Of a stretch of DNA of 64,000 nucleotides, positions 1 to 64,000 are shown piece by piece. A model generated the notes under the pieces. That model worked only from the letters and a program-made list of their open reading frames with translations, was not told where the DNA came from and did not search any database. The stretch covers positions 36,220-100,219 of the IMG/VR virus record IMGVR_UViG_3300020190_000023. One strand, 5' to 3'. A program made the position numbers and the translations under genes. Every line of letters starts with the position of its first letter. Positions within the stretch are counted from its first letter, which is position 1. This stretch comes from a virus.

Positions 1-93
1 AAATCTTTTCAATTCTTCTTTAAAAGTATCATTTGAGTACGACTCAACTAATACTTTTTCTATCTTTGATTTTAATAATCCAAACTTAACCAT
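1..93 (-). CDS. Hypothetical protein next to portal (3' part outside window)
   Basis: The first 31 codons of a gene reading off the left edge of the window, starting MVKFGLLKSKIEKVL. It follows the portal gene in the same direction. In T4-like phages the genes after the portal encode small head-core proteins and the prohead protease, so a head-assembly role is possible by position only. The visible residues are Lys/Leu/Glu-rich and look helical. No family recognised. Confidence 0.6.
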   Translation of the reverse strand, partial: MVKFGLLKSKIEKVLVESYSNDTFKEELKRF

Positions 94-115
94 CTTGTAT
101 TTTTTATTATAAATA

Positions 116-1924
116 TCAATCACCTAAAAGTTTATTCAATCTATCCTCAATTTCACCCAAAGAATTTTTCGCTTTGGATAAATCTATGTAGGAACCATCG
201 TCAGTTAAAGAATCAGATTCTAGTAATATTTTTAAATTATCTCTATTTAATGATTCAGGGGTTACTCCCGCATCACCGCCAGGTTCAGGTCCAGGAGGTG
301 GTGTAGGTGCTCCCATATCCCCCCCGCCTGGAGGTGGTGGGGCGGCCCCTCCTCCCGCAGTATCACCTGACTTGGAACCATAAAGTTTATCAACATTATC
401 AAATAAACCTGTGTGACTTATAATTGTTGCAGTATTAGTTAATTCAGCACCAACGGCCTTTTCAATTCTTTGTTGTTGTAAATCAAGTTTTATTTCTTCA
501 TCTGAGAAACCTAAAATATGTTTTTTGGCCCATGAAACTGATACAGGAGCAATACCTTCTATTGCGGTTACTGCGTCTTTATATAATAATATTTTTTCTT
601 TCCAAACGTCAACTTTTAATAAATCAGCTTGTGTTGATGGGTTAGTTAATCCTAATGTAAAATTACCTAACTCATCTTCAAAACCTAACAGAAATAAATG
701 TATAATCGCAATTTTATTTAATTCTGCAATCATACATTTTTGTATTCTATTAATAGTTCTTGCAAAACGAATATCTTGTAACGATAAATTTTTACCTTCA
801 CCAACAGGTTCTTCAAATCCTAAAAACGCTTTAGGTACTCGTAATGCGGTTAATAATTTTTTCTGAATATATTCAATATCAGCAATTTCAGCTAAATTTT
901 GAGCCCCAGGTAAAGTGTCAATAGGTGATGCTTGTGCAGGGTCACGAACAGGAATAAAATAATCTTGGTCTACGGCCATCTGATTAAATCTTAAATCAAC
1001 ATTACCTGTTTTGTCATCTACTATTTGATTTCTTTTAAATTTATTGGCAACTCTTTGTACGTATGCCTCAACGTCTTTGTCATCCATATTACCGACAAAA
1101 ACTTTAAATACTCTTCTTTCAGGCGCTCTTGATGTTCTATAAATTAACATAGCGTCTTCAGATAATAATAATTGTTTCCAAATACGTCTTGCCTTTTCTA
1201 ACATAGATGTTCCGTATGGAAGTTTTCTATCGTCACCTAACAATCTAAAATGTGCTATCTCCCAAGCATTAAATTCCATGTCTTTAATTTTCCATTTAAA
1301 TCTAAGACCTTTATTCTCTGCAGGCTCCTCAATATTCTGTCTTGTTGCTTGTGCAGGCATACCTCTCTCTAGTCTTTCAATTTCGATATTTGGTAATTGC
1401 ATACAACCAACCACACCTTTTTCTGAATCTAATTTTAAGTAAACAAAATTATCACCATATTTACATGTGTTTCTTGTCCACATTGGTAAATTAGTATTAA
1501 TATCTAACACATTGTTAAATAAATCGGCTAATATTCCTTTAATACGTTTAGATTCCGAATAAATTTGTAACATATAACCATTTTGGTCAACAGTTGTTGA
1601 TTCTTCACCGTATATATCTAACGCGGCTGAAATCTCAGGAGTGTATTCCATAGATTCATAATCATAAAATGATGCTAACCTTGTTGGTTCGTAATAGACC
1701 GCCTGAGTATATAAGTTACTTTCAATCTTGGTCCATTGACCCGACAAATACATAGTTTGTTGAGCTTGTAATAACTCTCTATCGTATTCTTGTTTTGAAG
1801 TAGTTTTTAATAAATCTTTTTTATCAAATTTGTACGTTGGGTAATCTTGATTCAATAAGGCATTGGGTCCGAGTGCATGGGACAACCTTTGCCAAACCGT
1901 TAGATTATTGTTATTATTTTCCAT
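116..1924 (-). CDS. Portal protein (T4 gp20-like)
   Basis: Forms the dodecameric ring at the head vertex through which DNA enters and leaves. The 602-residue length and the middle of the protein (tyrosine-rich segment near residues 75-100 with PEISAALDIYGEEST, then an LFNNVLDINTNLPMWTRNTCKYGDNF segment read in pieces) match the T4 gp20 type of portal. The last 70 residues are a Pro/Gly-rich tail plus a short helix, probably a phage-specific extension. It lies directly downstream of a small basic gene and the terminase gene, the normal head-gene neighbourhood. An ATATTTAT-type element lies about 40 nt upstream of the ATG. Assignment to the portal family is firm; the tail function is unknown. 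Confidence 0.9.
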   Translation of the reverse strand: MENNNNNLTVWQRLSHALGPNALLNQDYPTYKFDKKDLLKTTSKQEYDRELLQAQQTMYLSGQWTKIESNLYTQAVYYEPTRLASFYDYESMEYTPEISAALDIYGEESTTVDQNGYMLQIYSESKRIKGILADLFNNVLDINTNLPMWTRNTCKYGDNFVYLKLDSEKGVVGCMQLPNIEIERLERGMPAQATRQNIEEPAENKGLRFKWKIKDMEFNAWEIAHFRLLGDDRKLPYGTSMLEKARRIWKQLLLSEDAMLIYRTSRAPERRVFKVFVGNMDDKDVEAYVQRVANKFKRNQIVDDKTGNVDLRFNQMAVDQDYFIPVRDPAQASPIDTLPGAQNLAEIADIEYIQKKLLTALRVPKAFLGFEEPVGEGKNLSLQDIRFARTINRIQKCMIAELNKIAIIHLFLLGFEDELGNFTLGLTNPSTQADLLKVDVWKEKILLYKDAVTAIEGIAPVSVSWAKKHILGFSDEEIKLDLQQQRIEKAVGAELTNTATIISHTGLFDNVDKLYGSKSGDTAGGGAAPPPPGGGDMGAPTPPPGPEPGGDAGVTPESLNRDNLKILLESDSLTDDGSYIDLSKAKNSLGEIEDRLNKLLGD

Positions 1925-1962
1925 ATAATTAATTTAATCACAAACAGAAGTAATATAAATAG

Positions 1963-2112
1963 TTATTGATTATTACCTTTACTATCACTACCTTTTTGTT
2001 GATTTATTTTATTATCACCGCCAGGTTTAACAGAACTAATTCCTTGACCAGGAACATTTAGCTTACTTCCATTAAATTTTTTACCCGACCTTTTTCTACT
2101 TGTTAGACCCAT
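1963..2112 (-). CDS. Small basic protein between terminase and portal
   Basis: A 49-residue reading frame starting MGLTSRKRSGKKF and ending in a Gly/Asn/Gln-rich tail. It fills the gap between terminase and portal on the same strand, with an ATATTTAT element 16 nt before its ATG, the same arrangement as in the neighbouring virion genes. No family recognised; Lys/Arg-rich N-terminus and low-complexity tail only. Confidence 0.55.
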   Translation of the reverse strand: MGLTSRKRSGKKFNGSKLNVPGQGISSVKPGGDNKINQQKGSDSKGNNQ

Positions 2113-2124
2113 AGTTTTATTTTA

Positions 2125-3900
2125 TTATAAATATTGTCTACCACCAAATAACCAAGCGTGTTTCATATATTCTTCTCTTGGTATATGACCTGAATTAAAT
2201 TGTGATATTCTTTCATTGTAATGCGGTATCACGGGATTAAACGCTATTTGTTGTGATACATTTTCATTATTACTAACCGACCATGAATCAATCATTGCTT
2301 TAGTATGTTCAGTTACTTTTGTTAAATTACTAAATGACGATTCAGCAACATAGGTTGCCATGGCAATACCCATAATAAGGTCATCGTGATGACCTTTTTG
2401 GTGGTCAGGTCTTCCGTTAATATATACAAATGTATTCATCTCGTTAAATAAACGGGAACTGTATATTTTAAACTCATGTCTCATTACCTCCTCAAATGAA
2501 GCAATTATCTGTACACGTTTATTATTAAAATTTATTCCAGGGATTTTTTCTAATGCTTTAGGGTCATACTTCCATTTATTAGAAACATCAATACCATCAA
2601 CGTATAAATTTTTATAACCCATTTCTTGCATTTTCCTTGCGGTAGAAACACCCATACCACCTGTAATATCAATCACCACAAAACAAGAATACATGTTGGC
2701 CCATTTATAACATATCTCAGCCATTGTGTCAGGAGGTAATTTACCAACGTATTCTGCAACTTGTTCTCTATTATCAAAATCAATGATTTGGAAACAACTA
2801 AAATCTTCACTATCTCCTCTTGATACATCAACTCCCATAACATATTTGTGACCTACAATGGGTTCTTTCCATATCCATAAAGCATTACCCATCATTTTGT
2901 TTGTCGGGGGTTTAATAGAATTCTCTTTAATTTTTTGTAACATTAAAGAATCGAATACGTTATCACCCGAACCTAAAAAGTTACATTCTAACTCTTGAGA
3001 TACTTTTCTCTTATCATACTTAAGTTTTTTGACCATGTTCTCAAACCAAGTAGAACATGGTTTATAACCTTGATTCATTAACTCTTTTACTTCTTTATAA
3101 TCCCTATTCTCAAAAGGTTTTTCTTCCCACTTTATAAAATCAGATTCATTATATTCTTCTTTATTTAATAAGTAGTGTATTATACTTTCAGTTTTAATAA
3201 AGAATAAATCTTTGGTATATCTTGGGTCTCTAAACCAATACATTTCAGTAATCTTAAAATCGTTCATGTTACGTAATGATTGGTCATAAATTTCATAATA
3301 GATTGGGTCGTATCCGTTAGGTGTGGAAACTACGATTACTTTACCTCCCGTAGATAATGAGGCCATACAAGCCGCCCAAAAATCACTGTCCGCTTCGATA
3401 AAAGCCGCCTCATCAAATACAAGTACAGTAGGTGTAAATCCTCGTAAGGCGTCTTTAGATGTTGCAACCGCCTTAACCTCACACCCATTGGTTAATTTGT
3501 AATGTTTAGTTGATTTTTTATTAGGGTCAATGTCAACACCCGTCCAAGACGGCCATTGGCTAACGAACATTCTAATTTTATTTGCCATTTCAATAGAAGT
3601 GTCCAATTTGTTAGCGATAATAAGAATCTTTTCAGGTTTTTCTTTTTTAGCAAAAACTAATTTTTTAGAAATCCAAGCACCTGTAACTGTTGATACACCT
3701 GCCTGTCTGTACTTTAATGCGATATTTTCGTTATACTGCTCATAGTCTTCAAGTAATGTTACTTGGTCTGGAAATAATTCTAACGGTACATATTTTGATA
3801 CTGTATTGTCATATGTTTGCAAATAGGTTCTTAATGCGTATGGAGTATCTCTCATACACTTAACATACTCTAAAAGAAGTTGTTCTTTTGTTAAACTCAT
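2125..3900 (-). CDS. terL: Terminase large subunit (T4 gp17-like)
   Basis: The DNA-packaging motor: ATPase plus headful nuclease. The N-terminal ATPase has a variant Walker A, RQAGVST, at about residues 65-71 and a Walker B, VLVFDEAAF, near 159-167. The C-terminal RNase H-fold nuclease shows the expected acidic residues: GVDVSRGDSED near 355, VVIDITGG near 410 and HHDDLIMG near 500. Length of 591 is typical of gp17 (610 in T4). Upstream ATATTTAT element about 18 nt before the ATG; a hairpin at 3924-3957 separates it from the gene upstream. No separate small terminase subunit was identified in the window. Confidence 0.95.
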   Translation of the reverse strand: MSLTKEQLLLEYVKCMRDTPYALRTYLQTYDNTVSKYVPLELFPDQVTLLEDYEQYNENIALKYRQAGVSTVTGAWISKKLVFAKKEKPEKILIIANKLDTSIEMANKIRMFVSQWPSWTGVDIDPNKKSTKHYKLTNGCEVKAVATSKDALRGFTPTVLVFDEAAFIEADSDFWAACMASLSTGGKVIVVSTPNGYDPIYYEIYDQSLRNMNDFKITEMYWFRDPRYTKDLFFIKTESIIHYLLNKEEYNESDFIKWEEKPFENRDYKEVKELMNQGYKPCSTWFENMVKKLKYDKRKVSQELECNFLGSGDNVFDSLMLQKIKENSIKPPTNKMMGNALWIWKEPIVGHKYVMGVDVSRGDSEDFSCFQIIDFDNREQVAEYVGKLPPDTMAEICYKWANMYSCFVVIDITGGMGVSTARKMQEMGYKNLYVDGIDVSNKWKYDPKALEKIPGINFNNKRVQIIASFEEVMRHEFKIYSSRLFNEMNTFVYINGRPDHQKGHHDDLIMGIAMATYVAESSFSNLTKVTEHTKAMIDSWSVSNNENVSQQIAFNPVIPHYNERISQFNSGHIPREEYMKHAWLFGGRQYL

Positions 3901-3923
3901 AAAACTATTTTACTATAAATATT

Positions 3924-3957
3924 AAAACCCTCACTTAATTTAATAAATGAGGGTTTA
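3924..3957 (-). terminator. Hairpin terminator upstream of terminase
   Basis: Inverted repeat AAACCCTCA / TGAGGGTTT with a 14-nt AT-rich loop, followed by T-rich sequence on both strands. It lies after the 447-residue gene and before terminase, so it probably ends the transcript arriving from the right. Confidence 0.6.
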
Positions 3958-3975
3958 TTTTTGTTGTTTTGTATT

Positions 3976-5319
3976 TTATAATCCTAATTGTGAAAGGTCG
4001 ATATCGTCATAATCATCATCGTCATCGTCATATTGATTCATACTTCTTTCATATTCTTGTTTTTTTAATTCTGAAACTATTTCATCAACCATCCTTTGAA
4101 TGAATTGTTGTCCTTTAGGGTCTCCTTGTAATATAAGTTTGGCAACTCTAAAGAATTCATTCGCATCTAATTTAGAAAATCTCATAAATAGATAATGTTG
4201 GATGTGTTTCATATCATCCTCGAATAATTCTATCGGGTATGTCGCAACAAATTTTTCCCAAAAAATAGGTCCTAATCTTGAATCCCAAATCTCAGCAGGT
4301 AATGTATCTTCAGAACCCATAACCATTTCTTGTTGTCTTGGGTCATCAGGTAATCCGTGAGTACCAAATACTTCATAAACACCTTTTACCAATTCATGAA
4401 TTAATAACGGAAAAGTACCTGCCCTAGCCTTTACTGTTGGTGGGTCGGTCTCATCATCAATTTCACTTTGACCTAATTGTCCACCTCCCGAACCCGCCAT
4501 ATTTTCCATATCAGGGAAAACCCAATATAGATGTTCCATTAATGATTGGTTAACACCATACATCTGTAATAATCTTGGGTCAATATTGTTTATTTCATCA
4601 GCCGCCAAGACATACATGTGTCCACCCTTGAACGCCGCACCTTGTATTAAAGAATTTATAAATCGTCTTTTTGCTTTCTCTAAATTGAATTTTTCGAACT
4701 CATCTACAAAGTTTAATAAATCTTCGGTATGTTCTTCACCTTCTTTAAAAGCATCTTTAATCTCATCTTCAGAAGGATTTTGTGATTGGGTTTGCATCCC
4801 TTGAGCGGCACTCATAGGTCCACTAACTAATTCGGCGTCGAATTGTAAAGCTCCTTCAGGAATCCCCATTTCTTTTTTAACCAACTCAACCGCTAATTCT
4901 TCAAGTCTTTGTTTATTTCTTGATTCAATAGATGAAATTTGTTGTAATGATTGCATACCCATCATCATCAAGTTCATAAAAGAGTTTGGTCCTTGTAGAG
5001 GTTGGGTATTACCTAAAAATCTTCTTACTTTATCAACTGAGTCTTTAAATCTTTTTGATGCAATCACCTCGATAAAATCTCTTTGTTCTTGAGGTATTGC
5101 GGGGTGACCATGAAATGGAGTCTCTCTCTGTGTTATTTTTCTCTCAACATCCTGACCCATTCTTTCAGGACCTTCATAATCTATGGGTGCCTCAGTTAAA
5201 CTTTTTTTGATTTCATTTAATAATGATTTCTCATTATAAGTTAAACCTTCTCTAACTAATTTTTTTTCTAAATTAGTTTTTGCTCTTAATATTTTTTCCA
5301 TTTTATAATTAACACTCAT
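3976..5319 (-). CDS. Hypothetical virion-associated protein, acidic C-terminus
   Basis: A 447-residue protein with no recognised family. The N-terminus has a basic helical segment followed by SLLNEIKKSLTEAP, which contains the L-x-E tripeptides seen in other leader-bearing proteins of this window. Residues 130-220 are helical, and the C-terminus holds a run of aspartates (DDDDDDYDD). It starts 1 nt after the stop of the upstream gene, so it is translated in the same operon as the scaffold-like genes to its right. An in-frame ATG six codons later is an alternative start. A structural role (scaffold or neck) is inferred from position only. Confidence 0.75.
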   Translation of the reverse strand: MSVNYKMEKILRAKTNLEKKLVREGLTYNEKSLLNEIKKSLTEAPIDYEGPERMGQDVERKITQRETPFHGHPAIPQEQRDFIEVIASKRFKDSVDKVRRFLGNTQPLQGPNSFMNLMMMGMQSLQQISSIESRNKQRLEELAVELVKKEMGIPEGALQFDAELVSGPMSAAQGMQTQSQNPSEDEIKDAFKEGEEHTEDLLNFVDEFEKFNLEKAKRRFINSLIQGAAFKGGHMYVLAADEINNIDPRLLQMYGVNQSLMEHLYWVFPDMENMAGSGGGQLGQSEIDDETDPPTVKARAGTFPLLIHELVKGVYEVFGTHGLPDDPRQQEMVMGSEDTLPAEIWDSRLGPIFWEKFVATYPIELFEDDMKHIQHYLFMRFSKLDANEFFRVAKLILQGDPKGQQFIQRMVDEIVSELKKQEYERSMNQYDDDDDDYDDIDLSQLGL

Positions 5320-5320
5320 C

Positions 5321-6307
5321 TTATTTTAGATTAATTCCAATAGCATCAAATGTCAACCAATTAGGTAGTTTTCCCTTGTCAGCTTTTGGTGCGGGTTTAA
5401 CTTTAGGGTTATATGGGGTATTTGTATCAGGTTTACCAGGTTTTGTAGGTGTTTTAGGTATTGGAGGTGCAATCTTGGTATCTCCCGCTTTTGGACTTTT
5501 CTTTGGTCCAGGTTTAGGAGCATACGGATTATCACGTTCAGGGCTTTTAGTTTTTTCTTTTTCCTTAGTTCTCTCCTTTTCTTTAGTTCCTTGTTCAAAA
5601 ACCAAATTTAGTAAATCCCTTTTACTCATTTTAGGTGTAATATGTTTTTCAACCAAAGACATAATACCTTTTTCTAACTCTTTTTTATTGATACTTTCTT
5701 TTGCCATTTTACTTAATTGTCCTTTCATGTTATTTGCATAAGCACTACCCACTTTATCCAAATAATTTTTCATGGTGAATTCTTCTTTGGTTTCTTTCTT
5801 TTTAGTTTTAGGTAGTTTTTTAAAATTTGTTTTTTCCGCAAATTCTTCAGCCATTTTACACCATTTTTTTTCTTCTTTTGTTTTTCCATCACCACATTTC
5901 GCAAAAAAATATTTTTGTTGTTTTTTAGATACGAATTTTTCCATTAATTCTTTCTCTTGGATTGAATTTGGGTCCCCGTCACCTGTAGGTCCTTTTTGAA
6001 TTGGTTCTTGGTCATGACCTGTTAATCCCCAATTAATATCTGATTCTTCATCTTCTTTAACTTCTATGTTTTGACCTTGTAATTTAGAAGGGTCTTTTAA
6101 CATTTGATTTAATTTAGCCTTTTGGTCTTCTTTAGAAGAATCAAAAACCATTGTTTGAGTGTTTACAATTTGTTGTTCTTTAGTTTCTTTTTTATTTTCA
6201 ACTAATCTACTATACATTGAATTGATTTGAGCTTCGTTTAGCGTATTAAGTAACGAACCTTTAAACCCATGGTTTAACAAAGATAGTATTTTTTTATTAT
6301 TTTTCAT
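5321..6307 (-). CDS. Lys-rich virion/scaffold-like protein with leader
   Basis: I start it at MKNNKKILSLLNHGF, whose ATG overlaps the stop of the upstream gene (11 nt), rather than at an ATG 14 codons further upstream. The protein has an N-terminal leader with TLNEAQ (L-x-E), a central SKKQQKYFFAKCGDGK segment resembling the short KAQRRYFFAK-type motif common in phage head proteins, then a Lys/Glu-rich helix and a Pro/Lys-rich tail. It sits inside a head-gene operon. Scaffold or head-decoration role is inferred only; no enzyme signature. Confidence 0.7.
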   Translation of the reverse strand: MKNNKKILSLLNHGFKGSLLNTLNEAQINSMYSRLVENKKETKEQQIVNTQTMVFDSSKEDQKAKLNQMLKDPSKLQGQNIEVKEDEESDINWGLTGHDQEPIQKGPTGDGDPNSIQEKELMEKFVSKKQQKYFFAKCGDGKTKEEKKWCKMAEEFAEKTNFKKLPKTKKKETKEEFTMKNYLDKVGSAYANNMKGQLSKMAKESINKKELEKGIMSLVEKHITPKMSKRDLLNLVFEQGTKEKERTKEKEKTKSPERDNPYAPKPGPKKSPKAGDTKIAPPIPKTPTKPGKPDTNTPYNPKVKPAPKADKGKLPNWLTFDAIGINLK

Positions 6308-6707
6308 AAACCACTTTCTTCTCAAATTCAAGAACGAAATCTCGTTCATATAATTTATCTTTTACGGAGTCTTCAGTTTGACCAAAACTAAATACCAATC
6401 TTTTAACTAAGTCAAAATTGGTTGTTTCGTTTTCATCTTCCCACGCCAACGCTATAACTCTATCAATTGCGTCAACCATTGAAAAGTAATCAGAGTTTTG
6501 AATAACTGATAATGTTGTCTTATCTGTCTTCAAAACTCCAACTTTTTCTATGTAATCTAAATCGGGTGGAGATGGGTAACCATTCGATGGTTTTGATTCC
6601 CAAGAATCTCCCCATACATTTTCCAAATTATCGGAGAAAATGAATTCATAAGTTGTTTCCCCTTTATAATTTGCACCTAATTCATTTACATAAATTAAAT
6701 AACTCAT
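6297..6707 (-). CDS. Hypothetical protein (136 aa)
   Basis: A compact acidic protein starting MSYLIYVNELGANYKG, with several beta-type segments (TTYEFIFSD, TTLSVIQ). Its start overlaps the stop of the preceding gene (ATGA) and its stop overlaps the following gene, so it is translationally coupled on both sides in the head operon. No family recognised; a small structural protein (neck or head completion) is one possibility by position. Confidence 0.7.
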   Translation of the reverse strand: MSYLIYVNELGANYKGETTYEFIFSDNLENVWGDSWESKPSNGYPSPPDLDYIEKVGVLKTDKTTLSVIQNSDYFSMVDAIDRVIALAWEDENETTNFDLVKRLVFSFGQTEDSVKDKLYERDFVLEFEKKVVYEK

Positions 6708-8059
6708 AAAATACTTCCTTTAGGAGTTACTTTAATTCTTCTACTATTATTCTCAAATATTAAATTATTTTGTTGTGACTTTCCAACAAACTTTAAATTT
6801 GGGTATTTTTTAATTAACTTACTTGATGATATCTCTTGAGCAACTGTCTCAGATAAATTTTTAATCCTAACAATATTTTTATTTGTTTTTTCAGCTAAAA
6901 CACTTTTTTGTTTTTTCTTTTCTTCTAAGATAACTCTCTCCTTTTCATCAACTCTAAAATATTTTTTCAAAATGTTGTCGACTTTAGACTCACTAAATAA
7001 ACCTTCAATCATTCCTTCTACCGCACCTGACTCATCTTCTCCAAGTTCTGTAAACCTGTGTTTCTTACCTCTATAACCACGATTTTTACCGTAATTTTCA
7101 TAATCTTCCTCTTCACTAAAAATATCATCAACAAATTCTTTACCATCGTCTAAGTCATCATACTCGGCAACTTCACCCGTCGCAGGTGCCGCTGGAGGTG
7201 CGGGAGCCACTTCAGGTGACGGCATTTCAGGTGACGGCATTGGTTCACCACCTTCTTCACCTTCTTCTTCACCTTCTTCTTCACCTTCTTCTTCACCTTC
7301 TAATTTAGAAATAATTTCATCTAAATCGTCATCTTCTAATGAATCTAAATCAATTGCGGAAACTACGGAGTTAATTACATATTTAATATCTTTAGAAGAC
7401 ATTTCATTTTCTTCGTCTTCCATAAAAGTTCTAATTTTTTGAGCCAATTTACCTGTTAGTTTTTGAATCATTTTAAACGTAACATCTTCATCATCTTCAG
7501 GTTCTTCATCTGGCATATCCATGTCATCTTCAGGTTCTTCATCTGGCATATCAGCACCTCCCATATCAGCATCTACAGGTGCTTCAGGAGCGGGTGCAGG
7601 AGCGGGTGCAGGAGCGGGTGCGGGTGCAGGAGCAGGAGCGGGAACATCCTGTTCATTAGTTTCACCACCATCTAACTTAAGAAAATATTTTTCTTCCACA
7701 TCATCCTCACTTTCAAATAAAGAAATATTTTTAATATAACCTTCAGAAGAATTAATTTCCTTGGCCATAATGTTTAATCTCTTAAGAGCTTGAGAATATG
7801 ATGGGTAGTATTTTCTATCTTTCATTGATTCCATATAATCAGCAACCGATTCATTCAACCCCTTTTTAATTATGTAACCATTATTCTCCTTTACAATAAC
7901 ATATGTATTACCATCTGATAATGTTTTTTGATACTCCAAAGATTTATTCTCATTGATTGGAGTTGGGATATGCTCATTATATTTCGCTATTTGTAAAATA
8001 CGATTTATTTTGTCCATTCCTTGTAGTTTTTCACTACCAATTGGTCTCAAATTTCCCAT
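6704..8059 (-). CDS. Acidic virion/scaffold-like protein with Ala-Pro repeat
   Basis: A 451-residue protein. Residues 1-115 form an ordered domain (GNTYVIVKENNGYIIKKG), residues 140-160 an alternating Ala-Pro tract, and residues 165-280 are Asp/Glu-rich with a repeated MPDEEPEDD block and GEEE repeats. The C-terminal 120 residues are basic (KKKQKSVLAEKTNK). Such acidic, repeat-rich composition next to portal and terminase suggests a core scaffold or internal protein, but no homology is recognised. An ATATTTATAAATA element lies about 37 nt before the ATG. Confidence 0.7.
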   Translation of the reverse strand: MGNLRPIGSEKLQGMDKINRILQIAKYNEHIPTPINENKSLEYQKTLSDGNTYVIVKENNGYIIKKGLNESVADYMESMKDRKYYPSYSQALKRLNIMAKEINSSEGYIKNISLFESEDDVEEKYFLKLDGGETNEQDVPAPAPAPAPAPAPAPAPAPEAPVDADMGGADMPDEEPEDDMDMPDEEPEDDEDVTFKMIQKLTGKLAQKIRTFMEDEENEMSSKDIKYVINSVVSAIDLDSLEDDDLDEIISKLEGEEEGEEEGEEEGEEGGEPMPSPEMPSPEVAPAPPAAPATGEVAEYDDLDDGKEFVDDIFSEEEDYENYGKNRGYRGKKHRFTELGEDESGAVEGMIEGLFSESKVDNILKKYFRVDEKERVILEEKKKQKSVLAEKTNKNIVRIKNLSETVAQEISSSKLIKKYPNLKFVGKSQQNNLIFENNSRRIKVTPKGSIL

Positions 8060-8126
8060 TTTATTTTTGTTTTTGTTTAAATTATTTTATTTATAAATAT
8101 ATCGTTTAACTTAATTATCGATTTAT

Positions 8127-10466
8127 TTAGGTGATATTATTATCTACGTCAAATTTTTTAGATGACACAATTGCAGCACCTCTACCAAATGAAGAGTTCC
8201 TCCTACCAGCATTTAAATCCGCAAAGTAGTTAACTGAATCTTCTTTTGATTTAAATTTAGGGAGAGAACTTGCTGATTTACCTTTAGTAAAATATGTAAT
8301 TGCAACTTTAGCAGCAATTTTAGGGTCTTCCATTAACTCAGGATTAGATACTAAATCCACTCCAACCATTCCACCGTATTTACGATAATTTGCTTTACCT
8401 GTAAGACCATTAAGACCTCTACCAACATATTTCCATCCATCACCAGGTTGGTCGTTTCCTAAACTTAAACCTGATTTATATCCGTAAAGACAATCAAAAA
8501 ATTTCGCGTCATTACATTTAAGAGATTTACACATGTTACCTCTTTTGTTACCAAAGATACTAACAATTCTACTATCTGAAGTCCCACAATAACCAACTTC
8601 TTTAAAACTTTTAAAATTACTCTCTTTGTCAATAACCGATAAAATACCTATTTGAGCGTAAGAATCAGTAATACCCACTCTTTTCATTTCATCAATTAAT
8701 GATGAAATAATATTTTTTTGTGAACTATTATAACTACCAACTATTTTAACATTCCCCATCACTTTAGAATCATTTGTTAAATTTGGGTCTTCATCTTTTT
8801 CAATTGATGACATATTAGAATCGTTAAAATCTTTTAAAACTAAAATGGAAAATAATTTTGTTAAGTCTTCACTTGACATAGTTCCATCCCCATCCAATTT
8901 GTATTTCTTTTGGAAGTCTTTAACCGCTATTTCAGTTTCATTTCCAAATTTACCATCAACACCCCATTTAGGTAATAGGAACCCTAAAAACTGTAGTGCT
9001 ATTTGAAGTAATTCAACTCCTCTGTCAACAGGGATTGTTGATTCAACACCTTTAAGATTTTTGAGTTCTTTTTTAGATTGTACTAATTTATAAAACTCAC
9101 TTAAAATTTTATTTTTTCCTTCTTCGGCATTTTCTAAAGTTGTGATAACATTTTCTTTTTTAGTATTAGCAAACTCAGAATTATCTTTAATCAATTCATT
9201 TGCAGAATCTACTATTTTTTTATCTATCTCACTATCTCTTTTTAATGGTAAAGAATCGTCTGATGGTGGTGGAACAGTTTTTCCACTTCCACCTGCAGAA
9301 CCAACAAATATTTTATCTGAATTCTTTAATAAATCTCTTAAATGTTTTCCTCTTGGTAATCCAATATGAACGTGAGTCATATTATCATGACCGACCCATT
9401 CAGATATAAGCCCAATAACATCACCCACTTTAACTTTATCGCCCTTTTGTAATTTTACATTCTTCAGGTGAGTATAAAAAATATCAGGATATCCATTAGT
9501 CCCTGTTATTGAGACTTGTGTACCAAATACTTTACCTGAATTTTTACCTGTGTCCCTTATTTTTATTACGGTACCTTCAGTATATGAATTAACCACAGTA
9601 CCTGCAGGGGCGAATATATCCCAAGCATTATCCGATTGCCAATTACCAAAGGCTCGTTTACCATGGTTAGATGGACCATTTTCAATGTCTACTTTAAATT
9701 TACCACCGATGGTTGTCGTCGCTTCTTTTAAGGATAATCTTTTATCGACCAATTTATTTTTCATACTTTTAATTTTCTCAAGGTAACCATTTCTTCTCAA
9801 TATTTTAAATACAAGATTTTCATCAGAATATTCCCCACCAGACTCTAAACCACATTCTCTATATTTTCTGATTTTATTAACGTATTTTTTGATTAATGAT
9901 TTTGCGGTGTCAATATCCTCGTCTTGTATGTTTTCCGCAACACCATCGATTATTCTCATCCATTGTTTAGCTTTTTCAGTTACATTGGTTTTATTAATAT
10001 TAACTAAATCTTTTTTAGGTGAACTTTTCCATTCATCATATAATATTGAGTAGATTGCAATGTTCTTTACATCCTTTTCAATATTCTCATCCTCAACATA
10101 AAGCTCAACGTCATACCCAAAAATTTTAATATTTTGTTTATTACCGTAAATTGCTTTTTTTAAGTAGAACAACTCTTCGTATAAAGTTTTTACATTTTCA
10201 GGAAATTGACTAAAATCAACAATTATGTGGATGTCGACATCAGAATAGTTAGACCAATTATAATTGGCCAATGAACCTGTCATTACAACATCAGACACTA
10301 TAATATCAACATCTAAAAATTCTATAAAATCATTAGCAATCTCTAACAGGGTCTCTCTAACTTTAGGGACCATTTTTGTATTTGAAGATTTTGGATTAAC
10401 CCATATCTTTGGGTTAAGATTGTCTTTTAAATTAAAACTTTTTAAGATAGATTGTAAATTGCTCAT
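8127..10466 (-). CDS. Nucleotidyltransferase-M23-PG binding-GH19 fusion protein
   Basis: A 779-residue multidomain protein. Residues about 60-85 carry a nucleotidyltransferase signature (GSLANYNWSNYSDVDIHI, the GS-x-SDVD pattern). Residues about 265-375 form an M23 (lysostaphin-type) peptidase: NAWDIFAPAGTVV and THVHIGL, with the usual first His of the H-x3-D motif replaced by Asp. Residues about 490-540 resemble a peptidoglycan-binding domain (FGNETEIAVKDFQKKY). Residues 600-770 form a GH19 chitinase/lysozyme domain (GDGWKYVGRGLNGLTGKANY). A cell-wall-degrading role during entry or lysis is likely; the nucleotidyltransferase part is unexplained. ATATTTAT lies 5 nt before the ATG, the class B arrangement. 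Confidence 0.85.
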   Translation of the reverse strand: MSNLQSILKSFNLKDNLNPKIWVNPKSSNTKMVPKVRETLLEIANDFIEFLDVDIIVSDVVMTGSLANYNWSNYSDVDIHIIVDFSQFPENVKTLYEELFYLKKAIYGNKQNIKIFGYDVELYVEDENIEKDVKNIAIYSILYDEWKSSPKKDLVNINKTNVTEKAKQWMRIIDGVAENIQDEDIDTAKSLIKKYVNKIRKYRECGLESGGEYSDENLVFKILRRNGYLEKIKSMKNKLVDKRLSLKEATTTIGGKFKVDIENGPSNHGKRAFGNWQSDNAWDIFAPAGTVVNSYTEGTVIKIRDTGKNSGKVFGTQVSITGTNGYPDIFYTHLKNVKLQKGDKVKVGDVIGLISEWVGHDNMTHVHIGLPRGKHLRDLLKNSDKIFVGSAGGSGKTVPPPSDDSLPLKRDSEIDKKIVDSANELIKDNSEFANTKKENVITTLENAEEGKNKILSEFYKLVQSKKELKNLKGVESTIPVDRGVELLQIALQFLGFLLPKWGVDGKFGNETEIAVKDFQKKYKLDGDGTMSSEDLTKLFSILVLKDFNDSNMSSIEKDEDPNLTNDSKVMGNVKIVGSYNSSQKNIISSLIDEMKRVGITDSYAQIGILSVIDKESNFKSFKEVGYCGTSDSRIVSIFGNKRGNMCKSLKCNDAKFFDCLYGYKSGLSLGNDQPGDGWKYVGRGLNGLTGKANYRKYGGMVGVDLVSNPELMEDPKIAAKVAITYFTKGKSASSLPKFKSKEDSVNYFADLNAGRRNSSFGRGAAIVSSKKFDVDNNIT

Positions 10467-10478
10467 TACCCATAAATA

Positions 10479-10721
10479 TCATAATTTTTTGTATTTAAAG
10501 GTTTTTGAAATTTTGCTTGTAAAAAATTTACCTTGTGACTCGGATAATCTAAATTGAGTATAAATTTGATGAGGTACTTCATCATACTCGTATTTAGAGC
10601 CGTTTTTAAATTCAACAACCAATTTTTTTGTTTCGGTATCATATTCAGTCTTAACTAAATTTGATGATTGGACTTCATTAATAATCTTCGTCCCCTTGAT
10701 TTCCTCTTTCAATATTGCCAT
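10479..10721 (-). CDS. KTSC domain protein
   Basis: An 80-residue protein with the KTSC pattern: SSNLVKTEYDTETKKLVVEF, then a Gly/Tyr segment (GSKYEYDEVP) and FTSKISKTFKYKKL at the end. KTSC domains occur in phage and bacterial small proteins and in fusions to lysyl-tRNA synthetase and are thought to bind nucleic acid; biochemical role unproven. Its start overlaps the previous gene by 44 nt and it ends 12 nt before the fusion lysin gene, so it belongs to the same operon. Confidence 0.75.
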   Translation of the reverse strand: MAILKEEIKGTKIINEVQSSNLVKTEYDTETKKLVVEFKNGSKYEYDEVPHQIYTQFRLSESQGKFFTSKISKTFKYKKL

Positions 10722-11016
10722 CTTCTAATGGTATTTCTAAATTTATTATTTTAAGTTTATCTTGAAGATAATCTACAAATTCATTATGGTCAATATCAAA
10801 GAAACTTCTTAACTCAGAAAATAATTTATCTCTTAGGATACTAAAATTTTGAAAATTTCTCATGATATCGTTTGGATAATAAGGAGGATTTTGTAAATCT
10901 TTCTCTGTCCACCCTTCTCTTTGAAACGCTCTTCTTAAATCTCTATAAGTCTCCAATAAGTCATTATCGGCTTTTAAAGTTTCAACGTATTTACTATAAT
11001 GTTTCCTTATACTCAT
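10678..11016 (-). CDS. Hypothetical protein, operon head
   Basis: A 112-residue helical, charged protein beginning MSIRKHYSKYVETLK. I choose this start over the ATG two codons upstream because an ATATTTAT element then lies 4 nt before it, the same spacing seen elsewhere in this genome. It heads the KTSC-lysin operon and is divergent from the clpC-like gene. No family recognised. Confidence 0.65.
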   Translation of the reverse strand: MSIRKHYSKYVETLKADNDLLETYRDLRRAFQREGWTEKDLQNPPYYPNDIMRNFQNFSILRDKLFSELRSFFDIDHNEFVDYLQDKLKIINLEIPLEDGNIERGNQGDEDY

Positions 11017-11086
11017 ATTCATAAATATATTTTAATTGAGTTGAAAATAGTAAATTAAATATTATATTTTTTGAAAACGTATTAGT

Positions 11087-13129
11087 ATGATAGAATCTAA
11101 GGATGGTAGTAACCAAAACAAAGGTAAAGGTAACGAGAATTCCCCGACACCTGTTTTGGACAATTTTAGTAGAGATTTAATAAAGTTAGCGGAAGAAGGT
11201 AAATTAGACCCTGTAATTGGTAGAGAACGTGAGATAACAAGAATTGCACAAATTCTTTCAAGAAGAAAAAAGAATAACCCAATCATTATTGGCGAACCAG
11301 GTTGTGGTAAAACTGCAATTGCCGAAGGATTAGCTATTAAGATATTCAATGGGGAATGTCCAAGAAACTTAACTGATAAAAGAATTGTATCATTAGATAT
11401 GACCTCAATTGTTGCAGGTACAAAATACCGAGGTCAGTTTGAGGAAAGAATGAAAGTAATAATTGATGAACTTCAAAACAATTCAAATATTATTGTATTC
11501 ATAGATGAAATTCATACAATAGTTGGTGCTGGTAATTCTTCAGGTTCCTTGGATGCGTCAAATATATTTAAACCCGCATTAGCGAGAGGTGAAATACAAT
11601 GTATTGGTGCCACAACACTTGATGAATATCGAAAAAATTTCGAGAAGGACGGAGCATTAGAAAGGAGATTTCAAAAAGTAATTGTTGATTCTGCAACAAA
11701 ACAAGAAACTTTAGAGATTTTAAAACATGCAAAAGACAAGTACGAGACATACCATAAAGTCTCATATACTGATGAAATACTTAACTTATGTGTTGATTTG
11801 GCTGAACGGTATATCACAGATAGGGAATTTCCAGATAAAGCGTTTGATATTATAGATGAGGTTGGCGCAAGAAGTCAAGTTGATATAAAAATGCCTGAAA
11901 TTATTGAAAAATTAAAATTACAAGCTCAGGATATTAAATTAGAAAAAATTGAAGTTGTAAAAAAACAAAACTACGAAGAGGCTGCAAATTTAAGAGATAA
12001 AGAAAGACGAATTTTAGATAAATTAGACTCCGAAAAGAAAAAATTTGAATCTGAATTACAAAACCAAAAACGAGAAGTTAGTCTCGAATTAGTTTATGAA
12101 GTAGTTTCAAACATGACTAAAATTCCGATTTCAAAATTAAATTCTGATGAGACTCAATCATTGACTAAATTAGAAGAGAGTTTAGGTAATAAAGTTATTG
12201 GTCAATCTGAAGCGGTTTCTAAAATTGCAAAATCAATCAGAAGAAATAGATTAGGTATTAAAGACCCTAATAAACCGATAGGTTCTTTTATTTTCTTAGG
12301 GTCCACAGGTGTTGGTAAAACATATTTGGCAAAACAATTAGCAAAAGAAATATTTGGTAGTGAAGAAAATTTAATTCGAGTTGACATGTCGGAGTTTCAA
12401 GAGAAACATACGATTTCAAGATTAATCGGGGCACCTCCAGGATATGTAGGTTATGATGAAGGTGGACAACTAACTGAACAAGTTAAAAATAAACCGTACT
12501 CTGTTATTTTATTTGATGAGATTGAAAAGGCGAATAAAGATATTTTTTCATCACTATTACAAGTTTTAGATGATGGTCATATTACTGATGGTCTTGGTAG
12601 AAAGATTAATTTTAAAAATTGTGTCATCATTATGACATCTAATTTGGGAGTTAAAAAATTACAGGATTTTGGTTCTGGTGTCGGATTTAAAAGTAATAAC
12701 AATACATATATTGAGGAGGAATATAAACGAGACTTGTTGAAGAAGGAATTACAGAAGTTTTTTGCACCTGAATTCTTAAACAGGATTGATGAAATAGTTA
12801 TCTTTAATTCTCTTAAAAAGGATGAAGTTAAATCGATAGTTAAATTGGAACTTGATAAATTATTTGAAAGGTTGGTTAATCTGAAATATCAGATTACTTA
12901 TGATGATACTATTTTAGATTTAATCTCTGAAGTTGGGTTTGATGAAACTTACGGGGCAAGACCTATTAAAAGAGCAATACAAGATAAGATTGAGGACTTT
13001 ATTTCCGAAGAAGTATTAAAAGGTAATATAAATGAACAAACAAAATATATTCTATACGTAGAAGAAAAAGAAATCAAAATAAAGACAGTACCTGTTAAAA
13101 AGGGTAGAAAGAAAAAAGGGGATGAATAA
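11087..13129 (+). CDS. clpC: ClpC-like AAA+ unfoldase lacking the N-terminal Clp repeats
   Basis: An ATP-driven protein unfoldase of 680 residues with two AAA+ modules: Walker A GEPGCGKT (about 68-75) and GSTGVGKT (about 404-411), Walker B FIDEIH and LFDEIEKA, and sensor/arginine segments such as GALERRFQKV. Between them a short UVR-like helix (NYEEAANLRDKERRILDKL) marks the ClpC rather than ClpB type. A VGF tripeptide precedes the FFAPEFLNRIDEI segment, where ClpA/ClpC carry their ClpP-docking loop. The N-terminal double Clp_N domain is absent; the protein begins about 30 residues before the first AAA+ domain. No clpP is present here, so it may dock with host ClpP and change its substrate choice (inference). 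The gene stands alone on the plus strand. Confidence 0.93.
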   Translation: MIESKDGSNQNKGKGNENSPTPVLDNFSRDLIKLAEEGKLDPVIGREREITRIAQILSRRKKNNPIIIGEPGCGKTAIAEGLAIKIFNGECPRNLTDKRIVSLDMTSIVAGTKYRGQFEERMKVIIDELQNNSNIIVFIDEIHTIVGAGNSSGSLDASNIFKPALARGEIQCIGATTLDEYRKNFEKDGALERRFQKVIVDSATKQETLEILKHAKDKYETYHKVSYTDEILNLCVDLAERYITDREFPDKAFDIIDEVGARSQVDIKMPEIIEKLKLQAQDIKLEKIEVVKKQNYEEAANLRDKERRILDKLDSEKKKFESELQNQKREVSLELVYEVVSNMTKIPISKLNSDETQSLTKLEESLGNKVIGQSEAVSKIAKSIRRNRLGIKDPNKPIGSFIFLGSTGVGKTYLAKQLAKEIFGSEENLIRVDMSEFQEKHTISRLIGAPPGYVGYDEGGQLTEQVKNKPYSVILFDEIEKANKDIFSSLLQVLDDGHITDGLGRKINFKNCVIIMTSNLGVKKLQDFGSGVGFKSNNNTYIEEEYKRDLLKKELQKFFAPEFLNRIDEIVIFNSLKKDEVKSIVKLELDKLFERLVNLKYQITYDDTILDLISEVGFDETYGARPIKRAIQDKIEDFISEEVLKGNINEQTKYILYVEEKEIKIKTVPVKKGRKKKGDE

Positions 13130-13142
13130 TCCCCCTTTTTTT
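13112..13142. terminator. Bidirectional terminator between convergent clpC and peptidase genes
   Basis: GGGGAT-GAATA-ATCCCC hairpin flanked by an A-run on the left and a T-run on the right. It overlaps the clpC stop codon and can serve both convergent transcripts. Confidence 0.75.
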
Positions 13143-13969
13143 TATCCAAACAATGTTTGTTGTTGTTTTCGTTTCGGAATGAAAGTGTGTTTAGTGTTAC
13201 CTAACCTCTCAATCATTTTTTTACCCGTTTCGATACCACTGTAAACATCCTCAATAACAACATATTCATTAGGGGTGTGATAATTGTAATAACCAATAGA
13301 GAAATTGATACAAGCAAAATCAAATAACTGTTTTAAAGCGTAAACATCAGTATACGGGTGTGCTTGGTATTTTTGTCGATTTTCGAACCCCTCAGTTAAA
13401 GCCTCATTACAAGATTTAAAAAATTCGGTACCACGTTCAAATAATTGGACTCCCATACAATATTCGCTAACCATCCAATTACCAGGAGCATCAAATTCAA
13501 TAACGTAACCAACATTACCAAAGAATTCTTTATCGGCATTTCTTGAGCCATGGCAACCTGTTTCTTCAGACACAAAGAAAGCCGCTTTTAGATTCGGTAT
13601 TTCTTTTAACAATTCTAAACAAGCGTATATACCACATTTGTCATCACCACCAATACCTGTTGGTAATCCTTCATTGTTATAAGCCTTTAATGCGGGTTTT
13701 AAAACATTCTGAGCGTTTGGTAAATTACCTTCACGTATATTAATCGTGTCAATATTATGAACGGTATCCGTATGTGCAACTACACAAGGAAAATACTCAA
13801 TATTTTCATCTGTTTGTTTTGTAACATAGATGTTGTTCATTTTATCAACAAAAAATGGGAAGTTGTTTTCCGTTAACCATTCGGTTAGGAATTTAATCAT
13901 ACGTTCTTCTTGATACGTTTTAGATGGAACGGACAAAACACTCTTTAATAATTCGTAATCTCTTTGCAT
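13142..13969 (-). CDS. M20-type metallopeptidase (peptidase T/aminopeptidase-like)
   Basis: A 275-residue zinc peptidase with the M20 signature order: AHTDTVH near residue 67 (first metal-binding His and Asp), GIGGDDKCG near 108, SEETGCHGS near 136, and YYNYHTPNEYV near 230. It probably cleaves small peptides in the cytoplasm. It is shorter than peptidase T (about 400), apparently lacking part of the dimerisation domain. A class A promoter element TAACTTTG (13974-13981, minus strand) lies 4 nt before the ATG, so the mRNA may be almost leaderless. Peptides from ClpC/ClpP action could be its substrate (inference). Confidence 0.85.
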   Translation of the reverse strand: MQRDYELLKSVLSVPSKTYQEERMIKFLTEWLTENNFPFFVDKMNNIYVTKQTDENIEYFPCVVAHTDTVHNIDTINIREGNLPNAQNVLKPALKAYNNEGLPTGIGGDDKCGIYACLELLKEIPNLKAAFFVSEETGCHGSRNADKEFFGNVGYVIEFDAPGNWMVSEYCMGVQLFERGTEFFKSCNEALTEGFENRQKYQAHPYTDVYALKQLFDFACINFSIGYYNYHTPNEYVVIEDVYSGIETGKKMIERLGNTKHTFIPKRKQQQTLFG

Positions 13970-13978
13970 ATTACAAAG

Positions 13979-15364
13979 TTACAACTTTTTTCGGGATTTC
14001 AAAAATTTTCTTTCAAATAATTCCAAATTATATAAAAAAGAATTAAACTCATCAAGAGTTAGATTCCTGTTTTGAGTGGATTCGAATTGTCTTTGAGTGA
14101 CTATTGTAATTTTATTTGTGAATGGGTCTATAAACCTAATATTGAATTTTAAGGATTTATCTTTTGGGGTTGAGTACCATTTATCAAAGTCGTAATTTTT
14201 ACGGACTTCGCTACTAACCTTTTTAAATTCTTCTAAATTACTAAATCTGTCGCTCTCCTCAATTTCTTCTAATATTTTATCTAGTTGACCTGATACGTAA
14301 TTATTAAATGATTCACTATCAAAATCATCACAACCATACTCGTACATATATTCTTCATAAGGACCAACACTAAACTCATGAGCTAATTTACTCATTAATT
14401 CCTGTATTGTTAAATCGTGGTCTCCATATTTCTTATAAAGAGATAATAAAACATTGACCGTTGTCACATATTTATTAAACATATTTTTTTCAAAAATACC
14501 ATAATTAGTAAACTTATCTTTTAAGTCATCAGTTATTTCTTTTTGAGCGGTTCTTGACATACACGATTCTTTTTCTGATTGGTAATCATCAACAATATTT
14601 TCAGTTTGTCTTTGGAATGTACCAATTAGTAATTTGGCAATTTGAGGGTTTGTTGAGTCCTCCATTTTATTTAAATTTGGGTTAAAAAATGACATTATCT
14701 CCAAAACTTTACGTCTATTTTCTTCGTTAAATTCATACAATAAATAACCATTCCCCCAATCTTCGTAGGCATAATCAGATTGGTAAAATCCCATATCACT
14801 ATCATAATAAGAAAACAAATTTCTTAAAAACCAAATATCACCTTCACCCAAGTCAAATAATTTAAAATAATCTTCATTATAGTCAAATGTTAATTGTACC
14901 ATACTTTTACCAGGTGAATTTTTATTAAAACGAAAACCACTAATTAAATCATCATACCTATTTAATGTGTGACTTGAGTATTCTTCACCATTTTTTATTT
15001 TTTTTAAAATTTGGTAAATATTTTGTGCTGGAATTGTTTTATAAACAAGGTTTTCTATTTGTGGGAACCAATGAAAAAAAGTTGATGTTTTAATTTCTTG
15101 GTCTTCATCATCTAAATAATGTGTACCATAATCACTAACACTAATAACATAAGATTTTGTCGGGGACCAATCGTTACCTTTTTTATCAACAACTATAAAA
15201 GTGTCACCGTATTTATGAGTGTTCCATTTTTTCCATAAGAATGGAGGTCCAAAATATTTTGCGGATTCATAGGAAAGACATTTCAGGAAGATAATATTAT
15301 CATCTTCATATAAGATTTTACTACCTTTATAGGCATCATTTTTTAGTTCTTCCTGTTCTGACAT
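13979..15364 (-). CDS. Hypothetical protein (461 aa), phage-type
   Basis: I start it at MSEQEELKNDAYKG because longer in-frame starts would run into the tmRNA gene and because an ATATTTAT element lies 10 nt before this ATG. The N-terminal region (GSKILYEDDNIIFLKCLSYESAKYFGP, in pieces; then TFIVVDKKG) resembles a family of phage proteins with a Y-E-S...Y-G...W...V-D-K pattern, of unknown function. The rest is acidic and helical. No catalytic motif seen. Confidence 0.7.
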   Translation of the reverse strand: MSEQEELKNDAYKGSKILYEDDNIIFLKCLSYESAKYFGPPFLWKKWNTHKYGDTFIVVDKKGNDWSPTKSYVISVSDYGTHYLDDEDQEIKTSTFFHWFPQIENLVYKTIPAQNIYQILKKIKNGEEYSSHTLNRYDDLISGFRFNKNSPGKSMVQLTFDYNEDYFKLFDLGEGDIWFLRNLFSYYDSDMGFYQSDYAYEDWGNGYLLYEFNEENRRKVLEIMSFFNPNLNKMEDSTNPQIAKLLIGTFQRQTENIVDDYQSEKESCMSRTAQKEITDDLKDKFTNYGIFEKNMFNKYVTTVNVLLSLYKKYGDHDLTIQELMSKLAHEFSVGPYEEYMYEYGCDDFDSESFNNYVSGQLDKILEEIEESDRFSNLEEFKKVSSEVRKNYDFDKWYSTPKDKSLKFNIRFIDPFTNKITIVTQRQFESTQNRNLTLDEFNSFLYNLELFERKFLKSRKKL

Positions 15365-15390
15365 ATTTATACAAATAAATATTGAAAAAT

Positions 15391-15420
15391 TTGATAATAA
15401 GGATTTTTTTTGTATATTTG
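15391..15420 (+). promoter_or_regulatory. Bacteroidetes-type promoter of the tmRNA
   Basis: TTG at 15391-15393, a 19-nt spacer, and TATATTTG at 15413-15420 fit the Bacteroidetes TTG/TAnnTTTG consensus. The mature tmRNA 5' end lies 25 nt downstream, as expected for a precursor trimmed by RNase P. Confidence 0.8.
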
Positions 15421-15444
15421 TAAAACAAAAGTTCTTTAACATAT

Positions 15445-15842
15445 GGGGGTAACCTTGGAAATTGACTGTCATAGTTAGTTACTCGGGGCACGTCAAGGAT
15501 GAATCTAACCTTGTTAAAATGGTTCAAAATCGATAAACGGCAACGTTATCAACAAACTTTCTGCAGTAGGACTTGTTCGTACTGAGGAAGTGGCGGTAGC
15601 TTAATCAGATTAAGCGAAACCTTCGGGTCGGTGGACATATAACCCAGGAACAGAAGTCTTTACAAAGGTGTGGTTTCTACCCGAAAAGGAACAAGTGGAG
15701 GATTAGTTCTCAGTAAACCGAACCACTTTAAAAATAAGGGAATTGTGAAATTTCGGAACATTAGCTCAAATGTTGACCTAAGCGTGTAGTCCTTAGTAGG
15801 TAATGTGAGCAGGACGCGGTTCGACTCCGCATACCTCCACCA
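15445..15842 (+). ncRNA. ssrA: tmRNA (transfer-messenger RNA)
   Basis: A 398-nt one-piece tmRNA. The 5' end GGGGGTA pairs with TACCTCC at 15832-15838 to form a 7-bp acceptor stem, followed by encoded ACCA. A T-arm (GCGG-TTCGACT-CCGC) lies just before it. The tag reading frame, by comparison with Bacteroidetes tmRNAs that resume after TAAAC at a Gly codon, is GGC at 15539 to TAA at 15602-15604: GNVINKLSAVGLV then RTEEVAVA. That is 21 residues, much longer than the usual 8-10, and ends VAVA rather than ALAA. The function would be rescue of stalled ribosomes, with a tag that may direct or avoid host proteases. Own promoter and terminator. Confidence 0.92.
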
Positions 15843-15847
15843 ATTAA

Positions 15848-15875
15848 AAAACCCCACCTTTTCAGGATGGGGTTT
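15848..15875. terminator. Terminator shared by tmRNA and the adhesin gene
   Basis: AAACCCCA / TGGGGTTT inverted repeat with an 11-12 nt loop and T-rich flanks on both strands, between the tmRNA and a convergent gene. Confidence 0.75.
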
Positions 15876-15881
15876 ATTGTT

Positions 15882-18095
15882 TTATCTAAAAGTTGTTAAA
15901 TGTCCAAACATTTTTTTTCTTCCGTCATTTTCGGGTATACCAAATTCTAACTTCCATAAGTAGACACCGTCTTGACAGTAGTTACCATTAAAAGTACCGT
16001 CCCACCCAACTAAAGGGTTTTCACTAACCCATATTAATTCTCCCCATCTATTATAGATTTCCATTCTAAAATCATATGGGTCAAGTCCTGATGTAAATAC
16101 AGGTTTCCATATATTGTTATGTTCATCTCCATCAGGTGTGAATGAGTTTGGTATATATATCAACTCTTCAGGGCATTCGTCAATAATAACTGTAGTTTGT
16201 TCTGGGTTAGAAATACATCCGTTTGTTGTTGTGGTAACTGAAATTATATAAGTTCCTTCACTACTAAAAGTTTGATTGTATGCTTGGGTATTATAAATAC
16301 TATCAATAAATGACCATTGATTAATTCCTTGAGGATTTGATGTCAATTCAAAATTGATGTTAACCGAATCTCCCATACAAACTTCAAAAAATGGGTTTGA
16401 CGGTGTTAAGGTTTCAATTATCGGTTGTGGGTAAACAATAATTGTCTCGGTTGTTGTAAACAAACATCCACTTTGTGTGTAAGTATACGTTATAAGATTA
16501 TTACCAACCGCATTTATGGGAAAAAAATCATTATTTATAACACCATTTCCTGTATAATAACCACCAATAGGTGATGATTCTAAAGTAACAAATTCGTCAT
16601 AAGAACAGAATGGACCGACAGGATTTATAAAAGGTGTAAGATTAAAAATAGTTATATCGATTAGTTCTGTTTGAGACTGACATCCGTTTCCGTCAATACC
16701 GTATACAGTTATCATGTTATTGTAAAAACCTGATTGGGTACCATTAACGTCAACAGTAATCTGATTTGTTCCTTGTCCGTTATTAATAATTCCGTTGGTT
16801 GTTGACCAAACATAATTTAAACCCGTAATTAAATTTGTTGTGTTATAAAAATCACTAATAGAATTAATACATATAGTATCCTCACCAACAATAGGGTTTA
16901 TAATTAGTGGTGGAGGGTCCATTAATGTAACGTTACTTGTTATTGTACACCCTAAAGCATCTGTTAAAGTAAAAACATAATTCCCTGAACATAGGTTGTT
17001 TGGATTGAATCCAGATTGGGGTCCATTCCATGAAATTGTTTGAGCTCCATTACCTCCATTCGGAGTTATTATAAGACTACCATCACAATACCCGTTACAA
17101 GTTGGTTCATTAGATATTATGGTTGGTAAAGGTAAATTAGGTGGACCAGGAACAACTAATACAGTATCAGGACCTAAACCAAGTGAACCATTACATGTTA
17201 CCCATCCTGCATTACATGTCGGATATACAAAATGACAGGTGTAACTCGCTCCCGCGGCAGGTGGGTTAACCGTTATTGATGGACCCGTCCCTATTGGTAT
17301 AGGATTACCAACCTGATACCAAGTTAATGTCGGAGTCACTACAGGTCCTGAAGGTGTCCATCTCCAAGAATCATTTTGTGCAACCCAAGCGGTTGAGTTT
17401 CTTCCTGGTACTGTTATCCCAATTGTACCTGCTAAATTATGGATACCCTCAACAGAAGTTCCATTTTGCCATTGTAGACATGCAGGTTTACTTTGAATGT
17501 GATTTTCTATGATATTAGTTGTTTCATAAATTATAATGTGAAACGTACCAAGATTAGAAGTACATGAATACATTGGCATATTAACCCAACTAACAATTAA
17601 TTTACGACAAGGTGCAACTCCTTGAACTTGGTATTTTATTTGACCACCAATTCCAGGGTGCCAATCTTGCCAAGGACCCATTATACAATTTTTTGGTACT
17701 AAGCCATTAGTTGTTGGTATTGATTGAGAAGTAAATGTTGTTGGTTGGTTTGGCGAAAAAGATATCCATCCGTTAGACCCTATCCAAAATTGAGTATACG
17801 TCGTACCAAAAAAACAAAAATTAAAACCTATATTAAACGGACCCTGTTGGGAATCATCGGTCATTGTTAAATTAGTACCGTTATTTACTTGAGCAACGTA
17901 AGGTATATTTGTTACATTATAATTTGTTGTTTGATTTGGATTAATACCCCCAACTCCACATTGGGTTAAGTCCGCGGTAAGTGTTGTTGAGTTGGACCCG
18001 CAAGGTAATAATTGGTCAGGACCTAAATATGGACAGTATTGTCCGAAACCGACAAAACTAATTAGGTAGGTTAAAAGTGCTAAAATATTTCTCAT
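15882..18095 (-). CDS. Type IX-secreted adhesin-like protein (SprB repeat, type B CTD)
   Basis: A 737-residue secreted protein. Residues 1-18 are a signal peptide (MRNILALLTYLISFVGFG). The N-terminal region is a Cys-containing lectin/adhesin-like beta domain (WIGSNGWISFSP). Residues about 320-400 resemble a SprB repeat (CDGSLIITPNGGNG, GNYVFTLTDALGC). The last about 85 residues are a gliding-motility-associated type B sorting domain: IPNSFTPDGDEHNNIW, EIYNRWGELIW, WDGTFNG, DGVYLWKLEF. In Bacteroidetes such proteins pass the outer membrane through the type IX secretion system and remain at the surface. In a phage it may alter the host surface or be part of the particle. TATTTAT lies 4 nt before the ATG (class B). 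Confidence 0.88.
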   Translation of the reverse strand: MRNILALLTYLISFVGFGQYCPYLGPDQLLPCGSNSTTLTADLTQCGVGGINPNQTTNYNVTNIPYVAQVNNGTNLTMTDDSQQGPFNIGFNFCFFGTTYTQFWIGSNGWISFSPNQPTTFTSQSIPTTNGLVPKNCIMGPWQDWHPGIGGQIKYQVQGVAPCRKLIVSWVNMPMYSCTSNLGTFHIIIYETTNIIENHIQSKPACLQWQNGTSVEGIHNLAGTIGITVPGRNSTAWVAQNDSWRWTPSGPVVTPTLTWYQVGNPIPIGTGPSITVNPPAAGASYTCHFVYPTCNAGWVTCNGSLGLGPDTVLVVPGPPNLPLPTIISNEPTCNGYCDGSLIITPNGGNGAQTISWNGPQSGFNPNNLCSGNYVFTLTDALGCTITSNVTLMDPPPLIINPIVGEDTICINSISDFYNTTNLITGLNYVWSTTNGIINNGQGTNQITVDVNGTQSGFYNNMITVYGIDGNGCQSQTELIDITIFNLTPFINPVGPFCSYDEFVTLESSPIGGYYTGNGVINNDFFPINAVGNNLITYTYTQSGCLFTTTETIIVYPQPIIETLTPSNPFFEVCMGDSVNINFELTSNPQGINQWSFIDSIYNTQAYNQTFSSEGTYIISVTTTTNGCISNPEQTTVIIDECPEELIYIPNSFTPDGDEHNNIWKPVFTSGLDPYDFRMEIYNRWGELIWVSENPLVGWDGTFNGNYCQDGVYLWKLEFGIPENDGRKKMFGHLTTFR

Positions 18096-18177
18096 AATAA
18101 TAAATACAAAAACTAAGATTTAAAAGTTGTCACAATAATGTTTTGAATGAGCAAGTCTACCTTATGAATTAATATAA

Positions 18178-18226
18178 AATAAAAAAAAGAGGGAAGAATT
18201 TAACATTACGTTAGTTCTTCCCTCTT
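18178..18226 (-). terminator. Strong terminator at the end of the RNA region
   Basis: A 12-bp perfect stem, AAGAGGGAAGAA (18187-18198 as read on plus) with TTCTTCCCTCTT (18215-18226), followed on the minus strand by an uninterrupted T-run. It marks the end of a minus-strand transcript carrying the tRNA-Met-like element and the structured stretch next to it. Confidence 0.85.
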
Positions 18227-18602
18227 GTTTGTCCTAGGAATCTAAACCTACCGAGTTGTTAGTGAGACAACTACAGAACCCTGTGACGTTGGGTGGTGAC
18301 TAGTATTCACGACTATTTGTTTTATGTGTTTTCCGTTTTAAGACCTAAACACTGTGGTTATCATAGTACCCACATCTAAAAAGAGGTCCCTTACCAATTT
18401 TTTTCTCAAACTTCTTCAGTCTTTGGATTGACACCTCAAGGTAGAATTCATTTTTTATTAATTTTTAAGGATTAAAATTGGTCGTTATCAACTACAGAAC
18501 AATCACCAAAAACCTTTACGAGAATTTTGAAGGTTAGTTTATACTCATAACTTCACGGGATATCGTTAATTACCGACCTATCATTTGTTTGGAGTCACTT
18601 AG
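18227..18602 (-). ncRNA. Structured non-coding stretch downstream of tRNA-Met
   Basis: About 375 nt without a plausible coding frame, lying between the tRNA-Met-like element and a strong terminator. Read on the minus strand it contains several stems: AGTTGT-CTCACTA-ACAACT (18255-18273), AACCTT...AAGGTT, TTGGT...ACCAA, and GTGTTT...AAACAC. The density of hairpins and the terminator suggest a stable RNA, either separate or the 3' domain of the larger RNA at 19236-20150. Family not recognised. Confidence 0.5.
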
Positions 18603-18664
18603 TAGCGGGTGAGGGACTCGAACCCCCGTATTCGGCTTATGAGACCGAGCTGGAAACCACCACG
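18603..18664 (-). tRNA. tRNA-Met(CAU), 5' part missing or displaced
   Basis: Clear 3' two-thirds of a tRNA: anticodon arm TCGGT-CTCATAA-GCCGA (anticodon CAT), T-arm GGGGG-TTCGAGT-CCCTC, then ACCCGCT and discriminator A. The 3' half of a D-arm (GTGGTTTCCAGC) is present, but the expected 5' acceptor strand AGCGGGT is not found upstream. Instead the GIY-YIG endonuclease gene runs into it, and the stop codon of that gene overlaps the anticodon. It is either an interrupted or a decayed tRNA gene. Confidence 0.6.
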
Positions 18665-19173
18665 ATATTTTTTGTATAATACTGTTTCATTATTTCAGAA
18701 TGTTTTTTTCTCGTTTCTTCATTTTGAAATCTTAATTTCGCCTTTTCGGAAAGTTTTAGTTTTGTACTTTCACTAAGAACTCTTTTTCTATTTCCTTCAG
18801 AAATTTTATTTCTTGTTTCTTCAGAAAAAATTCTACCTTTACTAATATCTGATAATTTTTGTTTAGTTTCATTAGTATGTTTTTTTCCTTTGAAATTAGA
18901 ACCTCCTTCACCCCCCAAGGATTTATTATATGTATCTTTCCTTTTAATGAATTCTTCGGTAACTATCTCTCGTTCTTTTAAATCCATTTCATTCTCGGTA
19001 TTGAATATGAACAAAATTTCTTTAGTGAAAAATTTTTTACCGTATTTCTTTATTGCTTTCTCTAATAAAACACCAGAACCAAAATAACTATCATTAATAT
19101 TTTCTGTTTGGTGCTTACCTATGTAAATTTTGTTATTTAACGTATTTGTAATTTTGTAAATTGTATATTTCAT
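18637..19173 (-). CDS. GIY-YIG homing endonuclease with NUMOD3 repeats
   Basis: A 178-residue endonuclease. The GIY-YIG core is at residues 3-18 (YTIYKITNTL, KIYIGKHQT). The C-terminal part has NUMOD3-like DNA-binding repeats (GKKHTNETKQKLSDISKG, FSEETRNKISEGNRKR, in series). Its last codons (IVVVSSSVS) are encoded by the tRNA-Met sequence and its stop lies in the anticodon loop, which points to insertion in a tRNA gene. ATATTTAT lies just before the ATG. Homing endonucleases of this kind spread between related phages by cutting the uninserted site. Confidence 0.85.
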   Translation of the reverse strand: MKYTIYKITNTLNNKIYIGKHQTENINDSYFGSGVLLEKAIKKYGKKFFTKEILFIFNTENEMDLKEREIVTEEFIKRKDTYNKSLGGEGGSNFKGKKHTNETKQKLSDISKGRIFSEETRNKISEGNRKRVLSESTKLKLSEKAKLRFQNEETRKKHSEIMKQYYTKNIVVVSSSVS

Positions 19174-19235
19174 ATATATAAATATATCATTTTTAAACTA
19201 ACGAACTACCTTTTTACGTTTAACAATGTATAGCT

Positions 19236-19275
19236 AAAAAAAGGCTGAGATTACACCTGTTAATTGAGAACCTTT
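19236..19275 (-). terminator. Terminator-like 3' stem of the large structured RNA
   Basis: On the minus strand AAAGGTT pairs with AGCCTTT (one G-U pair) around a 26-nt interval and is followed by seven T. It would end the RNA started at about 20150. Confidence 0.5.
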
Positions 19276-20150
19276 AGAGTCATTATTGTTTCTACTCTTA
19301 TCCACTTCCTTTTAAGAAGTATTCCTCAGTGACGGTCTTTTAGGTTTACCACTCCTTGAGATTTTGGTTACTCTCTTATTACTCAACTCTCTTCGAGGAT
19401 GCCTCCCCAATAAATCCTTGCGGGACTAGAGGTCTTTGGTAAAACTACACTCAGACTTGGGGTCCTTGTGTGCAATGAACGGCTCATTACTATGTAGTCA
19501 CCTTTCACCAAAACCTGATGGACACTTTTCCTTTATGTTCTTAAATGTTACTTCAATAATAGTAAAGTTTTTGTGTCGTGGATGAATCGAAGTAGTGGTC
19601 CACCTTAAGCTCCATTTCCTTTTGAGAAACAGAATACTATACTACTCCGTGAGATATCCCTACCTCCATATTTTAAGATTACTTCGTACCAAGACCTTGG
19701 TGGGTCTGTGGTAAGGATAGTAGCGACACCACTCGTTCTCTATCTTACCTTCAGGTATTACCCCTTCGGTTTTAAGTCACCTCTCATATTGGAACCCGCA
19801 ATCATGTATTTGGAAATACATTTCTCACTTGATTCCTATGGGTTATTCTTATTGGTGTTCCCACCTCAAACAGACAATCCACATTGCCTATTCAGTTTTC
19901 CATTTCCCTACGAAGTTATCCTCGGTACTACAGGCTCACTGATATCCCACTTGTATACTCGAGTTCGGTTTCCCAAACCGCAGAACCACTAACACTGATG
20001 GTTCCACTTTATCCCCCTTTCGAGGTTTATTTTATGGACTATATACGGCCCAATATCTTTATCAGTTTCAGTTTCAAATCCTAAGATTTTAATCTACTCC
20101 TGAATGGATATCTAAAATTTCAAAGAACGTTATCGGACGTTTCCGATTTG
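19236..20150 (-). ncRNA. Large structured RNA (about 915 nt), GOLLD/ROOL-like candidate
   Basis: No coding frame fits this stretch. Read on the minus strand it is purine-rich and packed with local stems: CGGTTT-GGG-AAACCG (about 19966-19980), ATGTATT-TCCA-AATACAT (19804-19821), GGCAAT-GTGG-ATTGTC, GGAACCA...TGGTTCT, AATGA-GCCGT-TCATT nested in ACTACA...TGTAGT, AGACC-CACCAA-GGTCT, ACTTC...GAAGT. Two stems need G-U pairs that exist only on the minus strand, fixing the orientation. A host-type promoter (20156-20186) sits just before it and a poly-T stem ends it. Size, phage origin and closeness to a tRNA fit the GOLLD and ROOL classes of giant phage RNAs, but I cannot confirm the family. Confidence 0.75.
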
Positions 20151-20160
20151 TTTTACAAAG
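20121..20160 (-). repeat. Promoter-hairpin repeat, copy near the large RNA
   Basis: About 40 nt (TTACAAAGTTAA side to GAACGTTATC side on plus) nearly identical to 20511-20553, and related to 20247-20272. The hairpin arms differ between copies but stay paired, so the fold is conserved. Confidence 0.7.
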
Positions 20161-20186
20161 TTAAGAACAATTTTTTAAACTTCCAA
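20156..20186 (-). promoter_or_regulatory. Host-type promoter of the large structured RNA
   Basis: Minus strand TTG (20184-20186), 20-nt spacer, TAACTTTG (20156-20163). A 6-bp hairpin (ATCGGA-AACG-TCCGAT, 20132-20147) and AACGTTCTTT follow immediately, as at the promoter at 20547. Confidence 0.8.
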
Positions 20187-20263
20187 ATTTTTCTCTACTT
20201 TTTTTTTCAGATTTAGGAGACCTTTGTTTTACGGTAATTCCAACCTTTATCTGAAAGGTTTTA

Positions 20264-20293
20264 CAAAGTTAAACAATTTTTTTTAATTGTCAA
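20264..20293 (-). promoter_or_regulatory. Host-type promoter, second copy
   Basis: Minus strand TTG (20291-20293), 19-nt spacer, TAACTTTG (20264-20271), then TAAAAC and a hairpin ACCTTT-CAGAT-AAAGGT. It would yield a short leader or small RNA, or read on into the large RNA. Confidence 0.75.
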
Positions 20294-20311
20294 GTACTTT
20301 GTTAACTTTTT

Positions 20312-20476
20312 TCATTTTCCCTCTACCTCTTCCACTTTAGTTACGTAGACAGTGTATGTCTCGTAAAAATTAGCACGTGCCTGTGCTAAATTTGGATTTG
20401 GGGTGTGGTACCTAACACCGTTTTTTCCAATGTAGGAAAAAATCAAGTTATCAAGAACTTGTGTCCCTTCACTCAT
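20312..20476 (-). CDS. Small protein upstream of the structured RNA (54 aa)
   Basis: Starts MSEGTQVLDNLIFSYIG and ends VTKVEEVEGK; contains a soluble-looking mixed sequence with YHTPNPNLAQARANF. It lies between the first and second of three repeated promoters, and its ATG follows the first promoter (20547-20576) by about 70 nt. Amino-acid composition is that of a real small protein; family unknown. Its tie to the RNA region is positional. Confidence 0.6.
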   Translation of the reverse strand: MSEGTQVLDNLIFSYIGKNGVRYHTPNPNLAQARANFYETYTVYVTKVEEVEGK

Positions 20477-20510
20477 TTTTCGAGTTTTTAAAAGTTAATA
20501 CTAAATTATT

Positions 20511-20553
20511 TAAAAGAACGTTATCAGTTATTTCTGATTTGTTTTACAAAGTT
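20511..20553 (-). repeat. Promoter-hairpin repeat, copy before the 54-aa gene
   Basis: Shares GAACGTTATC, GATTTGTTTTACAAAGTTAA (plus-strand reading) with the copy at 20121-20160; the hairpin stem changed from ATCGGA/TCCGAT to ATCAG/CTGAT. Confidence 0.7.
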
Positions 20554-20576
20554 AAACATTTTTTTCTTTCTGACAA
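20547..20576 (-). promoter_or_regulatory. Host-type promoter, first copy
   Basis: Minus strand TTG (20574-20576), 19-nt spacer, TAACTTTG (20547-20554), then a hairpin ATCAG-AAATAA-CTGAT (20523-20538) and AACGTTCTTT. It drives the 54-residue gene and possibly everything downstream. Confidence 0.8.
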
Positions 20577-20723
20577 GTACTTTAAGAAAAAAAAAATAAA
20601 AAAGTTCCGAAACAGTCATTTCGGAAATATTGGTTTCTATATTAATTTAATAAAAATTAATTAATTGGTTATTGATTTATAAACATTAAACCTATATTTA
20701 TTGTATCTAAAACAATAAATAAT

Positions 20724-20882
20724 ATGAAAAAGTTAATTTTTGGTGGTCTTATTGTTTTGTTAGCATCATGCGGAGGTGGAGCAACTTCAAACGAAGTTCC
20801 TGCAACTGACAGTGTAAGTACAACAAGTGAAGTTGTTGACTCAACTGCTACAAACAAAGTAGACACGGTAAAAACTAAGTAA
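20724..20882 (+). CDS. Small lipoprotein (52 aa)
   Basis: MKKLIFGGLIVLLASC is a lipoprotein signal with lipobox LASC at residues 13-16, followed by GGG and a Ser/Thr/Val-rich, unstructured mature part of 36 residues. It would be lipidated and placed in the host envelope. Upstream are TTG and TATATTTA in promoter spacing, and a strong terminator follows, so it is a single-gene unit. Superinfection exclusion or lysis-related roles are common for such phage lipoproteins, but nothing here decides it. Confidence 0.75.
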   Translation: MKKLIFGGLIVLLASCGGGATSNEVPATDSVSTTSEVVDSTATNKVDTVKTK

Positions 20883-20891
20883 TTTGGTTAT

Positions 20892-20916
20892 CCCCATCGA
20901 AAGGTGGGGTTTTTTA
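20892..20916 (+). terminator. Terminator after the small lipoprotein gene
   Basis: CCCCATC-GAAA-GGTGGGG (7 bp, GNRA loop, one G-U pair) followed by six T. It also overlaps the end of the convergent M15 peptidase gene. Confidence 0.85.
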
Positions 20917-22122
20917 TATCATATTTTTTTTAATACGATTAATCTCATTTAGAAGTTTTTCTTTTTTATTACCAACACTTTCAGAAGTTGCGAATGGTGC
21001 CACAAAACCACTTAATACAGAATCAATTAATGAATCGGCAGCCGTTTGAGCACTACTAGTATCTATTTTTAAAGTTGTTGTATTAGTTGTTGAGCTCGTT
21101 GATGATTTAGTTGTTGTTGTGGTTGTTGCCGAATCCGTAGTTTGTGAAGTAACTGTGTTATTAAACACGTAAATTGACCCATTATAATCCATATAATATT
21201 TATTAGGGTTTTGAGTTTTACCGCCTCCGTATCCTTTTTCAGTTAATTTACTTTTTATAACATCATTTAAAATTACATATACAGAATCGGGAGTACTGCC
21301 AGTTATATTTACCGTAATATTTTTTTCAGACCCAATTGAATTTAAATCAGTTAAAAGATTTTTATTTGTATTTTGGAAATTTGATTCAGACGGTGTAAAA
21401 ACAATCTTAGGATAAGAAACTTGTAAAGCACCTTCGGAAATAACTACTTTATTAATCCTATTAATTTTTTCTATTTCATTTAATAATCTACCCATGTTTT
21501 TATTTTTTTTGTTTTCGGATAATCTACCTAAAGCACTAATCAACCCAAGGGTGTTGAAATCCAAACCCTTTGGTTTACTGTCTGTTGGAGGTGGTGAGGT
21601 TGTTGTTTTTGTAGTTTCACTACTATCATCGGAATTGTTATCAGAATCTTCTGATGAGGATGAAGATGAAGTTGAGGTTCCATCATCCGATAGTCTTGAG
21701 ACATGAACATGATGATGGTGATTAGGAAAACCAAACCATAAAACAGCCTTGTCATTCCCCCTTTCTGAATTTACCTTATAACCCATACTTTCTAAGGCTT
21801 TGACAAATTTTTCTATTTTATCATATATACCTTTCTTTTTAGCATCCTCTTTACTACCATAACCCTTACCATCAAACATCGCCAAATCAACCGCCAAACC
21901 TCCAGGATTGTGTCTTGACCCAGGTCTGTGCCCTGTAACCGCAGTTGTAACACTTGCTTTGGTGCCCGCGATTATTGCAGCTTTGTCAACATCAGCTAAT
22001 AAAGATGGATTAATTTTGTCTTTAGATGGTGTACTACTACCAACTACTCTATCTTTAAAATTAATACCTGTGTACTTTGAAGTATCTACTAATTGTGGTC
22101 CTTCTAAAATATAAATTATCAT
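20914..22122 (-). CDS. M15-type peptidase (endolysin or virion peptidase) with Ser/Thr linkers
   Basis: Residues 1-145 carry a VanY/M15 zinc carboxypeptidase or endopeptidase signature: SRHNPGGLAVDLAMF (S-x-H-x6-D) near 69 and FPNHHHHVHVS near 132. A Ser/Asp/Thr linker follows, then NMGRLLNEIEKINRINKVVISEG, very like the leader found at the N-termini of other proteins here, a beta-rich domain (residues 235-330), another Thr/Ser linker, and a terminal KLLNEINRIKKNMI. Substrate would be peptidoglycan stem peptides. ATATTTAT precedes the ATG by 8 nt, the class B pattern. Confidence 0.82.
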   Translation of the reverse strand: MIIYILEGPQLVDTSKYTGINFKDRVVGSSTPSKDKINPSLLADVDKAAIIAGTKASVTTAVTGHRPGSRHNPGGLAVDLAMFDGKGYGSKEDAKKKGIYDKIEKFVKALESMGYKVNSERGNDKAVLWFGFPNHHHHVHVSRLSDDGTSTSSSSSSEDSDNNSDDSSETTKTTTSPPPTDSKPKGLDFNTLGLISALGRLSENKKNKNMGRLLNEIEKINRINKVVISEGALQVSYPKIVFTPSESNFQNTNKNLLTDLNSIGSEKNITVNITGSTPDSVYVILNDVIKSKLTEKGYGGGKTQNPNKYYMDYNGSIYVFNNTVTSQTTDSATTTTTTKSSTSSTTNTTTLKIDTSSAQTAADSLIDSVLSGFVAPFATSESVGNKKEKLLNEINRIKKNMI

Positions 22123-22146
22123 CTCTAATAAATATAGAGATTTATT

Positions 22147-22755
22147 TTATTGTTCTAAATGGGTCATTAAAACGCCTCCTATTTGAGATGCGTGAACTTC
22201 TAAATGATTTATAGATTCTATATCAAGCTTAGTTTTTTTCTTGATAAAGTCTAAACCTAATGTACCAATAAATTTGTCATCAATTGTTTTTATTGCTAAT
22301 AGATAACCTGATTTACATCCCGTATCTTCCGCAATATATTTTAAACCATATGTTGCAATTGATTCGTCTTTATAATCAGGAATTTCTATAACATCGTTAT
22401 GTAATAACTGATTTATTGATTTTGAAAATAGATTAACGGGTATGTTATGAAAATTTGACTGTACGGATGACGCTCCTGAACCTACAGATTCATACATAAC
22501 TGAAAACTTAGCCATAGATTTTCCTGTCGGGTAGAAATTACCTCCATTATGAAATTGTGTAACCCATACTCTATCGGCATTAAACTCTTCTCTAATGTGT
22601 TCTATTTTTTGATTTATTAATTCACTGACTCTAAGTGTATCATGAACCATGTCAGGTTTTTTCTTATTTTTTTCTAATAAATGTCTTATAAATATAACCG
22701 TTAAAGGTCCAAATATACCTGTAATAAAGGCAACAATAATTTCTATACTAACCAT
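22147..22755 (-). CDS. Membrane-anchored GAF-like protein
   Basis: Residues 3-24 form one membrane segment (IEIIVAFITGIFGPLTVIFI), followed by a basic stretch and a soluble domain resembling GAF (NADRVWVTQFHNGG, GYLLAIKTIDDKFIGTLGLDF). 202 residues. It is just upstream of the M15 peptidase gene (24 nt) in the same direction, so it may regulate or permit release of that enzyme, but no holin signature is certain. A GTATTTAT element lies about 20 nt upstream of the ATG. Confidence 0.65.
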   Translation of the reverse strand: MVSIEIIVAFITGIFGPLTVIFIRHLLEKNKKKPDMVHDTLRVSELINQKIEHIREEFNADRVWVTQFHNGGNFYPTGKSMAKFSVMYESVGSGASSVQSNFHNIPVNLFSKSINQLLHNDVIEIPDYKDESIATYGLKYIAEDTGCKSGYLLAIKTIDDKFIGTLGLDFIKKKTKLDIESINHLEVHASQIGGVLMTHLEQ

Positions 22756-22789
22756 TTAAGTAATTTTACTTAATAAATACTTTATAAAA

Positions 22790-22822
22790 AAAAAAAGTAT
22801 GACTTTTCGTCATACTTTTATA
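22790..22822 (-). terminator. Terminator after RNA ligase operon
   Basis: AAAAGTATGAC-TTTTC-GTCATACTTTT hairpin, 11 bp, with A-run/T-run flanks; just after the stop of the RNA ligase gene on the minus strand. Confidence 0.85.
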
Positions 22823-23870
22823 GTTTTCTAAACTCAGGTTTTAATAATCTCCATATTATGTAGTCATATGGTTTTTTATCCCACATAGCAAATAGTACAG
22901 GACGTAAACCAGTTTTTGTTACATTTCTCATAACAAATTCTGCAAATTCTTTTTTAGTTGGTTCAGGGTCAACATCACCATACTTACCATATCTAAAACC
23001 ATCATGTAGTTTACCACAATACTCATTTATTTGATGAAAATGGTATTTTAAATCCTTTTCATAAGATTTTATCTTATCATAAAATTCATCAGGAACATCA
23101 TTTAATAATTCACCTATATCTCCTTGATTACTTAAAACTTCCCAAACAGAAGTAGTTGATATGTTAGTCATTATTTTATGTAATCGAAGATATTCTTCTC
23201 CTTTCACTTTTATTCTATTTCCATTAAAAAATTTTACTATAAAACCTTCATGGTTATCGGCAACCATTTTTTTCAAAAAAGTGTAATCAGTTATTCCATC
23301 ATATTTTTTAACAACATTAAAGTTATTCCGATATGATTCCACGTCAAGTTCTTCACCAGACTCAGTTACTATTTTACCTAATAATACCACATCTCTTAAA
23401 TCACCATAGTTAACCACTATTCTATTTTCAGGATATAATATTTCAAACAAATAAGTACAAGAAAAGTCTAATAAATTAGTCGAATATTTTTCATCAAATA
23501 TTTTTTTGAATTCGGCTGATTGGTCTGAAGTAAAAGAACCTTTAGATGCAAATATCCATTCACCTTCATAGTTAAATAATATACCTAAAGAACCATCCAT
23601 TTTTTCATACACATCAAATTCTTTAGTTGGTGTGAATCTTTTTTCTTCTATATTAAAAAATTTTTTAAATGGTCTTGCAACAACGTTACTATTTTCATCA
23701 ACAACTAAACCTCTTGCTTGAGTAGTTACCTCATCCCATAAAGCGTATTGATTATATAAAAGACCATATTGTACTTTTGGGGTGTAGTTCCATATAGACA
23801 AAGGAAGAGTTGGATGAACTTGTTTTGTCACCAACCCATCCTCGTAATATTTGTTCAACAATTCTAACAT
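22818..23870 (-). CDS. rnlA: RNA ligase, T4 Rnl1-like
   Basis: ATP-dependent RNA ligase of 350 residues (T4 Rnl1 has 374). The nucleotidyl-transfer motif I is YEKMDGSLG with the lysine at residue 90; other family motifs follow: YLFEILYPENRIVV (motif IIIa), EGFIVKFFNGNRIKVKG (motifs IV-V). T4 Rnl1 repairs tRNAs cut by host anticodon nucleases. Class A element TATATTTG (23875-23882, minus strand) lies 4 nt before the ATG, giving an almost leaderless mRNA. The second ligase gene lies immediately upstream. Confidence 0.92.
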   Translation of the reverse strand: MLELLNKYYEDGLVTKQVHPTLPLSIWNYTPKVQYGLLYNQYALWDEVTTQARGLVVDENSNVVARPFKKFFNIEEKRFTPTKEFDVYEKMDGSLGILFNYEGEWIFASKGSFTSDQSAEFKKIFDEKYSTNLLDFSCTYLFEILYPENRIVVNYGDLRDVVLLGKIVTESGEELDVESYRNNFNVVKKYDGITDYTFLKKMVADNHEGFIVKFFNGNRIKVKGEEYLRLHKIMTNISTTSVWEVLSNQGDIGELLNDVPDEFYDKIKSYEKDLKYHFHQINEYCGKLHDGFRYGKYGDVDPEPTKKEFAEFVMRNVTKTGLRPVLFAMWDKKPYDYIIWRLLKPEFRKL

Positions 23871-23885
23871 GTTGCAAATATAGTA

Positions 23886-24971
23886 TTATTTTTCGTTTAA
23901 TAAAAATTTATTACTAATTGCTTTAAAGCTAATTCTTCTATCGTAAGAACGAACAACCACACCTTCTCTATCAAAGTTAGAATTTAATTCGGACTTTTGG
24001 TTGGCATATTCTAACATATCATCAATCGTGTCAGGTAAATTAAATTCAAAGTCTAATATTGGAACCGTTTTTAATTTCATTTTTTGAACTAACTCAACAA
24101 ACTCTAAAAATGGAATATTCTCTTGAGTGTCTATATTAAAACCATTAAAGAATCGAACTGTTTGACCTTTAATTTTGTACGGATTTCCTTGAATACCTTC
24201 CCCAATTAACTCACCTTGCAAACAGATATTGTTATCTAATTCACCTAATAATTCCTCTAACTTTAATTCGCGAGCAACTTTCCAAAAAGTATTTCCTTCA
24301 CTTTCAGTTAATTCTAAATTACGAGAACACACTCCAAATACACCATCTTTAAAGTAAAATGTTGCTGAAGAACCGTCCAACTTTTCAGTTACGTAGAATT
24401 TATGAGCGGAGGTGAATCTGTATCCTTGGTATTCTTTAGCCAAGTTTTGGACTCTCTCTTCATCGGTTTTACGTAAGAAAGATGGAAACAATCCTTTTAC
24501 TTTTCCTGTAAGTTCTGCAGGGATTGGTGGTTCGTATTTAACAATACCTAATATTTCAGTAACATCATCACCAATTCCAACCATAGGAAAACCATCTTCT
24601 GCAAACATTTCATACTGAATACCCCATTCTTGTTTTGATGTTGTCATCATAGGAATATCAGTAGTTTTTAAAACAGATAAAGGTAAAATTAAACCTTGTG
24701 ATACTTGACCACGAAGTTTAATAGTTTTTAAACGGAAACCTTCTTGGTCACCCATCTTTTTGTGTGAACTCTTTCTTAAGAATTCAAACTCGTCTCTGAT
24801 TGGTAAGAATGAATCAATTTCACAGTAAACAACTTTATCACCTACCTTATGACCAACATTCTTAGCAACAACAACTTTCCAACCATCAACGATGGCCAAT
24901 TCAATCATATCAGCATCAGGGATTCTTTGGATATCCCCGATAACTCTAACACTTGCTAATTTTCTTTCCAT
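23886..24971 (-). CDS. RNA ligase, DRB0094/Rnl5-like with N-terminal OB domain
   Basis: A 361-residue protein. Residues 1-150 form an OB-fold-like N-terminal domain (IADMI-type start, GDKVVYCEIDSFLP, LRGQVSQGLILPL). The ligase core has motif I TEKLDGSSATFYF near residue 183, GELIGEGIQGNPY (motif III region) and EGVVVRSYDRRISFKAIS (IV-V). This order (OB domain first) matches the DRB0094-type RNA ligases, which seal nicked RNA with 3'-OH/5'-phosphate. Two RNA ligases of different families in adjacent genes point to RNA repair. Confidence 0.88.
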   Translation of the reverse strand: MERKLASVRVIGDIQRIPDADMIELAIVDGWKVVVAKNVGHKVGDKVVYCEIDSFLPIRDEFEFLRKSSHKKMGDQEGFRLKTIKLRGQVSQGLILPLSVLKTTDIPMMTTSKQEWGIQYEMFAEDGFPMVGIGDDVTEILGIVKYEPPIPAELTGKVKGLFPSFLRKTDEERVQNLAKEYQGYRFTSAHKFYVTEKLDGSSATFYFKDGVFGVCSRNLELTESEGNTFWKVARELKLEELLGELDNNICLQGELIGEGIQGNPYKIKGQTVRFFNGFNIDTQENIPFLEFVELVQKMKLKTVPILDFEFNLPDTIDDMLEYANQKSELNSNFDREGVVVRSYDRRISFKAISNKFLLNEK

Positions 24972-24972
24972 A

Positions 24973-25500
24973 TTATGATTCTATATTATCTTCATTAAAA
25001 TCATCCGACTTCATTGAGTTTGGTGGGGTAAAATCCCAATTTGCATTCTCAAATTCTGTAACCCATTCACTAACATCTTCTCTTGTCCATATTGGGGCAA
25101 AAGATGGACGGTATTTAAATGGTAAATTTTTACTCTCATCCCATTCATCAAGTCGTTTCGTTACATCCTCAATTAGGTTTTTTCTTTTAGTATACTCAAT
25201 CCATTGTCTGTAATCACCTTCTGAACGAATATACATAACATCCCCATAGTTATAAAATTCCATTTCAGGAAACCTCAAATTTGGGTTGTTAGTATATACA
25301 TCAACAATACCATTATCTCCATTATATTCGCTACAAAGCTCCCTTAATGAATGTAAACTTTTAGGTCTTTCTTCCCAAACACTACCAAACTGACGAACAG
25401 AGCAAATGTAGATATACCCATCTTCATATGAATGAATAAGTCCTTCAATTTTATTTCTTAAAGAAATAAGTTCCTTCATTGTTAGTTTTGATAAGTCCAT
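24973..25500 (-). CDS. Hypothetical protein (175 aa)
   Basis: Starts MDLSKLTMKELISLRNKIEG and has aromatic-rich middle and C-terminal parts (GDYRQWIEYTKRKN, WTREDVSEWVTEFENANW). Stop is 2 nt before the RNA ligase start, so it is in the ligase operon. No domain recognised. Confidence 0.65.
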   Translation of the reverse strand: MDLSKLTMKELISLRNKIEGLIHSYEDGYIYICSVRQFGSVWEERPKSLHSLRELCSEYNGDNGIVDVYTNNPNLRFPEMEFYNYGDVMYIRSEGDYRQWIEYTKRKNLIEDVTKRLDEWDESKNLPFKYRPSFAPIWTREDVSEWVTEFENANWDFTPPNSMKSDDFNEDNIES

Positions 25501-25536
25501 ATTATATTTAATTATTGATTTGTTTTAATTTTTATT

Positions 25537-25794
25537 TCAATTAAATTTTACAAATTGTTTGAGTTTATCGTGTAATTTATAATAATTTTGGTAGTAGTTA
25601 CCCTTTTTGGTTCTTTTGAGTTCTTTATCGTGGTATCCAGAATCATATGCTAAGTTTACCATATCTTCTTCATCTTTTTCCATATTTTTAATATGTTTTT
25701 GGATTTCAGATAATACATCTTTGATTTCATCATTTGATGTATTATTCTTTTTTTGTTCTAACCATATATTGAGATTTTGACGATATGTTTTCAT
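25537..25794 (-). CDS. Hypothetical protein (85 aa)
   Basis: A small helical, charged protein (MKTYRQNLNIWLEQKKNN, EEDMVNLAYDSGYHDKE). It starts 3 nt after the stop of the gene upstream, in the same small-gene operon. No family recognised. Confidence 0.6.
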   Translation of the reverse strand: MKTYRQNLNIWLEQKKNNTSNDEIKDVLSEIQKHIKNMEKDEEDMVNLAYDSGYHDKELKRTKKGNYYQNYYKLHDKLKQFVKFN

Positions 25795-25797
25795 AAT

Positions 25798-26109
25798 TTA
25801 TTTTTTTGTATATTTTTTTATTAAATTAAAAATTTCCTTAATGTCTGTAAAGTCGGATGGTGGTGAGTCATTTCTTCCTGGAAGAAACATCACAGTAAAT
25901 CCGTGGTTTGCTTGAAAATTTTCTTTAACTCTTATACCACAGATTTCATCAAGATAAACCCAAGGAAAGTTTCCTGATAGTTTTACATCTATTCCTATTT
26001 TTTTAAGTCGTTCAATAAACACTCCGAGTTTATCTGTACTTATTTGTGTGTTACTTTTTGTTTCCATTGTATATATTCCAAATTTAGTTTTTACTTCTCC
26101 CATCACCAT
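25798..26109 (-). CDS. Hypothetical protein (103 aa)
   Basis: Contains beta-type segments (FPWVYLDEICGIRVKENF, GFTVMFLPGRND). The start overlaps the upstream stop (ATGGTGA); a second ATG two codons on makes a TGATG junction and is equally possible. Small soluble protein of unknown role in a string of coupled small genes. Confidence 0.65.
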   Translation of the reverse strand: MVMGEVKTKFGIYTMETKSNTQISTDKLGVFIERLKKIGIDVKLSGNFPWVYLDEICGIRVKENFQANHGFTVMFLPGRNDSPPSDFTDIKEIFNLIKKYTKK

Positions 26110-26321
26110 TTAATTACTTCGTCTCTAAAATAAACATCACTAATTACCATTCCGTCAATATTCTTACCATTACCAAGATGAAGATAATTACCTTCAATTT
26201 TGGTAATCACACCAGAATCTTCTACAGAGCCAGTAATTCTATTAACCACCTTAACATAGTCACCTACTTTGATGTCTCTTCCGTTTTTATCTGTTGTCAT
26301 TTCTACTTCCATAACATTCAT
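26103..26321 (-). CDS. SH3/KOW-like small protein
   Basis: 72 residues. The core DIKVGDYVKVVNRITGSVEDSGVITKIEGNYLHL (in pieces) resembles the small beta-barrel proteins with a VGDxVxV start that are common in phages. It overlaps the upstream Cys-rich gene by 35 nt if started at the first ATG; MTTDKNGRD at 26300 is a likely alternative start with 14 nt overlap. Function unknown. Confidence 0.6.
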   Translation of the reverse strand: MNVMEVEMTTDKNGRDIKVGDYVKVVNRITGSVEDSGVITKIEGNYLHLGNGKNIDGMVISDVYFRDEVIKW

Positions 26322-26469
26322 GTTTTTTATCCGTTACATTCCACAAATCTTTTTTTCCTTCCGTCATATGACAGTTGTGTTTTTTTCCAGTTCTTTTTCC
26401 GAACTCCACAATCATATCATTATGACGATTACGAATAAGATGGGGACATTCTTTACAAGGTTTTTTCAT
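26287..26469 (-). CDS. Cys/His-rich small protein (DUF6283-like)
   Basis: Starts MKKPCKECPHLIRNRHND and has CHMTEG later; the Cys-x2-Cys-Pro start and C-H-M pair look like a small zinc-binding protein resembling DUF6283. The start is fixed by a class A promoter just upstream (26476-26506), which rules out a longer frame. 60 residues. First gene of a minus-strand operon of small genes leading to the RNA ligases. Confidence 0.7.
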   Translation of the reverse strand: MKKPCKECPHLIRNRHNDMIVEFGKRTGKKHNCHMTEGKKDLWNVTDKKHECYGSRNDNR

Positions 26470-26475
26470 ACAGTA

Positions 26476-26506
26476 CAAAAGTACTAAATTAAAATGATTT
26501 TGACAA
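26476..26506 (-). promoter_or_regulatory. Host-type promoter of the RNA-ligase operon head
   Basis: Minus strand TTG (26504-26506), 20-nt spacer, TACTTTTG (26476-26483), 7 nt before the ATG. Its TTG abuts the divergent class B element at 26507-26514. Confidence 0.75.
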
Positions 26507-26514
26507 ATATTTAT
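26507..26514 (+). promoter_or_regulatory. Class B (late-type) element before leader-bearing gene
   Basis: ATATTTAT ends 4 nt before the ATG at 26519. The same octamer in the sense orientation precedes some thirty genes of the window, mostly virion-type. Proposed phage late promoter; a transcript would be almost leaderless. Confidence 0.5.
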
Positions 26515-26518
26515 TGTC

Positions 26519-27118
26519 ATGAAAGTTTTAATTACAGAATCTCAATTTATTACTTTGTTTGAGGATATAAATCCTTCAGGTGAAGCAATTAAGAACATAT
26601 GTGATTCTGAAAAATTTTGTAAAGCTCAAGGTAGAATAACTTTTGGTCAATTAAAAGCTATTGTTGATTCGGCAACAAGAAAACGAATTTTCACTCATCT
26701 AGGTGAAGGTGGTTATAAAGCAACTTTAAGATTATTACCTTGGTTCATTCCACAATTGTTACTTGTAGGAGCCGCGGCTTCTATAACAAGAGCAATTAAC
26801 AAAATAATTAGACCTGCATTAGAGGATACCGAAACCTACAAGACTTGGTGGGGTAAAGCAATAATGAAATCTTTCGATGTTGTTGAAGGAGAACTTGGTG
26901 TTGAGGACCCTCTATCTAAAATATTTTTTATTTCTGATGGATTAATGACTCTAATGAATGAAAAATACAAAGTTAAATTTGCTAAATACATATCAGAAAT
27001 TGCAAGTCAAACACCTGATGATGAGGTAGTTCCTGATTACTTTGTTGAGAATGAACTTAGGAATTGGTTAAATGAGAAATTTTTACTTGACCCTCCTTTA
27101 CCACCAAAAACTAATTAA
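26519..27118 (+). CDS. Leader-bearing membrane protein (ITESQF)
   Basis: 199 residues beginning MKVLITESQFITLFED, one of the recurring N-terminal leaders (I-T-E and L-F-E tripeptides). A hydrophobic segment at about 71-92 (LLPWFIPQLLLVGAAASI) is followed by a soluble helical part. Likely a particle-associated protein, by its leader and class B promoter. No enzymatic motif. Confidence 0.7.
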   Translation: MKVLITESQFITLFEDINPSGEAIKNICDSEKFCKAQGRITFGQLKAIVDSATRKRIFTHLGEGGYKATLRLLPWFIPQLLLVGAAASITRAINKIIRPALEDTETYKTWWGKAIMKSFDVVEGELGVEDPLSKIFFISDGLMTLMNEKYKVKFAKYISEIASQTPDDEVVPDYFVENELRNWLNEKFLLDPPLPPKTN

Positions 27119-27314
27119 TATTTAAAGGGAACTGTCTAACACTGATTGAATTAATTTTTATTGGTTCTTTTTTACTAAACCATTTTTTTTCTGATTTTAC
27201 AGTTTTCACCGCACAATCTGATAAATTTTGTATCATTTTAGAAGTTATTTCTTCTAAATTATCAGTGCTAGACAACTCAATATTAATTGTTATAGTCTTA
27301 AACTTCTTTTTCAT
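27111..27314 (-). CDS. Hypothetical protein (67 aa)
   Basis: Small Lys-rich protein, MKKKFKTITINIELSS, with one Cys. Its start overlaps the stop of the metallophosphoesterase gene (ATGA), so it is coupled to it; convergent with the leader gene. Family unknown. Confidence 0.6.
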   Translation of the reverse strand: MKKKFKTITINIELSSTDNLEEITSKMIQNLSDCAVKTVKSEKKWFSKKEPIKINSISVRQFPLNIN

Positions 27315-27985
27315 TGACCTGCATCTATATTTACAATCTCATCCACATGGTGGTCTTCTCGTATTTCTGATTTAACAGGTCTACTTTTTAGAAGTGGAAC
27401 ACACTCACGAATTACGTGATATGGTCGGAAATCAGGGTGACCATCCATTCCCACGTCCATACGTTGACCAACCCCAAATCTTTTATTTGTAGGTAGGTGA
27501 CAGTGACCGTGTAGGTGCATTATTCCTTTGTTAAGACCATCCCAAGAACTGATTGGGTAGTGCATTAAACGGAAAGTATACCCCCCAACCACAAGAGTAT
27601 TATAATGTTCTACTGATTTGAACAGTCCTTGAATTCCTTCACGGTTTTTTTCAATGTGATGGTCATGGTTACCAAGAACAAGGTGAATGTTTTTACAAAC
27701 AATTCGGTCCCAAAATTCTTTAATAGATTCAAATCCACCAAAAGACCAATCACCAAGACAAATCAATATATCATCTTGCATTACAACCTCGTTAATGTTA
27801 TTAACGATAGTTGCGTTCATTTTATCCAAATCAAGAAAATCTCTTGTTTGTTCAATAGGAATTCCCCCATTTTGAGTCCTCCAATTAGTTACACCACGAC
27901 AAATATTTTTGTGGTTGTAGTGTGGGTCCGAAAAAATCCACACGTCAGGAAAACGTCCTTTATTATTTGAAGGTATTTTAATCAT
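27311..27985 (-). CDS. Calcineurin-like metallophosphoesterase
   Basis: 224 residues with the metal-ligand order of the family: FSDPHYNHKN near 18 (D-x-H), GDWSFGG near 78, LGNHDHH near 103, RLMHYP near 140 and LHGHCHLP near 160. Substrate may be a nucleotide or RNA-end phosphate; not decidable here. Class A element TAGATTTG (27990-27997, minus strand) 4 nt before the ATG. Neighbours on either side are RNA-repair-type genes. Confidence 0.87.
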   Translation of the reverse strand: MIKIPSNNKGRFPDVWIFSDPHYNHKNICRGVTNWRTQNGGIPIEQTRDFLDLDKMNATIVNNINEVVMQDDILICLGDWSFGGFESIKEFWDRIVCKNIHLVLGNHDHHIEKNREGIQGLFKSVEHYNTLVVGGYTFRLMHYPISSWDGLNKGIMHLHGHCHLPTNKRFGVGQRMDVGMDGHPDFRPYHVIRECVPLLKSRPVKSEIREDHHVDEIVNIDAGQ

Positions 27986-28472
27986 ATCGCAAATCTAACT
28001 CTTTTTTTTGTAAAAACCAATCAGGGACCTCTCTATTTTTCCAAGAAACAATTTCTGACTTGGCACCTTTGTAATAATTTCGGTATGACCCAATAACGTC
28101 ATTACCAAGTTTAAATTCATCACCCATTGCTAATGGTGGGGATGTAAAATCAATATCGTGAATATTCGGTCTGTTCTGTAAACACCATTCAATCACCTCA
28201 ATTGATTTATGTTTTTTACCATAACGGTATGTATATTCTTCACCTAAAGCCAAACCTAATTCACATAAATAAAGGTAGTTGGATAATGACGACCTCACCC
28301 ATATTGAGCATGGGTGGTTTTTATGTGATAACTTATATGGTGCAGTCCCACCTGTAACATGATGAGCCGAACATAAAAGTTGTGCGGTTTCCAATATCAT
28401 CTTGACAACATGTTTGTCACAATGATACTCCGCACACTTTTTAACATCAAAATCCAAAAAGAAAATATTCAT
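27978..28472 (-). CDS. Phage-conserved hypothetical protein (MNIFFLD family)
   Basis: I start it at MNIFFLDFDVKKCAEYHCDKHVVKM, since TATATTTG (28477-28484, minus strand) lies 4 nt before. The N-terminus with H-C-D-K-H-V-V-K-M and later SHKNHPCSIWVRSS is a pattern I know from many phage proteins without known function. His/Cys-rich; may bind metal. 164 residues; overlaps the next gene by 8 nt. Confidence 0.75.
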   Translation of the reverse strand: MNIFFLDFDVKKCAEYHCDKHVVKMILETAQLLCSAHHVTGGTAPYKLSHKNHPCSIWVRSSLSNYLYLCELGLALGEEYTYRYGKKHKSIEVIEWCLQNRPNIHDIDFTSPPLAMGDEFKLGNDVIGSYRNYYKGAKSEIVSWKNREVPDWFLQKKELDLRYD

Positions 28473-28494
28473 ACCACAAATATACAATTTTTTT

Positions 28495-28908
28495 TTAAAC
28501 CGTGTGCTCAATTTGCACTCTAACACAATTTTGTGGTAAACGATTAAGATGACGGTAGTTATTTATATAACCCATCATATTCGCACTACCGATAGCATTT
28601 GCCGAATGAACAACAACATCAACTAATGGTTTACCGTCCATCCATTGATTAACCAACCATTTAGTACAATCCATCCCTGTCTTTTCAGTAATGTTGTCAT
28701 AATTAATTGTGTAATTTTTAGTTACTCCGTACAACCATTCATTCATAGCACTGTCCCCTAAATCATGGTCCAAGGAAATTAGTTCAATGTTTTCTAATCC
28801 GATTGAATTTATTTTCTGAACAAACTCATCATATGAGCGGACAACAACCCAATTTTCTTTGTCTACGGGTGTTCTTACGTCATCCAAGTATATTCTTTTC
28901 TTTTTCAT
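28495..28908 (-). CDS. Cyclic-phosphate-type receiver domain protein (cREC-like)
   Basis: Started at MKKKRIYLDDVRTPVD, which avoids overlap with the gene upstream. Residues 4-13 and 44-54 (RIYLDDVRTP, LISLDHDLGD) carry the acidic residues of a receiver-fold domain of the type named cyclic-phosphate-processing receiver (cREC), predicted to work on RNA ends. 137 residues. Its closeness to two RNA ligases and a phosphoesterase supports an RNA-repair role (inference). Confidence 0.75.
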   Translation of the reverse strand: MKKKRIYLDDVRTPVDKENWVVVRSYDEFVQKINSIGLENIELISLDHDLGDSAMNEWLYGVTKNYTINYDNITEKTGMDCTKWLVNQWMDGKPLVDVVVHSANAIGSANMMGYINNYRHLNRLPQNCVRVQIEHTV

Positions 28909-28915
28909 ATTCTGA

Positions 28916-29224
28916 TTATAGTCTAATTTTATTATCAAAACAATATTTGGTAATATAATTTTTTAAATTTTTAATTGCATCTTTAAAATCCATTTCTTCG
29001 AAATCATTCGGCCATCTTTTATGTTTTTCATCTTCTTCCATCATAGATGAACAACTCTGTTTAATTTCGGAAATTAACTGTTTTAATATTACAGTTTGGT
29101 CAATTACCTGAGTATTTTCAACAACTTTATCCTCAAGCTCTTGAGCGTATTCAATTAACTCTTCAACAGGACCCAAATCCATTAGATGTTCGTTACCTCT
29201 GAATATTTGATTTATTGATTTCAT
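28916..29224 (-). CDS. Hypothetical coiled-coil protein (102 aa)
   Basis: MKSINQIFRGNEHLMDLG start; long helical central part (EELIEYAQELEDKVVENTQVI). First gene of the operon with the receiver protein; class A element TATATTTG (29236-29243, minus strand) upstream. No family recognised. Confidence 0.65.
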   Translation of the reverse strand: MKSINQIFRGNEHLMDLGPVEELIEYAQELEDKVVENTQVIDQTVILKQLISEIKQSCSSMMEEDEKHKRWPNDFEEMDFKDAIKNLKNYITKYCFDNKIRL

Positions 29225-29260
29225 AATTTCAAATACAAATATAATAAAATTTATTCAAAT

Positions 29261-29286
29261 AAAAAACCCCACCTATAAAGATGGGG
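29261..29286 (-). terminator. Terminator of the tRNA cluster
   Basis: Minus strand CCCCATC-TTTATA-GGTGGGG followed by TTTTTT; the G-U pair forms only on this strand. It ends the tRNA transcript. Confidence 0.8.
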
Positions 29287-29309
29287 AATCAAACATATTG
29301 GTTTGTTGG

Positions 29310-29382
29310 AGCCACTGACAGGAATCGAACCTGCAACATCTTGATTACAAATCAAGTACTCTACCTATTGAGTTACGAAGGC
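29310..29382 (-). tRNA. tRNA-Thr(UGU)
   Basis: Cloverleaf with D-stem ACTC/GAGT, anticodon arm CTTGA-TTTGTAA-TCAAG (anticodon TGT) and T-arm GCAGG-TTCGATT-CCTGT. The acceptor stem GCCTTCG/CAGTGGC has two mismatches, so the gene may be drifting. Confidence 0.85.
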
Positions 29383-29388
29383 GTTTTG

Positions 29389-29463
29389 TGGTGTGGGAGG
29401 GAATCGAACCGCTCGGCACAAGGTGTTTCAAACCTCTGCTCTACCTACTGAGCTACCGACACC
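29389..29463 (-). tRNA. tRNA-Phe(GAA)
   Basis: Acceptor GGTGTCG/CCACACC (one mismatch), D-stem GCTC/GAGC, anticodon arm GAGGT-TTGAAAC-ACCTT (anticodon GAA), T-loop TTCGATT with a bulged C in its stem. Confidence 0.85.
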
Positions 29464-29482
29464 ATATTATTTTAAACACACT

Positions 29483-29556
29483 CTTTGGCTTTCTACTTCC
29501 AGCTCCGAGAAATTGTATATAACTTAGCCCACCTCACCGCTGTATGGGAACCAAAG
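29483..29556 (-). ncRNA. tRNA-sized structured RNA of unknown type
   Basis: 74 nt between tRNA-Phe and tRNA-Leu, closed by a 7-bp stem CTTTGGT/GCCAAAG with inner CCCA/TGGG, AAGTT/AATTT and TTTCT/AGAAA stems, but without a T-loop. Shares TCGGAG(C/T)TGGAAG with the RNA at 29900-29988. Could be a decayed tRNA or a separate small RNA. Confidence 0.4.
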
Positions 29557-29571
29557 TTTATGTGTTTATTG

Positions 29572-29654
29572 TACCCAAGGTGGGATTCTAACCCACACGC
29601 TCTGAGAGCACTTGTTCCTAAGACAAGTGAGACTACCAATTCCTCCACTCGGGC
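29572..29654 (-). tRNA. tRNA-Leu(UAG)
   Basis: Acceptor GCCCGAG/CTTGGGT (two G-U pairs), anticodon arm CTTGT-CTTAGGA-ACAAG (anticodon TAG), long variable arm as in type II tRNAs, T-arm GTGGG-TTAGAAT-CCCAC. Confidence 0.88.
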
Positions 29655-29662
29655 AAATATTG

Positions 29663-29735
29663 TTGGTACGATGGGATTCGAACCCATAACCGTGACGATA
29701 TAAGCGTCGTGCTCTCACCATTGAGCTACGTACCA
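29663..29735 (-). tRNA. tRNA-Ile(UAU)
   Basis: Perfect acceptor TGGTACG/CGTACCA, D-stem GCTC/GAGC, anticodon loop CTTATAT (anticodon TAT), T-arm ATGGG-TTCGAAT-CCCAT. Reads ATA, frequent in AT-rich phage genes. Confidence 0.9.
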
Positions 29736-29775
29736 ATACATCTACCAAGGGGTTACTTGGATTTACGATTGATAG

Positions 29776-29859
29776 TACTCGGGGCGGGATTCGAACCCCC
29801 AATGTCGTAGACCACTGATTTACAGTCAGCTAAGCAACCGTTGCTCAACACTCCCAAGT
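29776..29859 (-). tRNA. tRNA-Tyr(GUA)
   Basis: Acceptor ACTTGGG/CCCGAGT, anticodon loop CTGTAAA (anticodon GTA), long variable arm, T-arm GGGGG-TTCGAAT-CCCGC with one mismatch. Confidence 0.85.
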
Positions 29860-29899
29860 TAGGAAATCAGAAGATGGTTGAGTGGACATCTGATTTTAC

Positions 29900-29988
29900 G
29901 ATTGGCATTACTTTGGTGTATATCTTCCAACTCCGATGATACTGACCGATATACACTCTCGTGTCATTAGCATCACCCTTCCCCAATC
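29900..29988 (-). ncRNA. Structured RNA upstream of the tRNA array
   Basis: Outer stem GATTGG/CCAATC encloses a perfect 9-bp stem GTGTATATC/GATATACAC whose loop holds ATCGGAGTTGGAA, the sequence shared with the RNA at 29483-29556. No coding frame. Family not recognised; probably in the tRNA transcript. Confidence 0.45.
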
Positions 29989-29999
29989 AACCTATATTT

Positions 30000-30446
30000 T
30001 TAATTTTGTGCAAACGCCTTGTCCGCCCAAGTTTTTGCTCCCATTCTACCCCAAAGTTCCATGTCACACATGTCAGGGAAAGATTCTCTCATAGTTCCAA
30101 CAGTCAACACATCCAAAAACCCTTTGTCGATTGAGTTCCATTTACCACCTTTGAGAGTGTAAACGTTCACCCAATTCCCGTATTCGTTTTTCACTTGGAT
30201 GTTAACTAATGTGTTTTTTTTGTATCCACGGATAACACCTTCCGCAGTTCCTTTAGTGTCATGGATATTAATAAAACCAGCTCTACATTTACCAGCAATA
30301 CGGAACTCATATTCTTTATTGGAATCCTTCAAATGGTTAGAAACCATTACAGAAATTTTTTTACCTTTTACAACGGTATTGAAGTTTCCGTAGAATACGT
30401 CTCCTGCCATTGTTCCTGTTGTTACGTTGATGATTGTAGATGTCAT
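30000..30446 (-). CDS. Hypothetical protein (148 aa)
   Basis: Begins MTSTIINVTTGTMAGDVFYG. The start is set by a class A element TATCTTTG (30475-30482, minus strand) with TTG 20 nt before it, which lies inside a longer frame and excludes that start. Beta-rich N-terminal half (EYEFRIAGKCRAGFINIHD), aromatic C-terminus (DMELWGRMGAKTWADKAF). Heads the tRNA cluster transcript. Function unknown. Confidence 0.7.
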   Translation of the reverse strand: MTSTIINVTTGTMAGDVFYGNFNTVVKGKKISVMVSNHLKDSNKEYEFRIAGKCRAGFINIHDTKGTAEGVIRGYKKNTLVNIQVKNEYGNWVNVYTLKGGKWNSIDKGFLDVLTVGTMRESFPDMCDMELWGRMGAKTWADKAFAQN

Positions 30447-30572
30447 GGTGTATAGTTTTAAATTGTTTGTTTGACAAAGATACAACTTTTTTTCCATTCC
30501 CACAACATTAACAATGAAAAATATTTTATTATTACAATACCCATTATGTAATTTTTGAATATTTATACATAT

Positions 30573-30935
30573 ATGAAAAAGAAAGTAAGACTTACTGAAA
30601 GTGAGTTAACGGAGTTAATCCGTAAACTTGTTAATGAATCTCAATCCGAACCTGAAGTAGAGGAAGGATGGTTAGGTGACAAACTTAGAGATGCTGGTAG
30701 GGGTATTAAAAAAATTACCACAGGTAAAGACACTCCACCACGAGAATATTTTATCGATAATATATTAAAAATAGAAGATGAGATGGAAGAAAATCCTGAA
30801 GAATTTGTTGACTATAACAATTGGGATGTGATTAGGCAACGAATTATGGATAAAGCATCTGATACTGACTATACAGGTAAAATAACCAAAAAAATGACTA
30901 AATCGGGTAAATATAAAATATTTTACGAAATTTAA
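30573..30935 (+). CDS. Leader-bearing protein (RLTESEL)
   Basis: 120 residues beginning MKKKVRLTESELTELIRKL followed by VNE, the clearest form of the leader repeated through this genome. ATATTTAT is at 30559-30566, 7 nt before the ATG, and excludes the longer TTG-start frame. The rest is charged, ending in a small basic beta segment (TKSGKYKIFYEI). Probable packaged or virion protein; no catalytic motif. Confidence 0.7.
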   Translation: MKKKVRLTESELTELIRKLVNESQSEPEVEEGWLGDKLRDAGRGIKKITTGKDTPPREYFIDNILKIEDEMEENPEEFVDYNNWDVIRQRIMDKASDTDYTGKITKKMTKSGKYKIFYEI

Positions 30936-30976
30936 AATATTTATAATAAAATAAAAAAAGAAAAATCAAAAACGTA

Positions 30977-31660
30977 ATGAAAAAAGTTATAAGATTAACA
31001 GAATCAGATTTAATGAGAATTGTTAAACGAGTTATTTCTGAAAATCAAAGAGAACAAATGAGATATGGTAATAGGTCTTCAAGAAGACAATATAGTAGAT
31101 TAAATGAATCAGAATTAAATGAAATGTTTGGTTTCAAAGAAAAAATCATGTCCGCAATTGATAAAGCTAAAAGTATCGCGGCAAGAGTAACTTCAAAACT
31201 TAGAGATGAGTTTGATGATGAAGAAGCTCAAGAAGGTTTAGACATTTTAAAAGATAAAGCAGGTGTTTCTAATTTTGGTAAAATTGCGTCAACTATCGAG
31301 TTAGGTACAGAAGAAATCTCCGACAGAGAGGCTGAAAAATTAGGTCAAATGGCTAACCAAGAACCAAGTGGTGAAATGGCTGAAGGTTTTTGGGCTGATA
31401 CAGGTAAAAGATGGTTAGCCAGATTTATGGGTCTTATCGGAATTCCTTCAGGTGTTGCGGCTAGTATTATTGGTTTTGGGGCAATGGGGTATAATACTGG
31501 TTGGGCAAGTAGTGAATTTTTAACTAGAATGCACTTTTTAATTGACGGTGCCGTTGGTAACTATGGAGGTCCTTTATCGGTTCTCACTTTTATGATTTCA
31601 ATATTCTCAATTATATTTGTTGTAGCCAACTGGAACGCAGGTAAAAAAAGTAGTAGATAA
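30977..31660 (+). CDS. Leader-bearing membrane protein (RLTESDL)
   Basis: 227 residues; leader MKKVIRLTESDLMRIVKRV then ISE, matching an I-x-E cleavage site of T4 type at residue 22. A second LNESELNEMFG copy follows at about 38. The middle is helical (DKAKSIAARVTSKLRDEF), and the C-terminal third has two membrane segments (GLIGIPSGVAASIIGFGAM; SVLTFMISIFSIIFVVA). May be an internal head protein that enters the host membrane on infection (inference). Confidence 0.72.
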   Translation: MKKVIRLTESDLMRIVKRVISENQREQMRYGNRSSRRQYSRLNESELNEMFGFKEKIMSAIDKAKSIAARVTSKLRDEFDDEEAQEGLDILKDKAGVSNFGKIASTIELGTEEISDREAEKLGQMANQEPSGEMAEGFWADTGKRWLARFMGLIGIPSGVAASIIGFGAMGYNTGWASSEFLTRMHFLIDGAVGNYGGPLSVLTFMISIFSIIFVVANWNAGKKSSR

Positions 31661-31680
31661 TTATAAAAACTATTAATATT

Positions 31681-31708
31681 AAAAAAGAGGATTTAGGTCC
31701 TCTTTTTT
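31681..31708. terminator. Bidirectional terminator
   Basis: AAAAAAGAGGA / TCCTCTTTTTT 11-bp inverted repeat between convergent genes; A-run and T-run on both sides. Confidence 0.85.
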
Positions 31709-32031
31709 GTTTCCAAGATATCCTCAAGAATTCTAATACGAAGTGAGAATAATTTGTATAAATCATTTTCAAAAACTTTCGATAGTATCGGATAAACCAA
31801 AATCCAATATAAAAAATGTACAACTGCGGTTGACATTATATATCCAATAGTTAACTCACCCATAATCAGTCTAACTAAAACCAACATTAAAGTTAAAGTA
31901 GCAATGAATTCAAATCCTTTAGTGGTGAATGTTCTAAAAAACTTATGTATAAAGATTGCAAATTTAATTCTTGTAACTGAATAACCTTTATATACATTAA
32001 GTTCATTCATAAATTTATTGTAGTCTTTCAT
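31693..32031 (-). CDS. Small membrane protein (112 aa)
   Basis: Two membrane segments at about 40-60 (FEFIATLTLMLVLVRLIM) and 65-85 (IGYIMSTAVVHFLYWILVY), basic ends, C-terminal helix. Follows the 135-residue gene in the same direction. Function unknown. Confidence 0.65.
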   Translation of the reverse strand: MKDYNKFMNELNVYKGYSVTRIKFAIFIHKFFRTFTTKGFEFIATLTLMLVLVRLIMGELTIGYIMSTAVVHFLYWILVYPILSKVFENDLYKLFSLRIRILEDILETKKRT

Positions 32032-32042
32032 TTTTTTATATT

Positions 32043-32450
32043 TTATGATTTTAACACTTTATAATCAATTTTAGTTAAAGATTCAATACCAGTTTCATTA
32101 ATTTTGTCAAGAATAAAATCAATAGTTAAGTTTTCACTTACAAATTCATCAAACAAAGGTTTAAATTCCCCTTCGGTCAAAGTCTTGTTCATATTAATTT
32201 GTCTCAGCACACTTTGTGTAATATCCGAAAAATGAACTAACACTTCATATTTTTCAAACAGAATAAACAATTTTTTATTTTTGATTTCATTTAAAAAAGT
32301 ATACAAAATGTCATGACTTTCTTCATTTTCACAAAATGCAATCTTGTTAAAGTCTTCACTTGTTAGAATATCTCTCATTTCACTGAAGATAGTATCTTCC
32401 ATTTCACCATCTACAGGTTTTCCCACAATAAAAAATCCCACCTGAGTCAT
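32043..32450 (-). CDS. Hypothetical protein (135 aa)
   Basis: Acidic protein, MTQVGFFIVGKPVDGE start, alternating beta and helix (KKLFILFEKYEVLVHF). It begins 8 nt after the stop of the zinc protease gene, in one operon with it. No family recognised. Confidence 0.65.
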   Translation of the reverse strand: MTQVGFFIVGKPVDGEMEDTIFSEMRDILTSEDFNKIAFCENEESHDILYTFLNEIKNKKLFILFEKYEVLVHFSDITQSVLRQINMNKTLTEGEFKPLFDEFVSENLTIDFILDKINETGIESLTKIDYKVLKS

Positions 32451-32458
32451 AACTTTTA

Positions 32459-33064
32459 TTATTTAATTTTACTTTTACACTCAAAACAAAGTTCTTCTCC
32501 ATGGCCCTTCGCTAACGCACAACCATTATTATCACAGTGGTCCAAACCTAAAGTATGTGCGTATTCGTGAACTAAAGTTCTTTTTAATGTTTTAGTTCTA
32601 ACAATTATAGTGTTACCATTAATTCTTGCACATCCTTTTATACTTTTATCGGTTTCAGTCGACATCATTTCATCATTAGTCACATAAATAACTTTTTTAC
32701 CTGAAACTCTTAAATGGTCAAGAGCTTCGTGGCCTTTAATCACGTTTGAACTGTAATATTTGTCGTCTAACATAACAGGACTCTCGATAGTACAGTGCGT
32801 GTTGTAATATCCTTCGATTACACTTTCAGCTCTTAACAAATCAGAGTGACTAAAATTACCTAAACCTTTTATATAAACAATGTTACCCAAATCATCATAG
32901 GTATTCATACTTGTAGTCTCAATAGGTCTTTGTTTAAGCAAGTCACCCGTGATTATGGATGAATAATCCCAATTATGTTTTTCTAAGTATTCATAAAGGC
33001 CACCAATAACAATCATTACCAATGCCACATATACAACGTCTTTTAAGAATGAGTAAGTTTTCAT
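32459..33064 (-). CDS. Membrane-anchored archaemetzincin-like protease
   Basis: Start at MKTYSFLKDVVYVALVMIV, fixed by the class A element TATCTTTG (33069-33076, minus strand) 4 nt before. Residues 10-27 form a membrane anchor. The catalytic part reads HEYAHTLGLDHC (H-E-x2-H-x2-G-x2-H-C) near residue 170, followed by C-x4-C and a C-F-E-C pair, the zinc-binding layout of archaemetzincins with shortened spacing. 201 residues. Extracytoplasmic or cytoplasmic side not decidable; target unknown. Confidence 0.8.
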   Translation of the reverse strand: MKTYSFLKDVVYVALVMIVIGGLYEYLEKHNWDYSSIITGDLLKQRPIETTSMNTYDDLGNIVYIKGLGNFSHSDLLRAESVIEGYYNTHCTIESPVMLDDKYYSSNVIKGHEALDHLRVSGKKVIYVTNDEMMSTETDKSIKGCARINGNTIIVRTKTLKRTLVHEYAHTLGLDHCDNNGCALAKGHGEELCFECKSKIK

Positions 33065-33104
33065 ATCACAAAGATACAATAATTTTTTAATTGCGTGGTA
33101 TTGT

Positions 33105-33206
33105 TCAGGAATATTTTTCTTCCCAAATAGACATTTCTTTCAGATAAGATTCGTATTCTTCTGAATTAATGAAATCTTCGTGAATTTGTTGGTGTATATC
33201 TTCCAT
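33105..33206 (-). CDS. Very small acidic protein (33 aa)
   Basis: MEDIHQQIHEDFINSEEYES start; fills the gap between the protease gene and tRNA-Arg on the same strand. Helical, acidic. Coding is plausible but not proven. Confidence 0.45.
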   Translation of the reverse strand: MEDIHQQIHEDFINSEEYESYLKEMSIWEEKYS

Positions 33207-33218
33207 ATTTTAAAGTTG

Positions 33219-33292
33219 TAGTCCTGCCAGGATTCAAACCTGGAGTCTACTCATTAGAAGTGAGTTGCATTATTCAATTATGCTACAGGACC
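33219..33292 (-). tRNA. tRNA-Arg(UCU)
   Basis: Acceptor GGTCCTG/CAGGACT, anticodon arm ACTCA-CTTCTAA-TGAGT (anticodon TCT), T-arm CCAGG-TTTGAAT-CCTGG. Reads AGA, the main Arg codon of AT-rich genomes. Confidence 0.92.
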
Positions 33293-33298
33293 ATTTAA

Positions 33299-33478
33299 TT
33301 AAATTTTTTTGACCTCGTACTTATGACCTGAATCAGAATTAGTTTCAAAAATATCTTTCATTTTTGTCGCTTCTTCTATAGAATCGAATTCCCAAATTTC
33401 AGTATCTGTATTTAATAATATAACGGGTATCCTTTTTTTATCGTCACCCATTTTAACATGTTTGATTATAACGTACAT
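33299..33478 (-). CDS. Small protein (59 aa)
   Basis: MYVIIKHVKMGDDKKRIPVI start, then TDTEIWEFDSIEEATKM: a compact beta-beta-alpha pattern seen in many phage small proteins that hold a residue table of W-E-F...A..M. Lies just upstream of tRNA-Arg. Function unknown. Confidence 0.6.
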   Translation of the reverse strand: MYVIIKHVKMGDDKKRIPVILLNTDTEIWEFDSIEEATKMKDIFETNSDSGHKYEVKKI

Positions 33479-33515
33479 ATTTTTTTAATAATAATAAGAT
33501 AAAAAATATTATAGG

Positions 33516-34595
33516 TCAAATACTAAAACCACCCTTTCTTCTTTGACTATTACCAAATATATTAGGACTGTTACCTTTTCTTTTTGGTTTAGTTTTAAAC
33601 ATTTCCCTTTTTAACTTTGCGATTGTATCTTCTTTTAATATTATTGGTTGTTCTTTTGGTTTTGGAATTATTTGTTGTTTAATAGAATCTTTTGGGTTGA
33701 AGATTCCTTTATTATTCACAACATTAATTTTATCATAATTAATCGGTATTGTTTTTTCAATGGTTGGTGTTAATTTTTTATGATTATTCTCATCAAAAAT
33801 TTCATCAAGTATTTGTTTATTAGTTTTAGTCTCAACCCGCTCTTTAGGTACTGGAATTTCATTAATTATTTTTAATTTTTCATAAGAAGGTAATGAATAA
33901 ATATATTTTGCGGTACGTCCTTGTAGGGTTTTATCACCAAAGGAATTATTATCACTATATGATTGTTTGTCATGCCAATTATATATGTATAATGGTTCAT
34001 TAATGTAGTGGAAATGTTCTTCCCCTGACATCTCTAACATAGGTATACCTATCCCTAAATCACAAGCGGCTTTAAAATATTCACCATCAAATTTTAAATG
34101 TTTATCATTTATTGACCTAAATAAAAATGCTCTATATGACCTCATATGTGAAAAATTCCAAGAAGTTTTTCTTGCTTTTTCTGGATTAGGTTTACCGTAA
34201 TTACCAAGTCTACCTTTATTATCGGACCATCTTGTACCACAAATCCAAATATCATTATTTGAAAATACCTTATTAATTAACCCTAAAACATAATTATCAG
34301 ATAACCTATCATCCCCATCAATCTCAATTATAACATCGTTCCAATTTATTTTGGGGTTATCCTTAATAACATCTATAAAATTTTTTGTCTTGTATTTTTT
34401 ATTTTCATTTTTGATTAAGATAAATCGTTTGTCATCCCCGATAGCGTTTTTTGCTACTTCATAAGAATTGTCGGTTGACATATCATCAATAAAATATGAG
34501 ACAAAATTGGTATAATATTGGTTTTTTAATGATTGTATGCACTCTTTCACATATTTTTCACAATTCCAAAAAGTTGATATTGTAACTATTTTCAT
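33516..34595 (-). CDS. Family 2 glycosyltransferase
   Basis: Residues 1-230 form a GT-A domain: VTISTFWNCEKYVKECIQSL, FIDDMSTDNS near 37 and VIIEIDGDDRLSDN near 89 (D-x-D type metal site). The C-terminal 120 residues are Lys/Pro-rich and disordered. Substrate unknown. It is divergent from the sugar cluster to its right and probably works with it on a host surface or virion glycan. Confidence 0.85.
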   Translation of the reverse strand: MKIVTISTFWNCEKYVKECIQSLKNQYYTNFVSYFIDDMSTDNSYEVAKNAIGDDKRFILIKNENKKYKTKNFIDVIKDNPKINWNDVIIEIDGDDRLSDNYVLGLINKVFSNNDIWICGTRWSDNKGRLGNYGKPNPEKARKTSWNFSHMRSYRAFLFRSINDKHLKFDGEYFKAACDLGIGIPMLEMSGEEHFHYINEPLYIYNWHDKQSYSDNNSFGDKTLQGRTAKYIYSLPSYEKLKIINEIPVPKERVETKTNKQILDEIFDENNHKKLTPTIEKTIPINYDKINVVNNKGIFNPKDSIKQQIIPKPKEQPIILKEDTIAKLKREMFKTKPKRKGNSPNIFGNSQRRKGGFSI

Positions 34596-34663
34596 AAATT
34601 TTAAACTCTATATTTATAAATAGGGTAAGATAACTATTATTTATCTTAATCATATATTAAAAT

Positions 34664-35233
34664 ATGGAAAAAAAAACATTTACAGTACCAAAACCAAGAG
34701 TTTTTCATGTTATTCCGTGGAATTCAGAAAAAAAGATTGGCAAGTCATACAATGAAATAATGAATCTAATTGATGACAACGATTGGTGTTGCTTTTTAGA
34801 TGGGGACGCAGTACATACCACTCCATTTTTTGGTAAATATATCGAGGAGGTAATCCAATCTAATCCCGAGTATTCACTCCTTACTTGTTATACCAACAGG
34901 ATAGGTTGTTTTTATCAGTTAGCTCCGAATGTCAATAAATCCTCAAATGACCAAAAATATCATAGAGAATTTGGGGAAAAATTATGGAACACGAATAAAA
35001 CCAATGTATTAGATATTACTGATAAAACTCTACTAAGTGGAGTTATAATTCTAATTAAAAAATCTTCGTGGGAGCGGGTAGGTGGTTTTAAAGAAATAGG
35101 TATGTTGGGTGTTGATAATGATATACACTTAAGATTTAAAAATGCAGGACTCAAAGTCGGTTTAATGAGAGGTATTTATGTCCAACATTGGTATAGAGGT
35201 GGGAATATGAACGATAAAAAACATTTATTATGA
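34664..35233 (+). CDS. GT-A-type glycosyltransferase
   Basis: 189 residues; lacks a typical N-terminal nucleotide-binding strand but has WCCFLDGDAVHTTP near 44 (D-x-D) and VGGFKEIGMLGVDNDIHLRF near 143, the G-x-D/ED segment of family 2-like enzymes. First gene of a plus-strand cluster of six; the stop overlaps the next start (ATGA). Acceptor unknown. Confidence 0.78.
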   Translation: MEKKTFTVPKPRVFHVIPWNSEKKIGKSYNEIMNLIDDNDWCCFLDGDAVHTTPFFGKYIEEVIQSNPEYSLLTCYTNRIGCFYQLAPNVNKSSNDQKYHREFGEKLWNTNKTNVLDITDKTLLSGVIILIKKSSWERVGGFKEIGMLGVDNDIHLRFKNAGLKVGLMRGIYVQHWYRGGNMNDKKHLL

Positions 35234-35733
35234 AATTAATTAGTTTTTACTGTGATGTAGATGGAGGTGATTTTTATAAAAACTCATCAAAAAATTTAAT
35301 TCAGGATTGTATTGAATTTGGTATTGATTACTACATTGATGAATATAATTTTGGTACTTCATGGATAGATAATGTTAGGGCGAAGCCAACTTTTATAGTT
35401 GAGATGATGGAGAAATTTAATCAAGATTTATTATGGTTGGATATTGATTGTAGAATCAATAAAAATATAGACTTCCCAATTGATTCTGATTGGTTAGTGG
35501 ATTTTAAAAAAAATGGCTCCCCTCATGATTATGTACATATAATAAAAAATACGAAAGAAAATAAACAATTTTTATTAGAATGGATTAAGGAGATTAATGA
35601 AACTAAATCAGGTTCCCACTCTGCTTTTATGAAGATTTATAATAAAATAAACGTCAATAAAATACCTTTTGGATATTTTACATTAGGTTTATCAGATATT
35701 GACTCCAAAAAAACATACATAAATGGAAAATAA
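35230..35733 (+). CDS. Putative glycosyltransferase
   Basis: 167 residues with LLWLDIDCRINKNIDFP near 75, a D-x-D site in a GT-A-like context, preceded by the N-terminal strand MKLISFYCDVDGG. Overlaps both neighbours. Smaller than usual for the fold, so the enzyme may be minimal or need a partner. Confidence 0.65.
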   Translation: MKLISFYCDVDGGDFYKNSSKNLIQDCIEFGIDYYIDEYNFGTSWIDNVRAKPTFIVEMMEKFNQDLLWLDIDCRINKNIDFPIDSDWLVDFKKNGSPHDYVHIIKNTKENKQFLLEWIKEINETKSGSHSAFMKIYNKINVNKIPFGYFTLGLSDIDSKKTYINGK

Positions 35734-36328
35734 TTTTGACTCATCAAAATATGATGATAAATATTATAATTGGTTTGTAAAAAACACTAAAGATTATATT
35801 AAAACCACTATGGATTGGTTTATTGATACATATAAACCAAAATCAATAATTGATTACGGTTGTGGTATTGGGGCTTATTTAGAGTCAGGTTTTAACAAAG
35901 GGGTTGAAAGACTTCAAGGGTTTGATATAAATGGTGAGATTTTAAAAAAATATACAAACCCGTTAATAGGTAAGTTTATAACTTATACCGATTGTACGGA
36001 AAAAATAAATACTGATAAGTACGAATGTATAATTTCAATAGAAACTGCGGAGCACATTAATCCATTAAAAAGTGAGGTGTTTGTCATGAACTTAATTAAT
36101 TCTGCAGATGAAAATTCATTAATTATTTTTTCCGCCGCACAACCAGAACAAAATGGGACAGGTCATATAAATTGCCAAACCAAAGAATTTTGGATTGAAC
36201 TTTTTAATACCTATGGTTTTGGCGTGGATTCCCAAGTGACTAAGGAGGTTTCTGAAAAGTGGAAAACTTTAAAAGCTCCAAAATACGTGTATAATAATCT
36301 AATAATTTTTAAAAAAGATGACTTATAA
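35723..36328 (+). CDS. SAM-dependent methyltransferase
   Basis: Class I fold: motif I SIIDYGCGIGAYLESG near residues 39-54, acidic strand end LQGFDINGE near 70, then CIISIETAEHINP near 105. 201 residues. In the middle of the sugar cluster, overlapping the genes on both sides, so it probably O-methylates a sugar (inference). Confidence 0.87.
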   Translation: MENNFDSSKYDDKYYNWFVKNTKDYIKTTMDWFIDTYKPKSIIDYGCGIGAYLESGFNKGVERLQGFDINGEILKKYTNPLIGKFITYTDCTEKINTDKYECIISIETAEHINPLKSEVFVMNLINSADENSLIIFSAAQPEQNGTGHINCQTKEFWIELFNTYGFGVDSQVTKEVSEKWKTLKAPKYVYNNLIIFKKDDL

Positions 36329-37019
36329 AGTTTGGTGGATGGTAGGTGAAAAAATTCATAATTTTGGTGATGTATTAACACCAAAATTATTCGACCATTA
36401 CTCAATAAAATACGAATACACTAAAGAAAATTATAATTTAATTTCTATTGGTTCAATTGCGAATAAAGCAACTGAAAATTGTTTAGTTATTGGTTCAGGT
36501 TCCGCGTGGGAAAATGGTAAATTAAACCCAAAAGCAATATGGAAATTTGTTAGGGGACCTATTACAAGAAATTTAGTGTTAAAAAATGGGGGGGAATGCC
36601 CTGAAATTTATGGTGACGCAGCATTATTACTTCCTAATTTTTGTGATGAAAGTAAAAAAAAATACGATTTAGGTATAATACCGCATATGAAAGAGTATCA
36701 TAAAATTAAAGAAAAATACCCAAATCATAACGTAATTAACTTAAATAACCCAAACCCTTTAGAAGTTGTTAAACAAATTACGGAATGTAGACAAACTATA
36801 TCAAGTTCTTTACATGGTTTAATTTGTTCACACGCATATGGTATACCATCCGCATGGGTCAAGTTTTCAGACATTATAATTGGTGATGATACAAAATATA
36901 AAGACCATTTTATGTCTATTAATCTTACACCAACCCTATCAACTATGGAAAATCCTAAATTTACTTACCAAAGTAATATAAATACCTCTCAAATAGAGTC
37001 GATAATAAAAGATTTATAA
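36318..37019 (+). CDS. Polysaccharide pyruvyl transferase-like protein
   Basis: 233 residues: NFGDVLTPKLFDHY at the start, LVIGSGSAWENG near 54, WKFVRGPITRNLVL near 75, GDAALLLPNF near 97 and TISSSLHGLICSHAYGIPSAWV near 160. These are the landmarks of the family that adds pyruvate ketals to sugars using PEP, as in exopolysaccharide and cell-wall synthesis. Would add a negative charge to a surface glycan. Confidence 0.88.
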   Translation: MTYKVWWMVGEKIHNFGDVLTPKLFDHYSIKYEYTKENYNLISIGSIANKATENCLVIGSGSAWENGKLNPKAIWKFVRGPITRNLVLKNGGECPEIYGDAALLLPNFCDESKKKYDLGIIPHMKEYHKIKEKYPNHNVINLNNPNPLEVVKQITECRQTISSSLHGLICSHAYGIPSAWVKFSDIIIGDDTKYKDHFMSINLTPTLSTMENPKFTYQSNINTSQIESIIKDL

Positions 37020-37024
37020 TAATT

Positions 37025-37819
37025 GTGGAAATAAATTTTTCATCAAAACAAATTAAAGACGAAGTTTTAAAATCCTTGTTAAATAGAAAACCATTATTCA
37101 TGTTAAGGATGGGTGATGGAGAAATGATTTTAGCCAATTACGATAAAAATAATACAAGTAAAAATGATGATAAAAGGATAACTAAATTCTCAAAAAAACA
37201 GATTGGTAGAAGGTTGACAAATGATGAAATTAATAACACACAAATTAATTTAATTAATTCAGTACTGAAATGTAATATACTTGGATTACCAACTGAAAAA
37301 CACATTATAAAAAATAGTTTATGGTCCGATTTAATCACCTATTATGAAAAAATTAAGGATGATAACCCTACTAATTGGATTGATAAAAATTATTGTACGA
37401 TTAATTCTCATTTTGAGTTAGTCGATAATGGTGATTTATTTGAAATTTTTGAGTCTATAGATAGCATTGTAATTGTTAGTTGTAGAGATGTTAAAGATAA
37501 AATTAAAAAAAGATTCCCAAATATTAATCATGTTGAGCAATATTTAATACCTGGAGAACAAGTATACGAAGAAGTATTAAACAATAATCTTGACATATTT
37601 GAGGAAATTAACAAAATAACAAAAAAATTAAACTCTGTAGATAGGTCGGGACAACTTTTAATTTTTGGAGCGGGCGCATTTGGTAAACATTTAGGGTTTG
37701 TATTTTCAGAATTAAATGGGGTTTCTTTAGATTTAGGTAGTGTTTTTGATTTTTTTGTCGGGAAGATAACTAGGGGTCCTGGTAAAGGTAAAACCTCTTA
37801 CATAAAACCTGTTTTATAA
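37025..37819 (+). CDS. GT-D-type glycosyltransferase-like protein
   Basis: 264 residues starting with GTG. FMLRMGDGEMILANY near residues 25-39 is the R-x-G-D-G-E signature of the GT-D fold (GlcNAc/glucose transferases acting on Ser-rich adhesins and similar). The C-terminus has LLIFGAGAFGKHLGFVFS and LDLGSVFDFFVGK. Fourth or fifth gene of the sugar cluster. Confidence 0.8.
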   Translation: MEINFSSKQIKDEVLKSLLNRKPLFMLRMGDGEMILANYDKNNTSKNDDKRITKFSKKQIGRRLTNDEINNTQINLINSVLKCNILGLPTEKHIIKNSLWSDLITYYEKIKDDNPTNWIDKNYCTINSHFELVDNGDLFEIFESIDSIVIVSCRDVKDKIKKRFPNINHVEQYLIPGEQVYEEVLNNNLDIFEEINKITKKLNSVDRSGQLLIFGAGAFGKHLGFVFSELNGVSLDLGSVFDFFVGKITRGPGKGKTSYIKPVL

Positions 37820-37821
37820 TA

Positions 37822-38505
37822 ATGAAGACAATAATTTATAGTGCAAATATTGGGGATTACGATAATTTTAATAACCCCGTGATTTATGATAAAAATGTAA
37901 GATATATATTATTTACTGATAATAAATATATTAAATCAGATGTGTGGGAAATTTGCCATACTGATTTGATAAATGAGACATTAGATAGTCGAAAATTGGC
38001 TAGATACATTAAAGTCAATCCTCATATTGTTCTTCCTAAACACGATATAAACATATGGATTGACCATTGTTTTATACCAAAATTTACTAACGTAAATGAA
38101 CTTTTTAAAAAGATGGAGTTTACTAAAGATAAAAATATTATGATATTTCCTCATAGTTGGAGAAAATGTATATATGAGGAGTCAAAAAAAGTGTTAGAAC
38201 AAAAACTTGATTCTAAGCTAGTAGTCGAGAATCAAATGTTAAAATATAGAGAAGAGGGTTTTCCTAAAAATTTTGGTTTATTTGAAACAGGGTTTATGGT
38301 TAGAAGGAATGTTGATAAGGTTAATGAATTTAATAATATATGGTGGAATGAGATTAATAATGGTAGTGGTAGAGACCAATTGTCTAATATGTATGCAAGT
38401 TGGAAAACTTCATTGGTTGTTTTTCCCATAAAATACGGTGAATCCACTTACAAAAACCCATTTTTAGAACCAAAAACCAAACATAATGTAAAACTCACTT
38501 TTTAA
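37822..38505 (+). CDS. DUF616-like glycosyltransferase
   Basis: 227 residues: IIYSANIGDYDNFNNP at the start, YILFTDNKYIKSDVWEI near 30, DSRKLARYIKVNPHIVLP near 53 and INIWIDHCFIP near 73. This is the layout of the DUF616/TOD1-type family, related to glycosyltransferases. Last gene of the cluster, 2 nt after the previous one. Confidence 0.8.
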   Translation: MKTIIYSANIGDYDNFNNPVIYDKNVRYILFTDNKYIKSDVWEICHTDLINETLDSRKLARYIKVNPHIVLPKHDINIWIDHCFIPKFTNVNELFKKMEFTKDKNIMIFPHSWRKCIYEESKKVLEQKLDSKLVVENQMLKYREEGFPKNFGLFETGFMVRRNVDKVNEFNNIWWNEINNGSGRDQLSNMYASWKTSLVVFPIKYGESTYKNPFLEPKTKHNVKLTF

Positions 38506-38566
38506 TCTCTTGTTAAGATAATTATCTTTGTTTATATTTAAAAGAAAAATTATTTTGAAAGATATT

Positions 38567-39058
38567 ATGGAAAAAGTATTAGTTTTAAATTCGGACTATA
38601 CTCCTATAAATATAACTACAGTATACAGAGGTTTTAATTTAGTGACAAAAGGTAAAGCAGAAATTTTAAAATCTTCTGAAAACCCAATTATTGCAGGTGC
38701 AAATAAGTTTGTTAGACCTCTAATAATTAGACTACTAAACTATGTTAGACATAGAATTCACAAATTAAAAATTAACCGTCATAGATTATTTAAACGAGAT
38801 AATCATGAGTGTGTTTATTGTGGTAGTAAAAAAAACTTAACTGTTGACCATATACAACCTAAATCTAAAGGTGGTTCAAATACTTGGCAAAATCTTGTCA
38901 CTTGTTGCGGTACTTGTAATCGACAAAAAGGTGATAGAACTCCTGGAGAAGCCAATATGAAGTTAAGGTTTAAACCTTATGAACCATCAATATTTTCTGA
39001 AATTATAAATTCAAATGTAGAACATATTTGGGAAGACTTTAAGAAGTCATTTAGTTAA
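38567..39058 (+). CDS. HNH endonuclease
   Basis: Started at MEKVLVLNSDYTPINITT, the usual first residues of this HNH subgroup; a TTG/TATATTTA promoter lies at 38510-38540. The nuclease core is CVYCGSKKNLTVDHIQPKSKGG (read in two parts) with a second CCGTC-x-C-NRQKGDRTP pair. 163 residues. Such free-standing phage enzymes are often mobile, although some of this type accompany terminases. Confidence 0.88.
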   Translation: MEKVLVLNSDYTPINITTVYRGFNLVTKGKAEILKSSENPIIAGANKFVRPLIIRLLNYVRHRIHKLKINRHRLFKRDNHECVYCGSKKNLTVDHIQPKSKGGSNTWQNLVTCCGTCNRQKGDRTPGEANMKLRFKPYEPSIFSEIINSNVEHIWEDFKKSFS

Positions 39059-39060
39059 AA

Positions 39061-39090
39061 ACAAAAAGGTGTCTTTCGACACCTTTTTGT
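39061..39090. terminator. Bidirectional terminator
   Basis: ACAAAAAGGTGTC-TTTC-GACACCTTTTTGT, a 13-bp perfect inverted repeat after the HNH gene. Confidence 0.9.
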
Positions 39091-39154
39091 TAGATTTGGA
39101 ATACCCCCTTTCTTTTATTGGTTTATCCCATACGAGAACTACCTCGTAGGTTTC

Positions 39155-41035
39155 TTAAGTTAGACTCAGAGCTCCTTTTTTCATTGTATCCGCTGCTGAA
39201 CCCATCTTATCTTTAATTCCTCCAAGTAACGGACAAACTAAATCACCGATTGCGGTTTCAATGACTTGACCGAATTTGGTATCTTCCAACATTTCTACAA
39301 TACCATTTCTTAAAATATCATAGAACGGTCCCGTTAGACCTTGTTCGTTTTTATATTTGTTAACTGCACCTTCCACTATTGACTTAGTTAAAACATCACT
39401 TAAATAGTTACATTCCGTTAATCTTGTAATTTCACCAATTGGAACGTTACCAACCGCAACAATAATAATGTTAGCCATCCAACCATTAGGGTCCATTGGT
39501 GTTAATTTTTCAATTAACCATTTGGCGATTGACTCTTTAAAATATTGTAACGTTGAGTCGGCAGCCGTACCAAACAAACCTTTTAATATATCAAGGAAAT
39601 TCTCATTTATTAATTTTGAATCGTATCCTTGTGAGTTAAGGTAAGCCATTTCCATCATTAACTCATTGAAAAACTTTTCTTTCTGAGATTTTGTTTTTAG
39701 AGTTCTATGTTCAGAAATTAACTTAATTCTACTGTTAATTATCTTACTCTCACCCAAGCCGATTTTTTTTTTGGTTCGCTTGATATCAAGCAAACTTTCT
39801 CGGATTAAGTTTCTAAGTTCCCTATCTCGATGACTTTCTCTAAAAGTTGTTCTGGTTGCACCACTACCCAAACTATAATCAGTTTTACCTTTAACCGCAT
39901 TCACTTGTAATTGGTTTCTAAATAGTTTTTCATCAACACCAAATAAATAATTATATTTAGTACATTGATTAACCGCTCCTTTATATGCCTCAATATTTTG
40001 AGGGTCGATTTGAGTACCTAATTCGTATGCCTTTGCATATGCCTGTAATAATGGTTTACATTTTTCTTTTTTTGTTTTCTCATCAGGAGATTGGGTAACT
40101 CCACTATATGCGTCATATATAGCTTTAACAATATTTTCACCTGACAAATCTTCCTCCATCATATGAACAAACACATCGGTTGGTGAATTTTTAAAATTTG
40201 CGGACGTTGCAGGGTCAGTTTTTAGATTTTTTTGAGTACATGTTCTTTCTTTACCTGGAGGACATGGACCTTCTTTCCATAAACCATTCGATGATTTTAA
40301 CCAAGCATCTAAACCACCAATACTCCTTTCTGCTTGAGCTTGAGATACTCCACCCGCTTGATACCACATCATTACAGGACTTTCTCTCTGAGCTTCAATC
40401 ATGGTAGCAATAGCGTTAAATCTACCTGTTTTATCGGCTTTAACGTAACTATCAATAAAATCTTTTAATTTAATAGGAATCCAACCAGTTTTAACTGAGC
40501 TAGGGTCATTCATACCATCAGCCCAAAATTTAAGTTTTGGTTGACCTCCTGGAGGTGTTTCTAAAGTTATCAATTGTTGGATTAATGCGGTCGCTTCTTT
40601 ACTTAATTGGGGATTTACACTTGGTAATAAATCTGAACATGATTTTACCGCGTACCATAAAGTTTCTGAACCTTGTTTGTTGTTTTTTAACAATTCACTA
40701 GCATTGTCGTTTGACATATAAACAGTCATTTTACCTGTTTCGGCATTAGGTTGGGTAACAAGTACTTTTTTATAATAACCGACAGGTTGTTTAGCGTCAA
40801 ACATTACCACTGTTTGTTTTTGTTGTCCAGGAATCATTATGTTTGTTAATAATTTTCCTGTTGACGGGATACAACCATAAGAACATGCCAATGTCCAATT
40901 AGTTTCACCATAAGCGTCTCTACATTCAGATTCTTTGTTAACTAATGCCTCATTTAACATTCGTTTAACATGTTCCCTACCTGAAGATTCAGATAACATT
41001 TTTCTTAATCTATTCTCAAATCTTATATTTTTCAT
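39155..41035 (-). CDS. Large leader-bearing virion protein (626 aa)
   Basis: Starts MKNIRFENRLRKMLSESSG and has RMLNEALV soon after (L-S-E and L-N-E). A second leader-like stretch occurs in the middle (ELRNLIRESLLDIKR, RIKLISEHRTL). N-terminal domain is Cys-containing (CRDAYGETNWTLACSYGC). The C-terminal 150 residues are hydrophobic/amphipathic (ANIIIVAVGNVPIG). No known family. Sits with two more large leader proteins, perhaps head-internal or ejected proteins. Confidence 0.7.
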   Translation of the reverse strand: MKNIRFENRLRKMLSESSGREHVKRMLNEALVNKESECRDAYGETNWTLACSYGCIPSTGKLLTNIMIPGQQKQTVVMFDAKQPVGYYKKVLVTQPNAETGKMTVYMSNDNASELLKNNKQGSETLWYAVKSCSDLLPSVNPQLSKEATALIQQLITLETPPGGQPKLKFWADGMNDPSSVKTGWIPIKLKDFIDSYVKADKTGRFNAIATMIEAQRESPVMMWYQAGGVSQAQAERSIGGLDAWLKSSNGLWKEGPCPPGKERTCTQKNLKTDPATSANFKNSPTDVFVHMMEEDLSGENIVKAIYDAYSGVTQSPDEKTKKEKCKPLLQAYAKAYELGTQIDPQNIEAYKGAVNQCTKYNYLFGVDEKLFRNQLQVNAVKGKTDYSLGSGATRTTFRESHRDRELRNLIRESLLDIKRTKKKIGLGESKIINSRIKLISEHRTLKTKSQKEKFFNELMMEMAYLNSQGYDSKLINENFLDILKGLFGTAADSTLQYFKESIAKWLIEKLTPMDPNGWMANIIIVAVGNVPIGEITRLTECNYLSDVLTKSIVEGAVNKYKNEQGLTGPFYDILRNGIVEMLEDTKFGQVIETAIGDLVCPLLGGIKDKMGSAADTMKKGALSLT

Positions 41036-41053
41036 ATATATATTTTTTATTTT

Positions 41054-42559
41054 TTAAACAAAATTCTCAATTGAGCCCGACTCTCCTCCTGTGTATACAG
41101 TAGTTGTTGTTGTAGTTGATGAGGATGAACTACCTCCACAATTAGCAACAATTTTATCATAATCAGATTGACTTAATGGCATACTATAACCTTTCGCTTT
41201 AATAGCACTTGCGGTTTTAGGACCTAATTGACCATCGGCTCCAATACCTAAACATTCTTGTACTTTTCTAACATCACTTGATTTACAACCTTGTTTAAGA
41301 GGGAATCCTGAACAAGGTGTATATCCACCTCCACCACCTGTTCCGCCACCTGTTCCGTCACCACCACCTGTTCCTCCACCATCTTCTTCATCCACAACTC
41401 CTTCACATGACATAGTGTATTCTTGACCTTCAATTGAGATAACAACACCTACACCTGGAACTTCAGACCAAGTTCCTGAATATCTACCATTACCTGTCAC
41501 AAATTTCTTATCGTCATAAAATTTACCACCACCTGCTCTATCAATAGCATCAACTCCTGTGTCAGAGATAATAACTGACCCGTCCCCACTATTAACCATT
41601 TGCTCAAAATCTTCTTGAGGAATATTTTTACCAATACAATCAGGGAAAGGTGCTGAACCTTCATCCGTCCACCATTTATATACTAAATAAAGACCACCCG
41701 CAATTAAAAGGTATTTAAATATTTTAGTTCTACTAAAACCTACCATGGCCTTTTTAAACTTTTGCCAATTTGTTTCTCCTTTTGGTGTGTAGCTTCGTTT
41801 TTTTACTCTTGGTTTTGTTGGTTTTTTTACATTTTTACCTCTACCAACACCTCCTTTTCCAGCGGTTTTAGTTGTTTTTCCAACGTTTTTACTTGTTTTA
41901 CTACCCACTTTACTAACAGTACTTTGAACTCCACTACCTGCGGCTGAACCTGCAGCAACTTTATTTGCCGATTTGGATACATGTTTTCTTGCAATATCAT
42001 CCGCAATGTCGGCAGGAATACCTTTTTTCTGTAATAATTTAGAAATCCCTGCTTCACCTTTTCCTGCCGCAATAATTTTATTAAAGTTTTTTATATTATC
42101 GGCGTTTTTTAACATGTCAGCCGCTAATGCGTTTTTAACATTTTTAGCGGTATTCGGACTTTTCATTAAACCCATCTTAAGTTCTTGTCTTGCAACATCG
42201 TCAAGAACACCACCTTTTTTTAAATGTTTTAATATGTCATCAGCACTCGAGAATTTACCAATCTTACCTCCAGCACTTCTAACAACATCATCTAATTGTG
42301 TTTTTATCGCCACTTTAGCCGCGTCATCAGCACTGTTTAATGCCACTCTTGCCGCGTCATCAGCACCACCCAGTAAAGATTTTAAAATTTTATCTCCAGC
42401 CCCTTCAGACAAAACTAATCTATTATAGTTCTCTACTAAAGACTTTTTATGTTTATTTTGGATTCTAATTTCGTTTTCTGTTAAAGTACTTTTAGAAGAA
42501 TACCCCATCAGTAATTGGGCTCTTTTTATTTCCTCGAATATTAAATTGTTATTTTTCAT
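41054..42559 (-). CDS. Leader-bearing membrane protein with peptidoglycan-binding domain
   Basis: 501 residues. Leader-like start (MKNNNLIFEEIKRAQLLMGY, then STLTENE). Residues 60-200 are Ala/Asp/Lys-rich helices with ADDAAK repeats, 205-260 a Lys/Gly/Thr basic tract, about 280-300 one membrane segment (FKYLLIAGGLYLVYKWW). C-terminal: Gly-rich linker and a PG-binding-1 domain (GCKSSDVRKVQECLGIGADG, LGPKTASAIKAKGY). ATATTTAT-type element 6 nt before the ATG. A cell-envelope-acting, particle-borne protein is suggested. Confidence 0.75.
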   Translation of the reverse strand: MKNNNLIFEEIKRAQLLMGYSSKSTLTENEIRIQNKHKKSLVENYNRLVLSEGAGDKILKSLLGGADDAARVALNSADDAAKVAIKTQLDDVVRSAGGKIGKFSSADDILKHLKKGGVLDDVARQELKMGLMKSPNTAKNVKNALAADMLKNADNIKNFNKIIAAGKGEAGISKLLQKKGIPADIADDIARKHVSKSANKVAAGSAAGSGVQSTVSKVGSKTSKNVGKTTKTAGKGGVGRGKNVKKPTKPRVKKRSYTPKGETNWQKFKKAMVGFSRTKIFKYLLIAGGLYLVYKWWTDEGSAPFPDCIGKNIPQEDFEQMVNSGDGSVIISDTGVDAIDRAGGGKFYDDKKFVTGNGRYSGTWSEVPGVGVVISIEGQEYTMSCEGVVDEEDGGGTGGGDGTGGGTGGGGGYTPCSGFPLKQGCKSSDVRKVQECLGIGADGQLGPKTASAIKAKGYSMPLSQSDYDKIVANCGGSSSSSTTTTTTVYTGGESGSIENFV

Positions 42560-42589
42560 ATCTATAAATATATTAACTTTAAATAAAAA

Positions 42590-44155
42590 TTATAGTGCTG
42601 CGATATCAGCATCACTAATACCTAAACTTGTACCTTCAGGGTTTGTAGTTAATTGTTGAGCTAATTCCATTTGTGCTTTTTCTTCCGCAACTTTTAATTG
42701 TTCAGGAGTTACTTGACCATTCTCCACTTTAGAAGAACATGTAAAACCATCTAACCCTAACGCTGCACAAATACCAGTGGTAAGTAAAAACGCCTTACCT
42801 GAAGCCTTAACAATTGTACCTGTTGGAGGAATTGGTGTTTTAGGGTTCTTTGCCCATATTGTTTTTAATTGTTGTAATGGTGTTGCTTTTTTAATTGATT
42901 CTTGAGATGCTTTAGCCCCAATTTTTGATGCCGCTACGTTCTTTGCGTTTGCGGTTACGGTTTTCTTAGCCCCCGCGGTCACCGTTTTCTTAGCTCCTGT
43001 AGTTGCAGCAGTTTTAGCGGTTCCTTTTACACCTTTCGCCCCCGCGGCTAATTCATCACTCAAACTCGCCAATTTTGAAGTTGCGTTTTTCCCCCAATTA
43101 GCCAATGTTGTCATACCTAACTTTTCACCTAACCAAGTTGCCGCCTTTGTGACATAACCACCCAATGTACTTATTCCTGACCTAAACGCGTTTACTACTT
43201 TTGCTAAAATACCCCCTTTAGAAGCTGCCGCCGCACCGAGTTGACTGAACGATTTTACACCAACCAACGCACTTTTTAGTAATTTACTTGCCATTGGTAA
43301 TATTAATGCCACCGAGTCTACAATAATATTAATCCAATCACCTTTACCCTGAGACATCTGATATAAATCATATAATAATAATGCTCCGAATATAACCGCA
43401 TTTGTAACTTGACCTACAACAGGAACAAAAGATAATCCTGTTAAAACCGCGGTACCTGCAGCACTTGTAACAAGACTTCGGATACCTTCCATTATACATT
43501 CTAAACCAGCCTTTACACAATTCCAAGCCGCGGCTATTTTATCTTTAACATAATTCCAAACATTCTTTGCTTTATCGGCCGCCCATCCAAGAAATCCTTT
43601 ATCCTTAATTTGTTTACCTTGGTCGACTACCCAATCTTTAGCAGCAACTGCCTTATCTTTAACCCATCCAGCGGCATTTGAAACTCCTGTGGCTACGGCA
43701 CTTCCCACCTTTTTAACACCGCTCCAAATATTACCTAAAATACCTTCTGATATGATTTGATAAATCCCTTCCCAAGAATTGTTTACTCTTTGCTCAATTA
43801 GTAAATTATCCGTAGATTCATTAATTAATAATAATTTATTACCAAATTTTTCTTCCCATTCTTTAATTATGGCGATACCATTATTAACTTCAAAAGTTTC
43901 CATTAATAGATTTAAAAACCTTCTTGGTTCAGATGTGTATTCGGTTAACGAGAGTGAACCTATTTTATATTTGAAGTTTATGTTTTCCTGTAATATTTTG
44001 CTAGCGACATTTAAATGTTCGTAGGTGTAAGGGACAAAATTTCTACCGTTTAAATCATTTGATTCATAGGATACTTTAGAAACTCCTTTGTTTGTAAAAA
44101 GATATCCGAGATTTGCGGACATTGCAATAACTTGGGTATGGTTTTGATTTTTCAT
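42590..44155 (-). CDS. Large virion protein with hydrophobic core (521 aa)
   Basis: Residues 1-140 soluble; 140-230 Ala/Lys/Trp amphipathic repeats (VKDKAVAAKDWVVDQGKQ); 230-300 several hydrophobic segments (GTAVLTGLSFVPVVGQVTNAV, FGALLLYDLYQM, LILPMASKLLKSALVG); 360-440 Ala/Lys/Thr repeats. This build resembles membrane-penetrating or ejection proteins, but also the pre-toxin region of polymorphic toxins. Class B element just before the ATG. Family unknown. Confidence 0.7.
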   Translation of the reverse strand: MKNQNHTQVIAMSANLGYLFTNKGVSKVSYESNDLNGRNFVPYTYEHLNVASKILQENINFKYKIGSLSLTEYTSEPRRFLNLLMETFEVNNGIAIIKEWEEKFGNKLLLINESTDNLLIEQRVNNSWEGIYQIISEGILGNIWSGVKKVGSAVATGVSNAAGWVKDKAVAAKDWVVDQGKQIKDKGFLGWAADKAKNVWNYVKDKIAAAWNCVKAGLECIMEGIRSLVTSAAGTAVLTGLSFVPVVGQVTNAVIFGALLLYDLYQMSQGKGDWINIIVDSVALILPMASKLLKSALVGVKSFSQLGAAAASKGGILAKVVNAFRSGISTLGGYVTKAATWLGEKLGMTTLANWGKNATSKLASLSDELAAGAKGVKGTAKTAATTGAKKTVTAGAKKTVTANAKNVAASKIGAKASQESIKKATPLQQLKTIWAKNPKTPIPPTGTIVKASGKAFLLTTGICAALGLDGFTCSSKVENGQVTPEQLKVAEEKAQMELAQQLTTNPEGTSLGISDADIAAL

Positions 44156-44174
44156 ATTTAATAAATATTAATCT

Positions 44175-44420
44175 TTATAATAAAGTGTTAGCCTTTCCTC
44201 TATTTAATTTAACTATTTCATGCCATTTAGTGATACCAATTTGATTCGCTGGACCTCTTGTAACACCTGACTCCCATTTTGTGACTGTAGGGTACGCTGG
44301 CTTAGAACCACCTCCACCTCCTGAAGCCGCCGCTTCTTGTTCCCCAATCTCATTTTTATTGGTTGGGTCGAATGTATATTCCGTCATTAATGAGATTAAA
44401 TAGTCAATATCGTTTTTCAT
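44175..44420 (-). CDS. Small leader-type protein (81 aa)
   Basis: MKNDIDYLISLMTEYTF start (M-T-E), Gly/Ala linker (AAASGGGGG), then a soluble end (WESGVTRGPANQIGITKWHEIV). Precedes and probably is co-expressed with the two large virion genes; ATATTTAT 5 nt before the ATG. Function unknown. Confidence 0.65.
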   Translation of the reverse strand: MKNDIDYLISLMTEYTFDPTNKNEIGEQEAAASGGGGGSKPAYPTVTKWESGVTRGPANQIGITKWHEIVKLNRGKANTLL

Positions 44421-44434
44421 ATCGATAAATATTT

Positions 44435-44463
44435 TTGTAATTAAAAAAATATACTTATATTTG
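44435..44463 (+). promoter_or_regulatory. Host-type promoter of the lipoprotein gene
   Basis: TTG (44435-44437), 18-nt spacer, TATATTTG (44456-44463), 22 nt before the ATG at 44486. Confidence 0.8.
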
Positions 44464-44485
44464 TAGTCAAATAAAGATAATTACA

Positions 44486-44992
44486 ATGAAAACACTTTTT
44501 TACCTATCCACATTAGTTTTATTTCTAACTTCTTGTATTAAATATGCGGAACCAACTTCATTAAGTTTAAGTGGTGAATATGTAATTGATAAGATAACAT
44601 ATACCGAAGATGAGAATACAACATCACCAAATGATACAACATATTACCCTGGTGATTTATATATAAATCCTCACGATAAATTTCCTGTCGATAGTATCTA
44701 TGTTGGTTTCACTAAATGGCATTTAGATTATAGTGTTATTTCATTTTCACCAATCCCACTTCCTTCAGGTCAAGTTCATTGGTCACAACAATACTTTTAT
44801 AATGTTGTTGGTCATTATAACGTATATGATTTAGGGTATATTCAATTTGATTGTGGTAATGGTGAGAGAACCTTTAAAATAATTAGTGATGGTGCGGAAA
44901 GTTTGGTTTTAAGAACTACAGGTCTTTGGGTTGGCGGTAGTTCAGGTTACAATCAAAATGTAACTCTTTATTTAACAAGGATTGGTCCTTAA
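44486..44992 (+). CDS. Lipoprotein (168 aa)
   Basis: Signal and lipobox MKTLFYLSTLVLFLTSC (Cys-17), then a beta-rich mature domain (SGEYVIDKITYT, HYNVYDLGYIQFDCGNGERTF) resembling small Bacteroidetes outer-membrane lipoproteins. Single gene with its own class A promoter, so it is probably made early and placed in the host envelope, for example to exclude other phages (inference). Confidence 0.8.
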   Translation: MKTLFYLSTLVLFLTSCIKYAEPTSLSLSGEYVIDKITYTEDENTTSPNDTTYYPGDLYINPHDKFPVDSIYVGFTKWHLDYSVISFSPIPLPSGQVHWSQQYFYNVVGHYNVYDLGYIQFDCGNGERTFKIISDGAESLVLRTTGLWVGGSSGYNQNVTLYLTRIGP

Positions 44993-45300
44993 AATATTTC
45001 GGGGTTGGGTAATTTGCTTGGGTATATTAGATAATATTCGTTTAAAAATGACATGATTTCTTGTTCATCGACTTCATCGTCATAGTAAGAATCAAAATCA
45101 TCTTCATCGTATTCTTCATCTAATATACCTTTGTATATGTTTTCACTATTTGCAAATTCATAACCAAAGTCAGAGATTTCTTCAAAATATATTTTATCTT
45201 CCCTCATTTCATCATCACTATCTAATATAGTTCTGAAAGTAACATCTAAAGTTTTGGTAGTATCGTTTAAATAATATGAAACAATCTCCTTTATTTCCAT
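44989..45300 (-). CDS. Acidic hypothetical protein (103 aa)
   Basis: MEIKEIVSYYLNDTTKTLDV start, then a strongly acidic part (DEEYDEDDFDSYYDDEVDEQE). Its stop overlaps the convergent lipoprotein gene by 4 nt. DNA-mimic-like composition, but no family. Confidence 0.6.
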   Translation of the reverse strand: MEIKEIVSYYLNDTTKTLDVTFRTILDSDDEMREDKIYFEEISDFGYEFANSENIYKGILDEEYDEDDFDSYYDDEVDEQEIMSFLNEYYLIYPSKLPNPEIF

Positions 45301-45301
45301 T

Positions 45302-45952
45302 TTAGTATTTTTTAAATCTTCTAAACATATCTAATGTTTTGTCGATACTTTCGGTGATTGAATTTATCTCTCCTTGGTCTAAATCATGGTCAATTCCTAA
45401 ATCATCAACATCTGAAAATTCGTCACCTTCTGTTTCATAAATTTCTTCATCAAACAAATCGTCATCATCAAATAACTTATCATCATCCCTTTCCTCAAAT
45501 CCAAAAGTACCATGTTTTAAATCATCGTCACCACCTCCAATCATATCATTCATTTCCCCAATACTAACATAGATGGAGTCATCATCATCTCCAACTGTTA
45601 CATTATTTTCATATGAGTCTGTCTCAGGATAATCAAACCCAAAATCGTAATCATCTTCATGTGATAAAACATCTTCAAAGTCAACTGTACCATTTTTCAA
45701 ATCAACATCCCCATCACCAATCATATCTAAACCTGAGTGAGATTCATTAATGTTAAAATTGGTATATGGTTTTGCATTACCGTGGATATCAATATTAATA
45801 CCTTGTTTATCATTTGCAAAATCTTGGACATATAATGGTTGTTCATTAGATGATGTTTGATTTTGCATAACGTAACCATTATAAGGTTCTTTATGTTGGT
45901 CAAGGATATTATCTCTTTCCTCTTTTGACATTTTGAAAAAATATGCGTTCAT
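45302..45952 (-). CDS. Acidic repeat protein (216 aa)
   Basis: Highly Asp/Glu-rich; two related blocks, MIGDGDVDLKNGTVDFED and MIGGGDDDLKHGTFGFEE, show an internal duplication. Ends with a short basic helix (KTLDMFRRFKKY). Starts behind an ATATTTAT element. Low-complexity, probably disordered; possibly a scaffold or DNA mimic. Confidence 0.6.
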   Translation of the reverse strand: MNAYFFKMSKEERDNILDQHKEPYNGYVMQNQTSSNEQPLYVQDFANDKQGINIDIHGNAKPYTNFNINESHSGLDMIGDGDVDLKNGTVDFEDVLSHEDDYDFGFDYPETDSYENNVTVGDDDDSIYVSIGEMNDMIGGGDDDLKHGTFGFEERDDDKLFDDDDLFDEEIYETEGDEFSDVDDLGIDHDLDQGEINSITESIDKTLDMFRRFKKY

Positions 45953-45984
45953 GTTTTTTGTTTTTTAATAAATATATTATTCTA

Positions 45985-46584
45985 TTAGAATAGATTCATA
46001 TAGTTTTCAAGTACCATATGAGAATATCTTTGTATATATCTGTTTATTGTATTTAAATCGTGTTCTTTACCTTCGTGGTCAAGTACGTTCATAACACCAC
46101 GAATCATTTCTGATTGGGCAAGATTGGCCATTTCTAAAACTTCCTCAAATGCTTCCTCATTACCAATATCTTTATACTTAAATTCATGTTCTATTCTATC
46201 TTTACCCATATATAAATAAGGTGCCGCCCCAAACATGTTTACAATACTTGATTCCCTAACTTTCTTTAGATACTCATTTAAAAATTTCATATTGAAGAAT
46301 CTGAAAGCGTTGATGTTCTTCATAAACTTTTTACTCCTTTCGATTTCATCTTCTCTAATATTTTTTTTCTTACTGTTTTTTCTATTTTCTTCGGTGTCCC
46401 ATAAATCATACCCCTCAACTAGGGCTAATGTATTACCACTTTCCCATCTAACAGTGTATTGATTCTCCCCTTGAAAAACAGAGCGTGCTATAACAACCCC
46501 TTTAGTACCTGGTGGAACACTAGTGTCTCCATCCATATGTAAAAGGATTACTTTATCTCCAATATTTAACTCAGGATTAATCAT
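45985..46584 (-). CDS. SH3-like domain protein (199 aa)
   Basis: Residues 1-60 read as a small beta-barrel (LNIGDKVILLHMDGDT, GTKGVVIARSVFQGENQYTVRWESG); the rest is helical. First of three genes on the minus strand. The barrel type is common in phage nucleic-acid-binding or ribosome-associated proteins; role unknown. Confidence 0.65.
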   Translation of the reverse strand: MINPELNIGDKVILLHMDGDTSVPPGTKGVVIARSVFQGENQYTVRWESGNTLALVEGYDLWDTEENRKNSKKKNIREDEIERSKKFMKNINAFRFFNMKFLNEYLKKVRESSIVNMFGAAPYLYMGKDRIEHEFKYKDIGNEEAFEEVLEMANLAQSEMIRGVMNVLDHEGKEHDLNTINRYIQRYSHMVLENYMNLF

Positions 46585-46633
46585 TTTTTTAAAATATTAC
46601 TAACAATAAATATAATAAAAGTATTTATAGTCA

Positions 46634-47269
46634 ATGAGTATTAGTATTTTAATAAGTGAATCCCAAAAAAGAAGAATCCTACTTGAAGCTAGTGGGGGTA
46701 ATATTGTTGATATTATTAAAAAAAACTACAGTAGAGTGAAAGAGATTATTGAGGATTCTTCAAAACAGATTGGTATGAACCTAAAATTCTTAATAACTTG
46801 GGGTGCTAGTATTGGTGGTTTTGTAGGTCCTGTTGAAGATTTTGTACGTGGTAAATTTCCTGAGATAAACGATTTACAAATTAGTTTAATTCTGACGGGT
46901 GTTATCGCATCTTATTATATCGATAATAAAGATATGATATATAAAATTTTTAATAAAATTAAAGAGGAGGGTCTATCTGATGTGTTAAAACAAGTTTTAC
47001 GTAAAACGGATTCATTCTTAGCAGTATTTTTAGATTTTGTTAGTAGTTTAGGAATACAATTTCATAAAATGACTAATATGTTAAGTTACACGTTTATAAT
47101 TCCTTTATTGGGTATATTATATAACGTTTCAAAAAATATGACATTTACTGACCAAGATATCAACGAATTAGTGGTGAGGATTTCTTCGTTTGGTTTATTA
47201 ACTGTTTCAGGTATTATTATAAAACAATTAATTAACAAAATTGTAAAAAGATTTAAAAGTAAAAATTAA
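46634..47269 (+). CDS. Leader-bearing membrane protein (ISESQ)
   Basis: 211 residues. Leader MSISILISESQKRRILLEA (I-S-E, L-L-E). Hydrophobic segments at about 53-72, 75-95, 125-140 and 150-190 (TFIIPLLGILYNV, FGLLTVSGIIIKQLI). GTATTTAT lies 6 nt before the ATG. Resembles the leader gene at 26519 in layout. Confidence 0.68.
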   Translation: MSISILISESQKRRILLEASGGNIVDIIKKNYSRVKEIIEDSSKQIGMNLKFLITWGASIGGFVGPVEDFVRGKFPEINDLQISLILTGVIASYYIDNKDMIYKIFNKIKEEGLSDVLKQVLRKTDSFLAVFLDFVSSLGIQFHKMTNMLSYTFIIPLLGILYNVSKNMTFTDQDINELVVRISSFGLLTVSGIIIKQLINKIVKRFKSKN

Positions 47270-48246
47270 GATTTACTATAATCTAATAGTGTTTGAATTA
47301 CTTTTTCTTGTTGGTTATTATTTAAATTGTGAATGTCAGTGTGAGTGTCAAACCATTGTCTAATTACATCTTCTAATGGCACTTTTTGAATTCTTGATAG
47401 TCGTTTAAATCCCGCAATTTGCGCAGGAATTTCGTGAGGTTGTAAATAATACTTTAAAGGATTTGTAACTTTTCTACCTTTTTTAGTTGGGAATTCGTTA
47501 CGGTATCCCTGTAAACTATGTTCTAACTCATGAGCAATTGTTTCATTTAATTCTCCAATAATGTCGTACATCTGAGTTTTTAATTTAGATGGATTATACC
47601 TAACTATCATTTCAATCACATCATCACTCTTTGAATATTCGGCATTTATTTGAAACCTATCTATGTTATTATCCACTTCAACTGATAGTTCAAGTGTAAA
47701 TTCTACGGGAAATCTATTAAACTTATATCCAACACCTTCATCATTATCAGGTAAAGTAAACTCACCTTTTCTACCACTTTTTAAAATATAGGTAATATCT
47801 TTTACAACATTTCTTATAGCCTCTCTAGTCATTTTTTGTTCTTGTAATGATTCTTTTTCATTACCCGTATCAATACTTACATCCTCAATTGTTATTAGTA
47901 CATTAGGTTCAAACATAGACATTATAGCTCTAATCTCCTCACGTAAATTATTTCTAAAAAAATACATATTTTCTTTAAAATATTTGTTTAAGAAATCACC
48001 TTGTTTACCCAATCTTAGAAAAACTTTTTGACTTAATATATCTCTAAAATTTAAAAGTGTTACCGATACACGAAGATAGTCATAATATTCCCCAACACTA
48101 ATCATTTGTTTATAACCTAAAATTTGGAATTTAAAATCGAAATCATTTTCACCTGGTAAATCGTAATCAAATAATCCTTTTGAATACTTGAATATTCTAT
48201 TTTTTAGTATGTCGTTTACTCTATCTATTTCTTTTTTCGTTAACAT
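47266..48246 (-). CDS. HExxH zincin-like protein (326 aa)
   Basis: Residue about 240: ETIAHELEHSLQGYRNE, an H-E-x2-H zinc-binding helix, followed by LQPHEIPAQIAGFKR where the Glu may be the third ligand. The N-terminal 150 residues contain mixed helices and beta strands. GTATTTAT element before the ATG. Related in style to the gene at 55651. A peptidase role is inferred from the motif alone. Confidence 0.68.
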   Translation of the reverse strand: MLTKKEIDRVNDILKNRIFKYSKGLFDYDLPGENDFDFKFQILGYKQMISVGEYYDYLRVSVTLLNFRDILSQKVFLRLGKQGDFLNKYFKENMYFFRNNLREEIRAIMSMFEPNVLITIEDVSIDTGNEKESLQEQKMTREAIRNVVKDITYILKSGRKGEFTLPDNDEGVGYKFNRFPVEFTLELSVEVDNNIDRFQINAEYSKSDDVIEMIVRYNPSKLKTQMYDIIGELNETIAHELEHSLQGYRNEFPTKKGRKVTNPLKYYLQPHEIPAQIAGFKRLSRIQKVPLEDVIRQWFDTHTDIHNLNNNQQEKVIQTLLDYSKS

Positions 48247-48298
48247 ATTAATAAATACTTGTATTGTCTTTATAGTCCATTTTTATTATAATTGTTAC

Positions 48299-48700
48299 AT
48301 GGAATTATTAAACTCTCACCCAATCAAAAAATCGGATTTAGGATTTCACGGTAACTTATTTGGGGGTAAATTATTAGCATGGATTGACGCGTCTGCCGCG
48401 GGATATGCAATGCAGTTGTGCGACACCCCAAGAATGGTAACCGTATCAATAGATAAATGTAATTTTGAGAAACCCGCTAAAGAAAGTCAATTACTTAAAA
48501 TTTATGGGTATCCTACAGAAGTGGGAAATACATCAGTTACATTATATATGGAAGCAAGAGCTCATAATGTTTACACTGGAAAACAAAATTTAGTGTTAAA
48601 AACACACATCAAATTTGTACATATTGATGAAGAAGGTCATCCGATACCAATCGGAGAAAAAGGTAGAAATAGAATTATTAAAATGATAGAAGCAAAATAA
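48299..48700 (+). CDS. Hotdog-fold acyl-CoA thioesterase
   Basis: Started at MELLNSHPIKKSDLGFHGNLFGG; the longer upstream frame is hydrophobic noise overlapping the divergent gene. The pattern HGNLFGGKLLAWIDASAAGYAM followed by a beta-sheet (TVSIDKCNFEKPA, VYTGKQNLVLKTHIKFV) is that of YciA-type thioesterases. 133 residues. It would hydrolyse acyl-CoA; two nucleotide-close genes follow. An AMG, rare in phages. Confidence 0.83.
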   Translation: MELLNSHPIKKSDLGFHGNLFGGKLLAWIDASAAGYAMQLCDTPRMVTVSIDKCNFEKPAKESQLLKIYGYPTEVGNTSVTLYMEARAHNVYTGKQNLVLKTHIKFVHIDEEGHPIPIGEKGRNRIIKMIEAK

Positions 48701-48703
48701 ATT

Positions 48704-49735
48704 ATGGAAAAAAGATTTGATTTTAAAGATATTACATTAGTTCCCGAAACTATCTCAACTATTAATAGTAGGTCGGAGATAGACATATATAATTCTGAAG
48801 GTACCTTACCTTTGTTTGTGTCTCCCATGGACACAGTAGTTGATTTAAATAATTACAAAAAGTTTGTTAAGGAAGGTTTTGAAGTATGTTTACCAAGAGG
48901 ACTAAACCCTAATAATCAAGAAATTTTTATCTCCCTTTCTTTAGATGAATTTGAAACTATAGTTAGTTGGGAGGATTGGCCTGTGTTTAATAATGAGAAA
49001 ATAAAAATTCTTGTTGATATTGCAAATGGTCACATGGAAAAATTACATACTCTTTGTAAAAAATTTATTGAGAATAGAAAAACCCCAAATCATAAACTAA
49101 TGGTTGGTAATATTGCCAATCCAAAAACATATGAAAAATTTGCGGAGATTGGTGTTGACTATGTTCGTGTTGGGATTGGTGGTGGTAGTGGTTGCTTAAC
49201 ATCAGCAAACACTGGAGTACATTACCCAATGGCGTCATTAATTAACGAGTGTTATCGAATCAAATTTTCAGGTGAATATAAAACAAAAATAGTTGCCGAT
49301 GGTGGATTTAGAAATTATGATGATATAATTAAGGCATTAGCCTTAGGGTCGGATTATGTTATGTTAGGTGGAGTGTTAAATAAAACACTCGAATCATGTT
49401 CGGAGAATTTACTATTTAAATTAATCCCATTAGATGAGATTAAGTCCAAATATTTATGGGATAATTTCCCAAAACTTAGAAAACATTTCTATAAACAATT
49501 TAGAGGAATGAGTACTAAAGAAGTCCAAAAGAAATGGGGTAAGAAAAAATTAACAACATCTGAAGGTATTGTTAAACTAAACAAGGTTGAAACAACCTTG
49601 AGTTCATGGACTGAAAATTTTATAGATTATTTAAAATCCGCTATGTCTTACACAAACTCCAAAAATTTAGAAGAATTTAAGGAATCTGAGGTTATTTTTA
49701 TAACAAAAAATTCTTTAGATAGATATCATAAGTGA
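48704..49735 (+). CDS. IMP dehydrogenase/GMP reductase family protein
   Basis: 343-residue (beta/alpha)8 enzyme without CBS domains: FDFKDITLVPETIS start, FVSPMDTVVD near 37, IANGHMEKLH near 107, MVGNIANPKTYEKF near 135, the catalytic loop GGGSGCLTSANTGVHYP near 160 with its Cys, and VADGGFRNYDDIIKALALGSDYVMLGG near 200. The size and absence of CBS favour GMP reductase or a short IMPDH. Purine interconversion for phage DNA synthesis. Starts 3 nt after the thioesterase. Confidence 0.88.
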   Translation: MEKRFDFKDITLVPETISTINSRSEIDIYNSEGTLPLFVSPMDTVVDLNNYKKFVKEGFEVCLPRGLNPNNQEIFISLSLDEFETIVSWEDWPVFNNEKIKILVDIANGHMEKLHTLCKKFIENRKTPNHKLMVGNIANPKTYEKFAEIGVDYVRVGIGGGSGCLTSANTGVHYPMASLINECYRIKFSGEYKTKIVADGGFRNYDDIIKALALGSDYVMLGGVLNKTLESCSENLLFKLIPLDEIKSKYLWDNFPKLRKHFYKQFRGMSTKEVQKKWGKKKLTTSEGIVKLNKVETTLSSWTENFIDYLKSAMSYTNSKNLEEFKESEVIFITKNSLDRYHK

Positions 49736-49746
49736 TATTTATTAGT

Positions 49747-49842
49747 ATGAAACACAAATTGGTTAGATACGGAAAATTTGGGTATTGTAAAGCCTATCTT
49801 TTTGCAATAAAAGTTAGTGAAATCTCACATTTATTTATTTAA
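49747..49842 (+). CDS. Very small protein (31 aa)
   Basis: MKHKLVRYGKFGYCKAYLF start; preceded by ATATTTAT (49735-49742) 4 nt before its ATG, exactly as in other genes here, which is the main reason to list it. Basic and aromatic. Unproven. Confidence 0.4.
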   Translation: MKHKLVRYGKFGYCKAYLFAIKVSEISHLFI

Positions 49843-49846
49843 ATCA

Positions 49847-50473
49847 TTACCACGTTCTACATGCCCAATATCTTGGTTTCCATCTTGGTCCTGGATTTGC
49901 ACAATTGTGTCTAGCTCTAAAAGATTTTCTTCTTTGTGGGTTATTTTTCTTAATAGTCATTCGTTTACCTTTAGCAGATTTTCCACCAAAACCAAAGTTT
50001 ACTTTTACAACTTTTCCTTTGTCGTTTTTAACGTACACTTTGAACTTTTTAATATCTCCTTGCATTATTTTACCTAATTGAACTTTTCTTCCTTGGTATT
50101 CGGCTTCATTTAAAAAACCACTTTCTTCAAAATAAGTGCGCTCCACAGAACCGTGGATATCTTCATAAATTGGGACATTTAACCAAACTTTTTCACCACT
50201 TTCAAGAATCACTTTTTTACCTAAATCAGACTCAACAATCCAAATATCATTTTCATTCAACGAGAGTTTATTATTAAAATATAATTTTCTTGCTTCGTTG
50301 ATTAAATTAAAAAACTTATCAGAATAAATTCTGTTTACATTTTCACTTAATCTCAAATTATTGTTAAGGTGATATCTCATATTATCTGAAACTTTTACAT
50401 CTTCAGTTAACCTCATAGGAGGATTTTTATATTCATTGAGAACTTTTGAAATTATTAAGTCGATGTTTTTCAT
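49847..50473 (-). CDS. Leader-bearing protein with basic C-terminal domain
   Basis: Started at MKNIDLIISKVLNEYKNPP (V-L-N-E leader); several more L-x-E/I-x-E peptides follow (RLTED, NEARKL, SLNEND). The C-terminal 70 residues form a basic domain with RKSFRARHNCANPGPRWKPRYWACRTW (in two parts), known to me from many T4-like phage proteins of unknown function. Cys pair may bind metal. 208 residues. Confidence 0.7.
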   Translation of the reverse strand: MKNIDLIISKVLNEYKNPPMRLTEDVKVSDNMRYHLNNNLRLSENVNRIYSDKFFNLINEARKLYFNNKLSLNENDIWIVESDLGKKVILESGEKVWLNVPIYEDIHGSVERTYFEESGFLNEAEYQGRKVQLGKIMQGDIKKFKVYVKNDKGKVVKVNFGFGGKSAKGKRMTIKKNNPQRRKSFRARHNCANPGPRWKPRYWACRTW

Positions 50474-50497
50474 ACAAAAACGTTTCTTAATAAATAG

Positions 50498-50528
50498 TTG
50501 TTTATTAAACAAAAAGTGTTTATATTTG
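50498..50528 (+). promoter_or_regulatory. Host-type promoter of the P-loop kinase gene
   Basis: TTG (50498-50500), 20-nt spacer, TATATTTG (50521-50528), 4 nt before the ATG at 50533, giving an almost leaderless transcript. Confidence 0.75.
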
Positions 50529-50532
50529 TACT

Positions 50533-50922
50533 ATGGATAAAATTTTATATATTGTTCGCGGGATACCTGGTTCAGGAAAATCAACATTTGCTAAACAATT
50601 GACATCGAACGTATTTGAGGCCGACCACTATTTTTATGATAACGATGGTAATTATAATTTTGTCCCTTCAGAAATAAAAGAGGCTCATAAAGAATGTCAA
50701 GAGTTTGTTGGACATGCTATGACATCGGGTATCAAAGAAATTGCGGTGTCCAATACCTTTACACAAGATTGGGAAATGGAACCATATTTCAAACTTGCAA
50801 AAGAACATGGATATACGGTCTTCAGTATTGTGGTTGAAAATAGGCACGGTGGTGTTAATAAACACGGGGTTCCTGAAGACAAGTTAGAACAAATGAAAAA
50901 TCGTTTTGAATTTAAGTTATGA
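50533..50922 (+). CDS. P-loop kinase (polynucleotide-kinase/N4BP2-like)
   Basis: 129 residues: Walker A VRGIPGSGKSTFAKQL at 8-23, EADHYF near 31 (acidic residue of the kinase), and NRHGG-x6-HGVPEDKLEQMKNRFE at the end, as in small ATPases of the AAA_33/PNK type. Could phosphorylate 5'-OH RNA or DNA ends, which would fit the RNA-repair set. Overlaps the next gene by 4 nt. Confidence 0.83.
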   Translation: MDKILYIVRGIPGSGKSTFAKQLTSNVFEADHYFYDNDGNYNFVPSEIKEAHKECQEFVGHAMTSGIKEIAVSNTFTQDWEMEPYFKLAKEHGYTVFSIVVENRHGGVNKHGVPEDKLEQMKNRFEFKL

Positions 50923-51152
50923 TAAAATTTTTAAGTCTTATAGTTGGTGCGATTAAAATATACATTGTATTCAAAGTTGTATACGTACTTTTTATGTACA
51001 CCACAGACCCTTCAGAATACAATATCAACGAGATTATATATTGGTCAGGATTCATGATTTTTGATATCTGGATTACAGGTATGATGCCACCTATTTCCGA
51101 TGAGAAAAAGGAGAATGATGATGACGATTATTTAGAGGGTTCTCTTAAGTAA
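50919..51152 (+). CDS. Small membrane protein (77 aa)
   Basis: Two membrane segments (FLSLIVGAIKIYIVFKVVYVLF; IIYWSGFMIFDIWITGMM) and an acidic C-terminus. Start overlaps the kinase stop (ATGA). Function unknown. Confidence 0.65.
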   Translation: MIKFLSLIVGAIKIYIVFKVVYVLFMYTTDPSEYNINEIIYWSGFMIFDIWITGMMPPISDEKKENDDDDYLEGSLK

Positions 51153-51346
51153 AAATATAACCCAAAGCAAAGAGCCGAAACGCAATATAAAATTAAATTT
51201 GCCCACCACAAACTTCCTGTCAGTGAGTACAGTTGATACTGAATGATATCGAACCCAAATGGATTGAAGAACATTCCCATCATTAAAAATTTTACCGAAA
51301 GATTTTCTTTGAAGATTTTCTTCCACGTCTTTATCGCTACTGTCAT
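51128..51346 (-). CDS. Small membrane protein (72 aa)
   Basis: Two hydrophobic parts (LMMGMFFNPFGFDIIQY, LWWANLILYCVSALCFGLYF). Convergent with, and overlapping by 25 nt, the gene at 50919. Among the two overlapping frames here this one has the coherent membrane-protein sequence. Confidence 0.55.
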   Translation of the reverse strand: MTVAIKTWKKIFKENLSVKFLMMGMFFNPFGFDIIQYQLYSLTGSLWWANLILYCVSALCFGLYFYLREPSK

Positions 51347-51467
51347 CTTCCATTTAAATGGATTTAAAATTTATGGTATAAAACTCGCAGATTAATTTAT
51401 CTAAATTATAAATACAACTATTTACGAATAAATCATCTTGTAAATATATTTATATAAAAAGAATTTT

Positions 51468-51980
51468 ATGAAAAAATACTTGATACATGAGGCTAAACTT
51501 CGAAGTATTATTAAAAAATACATAAACGAAGAAAATAGTATGGAACCAAAAAGTGAAACAACTGAGGAAAAATTAAATTGTGTTCCTGAAAATTCATTAC
51601 CGTTAGATGAAATAGTTGGTCCTTCAGACAACTTTAGAAATTATACAACATCTATGTTAAAAAGAGACGGTGGGATAAATGGTATGGTCGATACTTTAGA
51701 TATGTTAAGAACATTAAGACTTCACGATGTGGATGACGGTGGTCAACATTTGGCATATAATCTAATGAATCACATTAATAAATTTAGAAATAAAAATTAT
51801 TTTGATGAGACCTCTGGTAAATGTAACAAAGCTATGGACAAGGTAGTTGAGTTATATAAGGAAAACGAACACGGAGAAGATTTAGTTAAGGATATCGAGA
51901 AGGTTCTTAAACATTCAGATACCGCTCCAAGAGCTAAAGAGTATCTGAAAAGATGTTTGGTATTAGTCAAAGAAAAATAA
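51468..51980 (+). CDS. Leader-bearing protein (170 aa)
   Basis: Leader MKKYLIHEAKLRSIIKKYI then NEEN: an I-N-E site at about residue 22. The rest is acidic and helical with a His/Asp-rich centre (RLHDVDDGGQHLAYNL). ATATTTAT lies about 18 nt before the ATG. Possibly packaged; no enzyme motif. Confidence 0.7.
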   Translation: MKKYLIHEAKLRSIIKKYINEENSMEPKSETTEEKLNCVPENSLPLDEIVGPSDNFRNYTTSMLKRDGGINGMVDTLDMLRTLRLHDVDDGGQHLAYNLMNHINKFRNKNYFDETSGKCNKAMDKVVELYKENEHGEDLVKDIEKVLKHSDTAPRAKEYLKRCLVLVKEK

Positions 51981-52029
51981 TCCTCTTTACAGAGGACTTT
52001 TAGGACCGTTACTGTTAAGGTAATAAAAC

Positions 52030-52060
52030 AAAGGGGAGGTTCGCTACTATCCCCTTTTTT
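52030..52060 (+). terminator. Terminator
   Basis: AAAGGGGA / TCCCCTTTTTT stem with 12-nt loop after the 170-residue leader gene. Confidence 0.8.
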
Positions 52061-52106
52061 ATTGATATTTATAAATGACTAAAATAAACCGTATAAAATC
52101 AATAAA

Positions 52107-52238
52107 ATGGCAAAAGGAAAATCAACCTCATCATCTTCAATGAAAGTAAGCTTTGGAAAAAAAACTGTTGGTAAACTTAAAAAAAAGTATGGACCAAAAG
52201 AAGAAAAACCAAAATCTTATAAAGGTCAAGGAAGATAA
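52107..52238 (+). CDS. Small basic protein (43 aa)
   Basis: MAKGKSTSSSSMKVSFGKK start; Lys/Gly/Ser-rich, predicted disordered. Preceded by ATATTTAT about 32 nt upstream, followed by the holin-like gene 23 nt later. Composition like a DNA-binding or head-internal peptide. Confidence 0.6.
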   Translation: MAKGKSTSSSSMKVSFGKKTVGKLKKKYGPKEEKPKSYKGQGR

Positions 52239-52261
52239 TAAACTAAATTAAAATAAAAATC

Positions 52262-52492
52262 ATGATGAAACATTATTGGTCACCAACACCTAAAAAGTGG
52301 AGAAAATTAGGTGATTCATTATTGGCAGTTGCTACCGTTATCGCAATCGGTGGTATTTGGCAATGGGATACTTTAAAAGAACTATTCACGGTTACTGAAT
52401 TAAGAGCCATGATAGGTGCTTCAATCGCTTTAGGTGTAGTTGGTAAGTTTTTAACTAACTTTTTTAAGGAAGACGAAACTACTGAAGAATAA
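52262..52492 (+). CDS. Putative holin
   Basis: 76 residues with basic N-terminus (MMKHYWSPTPKKWRKLGDS), two hydrophobic segments (LLAVATVIAIGGIWQW; MIGASIALGVVGKFLTNFF) and an acidic tail, a usual small-holin layout. A second ATG directly follows the first. Would form membrane lesions that release the cell-wall enzymes; those are encoded elsewhere in the window. Confidence 0.6.
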   Translation: MMKHYWSPTPKKWRKLGDSLLAVATVIAIGGIWQWDTLKELFTVTELRAMIGASIALGVVGKFLTNFFKEDETTEE

Positions 52493-52514
52493 AAAAACCC
52501 CGAAAGGGGTTTTT
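52493..52514. terminator. Bidirectional terminator
   Basis: AAAAAAACCCC-GAAA-GGGGTTTTTT between convergent holin-like and HAD genes. Confidence 0.9.
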
Positions 52515-53092
52515 TATTTAAAATAATTTAATATTTTTTCTTTTACTCCTGATTGTTTAATCCCTTCATTAGATTTTGGTGTTAAAACAAAATTATCAAT
52601 TGCCCATTCATCTTTCCAAGGCTCACCAATTTTTCCCATATTCAAATCATCTACAGAAACCCAATGTGTTACTTCAGGATTATCGTGAAGGTATTGTTTT
52701 ATTTCAATAGTTCGTATTTGTTCCGACTCCCATCGTCGTGACCATAAAAAATTACTATCGTAATCTTTACAATTTTGTATGTTTGGTGTTAGAGCAATTG
52801 GTCGTTTGATAATCCCTTGACTTTCGTAGTAATCACCAAGTTCTTCTAATGTTGCGTGTAACTTCCAATCAGAACTTACAACAATTTCACAACCTGTTTC
52901 TTCTATTATTTCATTAAGTATCTTAATTGCCTTTTTATCGAAGTCATCAAAACGATATTCTACAGGAACATCTTTTTTATCTTTACTACTATCAGGGTTT
53001 TCACTACGATACTTTGCCCATTTCTTTGTTCGTCCACCCCAATTATTGGAGAGACAAATTACTCCATCATGGTCTAAAAATAATACTTTCAT
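52514..53092 (-). CDS. HAD phosphatase of the RNA-repair (Swiss army knife) type
   Basis: 192 residues: motif I VLFLDHDGVICLSNNWGGR (D-x-D), motif II IVVSSDWKLH near 72, and VSVDDLNMG near 144. The short, capless layout resembles HAD domains of RNA-repair proteins, which remove 3' phosphates. Fits with the ligases and kinase of this window. Starts 4 nt after the upstream stop. Confidence 0.8.
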   Translation of the reverse strand: MKVLFLDHDGVICLSNNWGGRTKKWAKYRSENPDSSKDKKDVPVEYRFDDFDKKAIKILNEIIEETGCEIVVSSDWKLHATLEELGDYYESQGIIKRPIALTPNIQNCKDYDSNFLWSRRWESEQIRTIEIKQYLHDNPEVTHWVSVDDLNMGKIGEPWKDEWAIDNFVLTPKSNEGIKQSGVKEKILNYFK

Positions 53093-53095
53093 AAC

Positions 53096-53596
53096 TTATT
53101 TAATTTTGAACGCCGCCATCATAGGACGTTTTGTTTTTATCGCATCTTCAGGGTTCCCGATAACAACTCCATCTTTAATTGTAAACGCATGTCTTCTAAC
53201 TAATACGAAGAATGTTCCTTTCGGGTTTTTCTTTACAAATGTACCAACAGTCATTTGTCTTTTTTTGGTTTCACCTTTTACTTTAACATCATATGAAAGT
53301 GAAAATGGGTATATAACACTTTTAATTTCTGTCCCAATAGGGAGTATTTTTTTACCGTTAACCTTGAACATGCTCTCAGAAAGTTTAACCATCTTAGATG
53401 CGGTGAAATATGTACCTTTTCTTGGTTGTCTTTTAAACTCTTCAGCCACGTATTTATGAGCATAATCATAAGTTACATCAAAAGAGGAAGCGAAAGCCCT
53501 AACAACACAATCATTTGTTTCTGTTCTTGCGGTTAAAGAATCACTATAACCTTTAATCGCTATTCCTGTCATTTCGTATGGTAACTTTGTTTTCAT
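53096..53596 (-). CDS. Papain-fold-like protein (cysteine protease-like)
   Basis: 166 residues: TETNDCVVRAFASSFDVTYDYA near 26 (Cys in N-D-C), then VGTFVKKNPKGTFFVLVRRHAFTIKDGVVIGNPED (in parts; His about 139). The N-D-C-V-V-R-A ... G-T-F-x-V ... H-A order is a Cys/His pair of papain-like phage proteins. Activity unproven. TATCTTTG (53601-53608, minus strand) is 4 nt before the ATG. Confidence 0.72.
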   Translation of the reverse strand: MKTKLPYEMTGIAIKGYSDSLTARTETNDCVVRAFASSFDVTYDYAHKYVAEEFKRQPRKGTYFTASKMVKLSESMFKVNGKKILPIGTEIKSVIYPFSLSYDVKVKGETKKRQMTVGTFVKKNPKGTFFVLVRRHAFTIKDGVVIGNPEDAIKTKRPMMAAFKIK

Positions 53597-53608
53597 ATCA
53601 CAAAGATA

Positions 53609-53637
53609 ATAAAAAACCCTGAATTATTACTCAGGGT
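53609..53637 (-). terminator. Terminator after dnaK
   Basis: ACCCTGA / TCAGGGT stem followed by T-run on the minus strand; just downstream of the dnaK stop. Confidence 0.75.
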
Positions 53638-53657
53638 CCTTTATTTTTTTTTTCGGA

Positions 53658-55520
53658 TTATTTACCAACTTCCTCAAATTCCACATCTGACCCATCAAAA
53701 TTAATGTCCCCCATTTGGTCATTTACCTGACTATATAAGTCTTGTGTAATTTTTTGAAATTTAGTGTTCACTTCATCTGTCGTTGATTTGATAGACTCAA
53801 TATCTTTATTTTTATGAGCCTCTTTTAGTTTTTCAAGTGATTCCACTATTTCCGATTTTTGTTCTTCTGAGATTTTATCATCAAGGTCTTTTAGTGTCTT
53901 TTCAACATTAAATATCGTACTATCAGCCCCGTTTAAAATCTCTGCTTCTTCTTTTGCCTTTTTATCCGATTCCGCATTTAACTCCGCTTCACGTTTCATA
54001 TTCTCAATCTCATCTTTTGATAAACCTGATGAAGCTTCAATACGAATTGTTTGTTGTTTGTTTGTCCCCTTATCCAACGCTGATACATTAATTATACCGT
54101 TAGCGTCTATATCAAATGTTACTTCGATTTGAGGAACCCCTCTCATTGATGGTGGGATACCGTCTAAATGGAATCTTCCGATAGTTCGGTTATCTTTAGC
54201 CATTAATCTTTCACCCTGTAATACGTGAATCTCAACAGATGGTTGGTTGTCAACTGCAGTTGAGAATACCTGTGATTTTTTAGTTGGGATTGTCGTGTTA
54301 GACTCAATTAATTTTGTATACACACCTCCCATGGTTTCGATACCTAATGATAGAGGTGTAACATCTAACAATAGAACATCTTTAACATCTCCGCCTAAAA
54401 CTCCTCCCTGAATTGCCGCCCCAAGTGCAACAACTTCATCAGGGTTAACCCCTTTAGATGGTTCTTTACTGAAGAATTTTTTAACCGCCTCCTGAATTGC
54501 AGGAATACGTGTTGACCCACCAACTAAAATAATCTCATCTATGTCACTAACCTTTAGACCCGCATTTTTTAATGCCGTTTTACAAGGATTGATAGTTCTA
54601 GAAATCAAACCATCTATAAGTTGTTCAAATTTAGATTTTGTTAAAGTTCTAACCAAGTGTTTTGGAATACCGTCAACAGGCATAATGTACGGTAGATTTA
54701 TTTCAGTACTATTTGTGGATGATAACTCAATTTTAGCCTTTTCCGCAGATTCTCGAAGTCTCTGTAAGGCCATTGAATCTTGTTTAAGGTCTAACCCATT
54801 TTCATCTTTAAATTCACTTACTAACCAATCAATAATTACTTGGTCAAAATCATCACCCCCAAGATGGGTATCTCCATCTGTTGATAGTACTTCAAACACA
54901 CCGTCACCTAAATCTAAAATAGAAACATCGTGAGTTCCTCCACCACAGTCAAATACCACAATTTTCATATCCTTAGACTTTTTATCAAGACCATACGCCA
55001 ACGCAGCGGCCGTAGGTTCATTAATTATTCGTCTAACATTTAACCCCGCAATCTCACCTGCTTCTTTAGTTGCTTGTCTTTGGGCATCATTAAAATATGC
55101 TGGTACTGTGATAACCGCTTCAGTAACAGTTTCCCCCAAGTAATCTTCGGCAGTTTGTTTCATCTTTTGTAAAATCATTGCCGAAATTTCTTGTGGGGTG
55201 TATTTTCTATTATCAATAGAAACTTTAGGGTTGTTTTTTTCACTAACAACTTTATAAGGTACTCTTTTGACTTCACTTTTAGTTTCGTCAAAACTAGACC
55301 CCATAAATCTTTTGATTGAGTGTACAGTTTTATCAGGATTAATTACCGACTGTCTTTTAGCAGGGTCCCCAATCTTTCTTTCACCACCATTAATAAATCC
55401 TACAATTGAAGGTGTGGTTCTTTTCCCTTCACTGTTCGTAATTACTACAGGTTCACTACCTTCCATGACTGCAACACATGAATTTGTAGTACCTAAGTCA
55501 ATACCAATAATTTTACTCAT
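53658..55520 (-). CDS. dnaK: Chaperone DnaK (Hsp70)
   Basis: Full-length 620-residue Hsp70. ATPase: [69 protein letters not shown] (usually FDLGGGTFDVS; two substitutions) and [13 protein letters not shown]. Substrate domain from about 385 ([17 protein letters not shown]) and C-terminal lid, ending VEFEEVGK. Assists folding, perhaps of virion proteins. The 130 bp upstream has a palindrome at 55606-55620, and no grpE or dnaJ is seen nearby, so host co-chaperones would be used. Confidence 0.97.
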
Positions 55521-55605
55521 ACTTTTTTTTGATTAATTATATAAAAAATAAATTATGGAATCAAGTCCATACACATATGTTAAATTTTATACCAAACAAA
55601 AAAAC

Positions 55606-55620
55606 ATGACAAAATGTCAT
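55606..55620. promoter_or_regulatory. Palindromic operator-like site upstream of dnaK
   Basis: ATGACA-AAA-TGTCAT, perfect 6-bp arms, 86 bp before the dnaK start. A second copy, ATGACAAAATGTATC at 55638-55652, keeps the left half and centre. Confidence 0.5.
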
Positions 55621-55650
55621 TTTTAAAATGAGGTGTTATGACAAAATGTA

Positions 55651-56703
55651 TCAATCAGGTGATATGGAATATAAGGTATTAAATTTTCTTTTTAGTCTTG
55701 AACCAGCTTTATTAATCCTTGGTTGTAATAATTTCATAATATCCAAAATATGTACTGATTTTTCTAACTTTTTGTTAGGTGTGAATCCTTGAGCTTCTAA
55801 CATTGCAAAATATTCAGAAATAAACCATTTCCATAAGTTAGTTAATATTGGTATTAGGTAATCAGGATTGTAATCTTCTATTCTTTGGATAAGAACATCA
55901 AACATTTTATCAGCGTTAAAATTTTCCATTATTTCTGCCGCTTTATAATATCTATGTTGTTTAAACGCTTCAAACGGTTTTCTTAATCTAACACTATACA
56001 TTTCCTGTACCATAGCCCTCATTTCATATGGTTCCGAGAAATACACCATTGTTTGAAATTCTCTCCATATTTCATATATGTGATTAGGCACATTAAAATT
56101 CCTTTTACCTGCGTAACTTAATGCTACGTCAATATTACCAGAACTATTCTCATGTTTTTTGAAAAATTCTAACATGTGATTTGTTTCGTGTAAAATTGTA
56201 TCCCTTAAATCGTATATTAAATCTTGTTTATCATTTTCACCAACATCTTTCCTTAAGAAAACATCAAAACTAAATTTTGCACTTAAACTAGAATCAATCA
56301 TTTCTTTCACATTTTTAGGTAAACCTCTTGGTGGTAATGATACAAAAGAATCTTCAGTACTATTATCGTTAATTTGTTCAGCCCCTCCACCAGTACTAAA
56401 AAGGTAATCCATTTGATTCTTCGTTTGGATTGATATATTCAACTCTACTCTAATCTCAAAAATGGGGAATTCGGAATAACCTTCTAAATCATTCTCCCAC
56501 ACGCTCGATAAATCATTCAATGGGATTTTAAATTTAATCGTTTCAGATTTTTTAGACTTTAATGAGTTTAAAATATAAGGTTCAATTTTTTCTAATATAA
56601 TATTACTATACGATATAGACGCTCTGTTGACCCCCCTATCCTCATTCAATAGTTGATTGAATTGTTCTTCGGTCATTAATATTTTAAGTTGACTATTGCT
56701 CAT
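55651..56703 (-). CDS. Leader-bearing HExxH protein (350 aa)
   Basis: Leader SQLKILMTEEQFNQLLNED (M-T-E, L-N-E). Near residue 175: LRDTILHETNHMLEFFKKH, an H-E-x2-H zinc-binding helix, with YEMRAMVQEMYS about 60 residues later where an Asp/Glu ligand could be. Helical C-terminal part. ATATTTAT-type element before the ATG. Possibly a particle-borne protease. Confidence 0.7.
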   Translation of the reverse strand: MSNSQLKILMTEEQFNQLLNEDRGVNRASISYSNIILEKIEPYILNSLKSKKSETIKFKIPLNDLSSVWENDLEGYSEFPIFEIRVELNISIQTKNQMDYLFSTGGGAEQINDNSTEDSFVSLPPRGLPKNVKEMIDSSLSAKFSFDVFLRKDVGENDKQDLIYDLRDTILHETNHMLEFFKKHENSSGNIDVALSYAGKRNFNVPNHIYEIWREFQTMVYFSEPYEMRAMVQEMYSVRLRKPFEAFKQHRYYKAAEIMENFNADKMFDVLIQRIEDYNPDYLIPILTNLWKWFISEYFAMLEAQGFTPNKKLEKSVHILDIMKLLQPRINKAGSRLKRKFNTLYSISPD

Positions 56704-56761
56704 TATTCTATTATAAATATCTCAATTTGGATATATTTATTTTTTTACGTAACTTAGCTCT

Positions 56762-56935
56762 ATGAGTAAGAAAAAGGAGCAAATCGAACATAAAAAATGG
56801 GAGCGTCGTTATGAGGACGATGAAACAATCACTATATGGAGATATGATAGTAAAAAGAGTATGGTTAATCCTTGCGAGGTCGAAATAAAATATAAGGTGG
56901 AGAGAAAACCTTCAGTGACCAGACGAAAGGTTTAG
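56762..56935 (+). CDS. Small protein (57 aa)
   Basis: MSKKKEQIEHKKWERRYEDD start, then a beta hairpin (ETITIWRYD, VEIKYKVE) and basic end. TTG (56727-56729), 20 nt, TAACTTAG (56750-56757) form a near-consensus host promoter 4 nt before the ATG. No family. Confidence 0.6.
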   Translation: MSKKKEQIEHKKWERRYEDDETITIWRYDSKKSMVNPCEVEIKYKVERKPSVTRRKV

Positions 56936-56953
56936 TCTTCCATATTTATCTAT

Positions 56954-57382
56954 ATGAAACTACTTCAGTTGCTTACCGAAAAAATTAATAAAGAAAAATA
57001 TCTTTCTTTATTAAAACGGGATATGAATTATGATGAAGATGAGGCTAAAGAAGTTTTAGAAGATATTATACATAGTGTAAAAAATTTACCTGAAGAAATA
57101 AGATTATTCAGGATAATACATGTCGAAAGTAAAGAAGATATTAACACTAACGAGTTGGGGTCCCATTACTCAACAAGTAAAAAGGATTTATTAAATAATC
57201 ATTCATATGCCGATGGTGTCGGAGACCAATCCTACATAATAACCGTATTAGCACCTAAAAAACTAGTTGATGTTGGTGAAACAGTCTATAACAACGTTTT
57301 ATATCCACATGAAAATGAAGTTACCTTAAAAAATAAAGGTAAAGGTGTTAAGATAATTTCAATACGTAAAACTAAGGAGTAA
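56954..57382 (+). CDS. Candidate ADP-ribosyltransferase with leader
   Basis: 142 residues: leader MKLLQLLTEKINKEKYLSLL, then IRLFRIIHV (Arg), GSHYSTSKKDL (S-T-S) and YPHENEVTL (E-x-E), the R-S-E residue order of many mono-ADP-ribosyltransferases; K-L-V-D-V-G between. T4 Alt is a head-packaged ADP-ribosyltransferase cut by the prohead protease, which would fit leader plus domain. ATATTTAT precedes the ATG. Fold assignment is by motif only. Confidence 0.6.
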   Translation: MKLLQLLTEKINKEKYLSLLKRDMNYDEDEAKEVLEDIIHSVKNLPEEIRLFRIIHVESKEDINTNELGSHYSTSKKDLLNNHSYADGVGDQSYIITVLAPKKLVDVGETVYNNVLYPHENEVTLKNKGKGVKIISIRKTKE

Positions 57383-57560
57383 CTTCACTCACTTCATTGT
57401 ATTCAGAAATTAAACCCAGTTCTAAAAAATTTTCTATCACTGGGTTTTTTCTTACTTTAATGAAATACTCCGTATCCGTGTGTCTAAAAAATGCAATCCC
57501 CGATAAAATCTGTCTAATTTTTTCGTACACTTCTTTGTTTTCAGTTATATACACTTTCAT
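57372..57560 (-). CDS. Hypothetical protein (62 aa)
   Basis: MKVYITENKEVYEKIRQILSG start at the ATG overlapping the stop of the phosphoesterase gene. Mixed alpha/beta, overlaps the convergent ART-like gene end by 11 nt. Unknown function. Confidence 0.6.
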   Translation of the reverse strand: MKVYITENKEVYEKIRQILSGIAFFRHTDTEYFIKVRKNPVIENFLELGLISEYNEVSEVTP

Positions 57561-57561
57561 A

Positions 57562-58254
57562 TTAGACAAATTTTACTTCATTTGTAATAGGGTCCCAATC
57601 AATAACCCACGGTGTGTGAGAATATAGATATCTTTCATTTAACACAGATGCGTTAAAGTAGTGAGTATGACCATCAAAATAGTGTCCGTGACCTGTATGG
57701 ATATGACCACAGATATGTATTTTAGGTTTGATTTGTTTAATTCTTTCAGCAAGTAACTCACAACCTAAGTGTTCTCCTCTGCAACCCTCAACATCATCAA
57801 CAAATCCCCAAGCAGGGCCGTGAGTTATAAGGATATCCACATCATCAGGAATCATATCCCATTTTGCTTTTAATTCTTCACCATTACGAGGAAGATTAAA
57901 TGCCCAATTGTAAAATTCAGGTTGCCAAGGACTACCCCAAATTTTAATTTCAGGACCGTCACCTTCTTGGATTCCCATGAATTCGTCTTCAAGGTAATCT
58001 ATATTTTTATACCCTGTAAGTAACCCTTTGATTTTTTCAGTATTATTCTGAAAACCCCAATCGTGGTTTCCTGCGATAAATACTTTATGGTCATAACCAT
58101 CAAGTTTATTATACCATTTAGCGAACTCAGTTATTTCATGTTCGTACCCCATAGAACTAAGGTCACCTGCATGAATTAATAAGTCACCTCCTGGTAAATC
58201 ATCTGTAACTCTTTTGTGGTGGTTGTGAGTATCTGATATTATTGTAAGTTTCAT
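57562..58254 (-). CDS. Metallophosphoesterase
   Basis: 230 residues: ISDTHNHHKRV at 6 (D-x-H), LIHAGDLSSMG near 27, FIAGNHDWGF near 59, ILITHGPAWGF near 141 and HICGHIHTGHGHYF near 180. All family metal ligands are present. Second phosphoesterase in the window; substrate unknown. Part of a minus-strand string of coupled small genes. Confidence 0.88.
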   Translation of the reverse strand: MKLTIISDTHNHHKRVTDDLPGGDLLIHAGDLSSMGYEHEITEFAKWYNKLDGYDHKVFIAGNHDWGFQNNTEKIKGLLTGYKNIDYLEDEFMGIQEGDGPEIKIWGSPWQPEFYNWAFNLPRNGEELKAKWDMIPDDVDILITHGPAWGFVDDVEGCRGEHLGCELLAERIKQIKPKIHICGHIHTGHGHYFDGHTHYFNASVLNERYLYSHTPWVIDWDPITNEVKFV

Positions 58255-58445
58255 ATATTTTTTTTATTTTTTTTTCTTTCTACTTTGTATTTGAACATGT
58301 AATCTACAAGCTCATAACATTCCATTCTTTTTTTCCATTTATTTTTGAAGTTCTCAAACAGTTTATCTGTGGTTTTAATGTGGTCACTGTTTTCACTTGA
58401 GTTTAATACTCTAAGCACAAATTCAAAATCTTTATTTGGGTTCAT
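58251..58445 (-). CDS. Hypothetical protein (64 aa)
   Basis: MNPNKDFEFVLRVLNSSENS start, basic helical C-terminus. ATGA overlaps on both sides with its neighbours. No family recognised. Confidence 0.6.
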   Translation of the reverse strand: MNPNKDFEFVLRVLNSSENSDHIKTTDKLFENFKNKWKKRMECYELVDYMFKYKVERKKNKKNI

Positions 58446-58552
58446 ATTTTTGTTTTGGTAAAATATTTTTTGCTTATCTGATATTCTCCGTTGTTAAAAA
58501 TGAGTGTGTCACCATCTATCTTGGTAATTCTTAGAGTATCTGTTACTTCCAT
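58442..58552 (-). CDS. Small beta protein (36 aa)
   Basis: MEVTDTLRITKIDGDTLIFN start; its TGA overlaps the next ATG. Resembles half of a small beta-barrel. The perfect coupling supports it. Confidence 0.5.
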   Translation of the reverse strand: MEVTDTLRITKIDGDTLIFNNGEYQISKKYFTKTKI

Positions 58553-58571
58553 AATGTTTGGATGAAAGCCT

Positions 58572-58790
58572 TTATACTTTTATACCCAATGTGGTTTTGT
58601 ACATATTTTCAATAAAAGTCTCAAATTCTTTTCCAGACTTTTTATCCTTTACGGTCATTTTGTCTCCACTAATCTTCTTTACTTCAAAGTTGAATCCCTG
58701 TACCGCATTACCTACAGTATCACCAACTTTAATGTCTTGGTTAGTTTGACCTTCATTTGAGAAGTTTTCAAATGTGTGTATGTGTTTCAT
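58572..58790 (-). CDS. Small KOW/SH3-like protein (72 aa)
   Basis: Start MKHIHTFENFSNEGQTN, then DIKVGDTVGNAVQGFNFEVKKISGDKMTVKDKKSG (in parts), a small beta-barrel with the VGDxV motif, similar in type to the gene at 26103. Its ATG overlaps the stop of the membrane peptide gene upstream. Confidence 0.65.
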   Translation of the reverse strand: MKHIHTFENFSNEGQTNQDIKVGDTVGNAVQGFNFEVKKISGDKMTVKDKKSGKEFETFIENMYKTTLGIKV

Positions 58791-58870
58791 ATTACAAAAT
58801 AAGCTATTGTTGTTATAAGAGCAAACCATAAAACTACGATTATTAAACTCCAATTGATTTTAAATTTCAT
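58787..58870 (-). CDS. Single-span membrane peptide (27 aa)
   Basis: MKFKINWSLIIVVLWFALIT, one membrane segment. TATATTTG (58872-58879, minus strand) lies 1 nt before the ATG, so the mRNA would be leaderless; TGA overlaps the next ATG. Small but well framed. Confidence 0.5.
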   Translation of the reverse strand: MKFKINWSLIIVVLWFALITTIAYFVI

Positions 58871-58890
58871 ACAAATATACTATTTTTTTT

Positions 58891-59490
58891 TTAATCCCAC
58901 CATCTTTGGATGTGGTCATTCATTATTTTAAAGATTAAATTTCTACAACGTTCTTGATTCTCGTGTGCAATTTCCATTGCGATAACTTGTTTATCCTTTT
59001 TTTCTACAGGTCTTTTATATCTATTAATTTCACCTGATAAAACTCGTTTATATTGACGAGGATACTTTTTAAAGTATTCGTCAAAGCTTTCAGAAATTAA
59101 AGTGTCTTCTATTCTATATAATTTTTTAGTCTCATCAGTCGGAATAAAATCATACTTTGTGTCATGATAACCCATATACTCCATTGTATAGAACCCTTCT
59201 TGTTCTAATTCAATTAGTCTTGAAACTAATCTCATTCTTTCCGCATCCCTTCCAGCATCTAAATGATTTCCGAACTTACGAATATAATCTGATTGGAAAT
59301 TTAACTTGGTTCTTATTAATGTGTAGATATAATCATGGTCCCAATCTCTATCTTCCCATATAACAGGAAACCACCTCCAAAGGTTTTTTATACCTTTAGC
59401 AAAATTTCTGTGCATGTACCGACCATCAAATTTCCACCAAAGCGATATTTTTTCAAAAACATTAATTTTTTTTACCTCTTCTTTTTTCAT
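58891..59490 (-). CDS. Phage-conserved hypothetical protein (199 aa)
   Basis: Trp/Tyr/Arg-rich (WWKFDGRYMHRNF, WEDRDWDHDYIYTL). Patterns known from phage proteins of unknown function. Class A element TATATTTG (59495-59502, minus strand) 4 nt before the ATG, hence probably early. No catalytic motif recognised. Confidence 0.7.
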   Translation of the reverse strand: MKKEEVKKINVFEKISLWWKFDGRYMHRNFAKGIKNLWRWFPVIWEDRDWDHDYIYTLIRTKLNFQSDYIRKFGNHLDAGRDAERMRLVSRLIELEQEGFYTMEYMGYHDTKYDFIPTDETKKLYRIEDTLISESFDEYFKKYPRQYKRVLSGEINRYKRPVEKKDKQVIAMEIAHENQERCRNLIFKIMNDHIQRWWD

Positions 59491-59510
59491 AAGACAAATA
59501 TAGTGAAAAT

Positions 59511-59542
59511 AAAAAGACCTGTCAAATTTAACAGGTCTTTTT
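59511..59542. terminator. Bidirectional terminator
   Basis: AAAAAGACCTGT / ACAGGTCTTTTTT stem (loop of 8 nt). Confidence 0.85.
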
Positions 59543-59638
59543 TATATATAGAGGCTCTCGTGATGAGAGTGATAGTGTTTTATAAATATACCATGTTTAT
59601 AAAAAAATAGTCTTTATTGATGTTCTATACATGATTTT

Positions 59639-59863
59639 TTATTTTTTAAATATTTTATTTATTTTGTTTAGTTCATCTAATAAACCATTCATATCTAATT
59701 TACCCGCAGAATTTATCGGATTTTTAGTCTGATTGAATGTTTTTTCCATAGTCTTAAATGTGTTAAACAATTTTTTACCATATTTAACCCACCATACACA
59801 AATTAACGTAGTGATTGTAATTAAACAAAGTAATAATAACAACAATAAAATATTCAGTACCAT
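59639..59863 (-). CDS. Small membrane protein (74 aa)
   Basis: One membrane segment (LNILLLLLLLCLITITTLICVWW) and a basic/helical cytoplasmic tail ending LDELNKINKIFKK. Alone between two terminators. Function unknown. Confidence 0.5.
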   Translation of the reverse strand: MVLNILLLLLLLCLITITTLICVWWVKYGKKLFNTFKTMEKTFNQTKNPINSAGKLDMNGLLDELNKINKIFKK

Positions 59864-59938
59864 ATTTCTTTTTTTTTACAAAATATAAATTATTAAAAAG
59901 AACTTTTCAACCCAAAACAAGTGTTTATATTTATTATT

Positions 59939-60214
59939 ATGAGGAATTGTATGACCGTCCTATTAAATATAGTTTTTAGAAAAGATTTAGAATTACTTTA
60001 TGGGGAGGGTACTATTGTGGAGGTCAATCAATGTAAGTATTGTACAACAACTAAAGATTTTTTAATTGATTGTACTCTTAAAGTAGGTAGTGTTGAGTTA
60101 TTTGAGGAGACCCAATTAGATGGTTTAAAATATTTAATTGAGGAGTCTTGGAAATATACAGGTTCAGATAAACACAAGATTAGTTTAGTTTCATCTGTTG
60201 ATATTGTACCCTAA
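59939..60214 (+). CDS. Hypothetical protein (91 aa)
   Basis: Begins MRNCMTVLLNIVF behind TATTTAT, with a start ambiguity of four codons. Two Cys pairs (QCKYCTTTKD) may bind metal. Followed closely by the FKBP gene. Confidence 0.6.
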   Translation: MRNCMTVLLNIVFRKDLELLYGEGTIVEVNQCKYCTTTKDFLIDCTLKVGSVELFEETQLDGLKYLIEESWKYTGSDKHKISLVSSVDIVP

Positions 60215-60247
60215 TACCCCTATAATTGTTTTAAAAAAATATAAATT

Positions 60248-60673
60248 ATGAAAAAAGTTGAAAACGGTAATACCGTAACTGTAAATTACACAGGTAAATT
60301 AGAGGATGGGTCAATATTTGACTCATCTTTGAATGAAGGGAGAGAACCCCTAACTGCAATTTTGGGTGAAGGTTCTTTAATTAAAGGTTTTGAGGATGGT
60401 CTTTTAGAAATGTCTGAAGGGGAAAGTAAAACAATTGAAATTGAACCTTCAGAAGCGTATGGTGAATACCGAGAAGATATGATTAACGACATTCCAAAAA
60501 CACAAGTACCTGAAGGTGTTAATGTTGGGGACATGTTACAGGGATTTGGACCGATGGGACCTATCAATGTTAAAGTTTTAGAAATTAATGAGGAAACCGT
60601 TAAGTTGGATGCTAATCACCCATTAGCAGGTAAAAAACTAATTTTTGATTTGGAGATAGTTAGCATCTCTTAA
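60248..60673 (+). CDS. FKBP-type peptidyl-prolyl isomerase (SlyD-like)
   Basis: 141 residues: NGNTVTVNYTGKLEDGSIFDSS, GEGSLIKGFEDGLLEMSEGE, a flap (EPSEAYGEYREDMIND) and inserted domain, and ANHPLAGKKLIFDLEIVSI at the end, the SlyD order without the His tail. Folding catalyst and chaperone; works in the same pathway as DnaK. Promoter region contains TATAATTG, as before the thioesterase gene. Confidence 0.9.
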   Translation: MKKVENGNTVTVNYTGKLEDGSIFDSSLNEGREPLTAILGEGSLIKGFEDGLLEMSEGESKTIEIEPSEAYGEYREDMINDIPKTQVPEGVNVGDMLQGFGPMGPINVKVLEINEETVKLDANHPLAGKKLIFDLEIVSIS

Positions 60674-60710
60674 TTAGATGTTAATTACCTAAAAATTGGG
60701 TTTACTTAGT

Positions 60711-61100
60711 TTAATCGTACATCATATCCTCCTCGCGAGGATATTTTTTTTCAAATTTTTTCATCATTTGACCTGCAAAAGCATTAGCCTCATCCTCATT
60801 CTGACCCCCAATGTCAGGACCGTGTTCTCTACCCAAAACATTTATTTGGTACTCATGAACCCATTCATGTCCTAATGTTCTTAAAATATCACGAGTCATT
60901 CTGTTTTTACATAGTATTTTAAGTTCACTATTATCAGTTCTACTACCTGTAGTCATTTTCCCTTCTCTCTCACCTAAAAAACAAATACTAACATCATTTT
61001 TTAATGGTAATTCTTTCTGTAGGAATTTAATAAATTTATTATAAAATTCCATTTTATTTTTACCAATTGAGGAGTTTTTGTATTTAACTAACACTTTCAT
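60711..61100 (-). CDS. Small HExxH protein (129 aa)
   Basis: Near residue 76: LRTLGHEWVHEYQINVLG (H-E-W-V-H) then GQNEDEANAFAGQM, a compact zincin such as found in many phages. Shares its motif style with the genes at 47266 and 55651. Class B element before the ATG. Confidence 0.72.
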   Translation of the reverse strand: MKVLVKYKNSSIGKNKMEFYNKFIKFLQKELPLKNDVSICFLGEREGKMTTGSRTDNSELKILCKNRMTRDILRTLGHEWVHEYQINVLGREHGPDIGGQNEDEANAFAGQMMKKFEKKYPREEDMMYD

Positions 61101-61138
61101 CTTATTTAATAAATATTTATTAAAAAAATTAATTTACC

Positions 61139-61987
61139 ATGTATAAGAAAATTTTAATATCTGAATCAGAAAAAAATAAAATAAAACAAATGTATCAATT
61201 AAATGAGGTGGGCTCAATTCTAGGTATTGACGTTAATGATTTTTTAAAACAGTTATCTTCAGGGTTTAGTTCGACATCTTCAAAAGATAGTACTGAAGAT
61301 AAGAAAGATGAAGATAAGAAAGATGAAGATAAGAAAGATGAAGATAAGAAAGATGAAGATAAGATAATAAAAAATGCCACAGGTAGTGTTGAGTCTAATT
61401 GGATGGATGTCACTAAAAAAGTTATTGATAACTTTGAGGGTGGGTATTGGAACCATTGGCAATGTAAATCTCACCCATATACGGCAATGTTTGATAAATC
61501 AGGTGAAACTATGTTTGGATTAGATAGAAAAGCGGGGGCTATTGAAACCGTTAAACCTGAAGGTGAGGAATTTTTTAGAATTATAGATTCTGAAAAAAAG
61601 AAATTAGGTATGTCCGAATTTTGTAAAAAATGGAAATGGGGATACACAGGGGGTGATTTACAAGAAAAACTTAAAAATTTGGCATCAAAAATAATGTTTA
61701 AATCTTACCAACGAAATATGTCTAATTTTGTTAAAGACTCTGAAACAAAAAAACGTATCGAGGGTAACAAAGGTTTATTATTACATATGTCATACGCATG
61801 TTGGAACGGTCCTGGTTTCTTTAAGAAATTTGCTCAAAAAATAGAAAGTGCCGTTAAAGAAGGTAAATCTGACAAGGAATTGTTAAAAATTGCTAAAGAT
61901 AGTAGGACTAGTAGTCTTGGCGGAGCTTGGGCCAAAGGAACTGTTAAAGTTAATAATCTAATCGATAAAGAATCAGGTTTGGCGTAG
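61139..61987 (+). CDS. Leader-bearing lysozyme-like protein
   Basis: 282 residues. Leader MYKKILISESEKNKIKQMYQ then LNE; residues 50-78 are a tandem DKKDE repeat; residues 85-270 form a catalytic-type domain with KVIDNFEGGYWNHWQ (E-G-G-Y, as in GH108-like muramidases) and MFGLDRKAG. Substrate would be peptidoglycan. The leader suggests particle packaging, for use at entry. ATATTTAT upstream. Confidence 0.72.
   Translation: MYKKILISESEKNKIKQMYQLNEVGSILGIDVNDFLKQLSSGFSSTSSKDSTEDKKDEDKKDEDKKDEDKKDEDKIIKNATGSVESNWMDVTKKVIDNFEGGYWNHWQCKSHPYTAMFDKSGETMFGLDRKAGAIETVKPEGEEFFRIIDSEKKKLGMSEFCKKWKWGYTGGDLQEKLKNLASKIMFKSYQRNMSNFVKDSETKKRIEGNKGLLLHMSYACWNGPGFFKKFAQKIESAVKEGKSDKELLKIAKDSRTSSLGGAWAKGTVKVNNLIDKESGLA
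61300..61362 (+). repeat. Tandem 15-bp repeat in the lysozyme-like gene
   Basis: GATAAGAAAGATGAA units, four in tandem, encoding DKKDE. Repeat number is likely to vary between relatives. Confidence 0.85.
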
Positions 61988-61991
61988 TCAA

Positions 61992-62993
61992 TTACGACCC
62001 AAACCCCATTCTTCCACTACCTTTTATTGTTGGTGTTTTTTTCAACCCCTCAAGATTATCAATTGTTTCTTCAAAAGTTCTACCCATAACAATAACCGAA
62101 ATTACAACTTCTTTTAAATGTGACAAAGACATTCCTTCAGTTTTTTTTATCCATTCTTCAATATCAATACCTTTCAAATCGTCTTCACTCAATTTGTGTT
62201 GGATGTACGCTTTTCTAATATCTTCATTAGGAAGTTCCACTTTATATCTTCTATCAAAACGAGATGGTCTATTGGTAATTCTTTCTTGTAATTTTTCTGG
62301 GTAGTTTGTTGTTGCGATGTATACAACACCTTCAATTTGTTTTACACCATCAAGGATATTTAATAATCTTGCAGTTTGATGTTTACCTTCACCACTAAGT
62401 GAATCAATATCCTCCAATAACACAATAAGTGGTCTTTTAGGTTCAACTTTTCTAAATGTTCCAATAAATGATGTAAATCTTTCAACATCTTCTTCATCTT
62501 TTACATTCATCACAATACCATCTTTTTTAATTATTTGTTGTGATATTAACTGAATTATACCTGACTTACCACAACCTGGTTCACCATACATTAATATACC
62601 TCTTTTGTGGATATAGTTATATTTTTTATAATTATCTGCTCTATTCCAAAAATTATCAATATCTTTTAAGATGTCTGTAATTTCATAAGATGGTAAGTGG
62701 TATAACTCATCTGTTTTGAATGGTTGTTTTTTAACGGTATATGTTGATAGACTACTATTCCATCCTATTTCATAAACACCTGCAGGTACTTTTGGAACCG
62801 TTGGGTATGCGGGAGCGTACTCATTGTTTTTTAAGTTACTCCAACAAGAAGGGATATCTAAATCTTTTTTTTCTTCTTCAAGTAAGGAAGGGTGAATTTC
62901 CCTTGACGTATACTCAATTGAACTATCCTCAACAGGATACTTATATTGTTCTTCCATTGCTATAACCATTTTTTTAATTTTATTTAAATTCAT
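61992..62993 (-). CDS. AAA+ ATPase (BCS1/FtsH-like domain)
   Basis: 333 residues. Single AAA+ module in the middle: Walker A GILMYGEPGCGKSGI near 138, Walker B LIVLLEDIDSL near 195, TTNYPEKLQERITNRPSRFDRR (sensor 1/arginine finger). N-terminal part is acidic and specific; no protease domain. Protein or DNA remodelling; partner unknown. An ATG 11 codons on is an alternative start. Confidence 0.85.
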   Translation of the reverse strand: MNLNKIKKMVIAMEEQYKYPVEDSSIEYTSREIHPSLLEEEKKDLDIPSCWSNLKNNEYAPAYPTVPKVPAGVYEIGWNSSLSTYTVKKQPFKTDELYHLPSYEITDILKDIDNFWNRADNYKKYNYIHKRGILMYGEPGCGKSGIIQLISQQIIKKDGIVMNVKDEEDVERFTSFIGTFRKVEPKRPLIVLLEDIDSLSGEGKHQTARLLNILDGVKQIEGVVYIATTNYPEKLQERITNRPSRFDRRYKVELPNEDIRKAYIQHKLSEDDLKGIDIEEWIKKTEGMSLSHLKEVVISVIVMGRTFEETIDNLEGLKKTPTIKGSGRMGFGS

Positions 62994-63162
62994 TTTTTAA
63001 GTCCTCCCAATCATTTTTTTTAATCGCCATTCTTATTCCTTTTATGGTACAGAAAACCTCATTAGAATATACTTTACAGTCCTCTAACTCATCATATGAA
63101 ACTTTGATTTTATTGAAATATGTTCCGTCATTAGTAAATCTCACATAAATTTCTTTTTTCAT
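62980..63162 (-). CDS. Hypothetical protein (60 aa)
   Basis: MKKEIYVRFTNDGTYFNKIK start, a small beta-alpha protein. Overlaps the start of the AAA+ gene by 14 nt, hence coupled. No family. Confidence 0.6.
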   Translation of the reverse strand: MKKEIYVRFTNDGTYFNKIKVSYDELEDCKVYSNEVFCTIKGIRMAIKKNDWEDLKNEFK

Positions 63163-63198
63163 ACTTTTCTATTTGTTTTTCGTTCTTGTTAATAAATT

Positions 63199-63477
63199 TT
63201 AATTATTCTCATATTTTAATCCCCAATTTTTACTTACTTTACTAAATTTATGTTTTGTAATTACGTCAGGATTAACACCTGTTTTTTTACATTCTTGATA
63301 TATTTTATCTAAGGTTGACAAATCTTCGTTAAACTGTTTCCCATGGTCTTTATTTGCCTCGTTAAGTTTTTGTTTAAACTCTGACAATTCCTTTGAAGTA
63401 TAAAATTCGGTCCCGTGTTCAACAACTTTCAGTTCCACAAGAATTTTATTGGTTGAAGTTTTAATTTGGTGTGTCAT
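63199..63477 (-). CDS. Hypothetical protein (92 aa)
   Basis: MTHQIKTSTNKILVELKVVE start, helical charged centre. Between the PEP synthase fragment and the AAA+ operon, same direction. No family. Confidence 0.6.
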   Translation of the reverse strand: MTHQIKTSTNKILVELKVVEHGTEFYTSKELSEFKQKLNEANKDHGKQFNEDLSTLDKIYQECKKTGVNPDVITKHKFSKVSKNWGLKYENN

Positions 63478-63497
63478 TTCTTATTGTTGAATTTATT

Positions 63498-64000
63498 TTA
63501 TTTTTGAAGAGCTTTCAAAGTTTTCAATAATGAGTCAGGTGTCACAGAAATACTATCAATTCCTAAATCTACTAAAAATTTAGCAAAATCAGGAAAATCG
63601 CTTGGCCCTTGACCACATATTCCAACTTTGACATTATTTTGTTTAGAAACTTCTATAAGATGTGAAATCGCTCTTTTGACTGCGGTGTTTCTTTCATCAT
63701 AGATATGTGCGACTAATGAAGAGTCTCTATCTAAGCCTAAAGTTAATTGTGTTAAATCATTGGACCCAATTGAAAATCCATCGATATGTTTCGAAAATTC
63801 ATCAGCTAAAAAAATGTTAGATGGTAATTCAGCCATCAAATAAATTTCAAGTCCCTTTTCTCTTCTTTTTAATCCGTATTTTTCCATCGTCTGATAAACT
63901 TTAAGTAATTCATCAACTGTTCTACAAAAAGGAATCATAACTACAACGTTTTCTAAACCCATTTTCTCACGAACTCTTTTAATCGCCTTTATTTCCATTC
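63498..64000 (-). CDS. ppsA: Phosphoenolpyruvate synthase, C-terminal part (gene enters from right)
   Basis: The last 166 residues of a PEP-synthase-type protein: VVMIPFCRTVDELLKV, YLMAELPSNIFLADEF, GFSIGSNDLTQLTLGLDRDS, VGICGQGPSDFPDFAKF, ISVTPDSLLKTL. These belong to the PEP-utilising TIM barrel, with the catalytic Cys (G-I-C-G-Q) in place. The rest lies beyond the window; the first Met here is internal. Would make PEP from pyruvate and ATP. Strongly conserved, so probably functional. Confidence 0.88.
   Translation of the reverse strand, partial: MEIKAIKRVREKMGLENVVVMIPFCRTVDELLKVYQTMEKYGLKRREKGLEIYLMAELPSNIFLADEFSKHIDGFSIGSNDLTQLTLGLDRDSSLVAHIYDERNTAVKRAISHLIEVSKQNNVKVGICGQGPSDFPDFAKFLVDLGIDSISVTPDSLLKTLKALQK

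Follow-up and report, generated by a model that had tools for sequence, protein, structure and literature searches.

A GOLLD-family RNA of a T4-like Bacteroidota phage with a predicted rRNA-type boxA leader

Gene content and family assignment of the locus

The DNA analyzed here, hereafter called the window, is a 64-kb stretch of a virus record of 100,219 bases that carries a terminase and a portal, which is the context of a phage genome. Its minus strand holds a 915-base stretch that, by its sequence match, is a structured phage RNA and a further member of the known GOLLD family (Table 1). A cmscan search against Rfam 15, the check proposed in an earlier note on this DNA, matched GOLLD (RF02032) over the entire model with an E-value of 3.8e-89 and about twice the gathering score of 150 bits. 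No match to ROOL at the gathering score was found within the window, and a ROOL identity was rejected. The earlier note, made from the letters alone, had described a large structured minus-strand RNA with its own Bacteroidota promoter and a resemblance to the GOLLD/ROOL RNAs. The promoter, the stems and the terminal U-run bear out this description, and the resemblance holds for GOLLD.

Table 1. Features of the GOLLD locus, all on the minus strand (window coordinates)
Feature	Position	Strand	Basis
GOLLD RNA gene, ~915 nt	19236..20150	-	Rfam GOLLD match, homologous 5' domain, covariation
3' domain, conserved (Rfam RF02032, model 1-416)	19242..19649	-	314.4 bits
5' domain, outside the Rfam model	19650..20060	-	nhmmer of upstream regions, blastn
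Linker, variable, A/U-rich	19534..19587	-	Rfam alignment
P21 hairpin loop CGCAA, self-complementary GC core, putative kissing loop between half-shells	19418..19422	-	
P21 hairpin loop GGCA, self-complementary GC core, second putative kissing loop	19400..19403	-	
Final stem and U-run, probable transcript end	19236..19258	-	sequence reading, Rfam alignment
Promoter -33 element TTTG	20184..20187	-	spacing conserved in relatives
Promoter -7 element TAACTTTG	20156..20163	-	consensus match
Leader hairpin ATCGGA-AACG-TCCGAT, boxB-like position between promoter and boxA	20132..20147	-	
boxA GTTCTTTGA, predicted rRNA-type antitermination signal	20120..20128	-	single copy, conservation, 16S leaders, scan
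SegE-like GIY-YIG homing endonuclease gene	18637..19173	-	

The RNA is built of two parts over more than 800 nt: the 3' domain is conserved, and the 5' domain, set apart from it, is less so. This agrees with the env-38 study, which describes GOLLD as a universally conserved 3' region and a less conserved 5' region (PMC12286853). The Rfam model takes in the 3' region alone. Of 88 GOLLDs gathered, about 60 show the window-type 5' domain in a profile search, and the remaining ones have different 5' halves. The domain is of the same type in LR745206.1 and LR756502.1 (blastn) and is weakly recognizable in Acinetobacter phage AM24 (profile search). Two metagenomic phages of 635-642 kb align to both halves of the RNA at ~69%. 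A 24-mer from the 5' half matched 38 viral contig stretches, and GOLLD scores above the cut-off in 39 of the 41 records examined, which are these 38 and three phage records. The relatives make up a large Bacteroidota-phage GOLLD set with a defined 5' domain that is absent from the Rfam model.

When both strands are read, the longest frames within the gene are 94 aa (plus strand, 19708-19992) and 66 aa (plus strand). In relatives whose DNA is 70-80% identical, stop codons or frame breaks interrupt both; the 94-aa frame is broken in relatives such as L175, L163, L194 and L200 and still open in the closest one, L166. Because of these interruptions, the 94-aa frame is, as judged from the alignments, a by-product of RNA conservation, and a coding stretch was rejected, in line with the earlier view that no credible frame is present. 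In the consensus pairs of 33 non-redundant relatives, G-U cells outnumber A-C cells by 1097 to 87. This places the RNA on the minus strand, to which the earlier note had assigned it from G-U pairs. Transcription is predicted to begin at about 20150 and to stop in the U-run (19242-19236) of the final stem, where a poly-T stem had been noticed before.

The host phylum is probably Bacteroidota, to judge from the promoter type, the boxA, a CHU_C protein and the kinship of TerL, whose nearest relatives among named isolates are Flavobacterium phages. The CHU_C protein (737 aa; 15882-18095, minus strand) combines PKD with a CHU_C type IX secretion sorting domain, as in surface or secreted proteins of Bacteroidota hosts. 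GOLLD was found in 0 of 148 sampled Bacteroidota genomes, in a search in which no positive control gave a signal; this sample provides no host link by prophage.

The closeness to a tRNA that had been pointed out earlier stands in part. Nearest to GOLLD lies a partial tRNA, the 3' part of a tRNA-Met(CAT) at 18603-18661 (minus strand), 580 nt downstream; the intact tRNAs lie 9-13 kb away. In this tRNA-Met, the 3' end of the homing endonuclease gene takes the place of the 5' end. The same arrangement occurs in four identical contigs (L179-L182), and a split yet functional tRNA-Met around the endonuclease was rejected, as no 5' half was found in the window.

Several other genes of the window were noted. 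A phage tmRNA lies at 15445-15842 on the plus strand (Rfam RF00023, 81.7 bits); it has an encoded CCA end, was missed by ARAGORN and may specify a tag ending in ...NVINKLSAVGLVRTEEVAVA. No similar phage record was found for it at the DNA level. One relative, L383, has a tmRNA ~2.4 kb from its own GOLLD. An adjacent pair of RNA ligases, one T4 Rnl1-like and one RNA_ligase/PHA02142 (22818-24971, minus strand), possibly serves tRNA repair, and a Clp-type ATPase (phrog_4871) is encoded at 11087-13129 on the plus strand.

Conserved fold and predicted cage contacts

Folding of the 33 non-redundant relatives with RNAalifold yielded 224 consensus pairs, with 94% of the cells canonical and 153 pairs changed on both sides. 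Covariation was assessed with our own R-scape-like test, whose null preserves the tree and the substitutions; with 25 null alignments, the E-values are approximate. Thirty pairs were obtained at E <= 0.1, every one at least 91% canonical, and 25 of them fall within the predicted fold. The covariation in homologues whose lack would have refuted the earlier note is thus present, at the level of the fold as a whole. In a set of 57 3' domains from both groups, 24 pairs pass the test, among them pairs of two helices (19602-19599/19519-19522 and 19501-19498/19329-19332) that either cross the Rfam structure or are not part of it. Covarying long-range or crossing pairs occur at 19498/19332, 19601/19520, 19530/19460 and 20044/19955. 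In the sequence of the window itself, almost every helix is intact.

GOLLD RNAs self-assemble into hollow cages, and the structure of these cages was solved recently. In the cryo-EM study, the env-38 GOLLD forms a hollow 14-mer cage in which two self-kissing loops connect the half-shells and the linker is located inside the cavity (PMC12286853). Both of the loops that join the half-cages appear to be kept in the window RNA, as judged by comparing its sequence with the description of env-38. The two P21 loops would correspond to bridges B8/B9 (L21a/L21b). Most P21 loops across the relatives have self-complementary cores (GC, UCGA or GAUC). In L194 and L199 the loop CGCAA has become CAUAA, and this change from GC to AU agrees with a loop that pairs with its counterpart in a second copy. 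The positions of the CGCAA and GGCA loops are exchanged in L186, L187 and L189. By homology, the window sequence would form a cage with the linker in its cavity; the 14-mer state is known for env-38 alone, to which the window RNA is likened by description.

Instead of building a cage, the RNA might stay linear and have a regulatory or antisense role, or it might be a carrier transcript for tRNAs. GOLLD genes and tRNA arrays have leaders in common, and in one relative (L183) a tRNA-Met takes the place of the leader hairpin between promoter and boxA, both of which speak for this reading. However, no tRNA was found inside the window RNA, and the loops that link half-cages seem kept. We regard a linear or carrier RNA as unlikely.

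Promoter, leader hairpin and boxA

The Bacteroidota promoter consensus is TTTG-N19-21-TAnnTTTG. The RNA gene is preceded by TTTG-N20-TAACTTTG (20187-20156). With 18-22 nt allowed between the elements, the two strands of the window contain 12 copies of the general consensus, against ~4 expected from simulated sequence (~2 per strand), so that the match by itself is modest evidence. Most relatives keep the promoter at the same place with 20-nt spacing, often as tandem copies, and this conservation of position and spacing makes the evidence strong. The host promoter proposed in the earlier note is thereby upheld. Two more copies of promoter and small hairpin are situated upstream of GOLLD (20507-20579 and 20225-20272, minus strand), and downstream of the outer one come a degenerate boxA (GTTCTTTTAA) and a 54-aa frame. 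Tandem promoter units of ~91 nt were seen in L164, L175 and L159.

The leader hairpin between promoter and boxA is conserved as a structure. A stem of at least 5 bp is present in 91% of 47 distinct leaders, compared with 5.8% of shuffles. The stems change in a compensatory way (TCGGA/TCCGA, TCAGGA/TCCTGA, AATCTCA/TGAGATT), and the loops are AACG, AAAG or AATG. The order of hairpin and boxA recalls the boxB-boxA order of rrn leaders, and the AANG-loop hairpin is weakly enriched in Bacteroidota 16S leaders.

The motif GTTCTTTGA occurs once in the window on both strands. Since 0.8 copies are expected from base composition, its location and not its count is the evidence. The upstream sequence is long enough in 32 non-redundant relatives, which share ancestry and are not independent events; 25 have the exact motif, five have GTTCTTTAA and two have neither. 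Outside the RNA core, a motif-blind alignment of the 5' ends of non-redundant relatives returned a single conserved run, GTTCTTT. The flanks of boxA are not conserved, and between 28 and 140 nt separate it from the first core motif. This variation favors a transcription signal over a structural part of the RNA.

The same motif is found in rRNA leaders. The sample consisted of 107 Bacteroidota 16S genes, each with 320 nt or more of preceding sequence. The exact GTTCTTTGA is present in 47 of these leaders, at a distance of 71-202 nt ahead of the probe, the background rate being 0.017 per 320 nt; GTTC[T/A]TTGA is present in 67 of the 107. The bases that follow are also alike in GOLLD and 16S leaders, A-rich and then ATT.

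A scan of IMG/VR for the promoter end followed by boxA gave at least 119 stretches, a count inflated by related contigs, versus 3 when the motif was permuted, with its composition and the promoter string left unchanged. Among the matches listed there are 100 distinct sites, of which 80 precede GOLLD, a share biased upward because the promoter string was taken from GOLLD leaders. Seven precede tRNA arrays, five are too short and eight are other, part of which are also tRNA regions. In L186-L190, boxA is additionally present ahead of a tRNA cluster. Two further contigs, L368 (from ~9350 downward, minus strand) and L440 (from 4645, plus strand), have a stretch of some hundreds of nucleotides, apparently conserved, between a promoter-boxA unit and tRNAs. 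This stretch matches neither GOLLD nor another Rfam family and is possibly a further structured RNA.

Among GOLLDs, the boxA leader is, on present sequences, lineage-specific, because it is absent from the GOLLDs with other 5' halves, except for GTTCTTTAA in L202 and L216, and from those of Acinetobacter phage AM24 and LR756502. A boxA as a general feature of GOLLD was rejected for its absence from the other 5'-domain type. No mention of a hairpin-boxA leader with GOLLD was found in the searchable literature outside subscription journals; the leader is likely new.

It could be argued that GTTCTTTGA belongs to the conserved structure of GOLLD RNA and makes a tertiary or intermolecular contact there, since it lies within the transcript, near the RNA body, and hardly varies. 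The variable spacing and unconserved flanks speak against such an element, as does the promoter-motif arrangement ahead of tRNA arrays that lack GOLLD. The motif is moreover identical to the boxA of 16S leaders, and GOLLDs with the other 5' domain do without it. We consider a structural element quite improbable and read the motif as boxA.

Proposed transcription and assembly, and comparison with known systems

In nascent rRNA, boxA binds NusB-NusE(S10), which together with other Nus factors blocks Rho-dependent termination and helps 30S biogenesis (PMC4807359, PMC5725501). A published boxA survey left noncoding RNAs out of consideration (PMC5725501). By analogy, we infer that a host Nus/S10 antitermination complex drives transcription of the window GOLLD RNA. 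The host RNA polymerase would initiate near 20150 at the housekeeping Bacteroidota promoter, and the first transcribed bases would contain a small hairpin and an exposed boxA identical to that of the host rRNA leader. NusB-S10 would bind this boxA as in rrn operons and, with NusA/NusG, would shield transcription of the 900-nt untranslated RNA from Rho and may aid its folding. In this way the host Nus complex could let the polymerase complete an RNA that no ribosome covers. The finished RNA would consist of the 5' and 3' domains joined by a floppy linker. Together with 13 other copies it would build a hollow cage, by homology to env-38 GOLLD, in which the 5' domains form the caps, the 3' domains form the rings and the P21 loops unite the half-shells.

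The reading as a whole, a GOLLD RNA of a T4-like tailed Bacteroidota phage that is made from a host promoter, recruits Nus factors through a hairpin-boxA leader and forms a cage, has in our estimate a probability of about 0.82. The RNA may be produced late in infection. A further idea, against which the odds lean somewhat, is that Bacteroidota phages make GOLLD as a mock rRNA operon: the hairpin-boxA would load the host Nus/S10 complex for antitermination and RNA folding, the cage would be built co-transcriptionally by the ribosome-building machinery, and tRNA arrays would use the same leader. As to purpose, the RNA might serve late in infection as a container or sponge for components of host or phage translation, such as tRNAs or ribosomal particles, which is a guess, and a doubtful one.

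The locus might instead be a decaying relic, in which the GOLLD sequence is kept and folding or production has been lost. The broken tRNA-Met beside the homing endonuclease just downstream does point to local rearrangement, but the helices are nearly all intact and none of promoter, hairpin, boxA, loops and U-run has been lost, which makes a relic very improbable. The new class of giant RNA, apart from GOLLD and ROOL, that the earlier note had entertained, and for which a 5' half outside every Rfam model might plead, is refuted by the full-length match to the GOLLD 3' domain at 314 bits, twice the cut-off, and a less conserved 5' region had already been described for GOLLD (PMC12286853).

A boxA before GOLLD would tie cage RNAs to the transcription and assembly machinery of host rRNA. 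The conserved boxA would also offer a direct, mutable handle on how GOLLD cages form in cells and what for.

The closest known system is env-38 GOLLD, whose 14-mer nanocage is described in PMC12286853. It shares with the window RNA the full-length 3' domain, a separate 5' domain, a variable linker, P21 loops with self-complementary cores and a tRNA-Met sequence nearby. It is 833 nt long, compared with ~915 nt here. The window RNA differs in its Bacteroidota host and in its boxA leader, which the accessible text does not mention for env-38. The GOLLD of a Lactobacillus brevis prophage is likewise phage-borne with a conserved 3' domain, but it belongs to a prophage and to another host phylum (PMC7567579, PMC6582537). 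It is reported to accumulate in lytic growth and to be dispensable for phage production (PMC7567579).

ROOL is similarly a large phage RNA that forms a hollow cage, often near tRNAs, although its sequence and secondary structure are unrelated to GOLLD (PMC12286853). Vibrio phage ICP1 makes a very abundant, large noncoding transcript of ~800 nt that its authors liken to GOLLD/ROOL, from a genome without tRNAs (PMC7567579). The boxA of bacterial rRNA operons is the same 9-mer, also promoter-proximal and before a long untranslated structured RNA (PMC5725501, PMC4807359). In the window it stands ahead of a phage cage RNA instead of rRNA, and a small AANG-loop hairpin precedes it.
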